Shown here piece after piece: positions 1 to 37,360 of a stretch of DNA of 37,360 bases. The DNA comes from Pelagibacteraceae bacterium. Its GTDB lineage: Bacteria; Pseudomonadota; Alphaproteobacteria; Pelagibacterales; Pelagibacteraceae. Numbering within the stretch: the first letter of the stretch is position 1; every line of letters begins with the position of its first letter. A program made the position numbers and the translations under genes. The stretch spans positions 1 through 37,360 of the forward strand of contig JAGFWA010000002.1 of the NCBI GenBank assembly GCA_017640245.1. Direction: 5' to 3'. A model generated the notes under the pieces. That model worked only from the letters and a program-made list of their open reading frames with translations. It was not told the origin of the DNA and ran no database searches.

Positions 1-887
1 CGAATTTCATGAGCTAAATCAGCAGAACTGTTTTCTGCTCTTCTGGTTCGTTTCTGTAAATCTTTTGTCATATTATTTAAAGATCTTGATAAAAGACCTA
101 GCTCATCACTTCTGTATAAAAACTTTTCAATTTTTCCAAAAGATTCGTCCTTGGCTTGAATTGATTCTGTATATCGAACTAAGCCCGCAATAGGTTTAAG
201 AATATATCTATTAAGAAATATAGAAAATATAAAGACTGCAATGCCTATTGCAAAGACTGTTCTAAGAATAAAATTTCTTCTTTCTTCTACTGCAGTTAAA
301 ATTTCATTAGCTTGTTCAGTAACCATAATATAACCAAGAACTTGGCCGTTGACAGTAACATCGTCTAATGTTTTTACATAAAAATTATTGTTTTCTTCTA
401 TTTGAAGTACTATTGGATCGTCATTTTTTTTTTTTATTAAATTTTTTATATTTTCATTTTCTTTTTTCTTAACCAATTTCTCATTCTTTAATTCACTGTC
501 TTGAGGTGAAAATTTTTCATTAATATTTTCTTCAAGAATGATATCGGATTTTGAAAAAACGTTTTGATCTAAATCCAATACGTTGCTATCTCCAATTAAT
601 CTTCCGTCTCCATTGTAAAATTGTACCCTTTCCAAATTTTGAAATAAAAATCTAGTTGAAAGTAAAAAATTTTTAAGACTTTTTTCTTCAAAATTTATTT
701 TAAGCCTTTCAATATGATTAGAGGTGTTACCTATTATGACGGTATGTTTTTCGGTGTGTTGTTTTACTAAATTGGGCTGTATAGCCTGAAGATAAAAAAA
801 TGTAAATAGCCCTAAAACTAAAAAAATAAAAAAATTAAAAATTAAAAACTTTCGTAATATCGACGATGAACTTCTCACTAATTTCAT
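1..887 (-). CDS. chvG: ChvG/ExoS-type sensor histidine kinase, 3' part outside the window
   Basis: Inner-membrane sensor kinase that would phosphorylate ChvI, the regulator encoded directly upstream; in alphaproteobacteria this pair senses acid or envelope stress. I translated about 295 residues from ATG at 887. There is a first membrane segment (about residues 13-33) and a periplasmic sensor region of about 170 residues, unusually rich in Lys, Glu and Asn around 120-160. A second membrane segment follows (about 207-227), then a HAMP linker (about 228-283) and the start of the dimerisation/phosphoacceptor domain. The reading frame runs off the window just after the H-box SADLAHEI, in which His293 is the predicted phosphorylated residue, so the ATPase domain is not visible. 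The start overlaps the chvI stop (TAATG), indicating translational coupling. The kinase class is clear; the ChvG assignment rests on its pairing with ChvI and the H-box. Confidence 0.88.
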   Translation of the reverse strand, partial: MKLVRSSSSILRKFLIFNFFIFLVLGLFTFFYLQAIQPNLVKQHTEKHTVIIGNTSNHIERLKINFEEKSLKNFLLSTRFLFQNLERVQFYNGDGRLIGDSNVLDLDQNVFSKSDIILEENINEKFSPQDSELKNEKLVKKKENENIKNLIKKKNDDPIVLQIEENNNFYVKTLDDVTVNGQVLGYIMVTEQANEILTAVEERRNFILRTVFAIGIAVFIFSIFLNRYILKPIAGLVRYTESIQAKDESFGKIEKFLYRSDELGLLSRSLNNMTKDLQKRTRRAENSSADLAHEI

Positions 888-1585
888 TAACTAACATTCC
901 ATCTATAGCCGCTTCCATATCGAGTTTCAATTGATGAAAATTTTTCATCGACTTTTTTAAATTTTTTTCTTATTCTTTTAATATGACTATCAATTGTTCT
1001 GTCCTCGATATCTGTATTCTCTTTATAAGCTATATCCATAAGATGTGCTCGTTCTTTAATCACGCCTGGTCTTTTTGCAAGTTCCCTGACTATGGAGAAT
1101 TCTGTAGTGGTTAATTTTTCTGGTAAAGCTTTTCCTCCCCATTCACATTCAAGTTGATTAGGATCAAGTTTAAGCTTTCCGTGAGTGATTAAACTTTTAA
1201 TCTCCTCTATAGGATTGCTTACTTTTCTCAGCTGAACTCTGATTCTTTCGATTAGTACTTTGATTGAAAAACCTCCAGATTTTTTTATGAAATCGTCAGC
1301 GCCTAACTTTAACGAAAGTAATTCGTCTACTTCTTCATCTTTTGACGTGAGAAATATAATCGGAATGGACATTTTTTTCTTTATTCTTTTAAGCAATTCT
1401 TCTCCGTCCATTTTTGGCATTTTTATATCAACTACAGCTAAATCAGGAGGGTTTCTTGATAGTCCTACTAAAGCACTTTCACCATCAATGTATGTTTGAA
1501 CTTTAAAGCCTTCTCGTTCCAGAGCCATGCTAATACTTGTTAAAATATTTCTATCATCATCAACAAGTGCGATAGTTTTTGACAT
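887..1585 (-). CDS. chvI: Response regulator ChvI (OmpR family)
   Basis: Cytoplasmic DNA-binding response regulator, partner of the ChvG kinase encoded just downstream. The 232 residues comprise a receiver domain (about 1-120) with acidic pocket Asp9-Asp11 and phosphoacceptor Asp53 in VVDIKMP, then an OmpR/PhoB winged helix (about 135-230). The recognition part RTIDSHIKRIRKKF and the C-terminal YGSGYRW are typical of ChvI. One oddity: after GADDFIK the receiver normally has a Lys-Pro dipeptide (KPF), but here it reads KKSGGFS, so the proline is replaced by Ser-Gly-Gly with no sign of a frameshift. The gene has a strong promoter of its own at 1602-1629 and overlaps chvG by one base. The family call is secure; what the altered loop does to signalling is unknown. 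Confidence 0.93.
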   Translation of the reverse strand: MSKTIALVDDDRNILTSISMALEREGFKVQTYIDGESALVGLSRNPPDLAVVDIKMPKMDGEELLKRIKKKMSIPIIFLTSKDEEVDELLSLKLGADDFIKKSGGFSIKVLIERIRVQLRKVSNPIEEIKSLITHGKLKLDPNQLECEWGGKALPEKLTTTEFSIVRELAKRPGVIKERAHLMDIAYKENTDIEDRTIDSHIKRIRKKFKKVDEKFSSIETRYGSGYRWNVS

Positions 1586-1601
1586 AGTTAATTCCAGTTA
1601 A

Positions 1602-1629
1602 TTTATAGTAGTTTAAAAAAAATTGTCAA
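1602..1629 (-). promoter_or_regulatory. Sigma-70-type promoter for chvI-chvG
   Basis: On the minus strand the -35 hexamer is TTGACA (1624-1629) and the -10 hexamer is TATAAA (1602-1607), separated by 16 bases. This is near consensus. It lies between the polA stop and the chvI start, so transcription would begin about ten bases upstream of chvI ATG at 1585. No hairpin separates polA from it, so read-through from polA is also possible. Confidence 0.65.
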
Positions 1630-1649
1630 AATTTAGGCATTAATTAATT

Positions 1650-4418
1650 TTAATGTGCCTCTCCCCAATTGTTACCTGAATTAATGTTTACATCTAAGGG
1701 GGTTGTAAACATATGATATTCCGAACTTGAAATTGATTCCATAGTTTTTTTAACGATTTTCTCAACAGAAATTTGATCGCTTTTCAAACATTCAAATACT
1801 AATTCATCATGTATTTGTAAAAGCATTTTTGTATCATACATTTTATTTAGTTCGATTAATTCGCTAATTTTAATCATGGCAAGCCTGATAATATCGGCTG
1901 CAGAACTTTGGATTGGAGCATTGATAGCCGCTCTTTCTTGAAAGCTTCTAACATTAAAGTTTTTATCGTTAATTCCTCTTAAATGAATTCTTCTGCCAAA
2001 AATATTATTTACATAGCCATGTTTTCTACAAAATTTGATTGTCGTCTGCATATATTCTTTTATTTCTGGAAATTTTTTAAAATAAGAATTGATAAATTCT
2101 AGAGCCTCTTCATTTGATACAGAAATCTGTTTTGCAAGGCCATATTGCGTGAGGCCATAAATTATTCCAAAATTAATAGTTTTGGCTTTTCTTCTTAAAT
2201 TTTCATCTACCTCTTTCAAAGAAACATTAAAAACCTGGCTGGCTGTTAAGCTGTGAATATCATCTTTATTTGTAAATGCTTTTTTTAATTCTTTAACATC
2301 AGCCAAATCAGCCAATATTCTCATCTCAATCTGATTATAGTCAGCTGCTATTAAAATATTATTTTTTTCGGCAATAAATGCTTTTCTAATTTCTCTTCCG
2401 TCTTCTGTTTTGATTGGAATATTTTGTAAATTAGGATCGCTGGAGGCTAATCTTCCGGTATTTGTTGCGGCTAACAGAAAGGATGTATGAACTCTATTAG
2501 TGTTTGGGTTTATGTGTTCCTGCAAGGCATCAGAGTATGTATTCTTTAATTTTGATAATTGCCTCCAATCTAAAACTAATCTCGGAAACTTGTGCCCCTT
2601 AAAGGATAAATCTTCCAAAACTGAAGCACTAGTGGCTAGGCTTCCTTTTCTTGTCTTTTTTAACTTTGCAATTTTTAATTCATTGTAAATTATTTCACCC
2701 AGCTGTTTAGGTGAACCTATATTAAATTCTTTATTGGCTATGGAATAAATCTCTTTTTCAATTTTTTTAATTTTATCACCAAATTTTTTAGACAATTTTT
2801 TTAGGTAAGCATTATCAACTTTAATGCCATTCATCTCAATCTGCGAAAGTATTTTTACCAGGGGTTTCTCAAATACTTCATAAACTCTATTAAGCTTCTC
2901 TTGATCTAGTCGTTGCTTTAATAATTCGTAAAGCCTAAAGGTGACATCCGCATCTTCTGCTGCATATTCTGTGGCTCTTTTTAAATCAACATCAGGAAAA
3001 GTTATTTTGTTTTTTCCTGTGCCAACCAAATCTTTAAAAGAAATTGTTTTGTGATTTAAATGAAGTTCTGACAAGGTATCAAGATTATGACGATTAATAC
3101 CCGCATCCAAAGTATACGATGCCAACATCGTATCTTCTATTGGCTGTATATCTATATTATGTTTTTTTAAAACTATGTAATCAAATTTAATATTTTGACC
3201 AATTTTTTTAATACTTGGGTCTTCAAGAATTTTTTTAACCTTTTTAAGAACTAAGTTTATGTTTAAACAATTCTGTTTTTTATGTTTTAAAGGAATATAA
3301 CAGGCATCATTGGGAGCATAGCAAAATGAGATTCCTACCAAATCGGTTTCCACAGGATAAAGAGAGGTTGTTTCTGTATCAACAGATATTAAGGGTTTTT
3401 GCTGAAGAATAGAGATCCATTTATCGAGTTGACTTTCATCGGTAATGGTTTCATATTTTTTTAAATCAATTTTTTTTTGGTTTGTTTTTTTATTCACATT
3501 TTTTATTTTATTATTTGACTCCCCATACAAACTGATCGCTTGACTCAAAAGTCTGTTAAATTCCATCTCTCTTAAAAAATTATATAGTTTATCTTTTTCA
3601 ACTTCTTTTATTGAAAAATTTTCAATTTTATCTTTAACTGAAACATCATCTTTCAAAGTAACAAGTTCTCTGCTGATCAAAGCAGTTTTTTTATTGTTAA
3701 TTAGTGTTTCTTTTCTTTTTTTTTGTGGGATTTCATCTGCTTTATCTAATAAACGATCTAAAGTTTTATATTTATTAATTAATTCAGCTGCCGTTTTAAC
3801 TCCTATACCTGGAACACCTGGCACATTATCAGAGGAATCTCCGACCAAGGACTGGACGTCGATCACCTGTTGAGGTTTAACACCAAATTTTTCCATTACT
3901 TCTTTTTCACCAATAACCTTGCTTTTCATTGGATCAAATAGTCTTATATTTTTAGAAACCAGTTGCATTAAATCTTTATCCGATGAAATTATTGTAACCT
4001 TAGCGCCTAAATTTCGAATCTGCTTAGCATAGGTTGCTATTAAATCATCAGCCTCATAATTTAGTTGCTCAATAGAAGGTAGGTTAAAAGCTCGAACGGC
4101 TTTTCTTATATACTCAAACTGAGGAACTAAATCGTCAGGTGTTTCTGACCGATTAGCTTTATAATCCTTGTAAATTTCATTTCTAAAATTTTTTCTTGCA
4201 GAATCAAATATAACTGCAAAGTGAGTAGGTTTATTTTCCGAGTCATCAGATCTGGACTCTTCTAGTAATTTAAAAAGCATGTTACTAAAACCACTGACTG
4301 CCCCAGTGGGCAAACCATCGCTCTTCCTTGATAGAGGTGGTAATGCGTAATAAGCCCTAAAAATATATCCAGATCCATCTACTAAATAAAAGTGATCTGT
4401 TTTTTTTATCGCGCTCAT
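1650..4418 (-). CDS. polA: DNA polymerase I
   Basis: Repair and Okazaki-fragment polymerase, 922 residues, full length for the family. The N-terminal 5'-3' exonuclease/flap domain (about 1-300) shows Asp14, FDS at 71-73, the YEADD box (121-125), SDKD (146-149) and VGDSSDNVPG (192-201). The 3'-5' proofreading domain (about 325-510) keeps the acidic set Asp347, Glu349, Asp413 and Asp491, so proofreading looks intact. The polymerase domain carries motif A (DYNQIEMR, Asp693), motif B (RRKAKTINFGIIYG, 742-755) and motif C (IHDE, 869-872). It is transcribed towards chvI and divergently from the ABC ATPase gene at 4466, with only 47 bases between them. No unusual features were seen. Confidence 0.98.
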   Translation of the reverse strand: MSAIKKTDHFYLVDGSGYIFRAYYALPPLSRKSDGLPTGAVSGFSNMLFKLLEESRSDDSENKPTHFAVIFDSARKNFRNEIYKDYKANRSETPDDLVPQFEYIRKAVRAFNLPSIEQLNYEADDLIATYAKQIRNLGAKVTIISSDKDLMQLVSKNIRLFDPMKSKVIGEKEVMEKFGVKPQQVIDVQSLVGDSSDNVPGVPGIGVKTAAELINKYKTLDRLLDKADEIPQKKRKETLINNKKTALISRELVTLKDDVSVKDKIENFSIKEVEKDKLYNFLREMEFNRLLSQAISLYGESNNKIKNVNKKTNQKKIDLKKYETITDESQLDKWISILQQKPLISVDTETTSLYPVETDLVGISFCYAPNDACYIPLKHKKQNCLNINLVLKKVKKILEDPSIKKIGQNIKFDYIVLKKHNIDIQPIEDTMLASYTLDAGINRHNLDTLSELHLNHKTISFKDLVGTGKNKITFPDVDLKRATEYAAEDADVTFRLYELLKQRLDQEKLNRVYEVFEKPLVKILSQIEMNGIKVDNAYLKKLSKKFGDKIKKIEKEIYSIANKEFNIGSPKQLGEIIYNELKIAKLKKTRKGSLATSASVLEDLSFKGHKFPRLVLDWRQLSKLKNTYSDALQEHINPNTNRVHTSFLLAATNTGRLASSDPNLQNIPIKTEDGREIRKAFIAEKNNILIAADYNQIEMRILADLADVKELKKAFTNKDDIHSLTASQVFNVSLKEVDENLRRKAKTINFGIIYGLTQYGLAKQISVSNEEALEFINSYFKKFPEIKEYMQTTIKFCRKHGYVNNIFGRRIHLRGINDKNFNVRSFQERAAINAPIQSSAADIIRLAMIKISELIELNKMYDTKMLLQIHDELVFECLKSDQISVEKIVKKTMESISSSEYHMFTTPLDVNINSGNNWGEAH

Positions 4419-4421
4419 GAA

Positions 4422-4454
4422 TTAATGATATCCTAATTTTTTTAATGATATAAT
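4422..4454 (+). promoter_or_regulatory. Likely promoter of the ABC ATPase gene, with a 10-bp direct repeat
   Basis: A perfect -10 hexamer TATAAT lies at 4449-4454, twelve bases before the ATG at 4466; no convincing -35 is visible. The ten bases TTAATGATAT occur twice in the same orientation, at 4422-4431 and 4442-4451, exactly 20 bp apart, in the 47-base gap shared with divergent polA. In DNA this AT-rich the repeat may be chance, but two-turn spacing over a -10 element would suit an operator. Confidence 0.4.
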
Positions 4455-4465
4455 AATATTAAATT

Positions 4466-5392
4466 ATGAACAAAATTGCATTATCTGCAGAAAATTTAAC
4501 TAAAATTTATTCAAAAAATAATAGCCTGGATAAATCTGTTTTAGCTTTAAACAAATTAAACCTGCAAGTAGAGCAGGGTGAAATTTTTGGTCTTTTAGGC
4601 CCTAATGGAGCTGGTAAGACAACGTTTATTAACATTTTAGGAGGGACAGTAATAAAAACTTCAGGCAAGGTTGAGTTGTGGGGTTTTGATTTGGATAATG
4701 ATCCAAGACAGATAAGAGCATCGATAGGTATTGTTCCACAAGAAGTTAATTTTGACCCCTTTTTTAGTCCCAGAAAATTACTTGAACTTCAAGCTGGTTT
4801 TTATGGAGTCAAAAAAGAGAACAGAATTACAGATTTAATTTTAAAAATGGTTTCGCTAGAAAAACAAGCCAATTCTTATGCAAGAAGCTTATCTGGCGGA
4901 ATGAAAAGGAGATTGCTTATTGCAAAAGCTATGGTGCACCAACCTCCAATTTTAATTTTAGACGAACCAACTGCGGGGGTAGACGTAGAATTAAGAAAAA
5001 ATTTGTGGGGAAATGTTAAAGAGCTAAATAAACTTGGAGTAACTATTATTCTTACAACACACTATCTTTATGAAGCCCAAGAAATGTGTGATCGTATTGG
5101 AATAATAAACAAAGGAAATTTAGTAGCACTAAATACCACTCAAAAACTTTTAGAACAAATTGAAACTAAAAAAATTAAATTTAAAGTTAAAAACTTTAAC
5201 AATTTTGAAAAGATCAAACTTAACAATGTTAAATTTATAAAAGATGATTCAGAAATAATTGCTATTTACAATAAAAATAAATTTAAATTTGATGAAATTA
5301 TAAATATTGTAAAAAAAAATGTTGAAATACTTGATATTTCAACTGATGATGCTGACCTAGAAGATGTATTTTTGGAAGTGACAAATAACTAG
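4466..5392 (+). CDS. ABC transporter ATP-binding protein, ABC-2/YadG-CcmA type, without adjacent permease
   Basis: Cytoplasmic ATPase subunit of an ABC exporter, 308 residues. It shows Walker A GPNGAGKT (45-52), Q-loop Gln92, signature LSGGM (142-146), Walker B ILILDEP (162-168) and H-loop His199. The C-terminal extension ends in DDADLEDVFLEV, as in drug/polysaccharide/Nod-factor exporter ATPases (YadG, NodI, DrrA types). These proteins normally sit beside an ABC-2 membrane permease, but the next gene is bioY. The sequence does not resemble the EcfA-type ATPases that serve BioY, so I infer the permease is encoded elsewhere. The substrate cannot be told from sequence. Confidence 0.9.
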   Translation: MNKIALSAENLTKIYSKNNSLDKSVLALNKLNLQVEQGEIFGLLGPNGAGKTTFINILGGTVIKTSGKVELWGFDLDNDPRQIRASIGIVPQEVNFDPFFSPRKLLELQAGFYGVKKENRITDLILKMVSLEKQANSYARSLSGGMKRRLLIAKAMVHQPPILILDEPTAGVDVELRKNLWGNVKELNKLGVTIILTTHYLYEAQEMCDRIGIINKGNLVALNTTQKLLEQIETKKIKFKVKNFNNFEKIKLNNVKFIKDDSEIIAIYNKNKFKFDEIINIVKKNVEILDISTDDADLEDVFLEVTNN

Positions 5393-5425
5393 ATTTTTTC
5401 TTTAAATCAAAGTAAGGATAAGAAT

Positions 5426-5971
5426 ATGGAACTAATTAAAAATTTAAAAGAAGTCTCGCTAGTAAAAAATCTATTTTTAGCAGTCCTGGGTACAATTGTT
5501 TTGGCAATATCAGCAAAAGTAAAAATTCCCTTTTATCCAGTGCCAATGACTATGCAAACTTTTGTGGTTTTGTTGCTTGGTGTATCTTTTGGATGGAGAT
5601 TAGGTTTGTTTACTATAACACTCTACTTAATTGAAGGTATAGCCGGATTGCCTGTTTTCGCAGGAACACCAGAAAAAGGAGCGGGAATAGTTTATTTTAT
5701 TGGTCCAACTATGGGATATCTTGTGGGATTTATGGTAGCAGTTTATTTAACAGGTCTTTTTAAATTTAAAAATAATTTTATAATAAATTTTATTAAATTA
5801 GTATTTGCGGTAAGTATGATATATCTTTTTGGTATGTTGTGGTTGGCAAAATTTACTGGGTGGGACAAAGTATTTATGGCTGGCGCACAACCTTTTCTTC
5901 TTGCTGAATTTTTTAAAATTCTACTTTTAACTATTCTGATTCCTAAAATTTCAAAATTTAGAAAATTATAG
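5426..5971 (+). CDS. bioY: Biotin transporter BioY
   Basis: Substrate-binding membrane protein of biotin uptake, 181 residues with about six hydrophobic segments. The N-terminal part has the family signature around FYPVPMTMQTFVVLLLG (residues about 33-49), followed by a GW..G segment and the AGLPVFAG motif (about 74-81). No bioM or bioN partner lies in the window, so it is either a solitary BioY or uses a shared ECF module. A good ribosome-binding site (AAGGA, seven bases before ATG) supports the start. The gene follows the ABC ATPase by 33 bases and ends two bases from the convergent regA stop. It implies dependence on external biotin, at least facultatively. Confidence 0.93.
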   Translation: MELIKNLKEVSLVKNLFLAVLGTIVLAISAKVKIPFYPVPMTMQTFVVLLLGVSFGWRLGLFTITLYLIEGIAGLPVFAGTPEKGAGIVYFIGPTMGYLVGFMVAVYLTGLFKFKNNFIINFIKLVFAVSMIYLFGMLWLAKFTGWDKVFMAGAQPFLLAEFFKILLLTILIPKISKFRKL

Positions 5972-5973
5972 AA

Positions 5974-6555
5974 TTAACGAGGTGATTTTTTAGAGAGAAT
6001 TCTCTGAAGAGTTCTTCTATGCATTTTTAGACGTCTTGCAGTTTCTGAGACATTCCTATTACAAAGCTCAAATACTCTGTGGATATGTTCCCATTTTACT
6101 CTATCTGCTGACATGGGATTTTCTGGCGGTTTAGCCTTTAAATTTGGAGCAGCCAGAAGAGCTGATTCAACATCGTCAGCATCAACTGGTTTAGCCATAT
6201 AATCTAAGGCTCCAGCCTTAACTGCAGCGACAGCAGTAGGTAGATTCCCGTATCCAGTGAGCATGACTATCCTGCTATCTTTTCTGGTCTTATTAATCTC
6301 CTGAACCACATCTAATCCATTTCCATCCTCCAATCTAAGATCGACAAGGGCAAAATTTGGCTGAAAGGATCTTGCTAATTTTATAGCATCTACAACGGTT
6401 TTAGCATCTTTTACTTCAAATCCTTTCTTCTCCATGGCTCTAGATAGCCTGTTTCGAAAGGAATCATCATCATCTACAATGAGTAGAGTTTTGTCCTCAA
6501 AGTCAGATATTTTTAAACCTGAAGGTGTTTGCTTAATACCGCCCATACATTCCAT
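5974..6555 (-). CDS. regA: Redox response regulator RegA/ActR (PrrA)
   Basis: DNA-binding response regulator of the global redox system controlling respiration and energy metabolism in alphaproteobacteria; its kinase RegB is encoded at 9807-11087. The receiver domain has the acidic cluster IVDDDDS and phosphoacceptor Asp72 in ALVDLRLEDG. A Pro-rich linker (about residues 139-147) leads to a Fis-type helix-turn-helix whose NVSETARRLKMHRRTLQRIL is nearly invariant in RegA. A longer frame opens with TTG at 6570. I prefer ATG at 6555 (193 residues) because AAAGGA sits six bases upstream of it. It diverges from the polyamine cluster starting at 6687, and its stop is two bases from that of bioY. 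The family call is very secure. Confidence 0.95.
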   Translation of the reverse strand: MECMGGIKQTPSGLKISDFEDKTLLIVDDDDSFRNRLSRAMEKKGFEVKDAKTVVDAIKLARSFQPNFALVDLRLEDGNGLDVVQEINKTRKDSRIVMLTGYGNLPTAVAAVKAGALDYMAKPVDADDVESALLAAPNLKAKPPENPMSADRVKWEHIHRVFELCNRNVSETARRLKMHRRTLQRILSKKSPR

Positions 6556-6686
6556 ATAGCATCCTTTCAAAAATTTTCAAAGAGTCTAGCTGAATTATTT
6601 TCTTTACATAAATTGCAAAAACTATTAAACGCGGAATACAGAAGCTTTTTTTACAAAATTTTTTAGAAGCTTTATTGTGTAATTAA
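6556..6686. other. Divergent regulatory gap between regA and the polyamine cluster
   Basis: This non-coding gap must hold the start signals for both regA (minus) and the decarboxylase gene (plus). The nonamer AGAAGCTTT occurs twice in direct orientation (6640-6648 and 6665-6673, 25 bp apart), separated by an AT-rich spacer. I found no convincing -35/-10 pair and no clear RegA-type GCGNC-N5-GNCGC site. The only GC-rich patch is ACGCGG near 6630. Confidence 0.3.
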
Positions 6687-7880
6687 ATGGGAACACATGT
6701 AATGCGAAAATTTAATAACGTTAACGAATTGGTTAACACTCTAAAACCTGAATATCCGGTCTATTGCATTAGACTTCAATCTATAAAAACATCTATAGAA
6801 TTTTTCAAGAAAAATTTTTCTGGAAGAATTCTTTATGCAGTCAAAACCAATCCTAACGAAAAAATACTAAAGAGCATAATTGATAATGGAATTAAAAATT
6901 TTGATGTAGCTTCAATCAATGAAGTTAAGTTAGTGAAAAAAATAGATTCTAAAGTTAAAATTTATTTTATGCATACTATAAAGAACAGAGAAAGTATTAA
7001 GGAAGCTTACTATCAGTATAGTGTTAAAGATTTCGCGTTGGATAGCAAAGATGAATTACTTAAAATTCTTCAGGCAACTAACAATGCTAAAGATTTAAAT
7101 CTCTTTGTTAGAATAGCTGTTTCGAATGAACATGCGGAAATTGATTTGTCTAGAAAGTTTGGAGCGCTTCCAAGTGAAGCTTTAGGATTATTAAGGCTAT
7201 GTAGAGAGCACGGAAAAAGAGTTGGTTTAAGTTTTCACGTAGGATCACAGTGTATGGATAAAATTTCTTTTTCAAAAGGCATTGCTGAAATTGGAAATAT
7301 AATTAAAAAAACAAAAATTGTTCCTGATGTAATTAACGTAGGTGGTGGATTTCCATCTATTTATCCAGACCTTAGGCCCGAACCCCTAGAAAATTATTTA
7401 GCTGAAATAAAAAAATCGTTAAATAATTTAAAGTTACCAAAGATGCCGGAAATTTTTTGTGAACCTGGTCGTGCAATTGTAGCTGAAAGCGGATCTACGA
7501 TTGTAAAAATTTTATTGAGAAAAAAACAAAAACTTTATATTAACGATGGAACTTATGGATCTTTATTTGATGCTGGAGTTCCAAACTTTGTTTTCCCTTC
7601 AAAAATGATTACAGATGGAAGGATCATATCCAAAAAATTAACCTCTTTTAATTTCTATGGCCCAACATGTGACAGTCTGGATTATATGAAAGGACCTTTT
7701 TTATTACCCAATAATATTAAAGAAGGAGACTATATTGAGCTCGGGCAGCTCGGGGCCTATGGGGCTACATTCAGGACAAAATTCAATGGTTTTTATTCGG
7801 ATGCCGTCTATCAAGTAGATGACAAACCTATTCTGTCAATGTACGATGACAAAGATAAGTTTGATTACTTGGTTGCGTAA
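6687..7880 (+). CDS. Fold-type III PLP-dependent decarboxylase (ornithine/lysine or arginine decarboxylase)
   Basis: Cytoplasmic alanine-racemase-fold amino-acid decarboxylase, 397 residues, the size of short alphaproteobacterial ornithine/lysine decarboxylases. The PLP lysine is Lys53 in YAVKTNP; other landmarks are HVGSQ (184-188), the phosphate-binding glycines VGGGFP (218-223), EPGR (259-262), YINDGTYGS (284-292) and the catalytic Cys328-Asp329 in GPTCDS. Ornithine to putrescine is the most probable reaction. Related enzymes also use lysine, and rarer fold members use arginine, which would suit the agmatinase two genes on. It leads a tight three-gene unit, with two bases separating it from the next gene. 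A second in-frame ATG at 6702 is an alternative start. The decarboxylase class is certain; the substrate is inferred. Confidence 0.9.
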   Translation: MGTHVMRKFNNVNELVNTLKPEYPVYCIRLQSIKTSIEFFKKNFSGRILYAVKTNPNEKILKSIIDNGIKNFDVASINEVKLVKKIDSKVKIYFMHTIKNRESIKEAYYQYSVKDFALDSKDELLKILQATNNAKDLNLFVRIAVSNEHAEIDLSRKFGALPSEALGLLRLCREHGKRVGLSFHVGSQCMDKISFSKGIAEIGNIIKKTKIVPDVINVGGGFPSIYPDLRPEPLENYLAEIKKSLNNLKLPKMPEIFCEPGRAIVAESGSTIVKILLRKKQKLYINDGTYGSLFDAGVPNFVFPSKMITDGRIISKKLTSFNFYGPTCDSLDYMKGPFLLPNNIKEGDYIELGQLGAYGATFRTKFNGFYSDAVYQVDDKPILSMYDDKDKFDYLVA

Positions 7881-7882
7881 TA

Positions 7883-8929
7883 ATGAATAAAAAAAATGGT
7901 CCAAGTCTAGGACATAATAAAAAATCACTATTAAAATCAGAAGTAAAACATATTGATATTACTTCTTTTGACTCTAGAAAAATAATTGAGTCAATGAAAA
8001 AGATGTCATTTACATCAAGGGATACTGCAAAAGCTGCTGAAATTTATAATGAAATGATAAAAGATCAAAATTGTTCAATATTTCTTACAATTGCAGGTTC
8101 TACTTCTGCTGCAGGATGTATGAATTTATATTCTGATTTGGTGAAGTATAATATGGTTGATGCAATTGTAGCCACTGGAGCATCTATAATTGATATGGAT
8201 TTTTTTGAAGCTTTAGGATTTAAACATTATCAAGGCAACCAATTTCAAGACGATAGGATTTTAAGGGAAAATTATATTGACAGAATATATGACACTTACA
8301 TTGATGAAGAAGATTTACAAATTTGTGATAAAACTATATGTGAAATAGCAAACAAATTACCTCCAAAACCATACACGTCTAGAGAGTTTATTAAAGAACT
8401 TGGTAGGTATTTAAAAAAAAATGCAAAAAAGAAAGGATCATTAATTGAAGTTGCTTACGATTGTAATGTACCCATATTTTGTCCTGCTTTTACCGATAGT
8501 TCTGCTGGATTTGGATTGGTAATGCATCAAGAAAAAAATCCATCTAAACATATTACAATAGACTCGGTAAGGGAGTTTAGAGAGCTCACAGAAATTAAAC
8601 TAAAATCAAAATCCTCTGGGTTATTAATGATTGGCGGGGGTGTCCCAAAAAACTTCGTACAGGATACAGTAGTCTGTGCAGAGCTTTTAGGTAAAAAAGT
8701 TGATATGCACAAATATGCTATACAAGTAACTATCGCAGATACGAGAGATGGAGCGTGTAGCAGTTCTACTTTAAAAGAAGCAAGTTCTTGGGGTAAGGTT
8801 GATACTTCTAAAGAACAAATGGTTTTTGCTGAAGCCACGAGCGTTTTGCCTTTAATTGTAAGCGATGCGTATCATCGTAAATTTTGGCAAAATAGAGAAA
8901 GAAAAAAATTTTCAAACTTATTTGGATAA
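7883..8929 (+). CDS. Deoxyhypusine synthase-like protein (probable NAD-dependent polyamine transferase)
   Basis: Member of the deoxyhypusine synthase fold family, 348 residues. Visible family motifs are ATGASIIDMDFFEALGF, PIFCPAFTDSSAGFG (spermidine/NAD pocket), the GGGVPKN loop and EASSWGKV. In the last, Lys305 matches the human catalytic lysine (Lys329), with Trp303 and Glu299 also kept. Two residues differ by my alignment from memory: the loop histidine (human His288) is Asn257, and the spermidine-contacting Asp316 is Cys. There is an insertion of about seven residues between those sites. Bacteria lack eIF5A, so hypusine formation is unlikely. Placement between a decarboxylase and an agmatinase suggests aminobutyl transfer between polyamines, for instance homospermidine formation. 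Fold confidence is high; the reaction is inferred. Confidence 0.85.
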   Translation: MNKKNGPSLGHNKKSLLKSEVKHIDITSFDSRKIIESMKKMSFTSRDTAKAAEIYNEMIKDQNCSIFLTIAGSTSAAGCMNLYSDLVKYNMVDAIVATGASIIDMDFFEALGFKHYQGNQFQDDRILRENYIDRIYDTYIDEEDLQICDKTICEIANKLPPKPYTSREFIKELGRYLKKNAKKKGSLIEVAYDCNVPIFCPAFTDSSAGFGLVMHQEKNPSKHITIDSVREFRELTEIKLKSKSSGLLMIGGGVPKNFVQDTVVCAELLGKKVDMHKYAIQVTIADTRDGACSSSTLKEASSWGKVDTSKEQMVFAEATSVLPLIVSDAYHRKFWQNRERKKFSNLFG

Positions 8930-8932
8930 AAA

Positions 8933-9817
8933 TTGAATTATTTACCTAACAAACAAGGTTTTTTAGGAATTGAAAACAAATTCAAAATAAAGGAGAAAGC
9001 CGTCGTTGTTCCTTTTGGATTAGAAAAAACTGTCAGTTATGGTTCTGGAACAAAAAATGGGCCCAAAGAAATTATTAAAGCATCTCATCAAGTCGAATTA
9101 TTTGATGAGGATCTAAACTGCGAACCATATAAAAAAATTGGAATAAAAACGCTTAAGCCATTTTTAATTAAAAAAAAAATGAGTGATGCCTTAAAGCAAA
9201 TTTCTCAAATCAATGAGGCTTTATTAAAAAAAAATATTTTCCCAATGGTTTTTGGCGGAGAACATTCGATCACATCAGGATGTATTATTCCATTCGTCAA
9301 AAAATTTGACAAACTTTGTTTATTACATTTTGATGCGCATGCAGATTTAAGAGAAAGTTATAATGGAAATAAATTTTCTCATGCATCAGTTGTCAAGAGA
9401 TGCTTGGATCATAAAAATGTGAATGTTATATCTTTCGGAATACGAAATATATCTAAGGGTGAAATCTCTTTTTTAAAAAAAAATAAAAGAAAAATTAATA
9501 TTTTTTGGGCAAAAGACAAGAGGAAATGGGATCTCAGATTTTTTAAGAATTTAATAAAAAATAAGACAGTATATATCACATTAGACGTTGATGTTTTTGA
9601 TTCAAGTTTAATGCCAGCAACTGGAACTCCTGAACCCGGAGGCTTGTTTTGGGATGAAATAATAAAAATTATTAAAATCGCAGCAAAGCACTCTAAAATA
9701 GTTGGTGCAGATATAAATGAATTATCTCCAATAAAAGGATTTGAAACTTATAATTTTTTGGTAGCTAAATTAGCTTATAAAATTCTATCTTATAGATTTA
9801 TAAATTTTAAATTTTAA
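8933..9817 (+). CDS. speB: Agmatinase-family ureohydrolase
   Basis: Binuclear manganese ureohydrolase, expected to split agmatine (or a guanidino-polyamine) into urea and the free amine. The 294 residues show His111 in GGEHS, the DAHAD box (Asp134, His136, Asp138), DVD (Asp218, Asp220) and TGTPEPGG with Glu234. SHASV at 149-153 favours agmatinase over arginase. The start is TTG at 8933, four bases after the preceding stop, with GGA six bases upstream; the next in-frame ATG is about 80 codons further on, inside the domain. The 3' end overlaps convergent regB by 11 bases. The true substrate depends on the two upstream genes: with an ornithine decarboxylase upstream, an agmatinase would look redundant. 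Confidence 0.88.
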   Translation: MNYLPNKQGFLGIENKFKIKEKAVVVPFGLEKTVSYGSGTKNGPKEIIKASHQVELFDEDLNCEPYKKIGIKTLKPFLIKKKMSDALKQISQINEALLKKNIFPMVFGGEHSITSGCIIPFVKKFDKLCLLHFDAHADLRESYNGNKFSHASVVKRCLDHKNVNVISFGIRNISKGEISFLKKNKRKINIFWAKDKRKWDLRFFKNLIKNKTVYITLDVDVFDSSLMPATGTPEPGGLFWDEIIKIIKIAAKHSKIVGADINELSPIKGFETYNFLVAKLAYKILSYRFINFKF

Positions 9818-11087
9818 GATCATCAATTTTCCAAGTAATGGTGACAATGGCACCTCCTTGTTCTAAATTTGAAAACGTAAGTGTAGCTTTCTTTCTTTCA
9901 AGAAGAGTTTTTCCAATAAACGTTCCTAGTCCCAAACCAGCTTTTGAACTCAAATCTTTTGAGCTTGATGTTATATATGGTTGTCCAATAATTTTAAAAA
10001 CATCTTCGGGAAAACCTGGGCCATCATCTATAATATTTATTTTTATATGATTAGAACTTCTTTCTAAATTTACTTCTACTTTGTTATTAGAATATTTTAC
10101 TGCATTACCTATAAAATTTCTTATTCCGTATGTTATTTCAGACGATCTATCAATTATTAAACTTTCCTTAGCTTTTTCTAAATTTAAAAAAATTTTTTTT
10201 TCTGAAATTTCTTCAAAAGATTTTGTAATTTCTATAAGTAAATTTTGAATACTGACATCACTCATAAACTTATCGTCTACAATTTGATTTTTAGATATTT
10301 TTTTAAGTATATCGCTGCATCTTTTAGCTTGGCTTAATAGTAAATCGATGTCTTTTGAATATTTAGGGTCATTTTTAATTTCCTTTTTTAATTCTCTGGC
10401 TATAACTGTTATTGTAGAAAGAGGAGTTCCTAGAGAATGAGCCGCAGCAGCAGCTTGCTGACCTATAGATTCTAATTCATGTTCTTTAGCCAATATCAGC
10501 TCTAATTTATTTAAAGCTTTAGCTCTTTTTCTTGATTCAGTTCCAAATCGAGCACCAAAATAAGTTAAAAAAACTAATGCAATTATTACAGAAACTGGAA
10601 CTGCATATAAATAATATTCCGGAACATCAAAATGAAAATCGCCAGAACCTGGCAACGGGAAGTGATAAAATGTTAGTACTAACAAGACAATTACGGTAGT
10701 AGCAGATAATACAAAGGTGCTTCTTAAATTTAACAAGGTTGATGATATAATTGAAGGAATAACTAAAAAAATCACAAAAGAATTTTTTATTCCTCCAGTA
10801 AAAAACAAAAGTAAACTCAGCTGAAAAATATCATAAAGCAAAAATAAAACTGAATCCAAGTTACTAAGTTGGTTTTTTTTAAAATAAAATTGTAAAAAAA
10901 GATTAGTTAAAATTCCAAATAAAATAATTGTCGAGCAATAAAAAAGTGGAAGATCAAAATTTAAAGCAAAGTATACGGTATATACGGCTATTAATTGGCC
11001 AAAAATAGCCATCCATCTTAAAATAACCAGGGTTCTTTTCTCTAATTGAAAATCCTCTTCTGATTTGAAGAGATCAGACAAGTTCAT
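9807..11087 (-). CDS. regB: Redox sensor histidine kinase RegB/ActS (PrrB)
   Basis: Inner-membrane kinase for RegA, 426 residues. The N-terminal half holds about six membrane segments (residues 20-180). The quinone-linked heptapeptide, usually GGxxNPF, reads GGIKNSF (98-104). The H-box around AAAAAHSLGTPLSTI gives phosphoacceptor His217, and the redox cysteine is kept as Cys257 in QAKRCSDIL. The ATPase domain has NFIGNAVKYS, DDGPGFP and GLGLGTFI. Unusually, it lies four bases downstream of gyrB on the same strand, apparently as the last gene of the dnaA-dnaN-gyrB run, and is separated from regA by the polyamine cluster. Expression coupled to gyrase synthesis is an inference from spacing. Confidence 0.95.
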   Translation of the reverse strand: MNLSDLFKSEEDFQLEKRTLVILRWMAIFGQLIAVYTVYFALNFDLPLFYCSTIILFGILTNLFLQFYFKKNQLSNLDSVLFLLYDIFQLSLLLFFTGGIKNSFVIFLVIPSIISSTLLNLRSTFVLSATTVIVLLVLTFYHFPLPGSGDFHFDVPEYYLYAVPVSVIIALVFLTYFGARFGTESRKRAKALNKLELILAKEHELESIGQQAAAAAHSLGTPLSTITVIARELKKEIKNDPKYSKDIDLLLSQAKRCSDILKKISKNQIVDDKFMSDVSIQNLLIEITKSFEEISEKKIFLNLEKAKESLIIDRSSEITYGIRNFIGNAVKYSNNKVEVNLERSSNHIKINIIDDGPGFPEDVFKIIGQPYITSSSKDLSSKAGLGLGTFIGKTLLERKKATLTFSNLEQGGAIVTITWKIDDLKI

Positions 11088-11091
11088 GTAA

Positions 11092-13161
11092 TTAAATATC
11101 TAAATTTTCGACCTCTAAAGCTTTACTGATAATAAAATTTTTTCTTGGAGCAACCTCATCTCCCATTAATATTTTTATAATGTTTCGATCCTCTTTAGAT
11201 TTTTCTTTGGTCCCCTTAGAATATTCAACTCTTAATAAAGTACGATTTTCAGGGTTTAAGGTAGTTTGCCATAATTCTTCGGGATTCATTTCGCCTAAAC
11301 CTTTAAACCTTTGTATTCTTAACTTTTTCTTTTCATTGCTAATAAATTTTTCTAGTGCCGTTTTTGTCAATTTTTTAACAGCATTTTCAGATGATTTTAA
11401 AATATATTTTTCTAATTCTTTTTCATTTTTAATATAAACACTTTTTGTTCCCTTGGTTATTTTAAATAATGGTGGTTGAGCTAAGTATAAATGGCCCTTC
11501 TCGATTAACTGATTAAATGGTTGGTTATTAAAAAAAGTTAGTAATAAAGTTCTTATATGCGAGCCGTCCACATCCGCATCTGTCATGATGATGATTTTCT
11601 CATATCTTAAATTTTCTATATCAAAATTTCTAAAACCTGTACCAAGAGCATTGATTAATGTAACTATTTCATTTGACGACATCATTTTAGATAACGCTCT
11701 ATTTTCATGTGAGCCGTTGAATCCATTTATTTTTTTATTTTCATTAATATATGTATTTAAAATTTTTCCTCTTAGCGGAAGAACTGCTTGAAATTCTCTT
11801 GTTCTTCCTTGCTTTGCTGAGCCTCCCGCAGAATCTCCCTCTACTATAAAAAGTTCTGTTCCTTCCATTTTTGAAATTTGACAATCTGCTAGTTTGCCTG
11901 GTAAGCCTGATAGCTCTAGAGTGCCTTTTCTTCTCACGCTATCTCTTGTCTTCCTCGCAAGATCTCTGGCTATTGCTGCTTGTAAAACTTTATCTAAAAC
12001 TACTCTCAGAACAGAAGGGTTTTGATCAAACCAAATTGTCACTTTATCACTTATAATGGATTCAACAATATTTCGTATTTCTGAAGAAACTAATTTATCT
12101 TTTGTTTGAGAAGAAAATTTTGGATCTGGCATCTTTATGGATAAAACCGCTGTAAGTCCTTCTTTGATATCCTCGCCTCCTACAGTTACCTTGTTTTTTT
12201 TGGCCAAATTCTTTTCAGCAAGATATTTATTTATAATTCTTGTTAATGCGCTCCTAAAGCCAAGCAAATGTGTTCCCCCGTCTTTTTGCTGAATGTTATT
12301 AGTAAATGCCAAAACTTCTTCAGAAAATCCTGCGTTCCATTGAAAAGAACACTCCACAATTATATTTCTTCTCTCACCCATTAAATATAAAGGTTTCTTA
12401 AAAGCAGCTTTTTCATTTTTATTAGCCAGAATGGATTTTTTTTGATCAAGGAAAGAAACAAATTCAGTAATTCCACCGCTATATTTGCTTTCATAAAGCT
12501 TGATTTTAGCGTGTGTTTCGTCGATCAAATTAATTTGTAGACCTTTATTTAAAAAGGCTAACTCTCTCATTTTTTTATGCAGAGTGGATGCGTTGAATTT
12601 AATAGATGAAAAAATATCTTTGGAAGGAAGAAAGGTTATTTTTGTACCAGATTTTTTAGTTTTTTTTATAAAATTAATTGGGCTTACTGTTTTGCCGTTT
12701 TTGAATGATATAAAATATTCTTTTTGATCTCTAAATACAGTTAGATCCAGTTTTTCTGATAAAGCATTCACAACAGAAACGCCAACCCCATGTAGCCCTC
12801 CTGAAACTTTATAAGAGTTTTGGTCAAATTTTCCCCCTGAATGTAGTTGAGTCATTATGACCTCGGCAGCAGATTTTTTTTCTCCTTTATGAACGTCTAC
12901 TGGTATACCTCTTCCATCATCCTCTACTGTCACAGTGTTATCTTTATGCATTGTAATAGTTATTTTTTTACAAAATCCAACTATTGCTTCATCTATAGAA
13001 TTATCTACAACTTCAAAAACCATGTGATGTAGACCTGATCCATCGTCGGTATCGCCAATATACATTCCAGGTCTTTTGCGAACAGCTTCAAGTCCTTTTA
13101 AGACTTTAATTGAATCGGCACTATAATTTTTACTTGGATTGTTCTTTTGAATATCTTTCAT
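11092..13161 (-). CDS. gyrB: DNA gyrase subunit B (compact form)
   Basis: ATPase and TOPRIM subunit of gyrase, 689 residues. The GHKL ATPase domain shows VVDNSIDEA (51-59), DDGRGIPVD (81-89) and GGLHGVGVSVVNA (121-133), with the QTK loop near 352. The TOPRIM part has Glu441 in VEGDSAGGSA and DADVDGSH (528-535), and the C-terminal tail keeps IQRFKGLGEMNPEELW. MTDADVDGSH and NEIVTLINALGTG mark it as GyrB rather than ParE. The protein is over 100 residues shorter than the roughly 800 usual in proteobacteria: the insert between the PPLFKI segment and IQRFKGLGEMN is only about 40 residues. The gene is followed four bases later by regB. recF, often between dnaN and gyrB, is absent here. Confidence 0.96.
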   Translation of the reverse strand: MKDIQKNNPSKNYSADSIKVLKGLEAVRKRPGMYIGDTDDGSGLHHMVFEVVDNSIDEAIVGFCKKITITMHKDNTVTVEDDGRGIPVDVHKGEKKSAAEVIMTQLHSGGKFDQNSYKVSGGLHGVGVSVVNALSEKLDLTVFRDQKEYFISFKNGKTVSPINFIKKTKKSGTKITFLPSKDIFSSIKFNASTLHKKMRELAFLNKGLQINLIDETHAKIKLYESKYSGGITEFVSFLDQKKSILANKNEKAAFKKPLYLMGERRNIIVECSFQWNAGFSEEVLAFTNNIQQKDGGTHLLGFRSALTRIINKYLAEKNLAKKNKVTVGGEDIKEGLTAVLSIKMPDPKFSSQTKDKLVSSEIRNIVESIISDKVTIWFDQNPSVLRVVLDKVLQAAIARDLARKTRDSVRRKGTLELSGLPGKLADCQISKMEGTELFIVEGDSAGGSAKQGRTREFQAVLPLRGKILNTYINENKKINGFNGSHENRALSKMMSSNEIVTLINALGTGFRNFDIENLRYEKIIIMTDADVDGSHIRTLLLTFFNNQPFNQLIEKGHLYLAQPPLFKITKGTKSVYIKNEKELEKYILKSSENAVKKLTKTALEKFISNEKKKLRIQRFKGLGEMNPEELWQTTLNPENRTLLRVEYSKGTKEKSKEDRNIIKILMGDEVAPRKNFIISKALEVENLDI

Positions 13162-13296
13162 TTTAATATGGAAACGTTGGATTGTATCATTTTTTTTTAG
13201 ATATATAAAATGAACCCAACGAATAAGAGTAAATTACCATTGATTGATAAGGGTAATAGTAGATAAAATAATTTTTTTTTGTGAAATTAAAAAATT
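13162..13296. other. dnaN-gyrB intergenic region with a short inverted repeat
   Basis: This 135-base gap lies where recF is found in many bacteria; no remnant of it is visible. It holds a six-base inverted repeat, ATTACC (13233-13238) and GGTAAT (13252-13257), with a 13-base loop, and the pair CGTTGG/CCAACG about 40 bases apart near the gyrB start. On the minus strand TACAAT about 30 bases upstream of gyrB ATG could be a -10 element, but its -35 is weak. I would not call a terminator. Confidence 0.3.
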
Positions 13297-14412
13297 TCAA
13301 ATTTTCATTGGCATAATTACAAAATAACTTTGCTTATCTAATTTGTCTTGAATTAAAACTGGTGAAACTGAATCGTTTAAATTCATCACTAATTTTTCAT
13401 CTTCAATTTCTGAAGCAATATCTAATAAATATCTTGAATTAAAACTTATAGTTAAATCTTCAGAATTATAGTTGGCCTTTAAAACTTCTTTGCCTTCCCC
13501 AGAAGACGAACTGTTAACAAATAACTGTATATAATCTTTTCCTAAAGTAAGTTTTACTCCCTCTTTTCTATCTATTGAAACTGTAGTTACTCGCTCGATA
13601 GAATGTATAAAATCTTTCGCATTTACCAACAAAGTTTTATTATTATTTTTGGGTACTACCTTATGGTAATCAGGAAATTTACCGTCAATTATTTTAGAAA
13701 TTATTTTTGAATTTCCTATTTTAAATTGAATTTTTGTATCACTAGTGTTGAGAAAGACTTTTTTCTCATTTTCTTGAAGTAAATTACATAATTGGAAAAT
13801 AGCTTTTTTTGGTAAAATAAAAGATTTAAAATTATCTAGGTTTTCTACTGGAATACTACTAGATGATAGTCTGTGACTGTCAGTTGCTACGCCTGTTAAA
13901 TATGACTTTTGATTAGATACCGTTGAATGAATATAAATCCCATTTAAATAATGTCTTGTTTCATCATTAGACATCGATATTTTAGTTTTATTTAGTAAGG
14001 ATAAAAATTTTTTTCCGTCAAGATTTATTCCATTCGACTTAAAATCATCTGTAAAATTAGGAAAATTGTCAACCGGTAAACATAAAAGGTTAAATTTTGA
14101 ATTTTCAGCAGAAATATTTAATTTATTTTCACTCTGTAAATCGAAAATGACATTAAGATTAGAAGGCAATTTTCTTAAAAGATCATATAGCACCATGGCT
14201 GAAGTAGTGGTACTTCCTTCTTGATCCACTTTTAAATCAGATATTTCATCATGAAATATTAAGTCTAAGTCAGTTGTTACTATATTCAATTTTTTATTTT
14301 TTATCTCTAATAAAACATTGGAAAGAATAGGGAGGGTATTTTTTTTCTCAATTACATTGCGAGCTGCAGCCAATGACTTAAGTAATATATCTCTTTTTAT
14401 CTGAAACTGCAT
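13297..14412 (-). CDS. dnaN: DNA polymerase III beta sliding clamp
   Basis: Ring-shaped processivity clamp of the replicative polymerase, 371 residues, the normal family length, with the expected three repeated domains. Recognisable points are the N-terminal LAAARNVIEKKNTLPILSN, GVATDSHRLS in the middle domain, KFPDYHKVVP, and the C-terminal SPVLI...YFVIMPMKI. It begins one base after the dnaA stop, so the two genes are almost certainly co-transcribed and translationally coupled. That is the standard bacterial dnaA-dnaN arrangement. Confidence 0.97.
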   Translation of the reverse strand: MQFQIKRDILLKSLAAARNVIEKKNTLPILSNVLLEIKNKKLNIVTTDLDLIFHDEISDLKVDQEGSTTTSAMVLYDLLRKLPSNLNVIFDLQSENKLNISAENSKFNLLCLPVDNFPNFTDDFKSNGINLDGKKFLSLLNKTKISMSNDETRHYLNGIYIHSTVSNQKSYLTGVATDSHRLSSSSIPVENLDNFKSFILPKKAIFQLCNLLQENEKKVFLNTSDTKIQFKIGNSKIISKIIDGKFPDYHKVVPKNNNKTLLVNAKDFIHSIERVTTVSIDRKEGVKLTLGKDYIQLFVNSSSSGEGKEVLKANYNSEDLTISFNSRYLLDIASEIEDEKLVMNLNDSVSPVLIQDKLDKQSYFVIMPMKI

Positions 14413-14413
14413 T

Positions 14414-15805
14414 TTAATCGTTTAGAATTATTGACTTTATCTCTTCAATATTTTTTCTCATTTGCTCATCATTTTTTGAAAGTTTATCAATCGTTTTCAC
14501 TGCATGGATAACGGTTGTGTGATCTCTATTTGCAAATTTTCTACCTATTTCAGGTAAAGATCTAGTTGTAAGTTTTTTTGCAAGATACATTGCAATTTGT
14601 CTGGGCCTGGCCAACGGACGTGATCTTCGCTGGGAAAGCATCTCATCTAGATTGATGCTAAAAAAATTTGATGTAACATTCTGAATTTTATCAATACTTA
14701 TAATTTTAATACTATTATAAACGTCTTTTAAAATTATCTTACAATCATTTATGTTTAGCGGTCTATTGCTCATTTTGCTAAAAGCTACAACTCGATTAAA
14801 TACACCAATTAATTCTCTTATATTTGACTTTGTGTCTTTAGCCAAATAGTCGACAACTTCGTCACTTAGATTCGGATGTTCTTTAAAAGATTTTTGAAAT
14901 TCTTCAATCTTTTTTCTTAAAATATTTAATTTCAAATCATAATCTGGTAAACCAATATCAACTACCAATCCTCCTGAAAGTCTTGATTTAATTCTGTCTT
15001 GTACTCTATCAAGTTTATTGGGCGGTCGATCAGAAGAAATTACAATTTGTGAACTTTTATCAAATAGGCTGTTAAATGTGTGGAAGAACTCTTCTTGTAA
15101 ACCTTCTTTTCCTCTTATAAATTGTATATCGTCAATTATAAAAACATTTGCTCTTCTAAAAAAATCCTTGAAACTTACCATTTCATTTTTTTTTATTGAC
15201 TTGATAAACTGATACATAAATCTTTCTGCAGAAATAAACATTACATTATTGTTACTACTTAATTCTAAACCTATTGCATTCATTAAATGAGTTTTTCCTA
15301 ATCCAACGCCGCCATAAATAAAAAGTGGGTTATATATAGATAGCTGGGTACATATTTTCTTGGCAGATAAATAAGCAATTTTGTTACTCTGACCCACAAC
15401 GAAATTATCAAAATTTAAATTATTATTTAATCTATTATAATTTAAAATTGAATCTTTCATCTCCATAATTTTATTTTTATTTGAATCTGGAGAGATAATT
15501 CCGTTTTCTAATTTTTCTTTTCCTACAATTTTAAATTCTATTCGATTTATACTTAATTTGTGTTTTTTTAATTCACTTAAAATTTTATCGGCATATCTTG
15601 AAGTTATCCAATCCCTAAAAAATCTTGTTGGCACCCCTAAAATAACATAATGATTATACTCTTTTACCAACAAAATATTTTTCAGCCAGCTCGAATAAAC
15701 TTCTGTGCCAAAAGATTTTTCAAAATCTTTTTGGATAATTTGCCAATTTAATACACTTTCTTCTGAAAGAGTGTTTGCATTAGTTTTTAAAGAAGTTTTG
15801 TCCAT
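14414..15805 (-). CDS. dnaA: Chromosomal replication initiator DnaA
   Basis: Initiator ATPase that binds DnaA boxes and melts the origin, 463 residues. The N-terminal domain I (about 18-95) interacts with helicase-loading partners. A short linker precedes the AAA+ core with Walker A GGVGLGKT (165-172), Walker B IDDIQFI and sensor motifs around DRVQDRIKSRLSGG. The C-terminal DNA-binding domain ends in the DnaA signature FANRDHTTVIHAVKTI. The gene leads dnaN and follows rpsT, an order common in alphaproteobacteria. The 245 bases upstream hold repeats with degenerate DnaA-box cores, so autoregulation is plausible. Confidence 0.98.
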   Translation of the reverse strand: MDKTSLKTNANTLSEESVLNWQIIQKDFEKSFGTEVYSSWLKNILLVKEYNHYVILGVPTRFFRDWITSRYADKILSELKKHKLSINRIEFKIVGKEKLENGIISPDSNKNKIMEMKDSILNYNRLNNNLNFDNFVVGQSNKIAYLSAKKICTQLSIYNPLFIYGGVGLGKTHLMNAIGLELSSNNNVMFISAERFMYQFIKSIKKNEMVSFKDFFRRANVFIIDDIQFIRGKEGLQEEFFHTFNSLFDKSSQIVISSDRPPNKLDRVQDRIKSRLSGGLVVDIGLPDYDLKLNILRKKIEEFQKSFKEHPNLSDEVVDYLAKDTKSNIRELIGVFNRVVAFSKMSNRPLNINDCKIILKDVYNSIKIISIDKIQNVTSNFFSINLDEMLSQRRSRPLARPRQIAMYLAKKLTTRSLPEIGRKFANRDHTTVIHAVKTIDKLSKNDEQMRKNIEEIKSIILND

Positions 15806-16050
15806 GTTTTAGTGAAAAAAAAATCTATTTTTATAGCTAATTTTTTTAATTTCAATATTTTTTTTAAAAAAAAATTAATTTTGGTTGTAGAACAATCGCC
15901 AAAAGAGAAAAGCAGTGCGACAATAATGTATTCAACTTTGGATACTAAAATGAATTCAACTTTGGATACTAATTAATCCATATTTAGTTTAGAATTCATA
16001 TTTGAAATTTATAAATTAGAAAATAAATAACAACTTTGAATTGATTACAA
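15806..16050. other. Origin-like or dnaA control region upstream of dnaA
   Basis: Between dnaA and rpsT. From dnaA outwards there is first a nearly pure A/T stretch (15820-15883), which includes eight T followed by nine A at 15858-15874. A more mixed patch follows (15884-15925), then a pair of 19-bp direct repeats (15930-15972). A degenerate half-copy containing CAACTTTG lies at 16031-16038. On the minus strand each repeat contains GTATCCAAA, matching the DnaA box TTATCCACA at seven of nine positions. An AT-rich unwinding zone next to DnaA-box-like repeats is origin architecture, but it could simply be the dnaA promoter operator. No gene is visible in it. Confidence 0.45.
15930..15972. repeat. 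Two 19-bp direct repeats upstream of dnaA
   Basis: The unit attcaactttggatactaa occurs identically at 15930-15948 and 15954-15972, a 24-bp period with a five-base spacer. The core caactttg recurs at 16031-16038, and a diverged relative (attcatatttga) lies near 15994. Perfect 19-mers are far from chance expectation in 245 bases. Function is inferred: binding sites for DnaA or a transcription factor. Confidence 0.85.
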
Positions 16051-16317
16051 CTAATTATTGATACGACTTATTCTTTTTGAAATTTTTGAAATTTTTTTTG
16101 AGAGATTTTTCTTTTTTACAATTCCTGTTTTGGCAATTTTCATTAACTCTGATTGAAATATCGGAAAATATTCCTTTATTTTTTTAGTATCTTTTTTTTC
16201 AATTAATTTGTGTATTTTCCTCAAGGCAGACTTGTACTTATTTCTCCTTAATTTATTGACCAATGTCTGTTTTTTTACTCGTTTAACCCTATTAATTGCT
16301 GATTTTGTATTTGGCAT
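16051..16317 (-). CDS. rpsT: 30S ribosomal protein S20
   Basis: Small-subunit protein binding the 5' domain of 16S rRNA, 88 residues, Lys/Arg-rich and fully helical as expected. The start MPNTKSAINRVKRVKKQ and the conserved alternation of basic helices (NKLRRNKYKSALRKI) identify it. The C-terminus ends in an Arg/Lys/Ser-rich tail. It lies upstream of dnaA on the same strand, diverging from ubiE, and has a promoter just ahead of its ATG. The initiator, directly followed by PNTKSA, is consistent with the family start. Confidence 0.95.
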   Translation of the reverse strand: MPNTKSAINRVKRVKKQTLVNKLRRNKYKSALRKIHKLIEKKDTKKIKEYFPIFQSELMKIAKTGIVKKKNLSKKISKISKRISRINN

Positions 16318-16326
16318 TAGTGAGAA

Positions 16327-16355
16327 CGTATATATCTTTGAAATATTTGGGTCAA
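16327..16355 (-). promoter_or_regulatory. Promoter of rpsT
   Basis: Minus-strand -35 TTGACC (16350-16355) and -10 TATACG (16327-16332) are separated by 17 bases; an overlapping TATATA lies two bases closer to the -35. Initiation would fall only about three to five bases upstream of rpsT ATG at 16317, implying a very short leader with no room for a Shine-Dalgarno sequence. Confidence 0.55.
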
Positions 16356-16389
16356 TATTTAATTATTTTTGACATATAACATTAGAAAA

Positions 16390-17094
16390 ATGAAAAATAT
16401 TAAAAAAACTAAGATTGAACAGGTAACAGAAGTTTTTAACGATGTTTTCGATAAGTACGACTTAATGAACGATATAATGTCTTTAGGAATACATCGTATT
16501 TGGAAAAGAAGATTTATTGACTGGATGAATCCCCAAAAAGGAGATCATTTACTAGATGTAGCATCTGGCACGGGAGATATAGCCAAAGCATTTTTAAAAA
16601 GAACAGAATTTAGTGGAAAACTTACTTGCGTAGAACCCAATAAATTAATGTTAGAATTGGGTAAAAAAAAGCTAAAAAATCTAGGCAAAATTGAATGGCA
16701 CTGTTCTCCAGCTGAGAAATTGCCATTCAAAAATGATACTTTTGACTTATACTCCGTGAGTTTTGGTTTAAGGAATTTTTCAAATATAAATTCATCTTTA
16801 AAAGAAGCTAAAAGAGTTCTCAAAAGTGGTGGAAGAATGTTGTGTTTAGAATTTTCTCAAATTGATAACGAAATGCTAAATAAAATTTATAAAATATATT
16901 CTAAATCAATACCACATATTGGAGAATACATTACTGGCAAATCTGAACCGTATGAATATCTGATTAAAAGCATTGATAAATTTTATAATCAGAATGAATT
17001 ATCAGAAATGTTTAAAGCAAATGGTTTTGATAAAGTTGAATATAGAAATTTATCTGGCGGTATAGTTGCAATTCATTCTGGCTGGAAAATCTAA
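16390..17094 (+). CDS. ubiE: Ubiquinone/menaquinone C-methyltransferase UbiE
   Basis: SAM-dependent C-methylase of quinone biosynthesis, converting demethoxy-octaprenyl-benzoquinol precursors. Family landmarks are VFDKYDLMNDIMSLGIHRIWKR at the N-terminus (beginning about residue 13), the SAM-binding LLDVASGTGDIA, and the C-terminal LSGGIVAIHSGWKI. A longer frame opens at TTG 16369. I chose ATG 16390 (234 residues) because the extra seven residues add nothing conserved and that TTG is part of a TTGACA sequence in the shared rpsT/ubiE promoter region. It is followed two bases later by ubiB and then coaBC, a conserved alphaproteobacterial order. The protein makes ubiquinone, the ligand RegB is thought to sense. 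Confidence 0.95.
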   Translation: MKNIKKTKIEQVTEVFNDVFDKYDLMNDIMSLGIHRIWKRRFIDWMNPQKGDHLLDVASGTGDIAKAFLKRTEFSGKLTCVEPNKLMLELGKKKLKNLGKIEWHCSPAEKLPFKNDTFDLYSVSFGLRNFSNINSSLKEAKRVLKSGGRMLCLEFSQIDNEMLNKIYKIYSKSIPHIGEYITGKSEPYEYLIKSIDKFYNQNELSEMFKANGFDKVEYRNLSGGIVAIHSGWKI

Positions 17095-17096
17095 TA

Positions 17097-18662
17097 ATGT
17101 TTAAAAAGATTTATAATTTAATTAAAATTTTAAGAAAATTAGCAGTTTCTGGTGCGGTAGATACTTTAAATAATATTAGACCTATTCCTGTAAGTTTAAA
17201 ATTCGTTTTTTTTATTTTTTCAATTGGCAAAAAACAACAAATAGAAAAACCAAAAAAAGAATCTGGAGAAGCATTATGCGAAGCATTGGAAAATATGGGA
17301 ACAACTTTTATTAAGTTAGGTCAGTTTTTGGCTACCAGACCAGATATAATAGGTGAAGATGTTGCAAAAAAACTAGAAAAATTACAAGACAAACTTCCTG
17401 CGTTTGACACAGTTGAAGCAAAAATAATTTTGAAGAAAGAAATTGGAGACAAATCTTTTAAGGATATACTGTCCTTTAGTGATCCTATTGCCGCTGCTTC
17501 AATTGCTCAAGTTCATTTTGCAAAAGTAAAAATTAAAAACGAGGAAAAAGAACTTGCAATAAAAATATTGAGACCAAACATTCATGTAGTTTTTAACGAA
17601 GAATTAGATGCATTAATATTTTTTGCTTATTTAGTTGAAAGTTTTTTTAAAAAAACAAGAAGATTAAGGTTGGTTAAAGTTATGCATTTATTAAAAGAAA
17701 TAACAAATGTTGAAATGGATTTAAGATTTGAGGCTGCTGCTGCCAATGAATTGTACGAAAATACAATAAATGATGATGGTATTAAAGTTCCAAAAATTTA
17801 TTGGAATTATACTTCAAAAAAAGTTCTAACTCTTGATAAAATTGAAGCAATTTCCATAAGAAATATGGATGATTTAAAAAAAGAAAATATTGATCTTAAA
17901 AAATTATCAAAGAATCTAATTCAACTATTTTTAAAACAGACGGTAAGAGATGGCTTTTTTCATGCCGATATGCATCAAGGTAATTTATTTGTTGATAAGG
18001 AAGGAAATATTATACCAATAGATTTTGGAATAATGGGACGTCTAGATGAAAATAATAGAAAATATCTAGCTGAAATACTTTATGGATTTATTAAGAGGGA
18101 TTACATTAAAGTAGCTGAGGTGCATTTTCTGGCTGGACTTGTTCCAAATACTGCTTCAAAAGATAAGTTTGCACAAGCTTTGAGATCTATTGGAGAACCT
18201 ATATTTGGTCAATCAGTTAAAGATATTTCCGGCGGAAATTTATTAGCTCAATTATTTGAAATAACAGAAAAATTCAATATGCATACCCAAACGCAACTGC
18301 TTCTTCTGCAGAAAACAATGGTAGTAGTTGAGGGTGTGGCAAGAAAATTAAATCCTGAAGCTAATATTTGGGAAACATCGAGGCCAATTTTAGAAAAATG
18401 GATGAAGAGTACAAAGGGACCAGAAGCGACAATTAATAAAACAATAAATTTTTCAAAAGAACTTCTAAAAAAAGTACCTGATCTACCCAATGTTATGGAT
18501 AGAGCAAATCGAGCCTTGCAGATGTTATCTGAAGGAAAATTGAATTTGTATGTTGCGGATGGAAAAAATTTTGAGTTAGAAGAGTTAAAAATGAAAAATT
18601 TGAGAAACAATATAGTTATAACTTTTTTAGGTATTGTAATAGGCTTGTTTATAGTATTTTAA
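17097..18662 (+). CDS. ubiB: Ubiquinone biosynthesis atypical kinase/ATPase UbiB
   Basis: Membrane-associated ABC1/ADCK-family protein needed for ubiquinone synthesis, 521 residues. The family KxGQ region appears as FIKLGQFLATRPDIIGEDV, followed by an Ala-rich loop AAASIAQVHFAKV, the nucleotide-site lysine in ELAIKILRP, and the catalytic segment FFHADMHQGNLFVD with IIPIDFGIMGRL. The C-terminus has one clear hydrophobic segment (IVITFLGIVIGLFIVF); the usual pair appears shortened. It is in one transcription unit with ubiE (two-base gap) and coaBC (six-base gap). I am sure of the family. Confidence 0.95.
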   Translation: MFKKIYNLIKILRKLAVSGAVDTLNNIRPIPVSLKFVFFIFSIGKKQQIEKPKKESGEALCEALENMGTTFIKLGQFLATRPDIIGEDVAKKLEKLQDKLPAFDTVEAKIILKKEIGDKSFKDILSFSDPIAAASIAQVHFAKVKIKNEEKELAIKILRPNIHVVFNEELDALIFFAYLVESFFKKTRRLRLVKVMHLLKEITNVEMDLRFEAAAANELYENTINDDGIKVPKIYWNYTSKKVLTLDKIEAISIRNMDDLKKENIDLKKLSKNLIQLFLKQTVRDGFFHADMHQGNLFVDKEGNIIPIDFGIMGRLDENNRKYLAEILYGFIKRDYIKVAEVHFLAGLVPNTASKDKFAQALRSIGEPIFGQSVKDISGGNLLAQLFEITEKFNMHTQTQLLLLQKTMVVVEGVARKLNPEANIWETSRPILEKWMKSTKGPEATINKTINFSKELLKKVPDLPNVMDRANRALQMLSEGKLNLYVADGKNFELEELKMKNLRNNIVITFLGIVIGLFIVF

Positions 18663-18668
18663 TTAAGC

Positions 18669-19895
18669 ATGAGTTTAGAAAACAAAAAAATTTTGTTAAT
18701 AATTGGCGGAGGAATCTCTGCTTATAAATCTCTAGATTTAATAAGGCTGTTATTAAAAAAGCACTCCTCAATAAAAGTTGTTCTAACTAAAAGTGGAAAA
18801 AAATTTGTAACTTCATTGTCAATTTCATCTCTTTCAAAAAATAGAGTCTTTGAGGAAATGTTTGATGAAAAAAATAAAGGAAAAATAGATCACATTTCTC
18901 TATCTCGTTGGGCAGACTTAATTTTAGTTATGCCTGCTACTGCGAATTTTATGTCAAAAATTGCCAGGGGAAGCGCAGATGATCTTGCCTCTACTATCAT
19001 TCTGGCTTCAAATAAAGAAATTTTTTTAGTACCTGCCATGAACGTTAGAATGTGGATACATAAAGCAACTCAAAAAAATTTAAATGCTCTTATTGAATAT
19101 GGTTATAAATTTATAGGACCTATAGATGGTGAAATGGCCTGTGGAGAATATGGAAAAGGCAAAATGTCTAGTCCTAGACAAATTCTATCTTTTTTAGATA
19201 AATATTTTAAAAATAAAGACTTTCTAAAAAAGAAAAAAGTAAATGCAATTGTGACCACTGGGCCTACAAAAGAATATATAGATCCTGTAAGATACATCTC
19301 TAATGAGTCTAGTGGAAAACAGGGCTATGAAATAGCCTCAGAGTTATCAAGATTAGGAATCAAAACAACACTCATATCTGGGCCAACCAATCTCAATTAT
19401 AATAATGAAATTAAGGTAAAAAAAGTTACTTCTGGAAATGAAATGTTTGAAGCTGTGAAGAAAAGACTGCCTGCTGATATTGCTGTTTGTGTTGCAGCAG
19501 TTTCTGATTTTAAACCCGTGTTAAGAAAAAAAAATAAAATAAAAAAGGAGTTAAAATTAGACGAAATTAAGATTGAAAAAAATCTGGACATATTAAGTTT
19601 CTTAGGAAAAAATAATAGGCATAAACCAAAATTGTTAGTTGGTTTTTCAGCAGAGACGGATAATCTTCTTAAAAATTCTATAAAAAAAATGCAGGATAAA
19701 TTTTGCGATATAATGATTGCAAATGATGTATCAAAGAAAGAAGTTGGAATTAATAGCGACTTAAACGAAGTTATTATTATAGATAAAAATGGAAAAACTG
19801 AAAAAATTAAAAAAAATTCTAAAAAATTTATTGCTTCAGTAATTGCAAAAAAAATTGTAGAAACATTTTTATCAAATGAAAAAAATCTCAATTAA
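18669..19895 (+). CDS. coaBC: Bifunctional phosphopantothenoylcysteine decarboxylase/synthetase CoaBC
   Basis: Two consecutive steps of coenzyme A synthesis: ligation of cysteine to phosphopantothenate (CoaB) and decarboxylation to phosphopantetheine (CoaC). The N-terminal flavoprotein domain (about 1-185) shows GGGISAYK, catalytic His75 in DHISLSRWAD, PAMN (122-125) and Cys158 in ACGEYGKGKM. The C-terminal synthetase domain (about 190-405) shows VTTGPTKEYIDPVRYISN, SSGKQGYEIA, AAVSDF and the KPKLLVGFSAET segment. The 408-residue length is normal. It ends inside the next gene (20-base overlap). In many alphaproteobacteria dut lies downstream; here a MoeB-like gene follows directly. Confidence 0.96.
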   Translation: MSLENKKILLIIGGGISAYKSLDLIRLLLKKHSSIKVVLTKSGKKFVTSLSISSLSKNRVFEEMFDEKNKGKIDHISLSRWADLILVMPATANFMSKIARGSADDLASTIILASNKEIFLVPAMNVRMWIHKATQKNLNALIEYGYKFIGPIDGEMACGEYGKGKMSSPRQILSFLDKYFKNKDFLKKKKVNAIVTTGPTKEYIDPVRYISNESSGKQGYEIASELSRLGIKTTLISGPTNLNYNNEIKVKKVTSGNEMFEAVKKRLPADIAVCVAAVSDFKPVLRKKNKIKKELKLDEIKIEKNLDILSFLGKNNRHKPKLLVGFSAETDNLLKNSIKKMQDKFCDIMIANDVSKKEVGINSDLNEVIIIDKNGKTEKIKKNSKKFIASVIAKKIVETFLSNEKNLN

Positions 19896-20637
19896 AAGTG
19901 AAGATCTTCAAAAATACTCTAGACAATTAATACTTAGGAAAATTGGTATTTCTGGTCAAAAAAAAATTTTTAAAGCAAAGGTATTGATTATCGGAGCTGG
20001 CGGTCTTGGATGTCCTTTAATTTTATACTTAGCCTATTCTGGCGTTGGAAACTTAGGAATTGTCGATAATGATAAAGTTGAACTATCAAATTTAAGCAGA
20101 CAAGTACTGTTTACTAAAAAAGATATTGGAAAATTTAAAGTTTCAGTATCAAAAAAATTTATAAAAAAAATAAGCAAAAAAATAAATATCAAAACTTTTA
20201 CAAAAAAAATAGATAGGAAAAATATTCACAGAATCGCCAAAAATTATGACATTGTTTGTGACGGAACTGACAATTTTGAATCAAGATTTTTAATAAACGA
20301 TTACTGTATGAAAAATAAAAAAATATTAGTTTCTTCCGCAATAAACAAGTTTGATGGACAAGTATTTAATTTCGATTTTAGAAGAAAGACGCCGTGTTTT
20401 AGATGTTTTATGCCCAAATCTCCAAATGAAGAATTAAACTGTGAATCAGATGGAATAATGACTACCCTTGCTGGAATTGCCGGATCTTTGCAGGCCAATG
20501 AAGTTATAAAATCAATTTTAAATATTGGCAAAAATTCACATGGAAATATTATGATATTTAATGCTCTTGACTCAAAATTTAGAAAAATAAAATTATTAAG
20601 AAATGCAAATTGTAAAAGAAACTGCATTTATGCTTAA
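19876..20637 (+). CDS. MoeB/ThiF/HesA-family adenylyltransferase
   Basis: E1-like enzyme that adenylates the C-terminal Gly-Gly of a small sulfur carrier (MoaD, ThiS or similar), 253 residues. It has the nucleotide motif GAGGLGCP (40-47), the NLSRQVLFTKKDIGK segment, the GTDNFESR loop with Asp129-132 region, and a zinc tetrad Cys174, Cys177 and Cys246, Cys250. The last pair is spaced C-x3-C rather than the usual C-x2-C. Cys189 in NCESDG sits where MoeB has its conserved cysteine. No rhodanese domain is attached. No sulfur-carrier gene is in the window, so MoeB and ThiF cannot be separated. The start overlaps coaBC by 20 bases. Confidence 0.87.
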   Translation: MKKISIKSEDLQKYSRQLILRKIGISGQKKIFKAKVLIIGAGGLGCPLILYLAYSGVGNLGIVDNDKVELSNLSRQVLFTKKDIGKFKVSVSKKFIKKISKKINIKTFTKKIDRKNIHRIAKNYDIVCDGTDNFESRFLINDYCMKNKKILVSSAINKFDGQVFNFDFRRKTPCFRCFMPKSPNEELNCESDGIMTTLAGIAGSLQANEVIKSILNIGKNSHGNIMIFNALDSKFRKIKLLRNANCKRNCIYA

Positions 20638-21079
20638 AGTAACTGCTTTTTTTTGCTTATTTGTTTTTTTAATTGGACCTTCGTATGCTAAGGATGAATA
20701 TTACTTAACTCTACGAAATAATAAAGTTAACCTTAGACAAGGTCCTTCTTTTGAACATCCTATAAAACTTGTTTACAAAAAAAAATTTTTACCAGTTCTG
20801 ATAAAAGATAAATCAGATAATTTTAGAAAAATTATTGACCATGAAAATAATTCTGGCTGGATACATGTTTCACAATTATCTAAAAAAAAAGCTGCCTTAA
20901 ATAATGTCGATAATTCCATAATCTTTAAAAGACCTTCTTATTATTCAAAACCATTAGCTTTGGTTGAAAAAGGAAGATTGTGTTTTATAAAAAAATGTGA
21001 GGTGAAATGGTGTAAAGTTACCTCGGGTGATTATACGGGATGGATCGTTAAAAGTTCTTTATGGGGCAAAATTAAATAA
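20630..21079 (+). CDS. Secreted SH3-like domain protein
   Basis: Small exported protein of unknown specific role, 149 residues from ATG 20630. A longer frame begins at 20603. I prefer 20630 because it then starts with a clean signal peptide: a Lys, a hydrophobic core (VTAFFCLFVFLIG), and a likely cleavage after PSYA before KDEYY. The mature part contains two bacterial SH3-like repeats: KVNLRQGPS...GWIHVSQL and a second ending WCKVTSGDYTGWIVKSSLWG. Such proteins are often envelope- or peptidoglycan-associated in alphaproteobacteria. It overlaps the MoeB-like gene by eight bases and is the last gene of the ubiE unit. Confidence 0.82.
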   Translation: MLKVTAFFCLFVFLIGPSYAKDEYYLTLRNNKVNLRQGPSFEHPIKLVYKKKFLPVLIKDKSDNFRKIIDHENNSGWIHVSQLSKKKAALNNVDNSIIFKRPSYYSKPLALVEKGRLCFIKKCEVKWCKVTSGDYTGWIVKSSLWGKIK

Positions 21080-21106
21080 ATTCGGCTGATAATGCTTTAT
21101 TATTTT

Positions 21107-21643
21107 TTACTTATCTTTCAAGTAGTTTAACATTGTATTAACATCACTCACCTTGAATGGATCGGCATCATTACTTCCATCATTTTTTCCATCTTCGACA
21201 AACATTTTAACAACCTCACCATTGTCGATAAATGCAGAATATCTCCATGATCTCATGCCAAACCCTTGTTTGGGTTTGTCAATTAACATGCCCATTCCTT
21301 TTGTAAATTTGCCTTCCCCATCTCCAATTGGTTTTACTTTAGATATTTTTTGATCTCTAAACCAAGCGTTCATTACAAATGAATCGTTTACTGATAAACA
21401 ATAAACCTCATCTACGTATTTTTTTAACTCTTCGTATTTATCTTCATATCCAGGCACCTGTTGTGAAGAACAAGTAGGTGTATATGCACCAGGCAATGAA
21501 AATAAAACAATTTTTTTACCTTTAAATAAGTCGTCGGAGGTAATGTCTTTCCATTCTCCACCAATGGCACAACCGCCGCCTAATGACTGGTTGTCACCTA
21601 TTCTAGTTCTAAACGTTACTTGTGGAATTTTCATTTTACTCAA
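21107..21643 (-). CDS. Prx5/AhpE-like peroxiredoxin
   Basis: Thiol peroxidase of the Prx5 type, 178 residues, reducing hydrogen and alkyl peroxides. The peroxidatic site is PGAYTPTCSS, with Cys58 and the conserved Thr at 55; the following segment reads QQVPGY, where relatives usually have His in place of the second Gln. Later family signatures VNDSFVMNAWFRDQ and RSWRYSAFIDNG are present. No obvious second resolving cysteine fits the usual position, so an external thiol is probable. The frame starts at TTG 21643, which has AAGGA five bases upstream; an ATG at 21634 gives a protein three residues shorter with less ideal spacing. It stands alone, convergent with the SH3 gene and divergent from fabA. 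Confidence 0.9.
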   Translation of the reverse strand: MSKMKIPQVTFRTRIGDNQSLGGGCAIGGEWKDITSDDLFKGKKIVLFSLPGAYTPTCSSQQVPGYEDKYEELKKYVDEVYCLSVNDSFVMNAWFRDQKISKVKPIGDGEGKFTKGMGMLIDKPKQGFGMRSWRYSAFIDNGEVVKMFVEDGKNDGSNDADPFKVSDVNTMLNYLKDK

Positions 21644-21730
21644 TTATTCCTTATTTTTTTGCCTAATTTATAAATATAAGTAAAATATATGTAATATAAT
21701 ATACTAATCAAGTATTAATTTATCTATACG

Positions 21731-22234
21731 ATGAAAAAAAATAGTTTCAAATATGAAGAGCTAATCGATTGTGCGAATGGAAAATTGTTTGGCCCTGGAA
21801 ATGCAAAACTACCATCTCCTCCGATGTTAATGTTTGATAGAATTACGGAAATAAAATCTGATTCGGGTAAATTTAAAAAAGGCCACATAAAAGCAGAGCT
21901 TGATATAAAAGATAAAATGTGGTTTTTTGATTGTCATTTTAAAGGCGATCCAGTCATGCCGGGCTGTCTAGGATTGGATGCAATGTGGCAGCTAGTAGGT
22001 TTTTATCTAGGATGGATAGGAGAGCCTGGAAAGGGACGCGCACTGGGTGTGAATTTTGTTAGATTTACTGGAGAAATTCTTAAAAAAGTCAAAATGGCAA
22101 CTTATGAAATTGATATGAAAAAAGTTTTAAAGACAGAAGGTGGAACAGTAGGTTTTGCTGACGGAGTTTTAAAAGCAGATGGAAAAGAAATTTATTCTGC
22201 CGAAAATCTAAAAGTAGGAGTTTATAAATCATGA
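21731..22234 (+). CDS. fabA: 3-hydroxydecanoyl-ACP dehydratase/isomerase FabA
   Basis: Dehydrates beta-hydroxydecanoyl-ACP and isomerises trans-2- to cis-3-decenoyl-ACP, the branch point of anaerobic unsaturated fatty-acid synthesis. The protein is 167 residues, with catalytic His69 in [14 protein letters not shown] and Asp83 in [22 protein letters not shown] is also family-typical. A TATAAT at 21695-21700 about 30 bases upstream of the ATG is the best promoter candidate, without a good -35. The stop overlaps the fabB start (ATGA), and fabI follows, giving a compact fabA-fabB-fabI operon. Confidence 0.97.
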
Positions 22235-23451
22235 GAAGAGTTGTTATAACTGGAATTGGAATAGTTTCTTGTATCGGTAATAATAAAGTTGAAGTGCTAG
22301 ATTCTCTGCTAAATACAAAATCTGGAATTACTTTTTCTGAAGAACATAAAAAATATAATTTTAGAAGCCAAGTCATTGGAAATATTAAAAATTTAGATTT
22401 AGATAAACATATAGATAGAAAAATAAAAAGATTTATGGGAGAAGGTTCTGCCTATACCTATATTGCTTTAAAAGAAGCAATAGAAGAATCTGGCTTAGAA
22501 GAGAAAGACATTAGCAATGAACAAACAGGAATTATTATGGGATCTGGTGGCCCTTCAATAAAAAATGTTTATTATGCCGTGGATACTATAAGAAAATCTG
22601 CGCCAAAAAGAATGGGGCCTTACATAGTTCCAAGAACAATGGCAAGTACATGTTCAGCAACACTCGCAGTCCCTTTTAAAATTAAAGGAGTAAATTATTC
22701 AATTAGTTCAGCATGTGCAACAAGCGGACATTGTATCGGAAATGGAATGGAACTTATTCAATATGGAAAACAAGATATAGTATTTGCTGGAGGAGGAGAA
22801 GAATTGGATTGGGCCCTGTCAGGAATGTTTGATGCTATGCCTGCATTATCTTCAAAATATAACAACACACCAGAAAAAGCGTCTAGACCCTATGATGCTA
22901 ATAGAGATGGATTTATCATTGCAGGGGGAGCTGGAGCTCTTGTGTTGGAAGAATATGAGCACGCAAAAGCAAGGGGGGCAAAAATATATGCTGAATTGAC
23001 TGGATATGGAGCTACATCTGATGGATATGACATGGTTCAACCATCTGGAGAGGGAGCTACAAGATGCATGAAAATGGCTTTAAAAACCACAAAAAATAAA
23101 AATAAAGTTGATTATATTAATTCTCATGGCACTTCCACGCCAATTGGTGACACAAAAGAACTTGAGGCTATAGAAGCAACATTTAAAGAAAATATTCCAA
23201 AAATTAGCTCAACAAAATCATTAACCGGCCATTCTCTAGGAGCAACTTCAGCCCAAGAAGCAGTATATTGTTTGTTAATGATGAAAAATAAATTTATATC
23301 AGCTTCAGCAAATATTGAAAATATGGATGAGAAAGCAAAAAATTTTCCAATTGTAACAAAAGTTGAAAGAGATAGAGAATTAAATTGTGTAATGTCTAAC
23401 AGTTTCGGTTTTGGAGGAACCAATGCAACTTTGGTTTTTGAAAAAGTATAA
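22231..23451 (+). CDS. fabB: 3-oxoacyl-ACP synthase I FabB
   Basis: Condensing enzyme that elongates acyl-ACPs, including the cis-3-decenoyl product of FabA, 406 residues. The Cys-His-His triad is Cys162 ([10 protein letters not shown]), His299 ([14 protein letters not shown]) and His334 ([15 protein letters not shown]). A Lys at position 329 just before LTGHS and the glycine-rich [13 protein letters not shown] end complete the thiolase-fold signature. Coupled to fabA by a four-base overlap and three bases from fabI. Its pairing with fabA indicates FabB function rather than FabF. Confidence 0.97.
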
Positions 23452-23454
23452 TTT

Positions 23455-24240
23455 ATGAGTATCGTTAAAGGTAAAAAAGGATTAATAATGGGAGTGGCTA
23501 ATGACAGATCTATAGCATGGGGTATAGCCAAAAAACTCTCGGAAAATGGGGCTGAATTAGCTTTTACTTATTTAGGAGATGCTCTTAAAAAAAGAGTTAC
23601 CCCTTTAGCTGAATCCGTAAATTCAAAATTTCTATTAAATTGTAACGTTGAAAATAAAGAAGATATTTTAAAAACATTTCATGAAATAAAAAATAAGTGG
23701 GGACAGCTCGATTTTGTAGTGCACGCTATCGCTTTTTCAGATAGAGCCGAATTAACTGGAGAATACATAAATACTTCAAGAGAAAATTTCACAAAAAGTA
23801 TGTTGGTTTCTTGCTTCTCATTTACTGAAATAGCAAAAGAAGCTTCAAAGATAATGAAGAGTGGCGCCAGTTTATTAACTTTAACTTATGAATCTAGCAA
23901 GGTAGTTCCTAATTATAATGTAATGGGTGTTTGTAAGGCCGCCTTAGAATCAAGCGTAAAATATATAGCAAGAGATTTAGGGTCCAAAGGAATAAGAGTC
24001 AATGCAATTAGTGCAGGACCAATTAAAACTTTAGCAGCTTCAGCAATAGGAGATGCAAAATTTTTATACAAATGGAGTGCTGATCACTCATTGTTAAAAA
24101 GAAATGTGGATATTGATGATGTAGGTAAATCAGCTTTATATCTGTTAAGCGATCTCGCGGCTGGGGTCACTGGAGAAATTCACTATGTTGATGCTGGTTA
24201 TAATAAAGTAGGTATGCCAGATCCTAAAAATATAAATTAA
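23455..24240 (+). CDS. fabI: Enoyl-ACP reductase FabI
   Basis: NADH-dependent reductase for the last step of each fatty-acid elongation cycle, 261 residues. The SDR-type N-terminus is modified as in FabI ([13 protein letters not shown]), and the active site has Tyr145, Tyr154 and Lys161 in the segment [28 protein letters not shown] and [20 protein letters not shown] are FabI hallmarks. It is the last gene of the fab unit. Its stop TAA shares three bases with the convergent pnp stop in the palindrome TTAA, so no terminator can lie between the two genes. Confidence 0.97.
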
Positions 24241-26306
24241 ACTGTTCCTTTCATAGAAAGTTTGACCTTTCCTCGATCAAAACCAATTACTTTAACAGAA
24301 ACTTCATCTCCTTCTTTAACAACATCGGTAACTTTTTCAACTCTCTTGGTAGCCAGTTGAGAAATATGAACTAATCCATCTTGCTTTCCTAAAAAATTTA
24401 CAAACGCTCCGAATTCCATAATTTTCACAACTTTACCTTTGTATGTTTTTCCTACTTCGGGTTTTGCAACAATACTTTTTACCATTTCCATAGCTTTTTT
24501 TCTTGATTCTTCATCTGGCGCTGCAATAGTAACTTCTCCTGTGTCTTTAACATCTACCTTGGCTCCAGATAATTCAACAATTTCTCTAATTGTAGCTCCA
24601 CCTTTGCCTATAACTGCAGCTATATCTTTTTTATCAACTTTTATAGTTTCAATTTTAGGAGTGTATTTAGAGACTTCGTTTCTTGATGATTTAATTGCCT
24701 TATTCATTTCAGTCAAAATGTGTGCTCTTCCATCTTTAGCTTGATTTAATGCCTGCTCCATAATTTCAAAAGTTATTCCAGTAATTTTTATATCCATTTG
24801 TAATGAAGTAATCCCATCTTTTGTGCCTGCTACTTTAAAATCCATATCTCCTAAATGATCCTCATCGCCTAAAATATCAGATAGAACTGAAAATTCTTTT
24901 TTTTCTTTTATTAAGCCCATTGCTATTCCGGCAACTGGCTCAGCTATTGGAACAGCCGCATCCATAAGTGCTAAAGATGCTCCACAAACAGTAGCCATTG
25001 ATGAGGAGCCGTTTGACTCTGTTATTTCTGAAACAATTCTTAAAGTGTAAGGAAATTTTTCCTTTTCAGGCAATGATGAATTTAAAGCTCTCCATGCTAA
25101 CTTTCCATGGCCCACTTCTCTTCTGCCCGTGCCTATTCTCCCTGTTTCACCAACTGAAAATGGAGGAAAATTGTAATGTAACATAAATCTTACTCTTTTT
25201 TGCCCTTCTAAACTTTCAATTCGTTGTTCATCTTCTGTCGTCCCCAAGGTTGTAGTAACTAATGCTTGAGTCTCACCTCTGGTAAATAAAGCAGATCCAT
25301 GAGTCCTGGGCAATACTCCAACTTCACACTTAATAGGTCTCACATCTGACAATCCTCTTCCATCAATTCTTTTTTTACTTTTAAGTATCTTTGTTCTTAC
25401 TATATCTTTTTCTAAATTTTTTAATTGTAATGATATTTCAAGCTCAGAATAAGTGTCATCTCCTTCAAATAAGGATTTGCACTTTTCGGACGCCAAATTA
25501 ACTAATTCTGATCGTTTCTTTTTATCTTTTTCAGAAAAAGCTTTTTCTAAATCCTTTGTTAGTTCTTTTGAAATTTTATTTTTTAATTTGCTATAATCTT
25601 TTTCTTCTATCTTCCACGCTTCTTTCGAGCTTTTTTTAGCTAAAGATTCTATCGCTTTTATTACTGGAATAAATTTTTCGTGGCCAAATTTAACTGCATC
25701 TAGCATCTGTTTTTCTGTTAGTCCTGAAGCTTCTGATTCTACCATTAATACAGCTTCTTTTGTGCCGGCAACAACTAAATCTAATTTTGATTCTTTCAAC
25801 TGCTCTTTTGATGGATTTAAAACATAATTATTATCTATATAACCTACTCTAGAAGCGGCTATAGGTTCTTTAAAAGGTAAACCTGAAATTGATAAAGCAG
25901 CTGATGATGCAATAATTGACAATATGTCTGCTTCGTTTTCATTATCGTATGAAAGTACCGTTGGCAAAATTTGTACTTCATTTCTAAAACCTTCTGGAAA
26001 TAAAGGACGAATTGGTCTGTCAATTAATCTTGATATTAAGGTTTCCGATTCGGTTGGTCTTGCTTCTCTTTTAAAATAACCGCCTGGTATTTTTCCAGCC
26101 GCATAGTATTTTTCTTGATAATTTACTTGCAGAGGAAAATAATCAGTCTCTGGATTAACTTTTTTTGCGCCAACTACTGTAGAAATGACAACTGTTTCTC
26201 CACAGGTGGCAATTATTGCTCCGTCGGCTTGACGAGCAATCTTTCCTGTCTCTAAAGTAAGTTTTTTACCCGCAAAATCTATTTCTTCTTTAAATTGTTT
26301 AAACAT
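24237..26306 (-). CDS. pnp: Polyribonucleotide nucleotidyltransferase (PNPase)
   Basis: Phosphorolytic 3'-5' exoribonuclease, 689 residues, normal length. Two RNase PH-like halves flank a helical linker; the second carries the active site with [15 protein letters not shown] and [15 protein letters not shown]. They are followed by a KH domain ([17 protein letters not shown]) and a C-terminal S1 domain ([28 protein letters not shown]). It starts immediately after the rpsO stop with no intervening base. In many bacteria rpsO-pnp mRNA is processed and PNPase autoregulated through the leader; no spacer remains here for a hairpin. Confidence 0.98.
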
Positions 26307-26564
26307 TTATTTTCTTAAATTAAGTTTTTTTAAAATATTGTTATAAGCTTCTGGATTATTTTTGCTCAAATACTCTAACAGCCTTTTTCTTTGATTAACT
26401 GACTGTGCTAAACCTCTGGAAGAATGTTTATCCTTCTTAAATTTTTTAAAATGATCTGCAAGTTTATTTATTTTTTCGCTTAACAAACCAATTTGAACAA
26501 CAGCGGAACCTACATCTTTTTCATGTAATGCAAGTTCTTTTATTATATCTTTTTTTGATTTCAT
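26307..26564 (-). CDS. rpsO: 30S ribosomal protein S15
   Basis: Primary 16S rRNA-binding protein of the small-subunit platform, 85 residues, close to the usual 89. The typical HEKDVGSAVVQIGLLSEKIN, HSSRGL and QRKRLLEYL segments are present. Its start overlaps the rbfA stop (ATGA) and it abuts pnp. truB, normally just upstream of rpsO in proteobacteria, is missing between rbfA and rpsO. Confidence 0.97.
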   Translation of the reverse strand: MKSKKDIIKELALHEKDVGSAVVQIGLLSEKINKLADHFKKFKKDKHSSRGLAQSVNQRKRLLEYLSKNNPEAYNNILKKLNLRK

Positions 26565-26935
26565 TTGCTTTTGTTTTGTTTTATCAATTTCTCAATTCGT
26601 TCCGCATATTCAAAGGACTCGTCTCCAACAAAAACCAGTTTAGGAAGAAATTTAATATCTAGTTTTTTTGACAAGACCTTTCTAACAAGATAAGAAAATT
26701 CGGTCAAGACATTCACTGTTTTTTCTATTTCTTTTCCACCTAGTGGAATTACATATGCCCTTGCTGATTTTAAGTCCGGGCTCATCTTAACTTCTGTTAT
26801 TGTTACCAGTTTTGTATTTAAAGAAGGAATTTTCGCTTCATTTTTTAAAAAAATCTGTCCTAAATTCTGTTTTATTAACTCTCCTACTCTTAGTTGTCTA
26901 TGGTTGAAAGTTCCGTGAAAAGAATTTCTAGTCAT
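26561..26935 (-). CDS. rbfA: Ribosome-binding factor A
   Basis: Small KH-fold protein of 30S maturation and cold adaptation, 124 residues. Recognised by the N-terminal HRQLRVGELIKQNL, the ITEVKMSPDLKSARAYVIPLG segment with its kinked helix motif, and the LPKLVFVGDESFEYAERIEKLI end. It overlaps infB by eight bases and rpsO by four bases, deep within the nusA-infB operon. Nothing unusual was seen apart from the loss of neighbouring truB. Confidence 0.95.
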   Translation of the reverse strand: MTRNSFHGTFNHRQLRVGELIKQNLGQIFLKNEAKIPSLNTKLVTITEVKMSPDLKSARAYVIPLGGKEIEKTVNVLTEFSYLVRKVLSKKLDIKFLPKLVFVGDESFEYAERIEKLIKQNKSK

Positions 26936-29126
26936 TTATTCCCCTGTTTATTATATCTACTTTATATGATTCTATTATGTCTTTTTCTTTAAAATCTTCA
27001 AAATTTTTAAAAGAGATTCCGCACTCAAGACCGTTATTTACTTCTTTAACCGCATTTTTTTCTCTAAAAATACTTAATATACTTCCATCATACACAACTT
27101 TTCCGTCTCGAACGATTCTGGTTTTTGAATTATTTTTAATCTCACCTTCCGTAACCTTAGATCCAGCTACTTTGCCAAATTTTGATAGTTTAAAAATTTT
27201 TAAAATTTCAGCAATACCTTCTATTTTTTCTTTTCTTTCAGGCTCTAATAACCCTGAAAGGGATTTTTCCATAAATTCTATTGCTTTATAAATTATATTA
27301 AAAAATTCGATTCTTACTTTTTGTTCTTCTGCTACTTTTTTTGCTTCTCGGTTTGGTTTCATATTAAACCCAATTATGATTGCGTTTGAAGCTTTTGCTA
27401 ATGACACATCTGTTTCATTAATCATTCCTATATCTGATAAAATTATTTTTGGCTCAACCTCTGCATGTTCAATTTTGCTAATTGCCGTTCTGAGAGCCTC
27501 AGCAGAACCTTGTACGTCGGATTTTATAATTATATTAAGTTCAGTTTTATTATTCTCTTTATCAAAAAGTTTTGTTTTATCTTTTGCAATTAGCACATTG
27601 CTTTCTTTAACTCCTGTTTTTCTAAAGGCACTAATTTTTTTAGCTTCATCCTCGGTATCAACAACAAAAAATTCATCCCCTGCGTTCGCTGCTTCATTCA
27701 TCCCAAGTATCTCTAATGGAGAAGATGGGTAAGCTTTGTCAATATTTTTTCCATTAAAATCTATCATTGCACGAATTTTTCCAAAAGTATTTCCACAAAC
27801 AAAATAGTTTCCTTTTTTTAATTCTCCGCTAGTAACTAAAATGGTTGCCACTGGTCCTTTGCCTTTATCTATTTTAGCTTCTAAAACTATTCCTTTTGCA
27901 TTTCCTTCTTTTGATGCTTTTAAATCTAAAAGCTCTGACTGAAGAATAATGCTTTCTTTTAATTTATCTAAGTTCATTTTATTTTTTGCTGATACTTCAA
28001 CAAATAATGTATCACCACTCAAACTTTCAGCGATTAATTCATATCTCATCAAATCATTTTTTATTTTGTCAATATTTTTACCAGGTAAATCGCATTTATT
28101 GATAGCGACTATTATTGGAACTTTTGCTGCTTTTGCATGCTGTATTGCCTCTACGGTTTGCGGTTTAACTCCATCGTCTGCAGCTATAACAAGCACTACG
28201 ATATCTGTTATTTTAGATCCTCTGGCTCTCATCTCTGTAAATGCGGCGTGTCCAGGAGTATCGATAAATGTTATTAATTTTTTATCATTAGCGTAAACTT
28301 GATAGGCCCCTATATGTTGGGTAATTCCACCATGTTCACTTGAAACTACGTTTGTATTTCTTAAGGCATCTAGTAAGGAGGTTTTTCCATGATCTACGTG
28401 TCCCATAATAGTAATTACCGGTGGTCTAGATTGAAAATTTGATTTATCTAAATTTTCTTTTTTGTTTAAGTCTGTTGTAGGAGCTTGTTCAAGAACGGGG
28501 GTATGTCCAAATTCTTTGACTATGTATTCAGCAGTATCTTTATCAATAGAGTGATTAATTGTAGCTGTTACACCCATATTCAATAAAAATTTTATAATAG
28601 TGCTAGATTGTTCTGCCATTCTATTAGATAGTTCTTGTATTGTAATTTGATCTGGAATTTTTACATCTCTAATTACTTTTTTAAATTCTTTTTTAGGATC
28701 GTTTGCATTTATGTTTTTTTTCTCTTTAAGCCTAGCTCTTTTTACCGATGCTAAACTTCTTTGCTTAATTTCAAATTCTTCAACATTCATTGCCCGTGAA
28801 ATTGTCAATTTAAATTCCCTTCCAGATTTTAAATCCTTACTTTTTGCAGATGTTCTTTCTTTAATTTTTTTAGATTCAGGATGAATAAATCTTTTTGTTG
28901 CTTGTTGTTCTACTAATTTTCTTGCAAAATTTTTTTTACTCGGTTTGCCCTTGTCCTTTGATAAATTTTGTGAAAATTTTTTAGGTTTAAAAGAAGTTTT
29001 AAAACTTTTTTTTCTATCAATCAAAAAAGATTTTTTTCCAGATCGATCAGAAGATGTAGAATCAATTTTTTTATTAAATGAGCCTGATATTGTAAGTGTT
29101 TTTTTTTTATTTTTATCTTTCTGCAT
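26928..29126 (-). CDS. infB: Translation initiation factor IF-2
   Basis: GTPase that places initiator tRNA on the 30S subunit, 732 residues. The first 150 residues are lysine- and serine-rich and likely disordered, shorter than in many proteobacteria. An IF-2 N-domain (about 158-205; ITIQELSNRMAEQ) follows. The GTPase domain has GHVDHGKT (242-249), DTPGH and NKCD. Domains II-III and the C-terminal fMet-tRNA-binding domain follow, the latter ending in GLECGISFKNFEDFKE. It lies 11 bases after nusA; ylxR, often found between the two, is absent. Confidence 0.98.
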   Translation of the reverse strand: MQKDKNKKKTLTISGSFNKKIDSTSSDRSGKKSFLIDRKKSFKTSFKPKKFSQNLSKDKGKPSKKNFARKLVEQQATKRFIHPESKKIKERTSAKSKDLKSGREFKLTISRAMNVEEFEIKQRSLASVKRARLKEKKNINANDPKKEFKKVIRDVKIPDQITIQELSNRMAEQSSTIIKFLLNMGVTATINHSIDKDTAEYIVKEFGHTPVLEQAPTTDLNKKENLDKSNFQSRPPVITIMGHVDHGKTSLLDALRNTNVVSSEHGGITQHIGAYQVYANDKKLITFIDTPGHAAFTEMRARGSKITDIVVLVIAADDGVKPQTVEAIQHAKAAKVPIIVAINKCDLPGKNIDKIKNDLMRYELIAESLSGDTLFVEVSAKNKMNLDKLKESIILQSELLDLKASKEGNAKGIVLEAKIDKGKGPVATILVTSGELKKGNYFVCGNTFGKIRAMIDFNGKNIDKAYPSSPLEILGMNEAANAGDEFFVVDTEDEAKKISAFRKTGVKESNVLIAKDKTKLFDKENNKTELNIIIKSDVQGSAEALRTAISKIEHAEVEPKIILSDIGMINETDVSLAKASNAIIIGFNMKPNREAKKVAEEQKVRIEFFNIIYKAIEFMEKSLSGLLEPERKEKIEGIAEILKIFKLSKFGKVAGSKVTEGEIKNNSKTRIVRDGKVVYDGSILSIFREKNAVKEVNNGLECGISFKNFEDFKEKDIIESYKVDIINRGIND

Positions 29127-29137
29127 AATATATTAAT

Positions 29138-30691
29138 TTAGTTTTCATATACAATTTTTCTTGCACTCATAATTAAATTGTCCGCCTCTTCTCTCGTCAA
29201 AGCAAAATCCTCCAAATAACCATCTATTTTTATACGTTTTCCCTTAATTTCATCTGTGCCACCAATTAATTCATCAGATGAAAGATCTGCAAAATCTTTT
29301 AATTTCTTAATATTTTTTTCTCCCAAAACAACAAGCATTCCTTGTGTCATGCCTTTTAAATTGCTCAAAGAATCTTCCATGCCAAGTTCTTTCAATTTTT
29401 TTGAAACTTCAATTTTTTCCTTTTCTAAATATTCTTTTGCTCTTTCAATCAATTCTTCAGCAGTAGAGTCTTCTATTCCTTCAATTTTTGAAATATCTTC
29501 GATCTTAGAGTTCGCAATTTCTTCAATATTTTGAAAATTTTCTGATACTAATAATTGACCTAGAGTCTCATCAACTTCTAAATTATTTACAAAAGTTTCA
29601 GTTCTTTCTTTAAAATCAGCTTGTCTTCTTTCTGAATCTTCTTTGTCAGTCAATATATCTATTTCATAATTAATTAACTTAGAAGCTAATCTTACATTTT
29701 GGCCTCTTCTACCAATAGCTTTGCTTAAATTTTCTTCAGATAAAATTACATCTATTCTTTTGTTTTGTTCGTCTATTAAAACTTTTTGTATTTCTGCTGG
29801 AGATAACGACTCTGCTACTAAAGTTGGCAAATCCTCAGTCCATTTAATAATGTCTATTTTTTCTCCATGTAATTCATTTACTACGGTTTGCACTCTGCTG
29901 CCTCGCATACCAACACAAGCTCCAACCGGATCAAGAGATGAGTCTTTTGAATTCACGCATATTTTAGCTCTACTTCCTGGATCTCTAGAAACAGATTTGA
30001 TTTCAATTATGCCTTCATATATTTCTGGAACTTCTTGAAAAAATAATGCTGCTAAAAATTGTGGATGGGCGCGAGATAAAAATATTTGATATCCCTTTAT
30101 ATCTTTCTTTACTTCGTAACAAAAAGCCTTAATTCTATCTCCGTTTTTCAAAATTTCTCTTGGTATTAATTCTTCTTTTCTGATTATACTTTCAGCTCTA
30201 CCAAGATCTACAATAACGTTACCATATTCTAGTCTTTTTATTATGCCGCTTAAAATCTGACCCTGTTTGTTTATAAAATCTTCATATTGTCTATTTTTTT
30301 CTGCTTCTCTAACTCTTTGGGATATAATTTGTTTTGCGCTTTGTGCGGCTATTCTACCAAAATTAACTTGGGGTAATTCTTCATAAACTTTATCGTCAAC
30401 TTTTAAATCTTTATTTTTTCTATCAAGCAAGCTGGCATCTTTAAGCGATATTTCCCTTACAGGGTCTTCGACTTTTTCGACTATTCGAAGAACTTTTTGG
30501 ATTTTGATGCTGCCATTATCTCTGTCAATTGTAACCTCAATCTCATTATCTGAGCCAAATCTACTATAGGCAGCTTTTTGAATTGCTGTCTCCATAGAGC
30601 CTAATATAATTTCCTTATCAATAGACTTTTCAGTTGCTACGGAATCAACTACTCTCAAGAGCTCTTGCTTATCTAAACCTCTATTTAACAT
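29138..30691 (-). CDS. nusA: Transcription factor NusA
   Basis: RNA-polymerase elongation, pausing and antitermination factor, 517 residues. Domains in order: N-terminal RNAP-binding domain (about 1-125), S1 domain (about 135-200, GIIKRLEYGNVIVDLGR), two KH domains (about 205-345, including GACVGMRGSRVQTVVNELHGEKIDI in the first and NLSKAIGRRGQNVRLA in the second), and a C-terminal pair of acidic helix-hairpin-helix repeats. It heads nusA-infB-rbfA-rpsO-pnp. rimP, which usually precedes nusA, is absent: metK and its terminator lie directly upstream. A -10-like TATAAC (30703-30708, minus strand) just after that terminator may serve nusA, though a matching -35 is poor. Confidence 0.97.
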   Translation of the reverse strand: MLNRGLDKQELLRVVDSVATEKSIDKEIILGSMETAIQKAAYSRFGSDNEIEVTIDRDNGSIKIQKVLRIVEKVEDPVREISLKDASLLDRKNKDLKVDDKVYEELPQVNFGRIAAQSAKQIISQRVREAEKNRQYEDFINKQGQILSGIIKRLEYGNVIVDLGRAESIIRKEELIPREILKNGDRIKAFCYEVKKDIKGYQIFLSRAHPQFLAALFFQEVPEIYEGIIEIKSVSRDPGSRAKICVNSKDSSLDPVGACVGMRGSRVQTVVNELHGEKIDIIKWTEDLPTLVAESLSPAEIQKVLIDEQNKRIDVILSEENLSKAIGRRGQNVRLASKLINYEIDILTDKEDSERRQADFKERTETFVNNLEVDETLGQLLVSENFQNIEEIANSKIEDISKIEGIEDSTAEELIERAKEYLEKEKIEVSKKLKELGMEDSLSNLKGMTQGMLVVLGEKNIKKLKDFADLSSDELIGGTDEIKGKRIKIDGYLEDFALTREEADNLIMSARKIVYEN

Positions 30692-30711
30692 AATGTTTTT
30701 TCGTTATACCT

Positions 30712-30737
30712 AAAAAAAAATGGGCAAAAGCCCATTT
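30712..30737 (-). terminator. Rho-independent terminator after metK
   Basis: On the minus strand AAATGGGC and GCCCATTT form a perfect eight-pair stem around a TTTT loop (plus-strand arms 30718-30725 and 30730-30737). A continuous T tract runs from the stem's end to position 30712. It lies 58 bases past the metK stop and about 20 bases before nusA, so it closes the tsaB-to-metK unit and separates it from the nusA operon. Confidence 0.88.
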
Positions 30738-30794
30738 CATCTCTTCCAGGTAATCTAGTATCTATCTAATTTATATTTAATATTTTTTCAAGAA

Positions 30795-31958
30795 TTACTT
30801 TTCAAAAATACTAATTTTGTCAGTTTTTTCCCAGGAAAAAGAGCCGTCTGGTCTTGATTTTCTTCCAAAATGACCATACGCAGATGTACATTCATAAATA
30901 GGCCTGTTTAGAGAAAGCATCTCTCGAATGCCTCTGGGGCTTAAATCAAAATTATCTTTGATTAACTTTTGTACATGTTTTGATTTTTTCTCATCACCGT
31001 CAAAAAGATTAACATAAATTGACAAAGGTTTTGAAACTCCAATAGCGTACGCTAATTGTATTAAGCATTTGTTTGCAATTTTGGAGGCAACTACATTTTT
31101 TGCAACATATCTTGCGGCATAAGCAGCTGATCTATCAACTTTACTTGGATCTTTTCCAGAAAAAGCACCTCCTCCATGGGGCGCAGCTCCTCCGTAAGTG
31201 TCAACAATAATTTTTCTTCCAGTAAGACCTGTGTCTCCATCAGGACCGCCAATTATAAATTGGCCCGTTGGATTAACATAAAATTCATCTTCTTTTAATC
31301 CTGATAATAAATCTTTTGGAATTGATTTTTCTAAATATGGACGGACAATTTCTTTAACTTGAGACTGATCAATTTTTGAGGAATGTTGAGTTGAAATTAC
31401 AACAGAAGTTACTTTAGTTGGTTTCCCATTTTCATACATCATCGTAACTTGGCTTTTTGAATCTGGTTCTAATTTGTCTGCAATTCCTTTTTTTCTATCT
31501 ATAGCCATTAATTCTAAAATTTTATGCGAATAATAAATTGGTGCTGGCATCAAAACTTCTGTTTCGTCACATGCGTATCCAAACATTATACCTTGATCTC
31601 CGGCTCCATCATCTTTGTTCCCTTTCGAGTCAACTCCCATTGCTATATCTGAAGATTGAGAATGTAAATGAACATCAATATTACAATTTTTCCAGTGAAA
31701 TCCTTTTTGTTCGTATCCTATGTCTTTAATACAGCTACGAACCTTTTGTATAAGTTCATCTTTTTTAATTTCGGGTCCTCTTGTTTCCCCGGCTAAAATA
31801 ACTTTATTTGTTGTTGTTAAAGTTTCACATGCAACTCTTGAATAAGGTTCTTGGGCAAGATAAGTATCAACAACCATATCTGAAATACGATCACACACTT
31901 TGTCTGGATGTCCTTCAGAAACTGATTCGCTTGTAAAAAAATAACTATTTGATTTCAT
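30795..31958 (-). CDS. metK: S-adenosylmethionine synthetase
   Basis: Makes SAM from methionine and ATP, 387 residues. Landmarks are [14 protein letters not shown] near the N-terminus, the [12 protein letters not shown] hexapeptide region, [14 protein letters not shown] and [22 protein letters not shown], with the K+ and Mg2+ sites. The SAM it makes serves UbiE and MiaB in this window. It overlaps the lnt stop by one base (TAATG) and is followed by the intrinsic terminator at 30712-30737. No SAM-riboswitch-like leader is possible because lnt lies directly upstream. Confidence 0.98.
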
Positions 31959-33514
31959 TAAAGTTTGAATTTACGTAACGTAAAAAATATCAGGATATAT
32001 GTAGTCAAAAGTGACAAAAATATCAAACTTTTTTTAGATGTATTATTGGTTGTTTTTATAATTGGTAAATCTAGTTCAATATTACCAATCTCGTTAGGTT
32101 TTAAACTTTTTAATATTTTTCCATTAGGATTTAAAAATGCGCTTATACCCCTGTTTGCAGATCTTATAGTATAAGTTTTTGATTCTATTGATCTAAAAAT
32201 TGCTTTTGCAAAATGCTGGTGAGGTCCAATACTATCTCCAAACCAAGCATCCTCGGAAATATTTATAATAAAATTAAATCGATTTTTATTATTTTCCACT
32301 AAATGAGGGAAAATGATTTCGTAACAAATAAGGCTAAGTAAACTGATATTATTTGAATCAAATTTTAATTCAATCACAGATTTAGTGTTTCCTTTTGAAA
32401 AAGATGAATAGCCTGGTGTGATTTTTTTAATCCCAATCATATTAAAAAAATTTTCAAATGGCAAAAATTCACCAAATGGTACCAATTTTTTTTTATCATA
32501 TTGAGAAATAACATTTAGATTTTTATCAACAACCAACATGCTATTAAAATATTTTTCACCAGCAAGATCTCGCTTTGTTGTGTTTACACCAAATATAATT
32601 AAATGATTTTTAGAAAAATTTTTTTTAAATAAATATTTAATATCTTTTAACTGACTAAAATCTTCGCTTGAAAAAACTCCTTCGGGCCAAACAAAAATAG
32701 TTTTCTTATTCTTGTTCGGTTCACTATATCTGATTAATTTAGAAGCAACTTCTTTCATATCTCTAAAATCTGATAAATTCATTGCCGCTGAAACAATTTT
32801 AAAATTTATCTTTTCTGAATTATTGTTTTTGTACTCGGAATTAATCTTGTACGAGCCATAAAAATAATTTGAAAAGATCAGTATTATGAAAAAACTTACA
32901 AAAAAATATTTGATTTTACCCTTAAAAAAAAAGACTGCAGGAATAAAAAAAAATGTAATGAACAAAAGATTTAAAGAAAAAAGTCCAATCGCAGACAATA
33001 TCTGCAAACTTTCAATCGACCATGAAAAACTATACGCCCAAAGATTCCAAGGGAATCCTGTAAGAATTGTGCTTCTTAGAAAATCAGCAACTGAAAAAAT
33101 CCCACTTATCAAAAAAATAGAAGATATATTTTTATCAGAAAAATTTCCTATTAATAATATTGGCAGTGAAAAAAATAAGGATAGAAATAAAGGAATTAAT
33201 ACTAACCCAAATGGAATTAAAAACCTAAATGAAACATCAAAAGTTAGCGAGTAAACAATCCAGTAAAAACCAAAGAAAAAAAAACCAAATCCATAAGAAC
33301 TTCCTAAAAAAAATAAATGTTTAAGAAAAGGTTTTTTCCTGTAAACGCTTTTAGATTTTTGTTTTACATAAACAATTAAAAAAAATAATAAAGGAAGAGA
33401 TAGAAAGTTAACAAAAAAAAAATTAAATGGTTGAAAACTTAAAACAGTTAGTCCTCCCAGAAATAGTGGAAATAGAAATAAAATAAAAAATTTTTTATTA
33501 AAAAATTCTAACAT
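31958..33514 (-). CDS. lnt: Apolipoprotein N-acyltransferase
   Basis: Inner-membrane enzyme adding the third acyl chain to lipoproteins, 518 residues. About seven hydrophobic segments occupy residues 8-220, followed by a periplasmic nitrilase-fold domain (about 235-490) and a final membrane helix (about 497-513). The catalytic triad is visible as Glu278 (WPEGVF), Lys341 ([14 protein letters not shown]) and Cys397 (ICYE). It overlaps ybeY by seven bases and metK by one. The CorC/HlyC-type gene commonly placed between ybeY and lnt is missing. Confidence 0.96.
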
Positions 33515-34029
33515 TTAGTTTTTTCAGTTTGTTTAAATATTCGATTTTCTAATTTACGCATTTTATAAAAATCTTTGTTGGTATCATGTTGATATCCTAA
33601 CAAATGAAGAAATCCATGTATCCACAGCCTGTTAAAATCTCTTTTAAAATTTTTCTTATTTATCTTGTAGAAATTTAAAATTATATCTCCCAAATAAACT
33701 TCTTTGAATTCTTTTTTATTAAATGCTGGATGATTTTTCTTTAAACGGTCATATCTGAAATTAACATCCATTCTCCAATCTCGCTGCATTATATTTTTAT
33801 AAAAAGGAAAAGACAAAACATCTGTGGTTTTATCTTTTTTTCTAAATTTTTTATTTAAAGCTCTAACCTCTTTATTCCCTGCCAATAAAATAGAAAAATT
33901 TATTTTTTTGTTTTTAAAAAAACTAAATGAACTATTTATGTATCTAGCTTTGCTTCCTAAATATTTGCTAGGATTGGATATATATTTTTTCCAACTTTTA
34001 TTTTGGATAAAAACATCAATTTTTATCAT
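33508..34029 (-). CDS. ybeY: Endoribonuclease YbeY
   Basis: Single-strand-specific, zinc-dependent RNase for 16S rRNA 3'-end maturation and ribosome quality control, 173 residues. The metal site is the conserved HGFLHLLGYQHD near residues 139-150 (three histidines). The central FRKKDKTTDVLSFPF and YLGDIILN segments are also typical. It overlaps phoH by 14 bases upstream and lnt by seven bases downstream, consistent with the widespread phoH-ybeY-lnt order. Confidence 0.95.
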   Translation of the reverse strand: MIKIDVFIQNKSWKKYISNPSKYLGSKARYINSSFSFFKNKKINFSILLAGNKEVRALNKKFRKKDKTTDVLSFPFYKNIMQRDWRMDVNFRYDRLKKNHPAFNKKEFKEVYLGDIILNFYKINKKNFKRDFNRLWIHGFLHLLGYQHDTNKDFYKMRKLENRIFKQTEKTKC

Positions 34030-35032
34030 CAGTTTTCTGCTGATAGGCCTGAATAATTTTCGATACTAGAGGGTGCCTTACAACATCTGTGTGGTCAAAT
34101 TCAATACATTTTATTTCTTTTACGTTCTTTAAAATTTTTGTTGATTGAGTTAAACCAGATTGATTTTTATTTATAAGGTCAACTTGTGAAGGATCACCGT
34201 TAACAACAATTTTGGAATTTTCTCCAATCCTTGTTAAAAACATTTTAATTTGTGTTAGTGAAGCATTTTGTGCCTCATCCAAAATTGCAAAAGAATTTTT
34301 TAAAGTTCTACCTCTCATAAATGCAAGAGGTGCGATTTCAATTTCTCCTGTTTCAATCTTTCTTTGAACCTTTTCGTATCCAAACAAATCGTATAGAGCA
34401 TCGTATAAAGGCCTAAGATAAGGATCCACTTTTTCTTTCATGTCACCGGGCAAAAAACCAAGTCTTTCTCCGGCTTCAACTGCAGGACGAGATAAAATTA
34501 CTTTTTCTACTTTCTTTTCCATTAACATATTCACTGCAACGGAAACGGCCAAATAACTTTTTCCAGTTCCTGCGGGACCTAATGAGATAATAATATCTTC
34601 GTTTAAAAGTGCTTTTAAATATTCTGACTGTCTTCTGGATCTTGGTATTACTGACCTTCGTGGAGTTTTGATTACCTGATCTATTGATCTTATATTGCTT
34701 TTACTCTTCTCCATATTTGCTAAAGCATCTCCTTTTTTTATTGAATAGGTTATATCATTGTCTTCTATAGAACTAGTAACAAGAAATTTATTAACTAAAA
34801 AAATCAAAGAATTTGATACAGCCAAAATTGATTCTTTGTTGCCTTTCACAGTAATAGAGTTGCCTCTAAAAAAAACTTGGGTATTCGTAAGTTTTTCAAT
34901 TTTAATTAGGTTTTTATTAAATTCACCAACTATTGCTGCCAAAATATCGTTATTAAAAATTTTTACATTTAAGGTTTCGTCATCAATTTTTTTTATAGAA
35001 ATTTCTTTATTTAAATTTTTTGCTTCTAACAT
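34016..35032 (-). CDS. phoH: PhoH-like ATPase
   Basis: Cytoplasmic P-loop ATPase of the PhoH/YbeZ type, implicated with YbeY in RNA processing, 338 residues. A KH-like N-terminal part (about 1-90) is followed by the ATPase core with Walker A GPAGTGKS (152-159), the LSRPAVEAGERLGFLPGD segment, Walker B FAILDEAQN, and VVNGDPSQVDL. It overlaps miaB by one base and ybeY by 14 bases, so the three products are translationally linked. Biochemical role in this family is only partly settled. Confidence 0.95.
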   Translation of the reverse strand: MLEAKNLNKEISIKKIDDETLNVKIFNNDILAAIVGEFNKNLIKIEKLTNTQVFFRGNSITVKGNKESILAVSNSLIFLVNKFLVTSSIEDNDITYSIKKGDALANMEKSKSNIRSIDQVIKTPRRSVIPRSRRQSEYLKALLNEDIIISLGPAGTGKSYLAVSVAVNMLMEKKVEKVILSRPAVEAGERLGFLPGDMKEKVDPYLRPLYDALYDLFGYEKVQRKIETGEIEIAPLAFMRGRTLKNSFAILDEAQNASLTQIKMFLTRIGENSKIVVNGDPSQVDLINKNQSGLTQSTKILKNVKEIKCIEFDHTDVVRHPLVSKIIQAYQQKTDDKN

Positions 35033-36375
35033 TAAGCTGCCACTTCTCTTTCTGCATTTTCTTTGACTCCAAATAAAGTGTTTCTGTTATAATTTTTAAT
35101 TCTAACATCAATGATTTTTCCTATATCTTTTTCATTGGCGTTGCTTATTACTATGGGGGTTAAATTTCTGATTCTACCAAAATAGTTTGATTGATTTTTC
35201 ATTTTGTTTTCGATCAAAACTCCTTTTAATTTCCCAACTTGGTTTTTATTTTCTTTTGTTTGAATATTTTCTAGCAAATTCTGTAGAATTATTAATCGTT
35301 TCTTTTGTATTTCTTTGTTGATTGTTTCAAAATTAAAAGCTGGTGTGCCTGGTCGTGGATTGTAAATAAAGGAAAATGAATTAATAAAATTAACTTCTTT
35401 TACTAGTGAAATAGTATCGTAAAAATCTTCTTCTGTTTCTCCTGGATATCCAACAATAAAATCACTTGAAAACCTTATATCGGGTTTAGCCTTTTCCAAA
35501 TTTTGAATTATCGATAAATATTCTTCTCTGGTATGTTTGCGATTCATGTTTTTTAAAATTTTATTTGAACCACTTTGAACTGGTAAATGAAGAAATGGCA
35601 TTAATTTTTTTACTTTTTTATGACAATCAATTAAATCATTGGTCATGTCCTTGGGATGAGATGTTGTATACCTAATTCTTTTTAATTCTTCTAAATTCTG
35701 AAGTTCCATAATTAAATCTGAAAATTTATAAATTTTTCCTTTTTTGTTAGAAGAGTAGGCATTAACGTTTTGGCCTAAAAGGGTAATCTCTTTTGCTCCA
35801 TTTATAATTAAATCTTTCGCTTCCTCAATTATTTCTTCTGGGGACCTTGAATGTTCAGGACCCCTTGTGTAAGGAACAACACAAAAATTACAAAATTTGT
35901 CACAACCTTCTTGGACAGTTATAAATGAAGACACTTTCGATTCTGAATTTTTTAGAGTATTTAATCTGTCAAATTTTTTAACAACATCAAAATCTGTAAA
36001 ATTCAATTTCTTTCTTCTGTCATTTAGTTTTGACAAAATGCTTGGAACATTGTGATATGACTGAGGTCCTATTACAGCATCTATATAAGACTCTCTTTCT
36101 AGCATTTCATTATTTTCTGCTTGAGCAACACAGCCTGTAACTAAAACTATAGGCTTTTTTTTATTTTTATAATTTTTTTTAAGACGTCCAATATCATGGT
36201 AGACTTTTTCAGTTGCCTTTTCTCTTATGTGACAAGTATTTAGAATATAGCAATCTGTATTATTAATATTTGAGGTTTTGATATAACCAGCCTGTTTAGC
36301 TAAATCAGCAATACGATTACTATCGTATTCATTCATTTGACAACCAAAAGTTTTAATAAAAAATTTTTTTGACAA
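35032..36375 (-). CDS. miaB: tRNA-2-methylthio-N6-isopentenyladenosine synthase MiaB
   Basis: Radical-SAM methylthiotransferase modifying A37 of tRNAs, 447 residues. The N-terminal cluster ligands are Cys12 (TFGCQMNEYDS), Cys48 and Cys82. The radical-SAM CxxxCxxC is Cys158, Cys162 and Cys165, and a C-terminal TRAM domain spans about 375-440. The start is TTG at 36375: the first ATG lies inside the conserved cluster motif, so it cannot be the true start. It follows fur by four bases and overlaps phoH by one base. Confidence 0.97.
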   Translation of the reverse strand: MSKKFFIKTFGCQMNEYDSNRIADLAKQAGYIKTSNINNTDCYILNTCHIREKATEKVYHDIGRLKKNYKNKKKPIVLVTGCVAQAENNEMLERESYIDAVIGPQSYHNVPSILSKLNDRRKKLNFTDFDVVKKFDRLNTLKNSESKVSSFITVQEGCDKFCNFCVVPYTRGPEHSRSPEEIIEEAKDLIINGAKEITLLGQNVNAYSSNKKGKIYKFSDLIMELQNLEELKRIRYTTSHPKDMTNDLIDCHKKVKKLMPFLHLPVQSGSNKILKNMNRKHTREEYLSIIQNLEKAKPDIRFSSDFIVGYPGETEEDFYDTISLVKEVNFINSFSFIYNPRPGTPAFNFETINKEIQKKRLIILQNLLENIQTKENKNQVGKLKGVLIENKMKNQSNYFGRIRNLTPIVISNANEKDIGKIIDVRIKNYNRNTLFGVKENAEREVAA

Positions 36376-36379
36376 GATT

Positions 36380-36790
36380 CTAATTTTTTTTAGTTTTTGT
36401 ACCGTACAATTCTAATCTATGATCTACTAATTTATAACCAAGTTTTTCAGCAACTTTATTTTGTAATTTTTCAATTTCTTCATCTACAAACTCAACTATT
36501 TCACCAGTATTCACATCAATCAAATGATCATGATGAATATCTGGAGATTGTTCGTATCTCGCTTTACCGCCTTTAAAATCATGCTTCTCAATAATTCCTG
36601 ATTCTTCAAAAAGCTTCACTGTCCTATAAACAGTAGCGATACTTACCTTTTCATCAATTTTGCTTATTCTTTTATGTAGTTCATCAACATCAGGATGATC
36701 TGAAGATTGATTCATAACTTTTGCAATTAATCTTCTTTGATCTGTGAGTCTAACACCCCTTTGTTTGCACTTATCTTCAATTTTGCTCAT
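36380..36790 (-). CDS. fur: Fur-family metalloregulator (Fur/Mur type)
   Basis: Metal-responsive repressor, 136 residues, with an N-terminal winged helix (TDQRRLIAKV; SIATVYRTVKLFEESGII) and C-terminal dimerisation domain. The regulatory site HHDH is at 86-89. The two cysteines that follow in E. coli Fur (HLICLDCG) are Asp92 and Thr95, so the structural zinc site is absent; the only cysteine is Cys8. That pattern occurs in alphaproteobacterial Fur/Mur, which can respond to iron or manganese. Its place before miaB in the tsaB-to-metK unit is conserved in alphaproteobacteria. Irr is less likely because no HxH haem motif is apparent. Confidence 0.9.
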   Translation of the reverse strand: MSKIEDKCKQRGVRLTDQRRLIAKVMNQSSDHPDVDELHKRISKIDEKVSIATVYRTVKLFEESGIIEKHDFKGGKARYEQSPDIHHDHLIDVNTGEIVEFVDEEIEKLQNKVAEKLGYKLVDHRLELYGTKTKKN

Positions 36791-36810
36791 TTAAATTTTA
36801 CAGGTTTAAT

Positions 36811-37360
36811 TTAGCCTAAATATACTGGCTTAATCAAATTATTTTCTATTAAATTTTTTTTAACAAGTATTTCAATATTATTTTTAACATCAAAATCTTC
36901 TATTACTCTATGTTTTTCTGCTATATTTTTAAACATATCCTCATTTTTCATTTCGCTGGAAATGACTATTACTGATTTTTCATTTAATTTTTCTTTATTC
37001 TGAAATTCAGTTATTTGAGAAATGTCATTTTTTTTACCTTTAATATATTTTAAAAAATAAAATTTTTTATTTACTTTCAGAATAGAAAATACTGTTTGAT
37101 ATTTTTCTAAGTATGGAGCTGCATTTAAAATAAAAGAATTAAACCCAAATAAATTTACTTTTTTAATCAATTTAATACCTTTGGCCACTGCCAAAGATAT
37201 TCTGATTCCAGAAAAGCTGCCAGGGCCTAAATTAACTAAAACATCAAATTTTTCCTTTGTTTTAATGTCTGCTCTTTTAATTAGATTTAAAATATCATCA
37301 ATTATTTCTTGATTATTATTGCTATCTGTCTTTATTTTATTTATAAAAAATTTATCTTTA
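36811..37360 (-). CDS. tsaB: tRNA threonylcarbamoyladenosine protein TsaB, 5' part outside the window
   Basis: Partner of TsaD in the t6A37 tRNA modification complex. The frame is open from the window edge, giving 182 codons before the stop. The family motif NLGPGSFSGIRISLAVAKG is encoded near 37180-37240, so an internal Met at 37194 is not the start, and the gene enters from beyond 37360. The C-terminal KPVYLG matches the usual TsaB end. An Asn/Lys-rich stretch near 37300-37350 precedes the motif. It is followed by fur after 20 bases; rimI, frequently between them in alphaproteobacteria, is not here. Confidence 0.92.
   Translation of the reverse strand, partial: KDKFFINKIKTDSNNNQEIIDDILNLIKRADIKTKEKFDVLVNLGPGSFSGIRISLAVAKGIKLIKKVNLFGFNSFILNAAPYLEKYQTVFSILKVNKKFYFLKYIKGKKNDISQITEFQNKEKLNEKSVIVISSEMKNEDMFKNIAEKHRVIEDFDVKNNIEILVKKNLIENNLIKPVYLG

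Follow-up and report, generated by a model that had tools for sequence, protein, structure and literature searches.

The upstream region of dnaA in a Pelagibacteraceae genome carries two identical 19-mers, and the question raised by this locus is what such a repeat pair represents. In many other bacteria, replication origins lie next to dnaA and carry repeated DnaA boxes, and an initial annotation of the locus had suggested either a replication origin or a dnaA autoregulatory operator. The window analysed here is the whole stretch of 37,360 nucleotides. Among named organisms, uncultured Pelagibacteraceae (SAR11) are closest to it, with a DnaA identity of up to 85%.

Gene setting and the repeat pair

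The genes on either side of the gap and the two repeat copies are as follows:

14414 to 15805, minus strand: dnaA (Pfam Bac_DnaA, E 2.9e-58)
15930 to 15948: repeat copy 2, nearer dnaA, reading TTAGTATCCAAAGTTGAAT on the minus strand; no counterpart in the 24 aligned genus siblings
15954 to 15972: repeat copy 1, on the rpsT side; corresponds in the alignment to a single genus-conserved RGTTGAA site
16051 to 16317, minus strand: rpsT, ribosomal protein S20 (Pfam Ribosomal_S20p, E 2.1e-14)

The repeats sit in the 245 nt that separate rpsT from dnaA, both of which run leftward. The rpsT gene had been overlooked in the initial annotation, which had placed the repeats at a switch of gene orientation. 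As rpsT (minus strand) intervenes before ubiE, the repeats instead lie within a co-directional leftward pair, and the switch is found at about 16.32-16.39 kb. The almost pure A/T tract at 15820-15883 is present as described; A/T-rich gaps are common in the host genome, and the repeats do not flank the tract, since both copies are located on one side of it.

The sequence ATTCAACTTTGGATACTAA occupies 15930-15948 and again 15954-15972, the two 19-mers being identical with a period of 24 bp. No other exact repeat of at least 19 nt within 300 bp exists in the whole window, and 200 dinucleotide shuffles yielded none. Within the host draft genome (905,828 bases in 91 contigs, estimated to be 75.8% complete), exact copies of the 16-nt core of the repeat are found at these two places only. 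As first described, the repeat is therefore exact, and it is unique in the draft genome and far beyond chance. On the minus strand both 19-mers contain GTATCCAAA, which matches the DnaA-box consensus TTWTNCACA at seven of nine positions; further copies of GTATCCAAA occur in the window at 31575 and 34376. The same element had been ascribed to a half-copy at 16031, which lacks GTATCCAAA, shares CAACTTTG with the repeat and nothing more, and belongs to a separate CAA-N7-TTG dyad.

Comparison with related genomes

The genus of the window (g1) is represented by 25 of its 31 genomes; the fetched loci of G007, G009, G016, G022, G023 and G030 hold no dnaA. A second genus (g4) contributes 23 loci. For counts of boxes, spacings and duplications, a set of 27 more distant SAR11 loci was used, labelled g3 in these counts and consisting mostly of named contigs of unchecked genus. 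Two loci were left out, L091 for want of upstream sequence and L220 as belonging to another genus.

The search for the repeat in sister genomes, proposed at the outset as a check, shows the pair to be confined to the window's genome: with up to one mismatch, the core was found in the 31 genus genomes as the window's pair and as one site with a single mismatch elsewhere in G004, and nothing more. When 24 siblings are aligned, it is the copy on the rpsT side that corresponds to their one conserved site. The two halves of the element differ in this respect. The RGTTGAA half is conserved (24 of the 25 g1 gaps, with RGTTGTA in the remaining one), whereas the DnaA-like GTATCCA half is not: sibling 9-mers aligned to GTATCCAAA agree with the DnaA-box consensus at three to eight of nine positions, with eight of nine at the aligned place in the closest sibling (L005). 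As judged from this alignment, a single site conserved in the genus has been duplicated in tandem, with a 24-bp period, in the window's lineage alone, and the identity of both copies over 19 nt suggests that the duplication is recent.

The gap contains further elements in addition to the repeated one:

15827 to 15855, minus strand: weak promoter-like site (TTGAAA, 17 nt, AAAAAT) inside the A/T-rich tract, just upstream of dnaA
15883 to 15912, minus strand: conserved block ending TCTACAACC, whose 5' half is tandem-duplicated in other genus members
15978 to 15987: CYANATNTAG block, CCATATTTAG on the plus strand, in 23 of 25 g1 and 20 of 23 g4 gaps (shuffle mean 0.1)
16031 to 16043: CAA-N7-TTG dyad CAACTTTGAATTG, 7 nt after the rpsT stop, holding the half-copy of the initial annotation

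Several of these blocks are conserved across the two genera g1 and g4, far above shuffled sequences: the dyad is found in 25 of 25 g1 and 18 of 23 g4 gaps and TACAAC in 25 of 25 and 23 of 23, respectively, where the sequences share ancestry and the counts are not independent. Scored with a position weight matrix whose training set excluded the window's site and included those of G018 and G014, the rpsT-dnaA dyad sites of three genus genomes obtained the top three scores in 616 kb. Promoter-like sites are about as frequent in the region as in shuffles (7 versus 5.9); at the one upstream of dnaA, TTGAA.. is conserved in the sibling alignment. A single operator present in several copies was considered and rejected, as the 19-mers did not appear with the top-scoring sites of the gap under the dyad matrix. 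The blocks may hence not share one regulator.

Search for the replication origin

The DnaA protein of the window retains RDHTTVIHA near its C-terminus, which we take to be the signature for reading DnaA boxes, so that canonical boxes are expected at an origin. Counting matches to TTWTNCACA with up to one mismatch, the 25 genus gaps contain nine box-like 9-mers, none of them exact, versus 36.3 in shuffles, a deficit that derives from related sequences and thus from events that are not independent. In the 27 more distant SAR11 loci, boxes with one mismatch are slightly above shuffles (63 versus 52.4) and exact boxes number 10 versus 2.4. The latter excess counts against a no-box statement that would cover all SAR11.

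According to the available part of PMC1914354, the origin in Caulobacter and Rickettsia is located between hemE and a COG1806/DUF299 gene. As to these marks of an oriC, the gap is bordered by rpsT and dnaA in place of hemE and COG1806/PF03618, and it has an A/T-rich stretch and no cluster of DnaA boxes. Among chosen relatives, all 13 searched for hemE and all 17 searched for PF03618 carry the gene in question; the two genes are adjacent and divergent in 11 of the 13 relatives with both mapped, the exceptions being G036 and G043 (g7). In these two genomes, PF03618 is located about 71-73 kb from dnaA, although hemE is not adjacent. The distance between hemE and dnaA amounts to 60-86 kb in two g1 genomes, seven g3 genomes and G054, and to about 70 kb in G034 if that record is circular. 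DnaA-like boxes are over-represented in the gap on the hemE side, both in seven g3 sequences (43 versus 13.3 shuffled) and in two g1 sequences (9 versus 3.6 shuffled). Neither gene was found in the window genome's own draft at its 75.8% completeness, and the origin argument is therefore drawn from relatives.

Cumulative GC skew has a local turn inside the window. Raw and four-fold GC skew were rejected as origin locators, since both tracked gene orientation in the sampled stretches; they were replaced by T/A skew at four-fold sites, corrected for gene strand. When genes are split by strand, a weak replication-linked T/A skew is seen at these sites. Within the hemE-dnaA interval of seven genomes, the pooled middle segment agrees in sign with the dnaA side rather than with the region beyond hemE; this applies to both genera, although the g1 value is small (-0.024 +- 0.018). 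The pooled change point of these relatives falls at 0.12 of the hemE-dnaA distance, counted from hemE, and every bootstrap places it closer to hemE. Taken individually, G061 alone favours the dnaA side (change point 1.15), G018 leaves the matter undecided, with 54% of its bootstraps closer to hemE, and G055 is weak (65%); for the two g1 genomes pooled, 74% of bootstraps are nearer hemE. The skew check proposed for an origin at 15.8-16.1 kb gives it no support: the turn in the window follows gene orientation, and the pooled switch, located in relatives, lies near hemE. In SAR11 relatives, the origin is likely located at hemE/PF03618, 60-86 kb from dnaA.

Recurrent duplication in the gap

Spaced direct repeats, defined as 16 nt with up to three mismatches, occur in nine of the 25 g1 gaps (two of these, L022 and L023, are no duplications, the dyad there merely resembling the RGTTGAA site), in one of 23 g4 gaps and in 19 of the 27 more distant gaps. 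The corresponding shuffle means are 0.25, 0.50 and 0.70, and among 64 control gaps (150-450 nt, four genomes of this family) three had such a repeat. The duplicated blocks vary by lineage: in the window it is the site described above, in other g1 members a TTTCATCTTCAACGAT-like block, and in the distant set a CACAATCCTAGATTTT-like block. Owing to shared ancestry, these counts correspond to few independent duplication events, at least four by our reading of the alignments. In the L112 gap, the dyad itself is tandem-duplicated (GACAATTCTAAGTTGA and GACAATCCTAAGTTGA, 25 bp apart).

Candidate regulators

The available part of PMC9223101 describes NtrX as binding CAA-N2-5-TTG at the S. meliloti dnaA gene and gives GCA-N9-TGC as the sequence proposed for NtrX in R. 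sphaeroides. Pelagibacter is reported to be without CtrA (PMC2877005, in the part available). The window's own genome encodes an NtrX-like protein whose best NCBIfam match is NtrX (E 3.8e-162), with 540 bits, below the cut-off of 600. The conserved dyad CAA-N7-TTG is equivalent to CA-N9-TG. The shorter CAA-N2-TTG occurs three times in the window's gap, repeats included, and in five of the 25 g1 gaps, the conserved spacing being N7. NtrX is at most a candidate for a regulator that would read the gap blocks.

We note further genes and sites that concern regulation in this group. The redox two-component proteins RegA (ActR/PrrA family) and RegB are encoded apart from each other in the window (5974-6570 and 9807-11087, both minus strand), and both are above their NCBIfam cut-offs. 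GcrA (PF07750) is present in 26 of the 31 genus genomes (for example G018:C1:335824-336255) and in all 15 of the other family genomes tested; it was not found in the window's own draft (75.8% complete). This presence contrasts with a 2010 survey which, in its available part, places Pelagibacter in a cluster set apart by lacking GcrA and CcrM (PMC2877005). In the one gcrA upstream region that was readable, CTACATATAG, an instance of the CYANATNTAG block, is found at G018:C1:335802, some 12 nt ahead of the gcrA start. The only other intergenic site in 616 kb that fits the strict dyad form CAAYTN3ARTTG is at G018:C1:113378, just upstream of a gene that is bactofilin-like by eye. The product of the window gene at 7883-8929 (plus strand) exceeds the NCBIfam threshold of 1,9-bis(guanidino)-5-aza-nonane synthase, a relative of deoxyhypusine synthase, and adjoins a lysA-type decarboxylase gene.

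Explanations of the repeat pair

We consider it probable, from comparison of sequences, that the gap is an upstream regulatory region of dnaA in SAR11 and not an origin, that its RGTTGAA stretch has been duplicated in tandem, and that its blocks are bound by a regulator other than DnaA. The CAA-N7-TTG dyad, CYANATNTAG, RGTTGAA and TACAACC are its conserved blocks; these would be bound by a transcription regulator other than DnaA, for which NtrX is one candidate; and in the window's genome the second copy of the RGTTGAA stretch, arising from duplication with a 24-bp period, would alter occupancy by the regulator and hence dnaA expression.

A recent 24-bp tandem duplication in a fast-changing, A/T-rich gap may instead have arisen by neutral slippage and have no regulatory effect. 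The restriction of the pair to one of the 31 genus members searched for the core speaks for such an event, as does the identity of the copies over 19 nt, which suggests recency; and in a draft genome, the duplication could be neutral or an artefact. We nevertheless judge neutral slippage unlikely, if still to be reckoned with, as the duplicated stretch includes a site that the genus conserves, and different lineages have different blocks of this gap duplicated, compared with few of the control gaps. The role proposed for DnaA itself, namely that it represses dnaA by binding each copy at GTATCCAAA or at a variant box, appears improbable. It draws on a box match of seven of nine that occurs twice and on the closer match in L005; yet there are just two boxes, both from one duplicated site, the aligned sibling 9-mers fall to three of nine in the half that is not conserved, and box-like 9-mers in the gap are rarer than in shuffles. 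Of the autoregulatory operator in the initial annotation, the dnaA operator as such is supported in outline, since the gap holds several sequence-conserved elements of which one lies inside the repeated element, while DnaA acting via GTATCCAAA is unsupported because the siblings do not keep that half.

An origin at the repeats is very unlikely. The A/T-rich tract, the neighbouring dnaA, dnaN and gyrB genes and the local turn of cumulative GC skew would all suit an origin next to dnaA, but the turn follows gene orientation, the gaps of the genus are poor in boxes, and in seven relatives taken together the strand-corrected skew turns near hemE, although G061 alone favours the dnaA side; hemE/PF03618 and a cluster of DnaA-like boxes are found 60-86 kb away. 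Just as unlikely is that the blocks act in RNA, as a terminator of rpsT or as a structured dnaA leader. The dyad does directly follow the rpsT stop and further blocks are located between it and the dnaA start; against this, RNAalifold returned no consensus fold (energy 0.00 for g1 and g4), so that the blocks are more likely DNA sites than RNA elements. The dyad hairpin has a mean of -0.5 kcal/mol in g1, with about four T in the next 12 nt; in g4, eight of the 12 loci scored as lacking a dyad in this test start right at it and escaped only because the pattern required two preceding bases. Rfam gave no match at family threshold (one sub-threshold sRNA match inside dnaA was ignored), and no terminator-like site was found in the region. 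Two specific structures were rejected: the dyad as intrinsic terminator, which is without a stable hairpin and T run, and a GTTG/CAAC stem in the gap, which by eye breaks in many members.

Implications

The finding is an ordinary one, made where little has been studied: one conserved block upstream of dnaA has recently been duplicated in tandem. What deserves attention is that duplications recur in the gap, and which regulator is involved. The analysis provides a small, testable set of conserved dnaA-upstream sites in a group whose cell-cycle control has been little explored. A wider proposition, which we regard as doubtful, is that in SAR11, for which the absence of CtrA is reported, dnaA might be run by a compact operator array (read by NtrX or another regulator) that evolves via repeated duplication of short sites, the window's repeat being an early case. 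If true, replication initiation could be tied to nutrient state through this array in marine heterotrophs that rank among the most abundant.

The analysis also corrects a natural and probably wrong reading, as the likely origin of SAR11 relatives is at hemE/PF03618 and not at dnaA. The position of the origin bears on growth-rate estimates and on the choice of genome start points: in the available parts of the respective papers, SAR11 genome alignments were started at DnaA (PMC12421898) and GRiD puts dnaA-bearing fragments at the origin (PMC7852909). A literature search on the SAR11/Pelagibacter origin, dnaA promoter and NtrX, covering titles and the beginnings of abstracts, with subscription papers and predicted-origin databases outside its scope, found no account of the gap or of a hemE-side SAR11 origin. 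Neither is described in the available parts of PMC13198564, PMC13349992, PMC9223101, PMC1914354, PMC2877005, PMC7852909 and PMC12421898.

Comparison with known systems

The gap resembles dnaA-adjacent origins, such as that stated for gammaproteobacteria in the available part of PMC1914354, in its position upstream of dnaA, its A/T-rich tract and its short repeats; it differs from them in having no consensus DnaA boxes and no skew support in relatives. With the Caulobacter and Rickettsia origin, as described in that part of the same source, SAR11 relatives share the hemE-COG1806 gene pair with DnaA-like boxes in between, whereas the repeats are not part of this junction and lie 60-86 kb from it. 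A parallel to the proposed regulatory region concerns the NtrX-bound dnaA promoter of S. meliloti, as far as the available part of PMC9223101 describes it. The spacing of the NtrX site is N2-5 there versus N7 in the conserved dyad of the SAR11 gap, where the site is a predicted one; both are alphaproteobacterial dnaA upstream regions with CAA-Nx-TTG, and an NtrX-like protein is encoded here as well.
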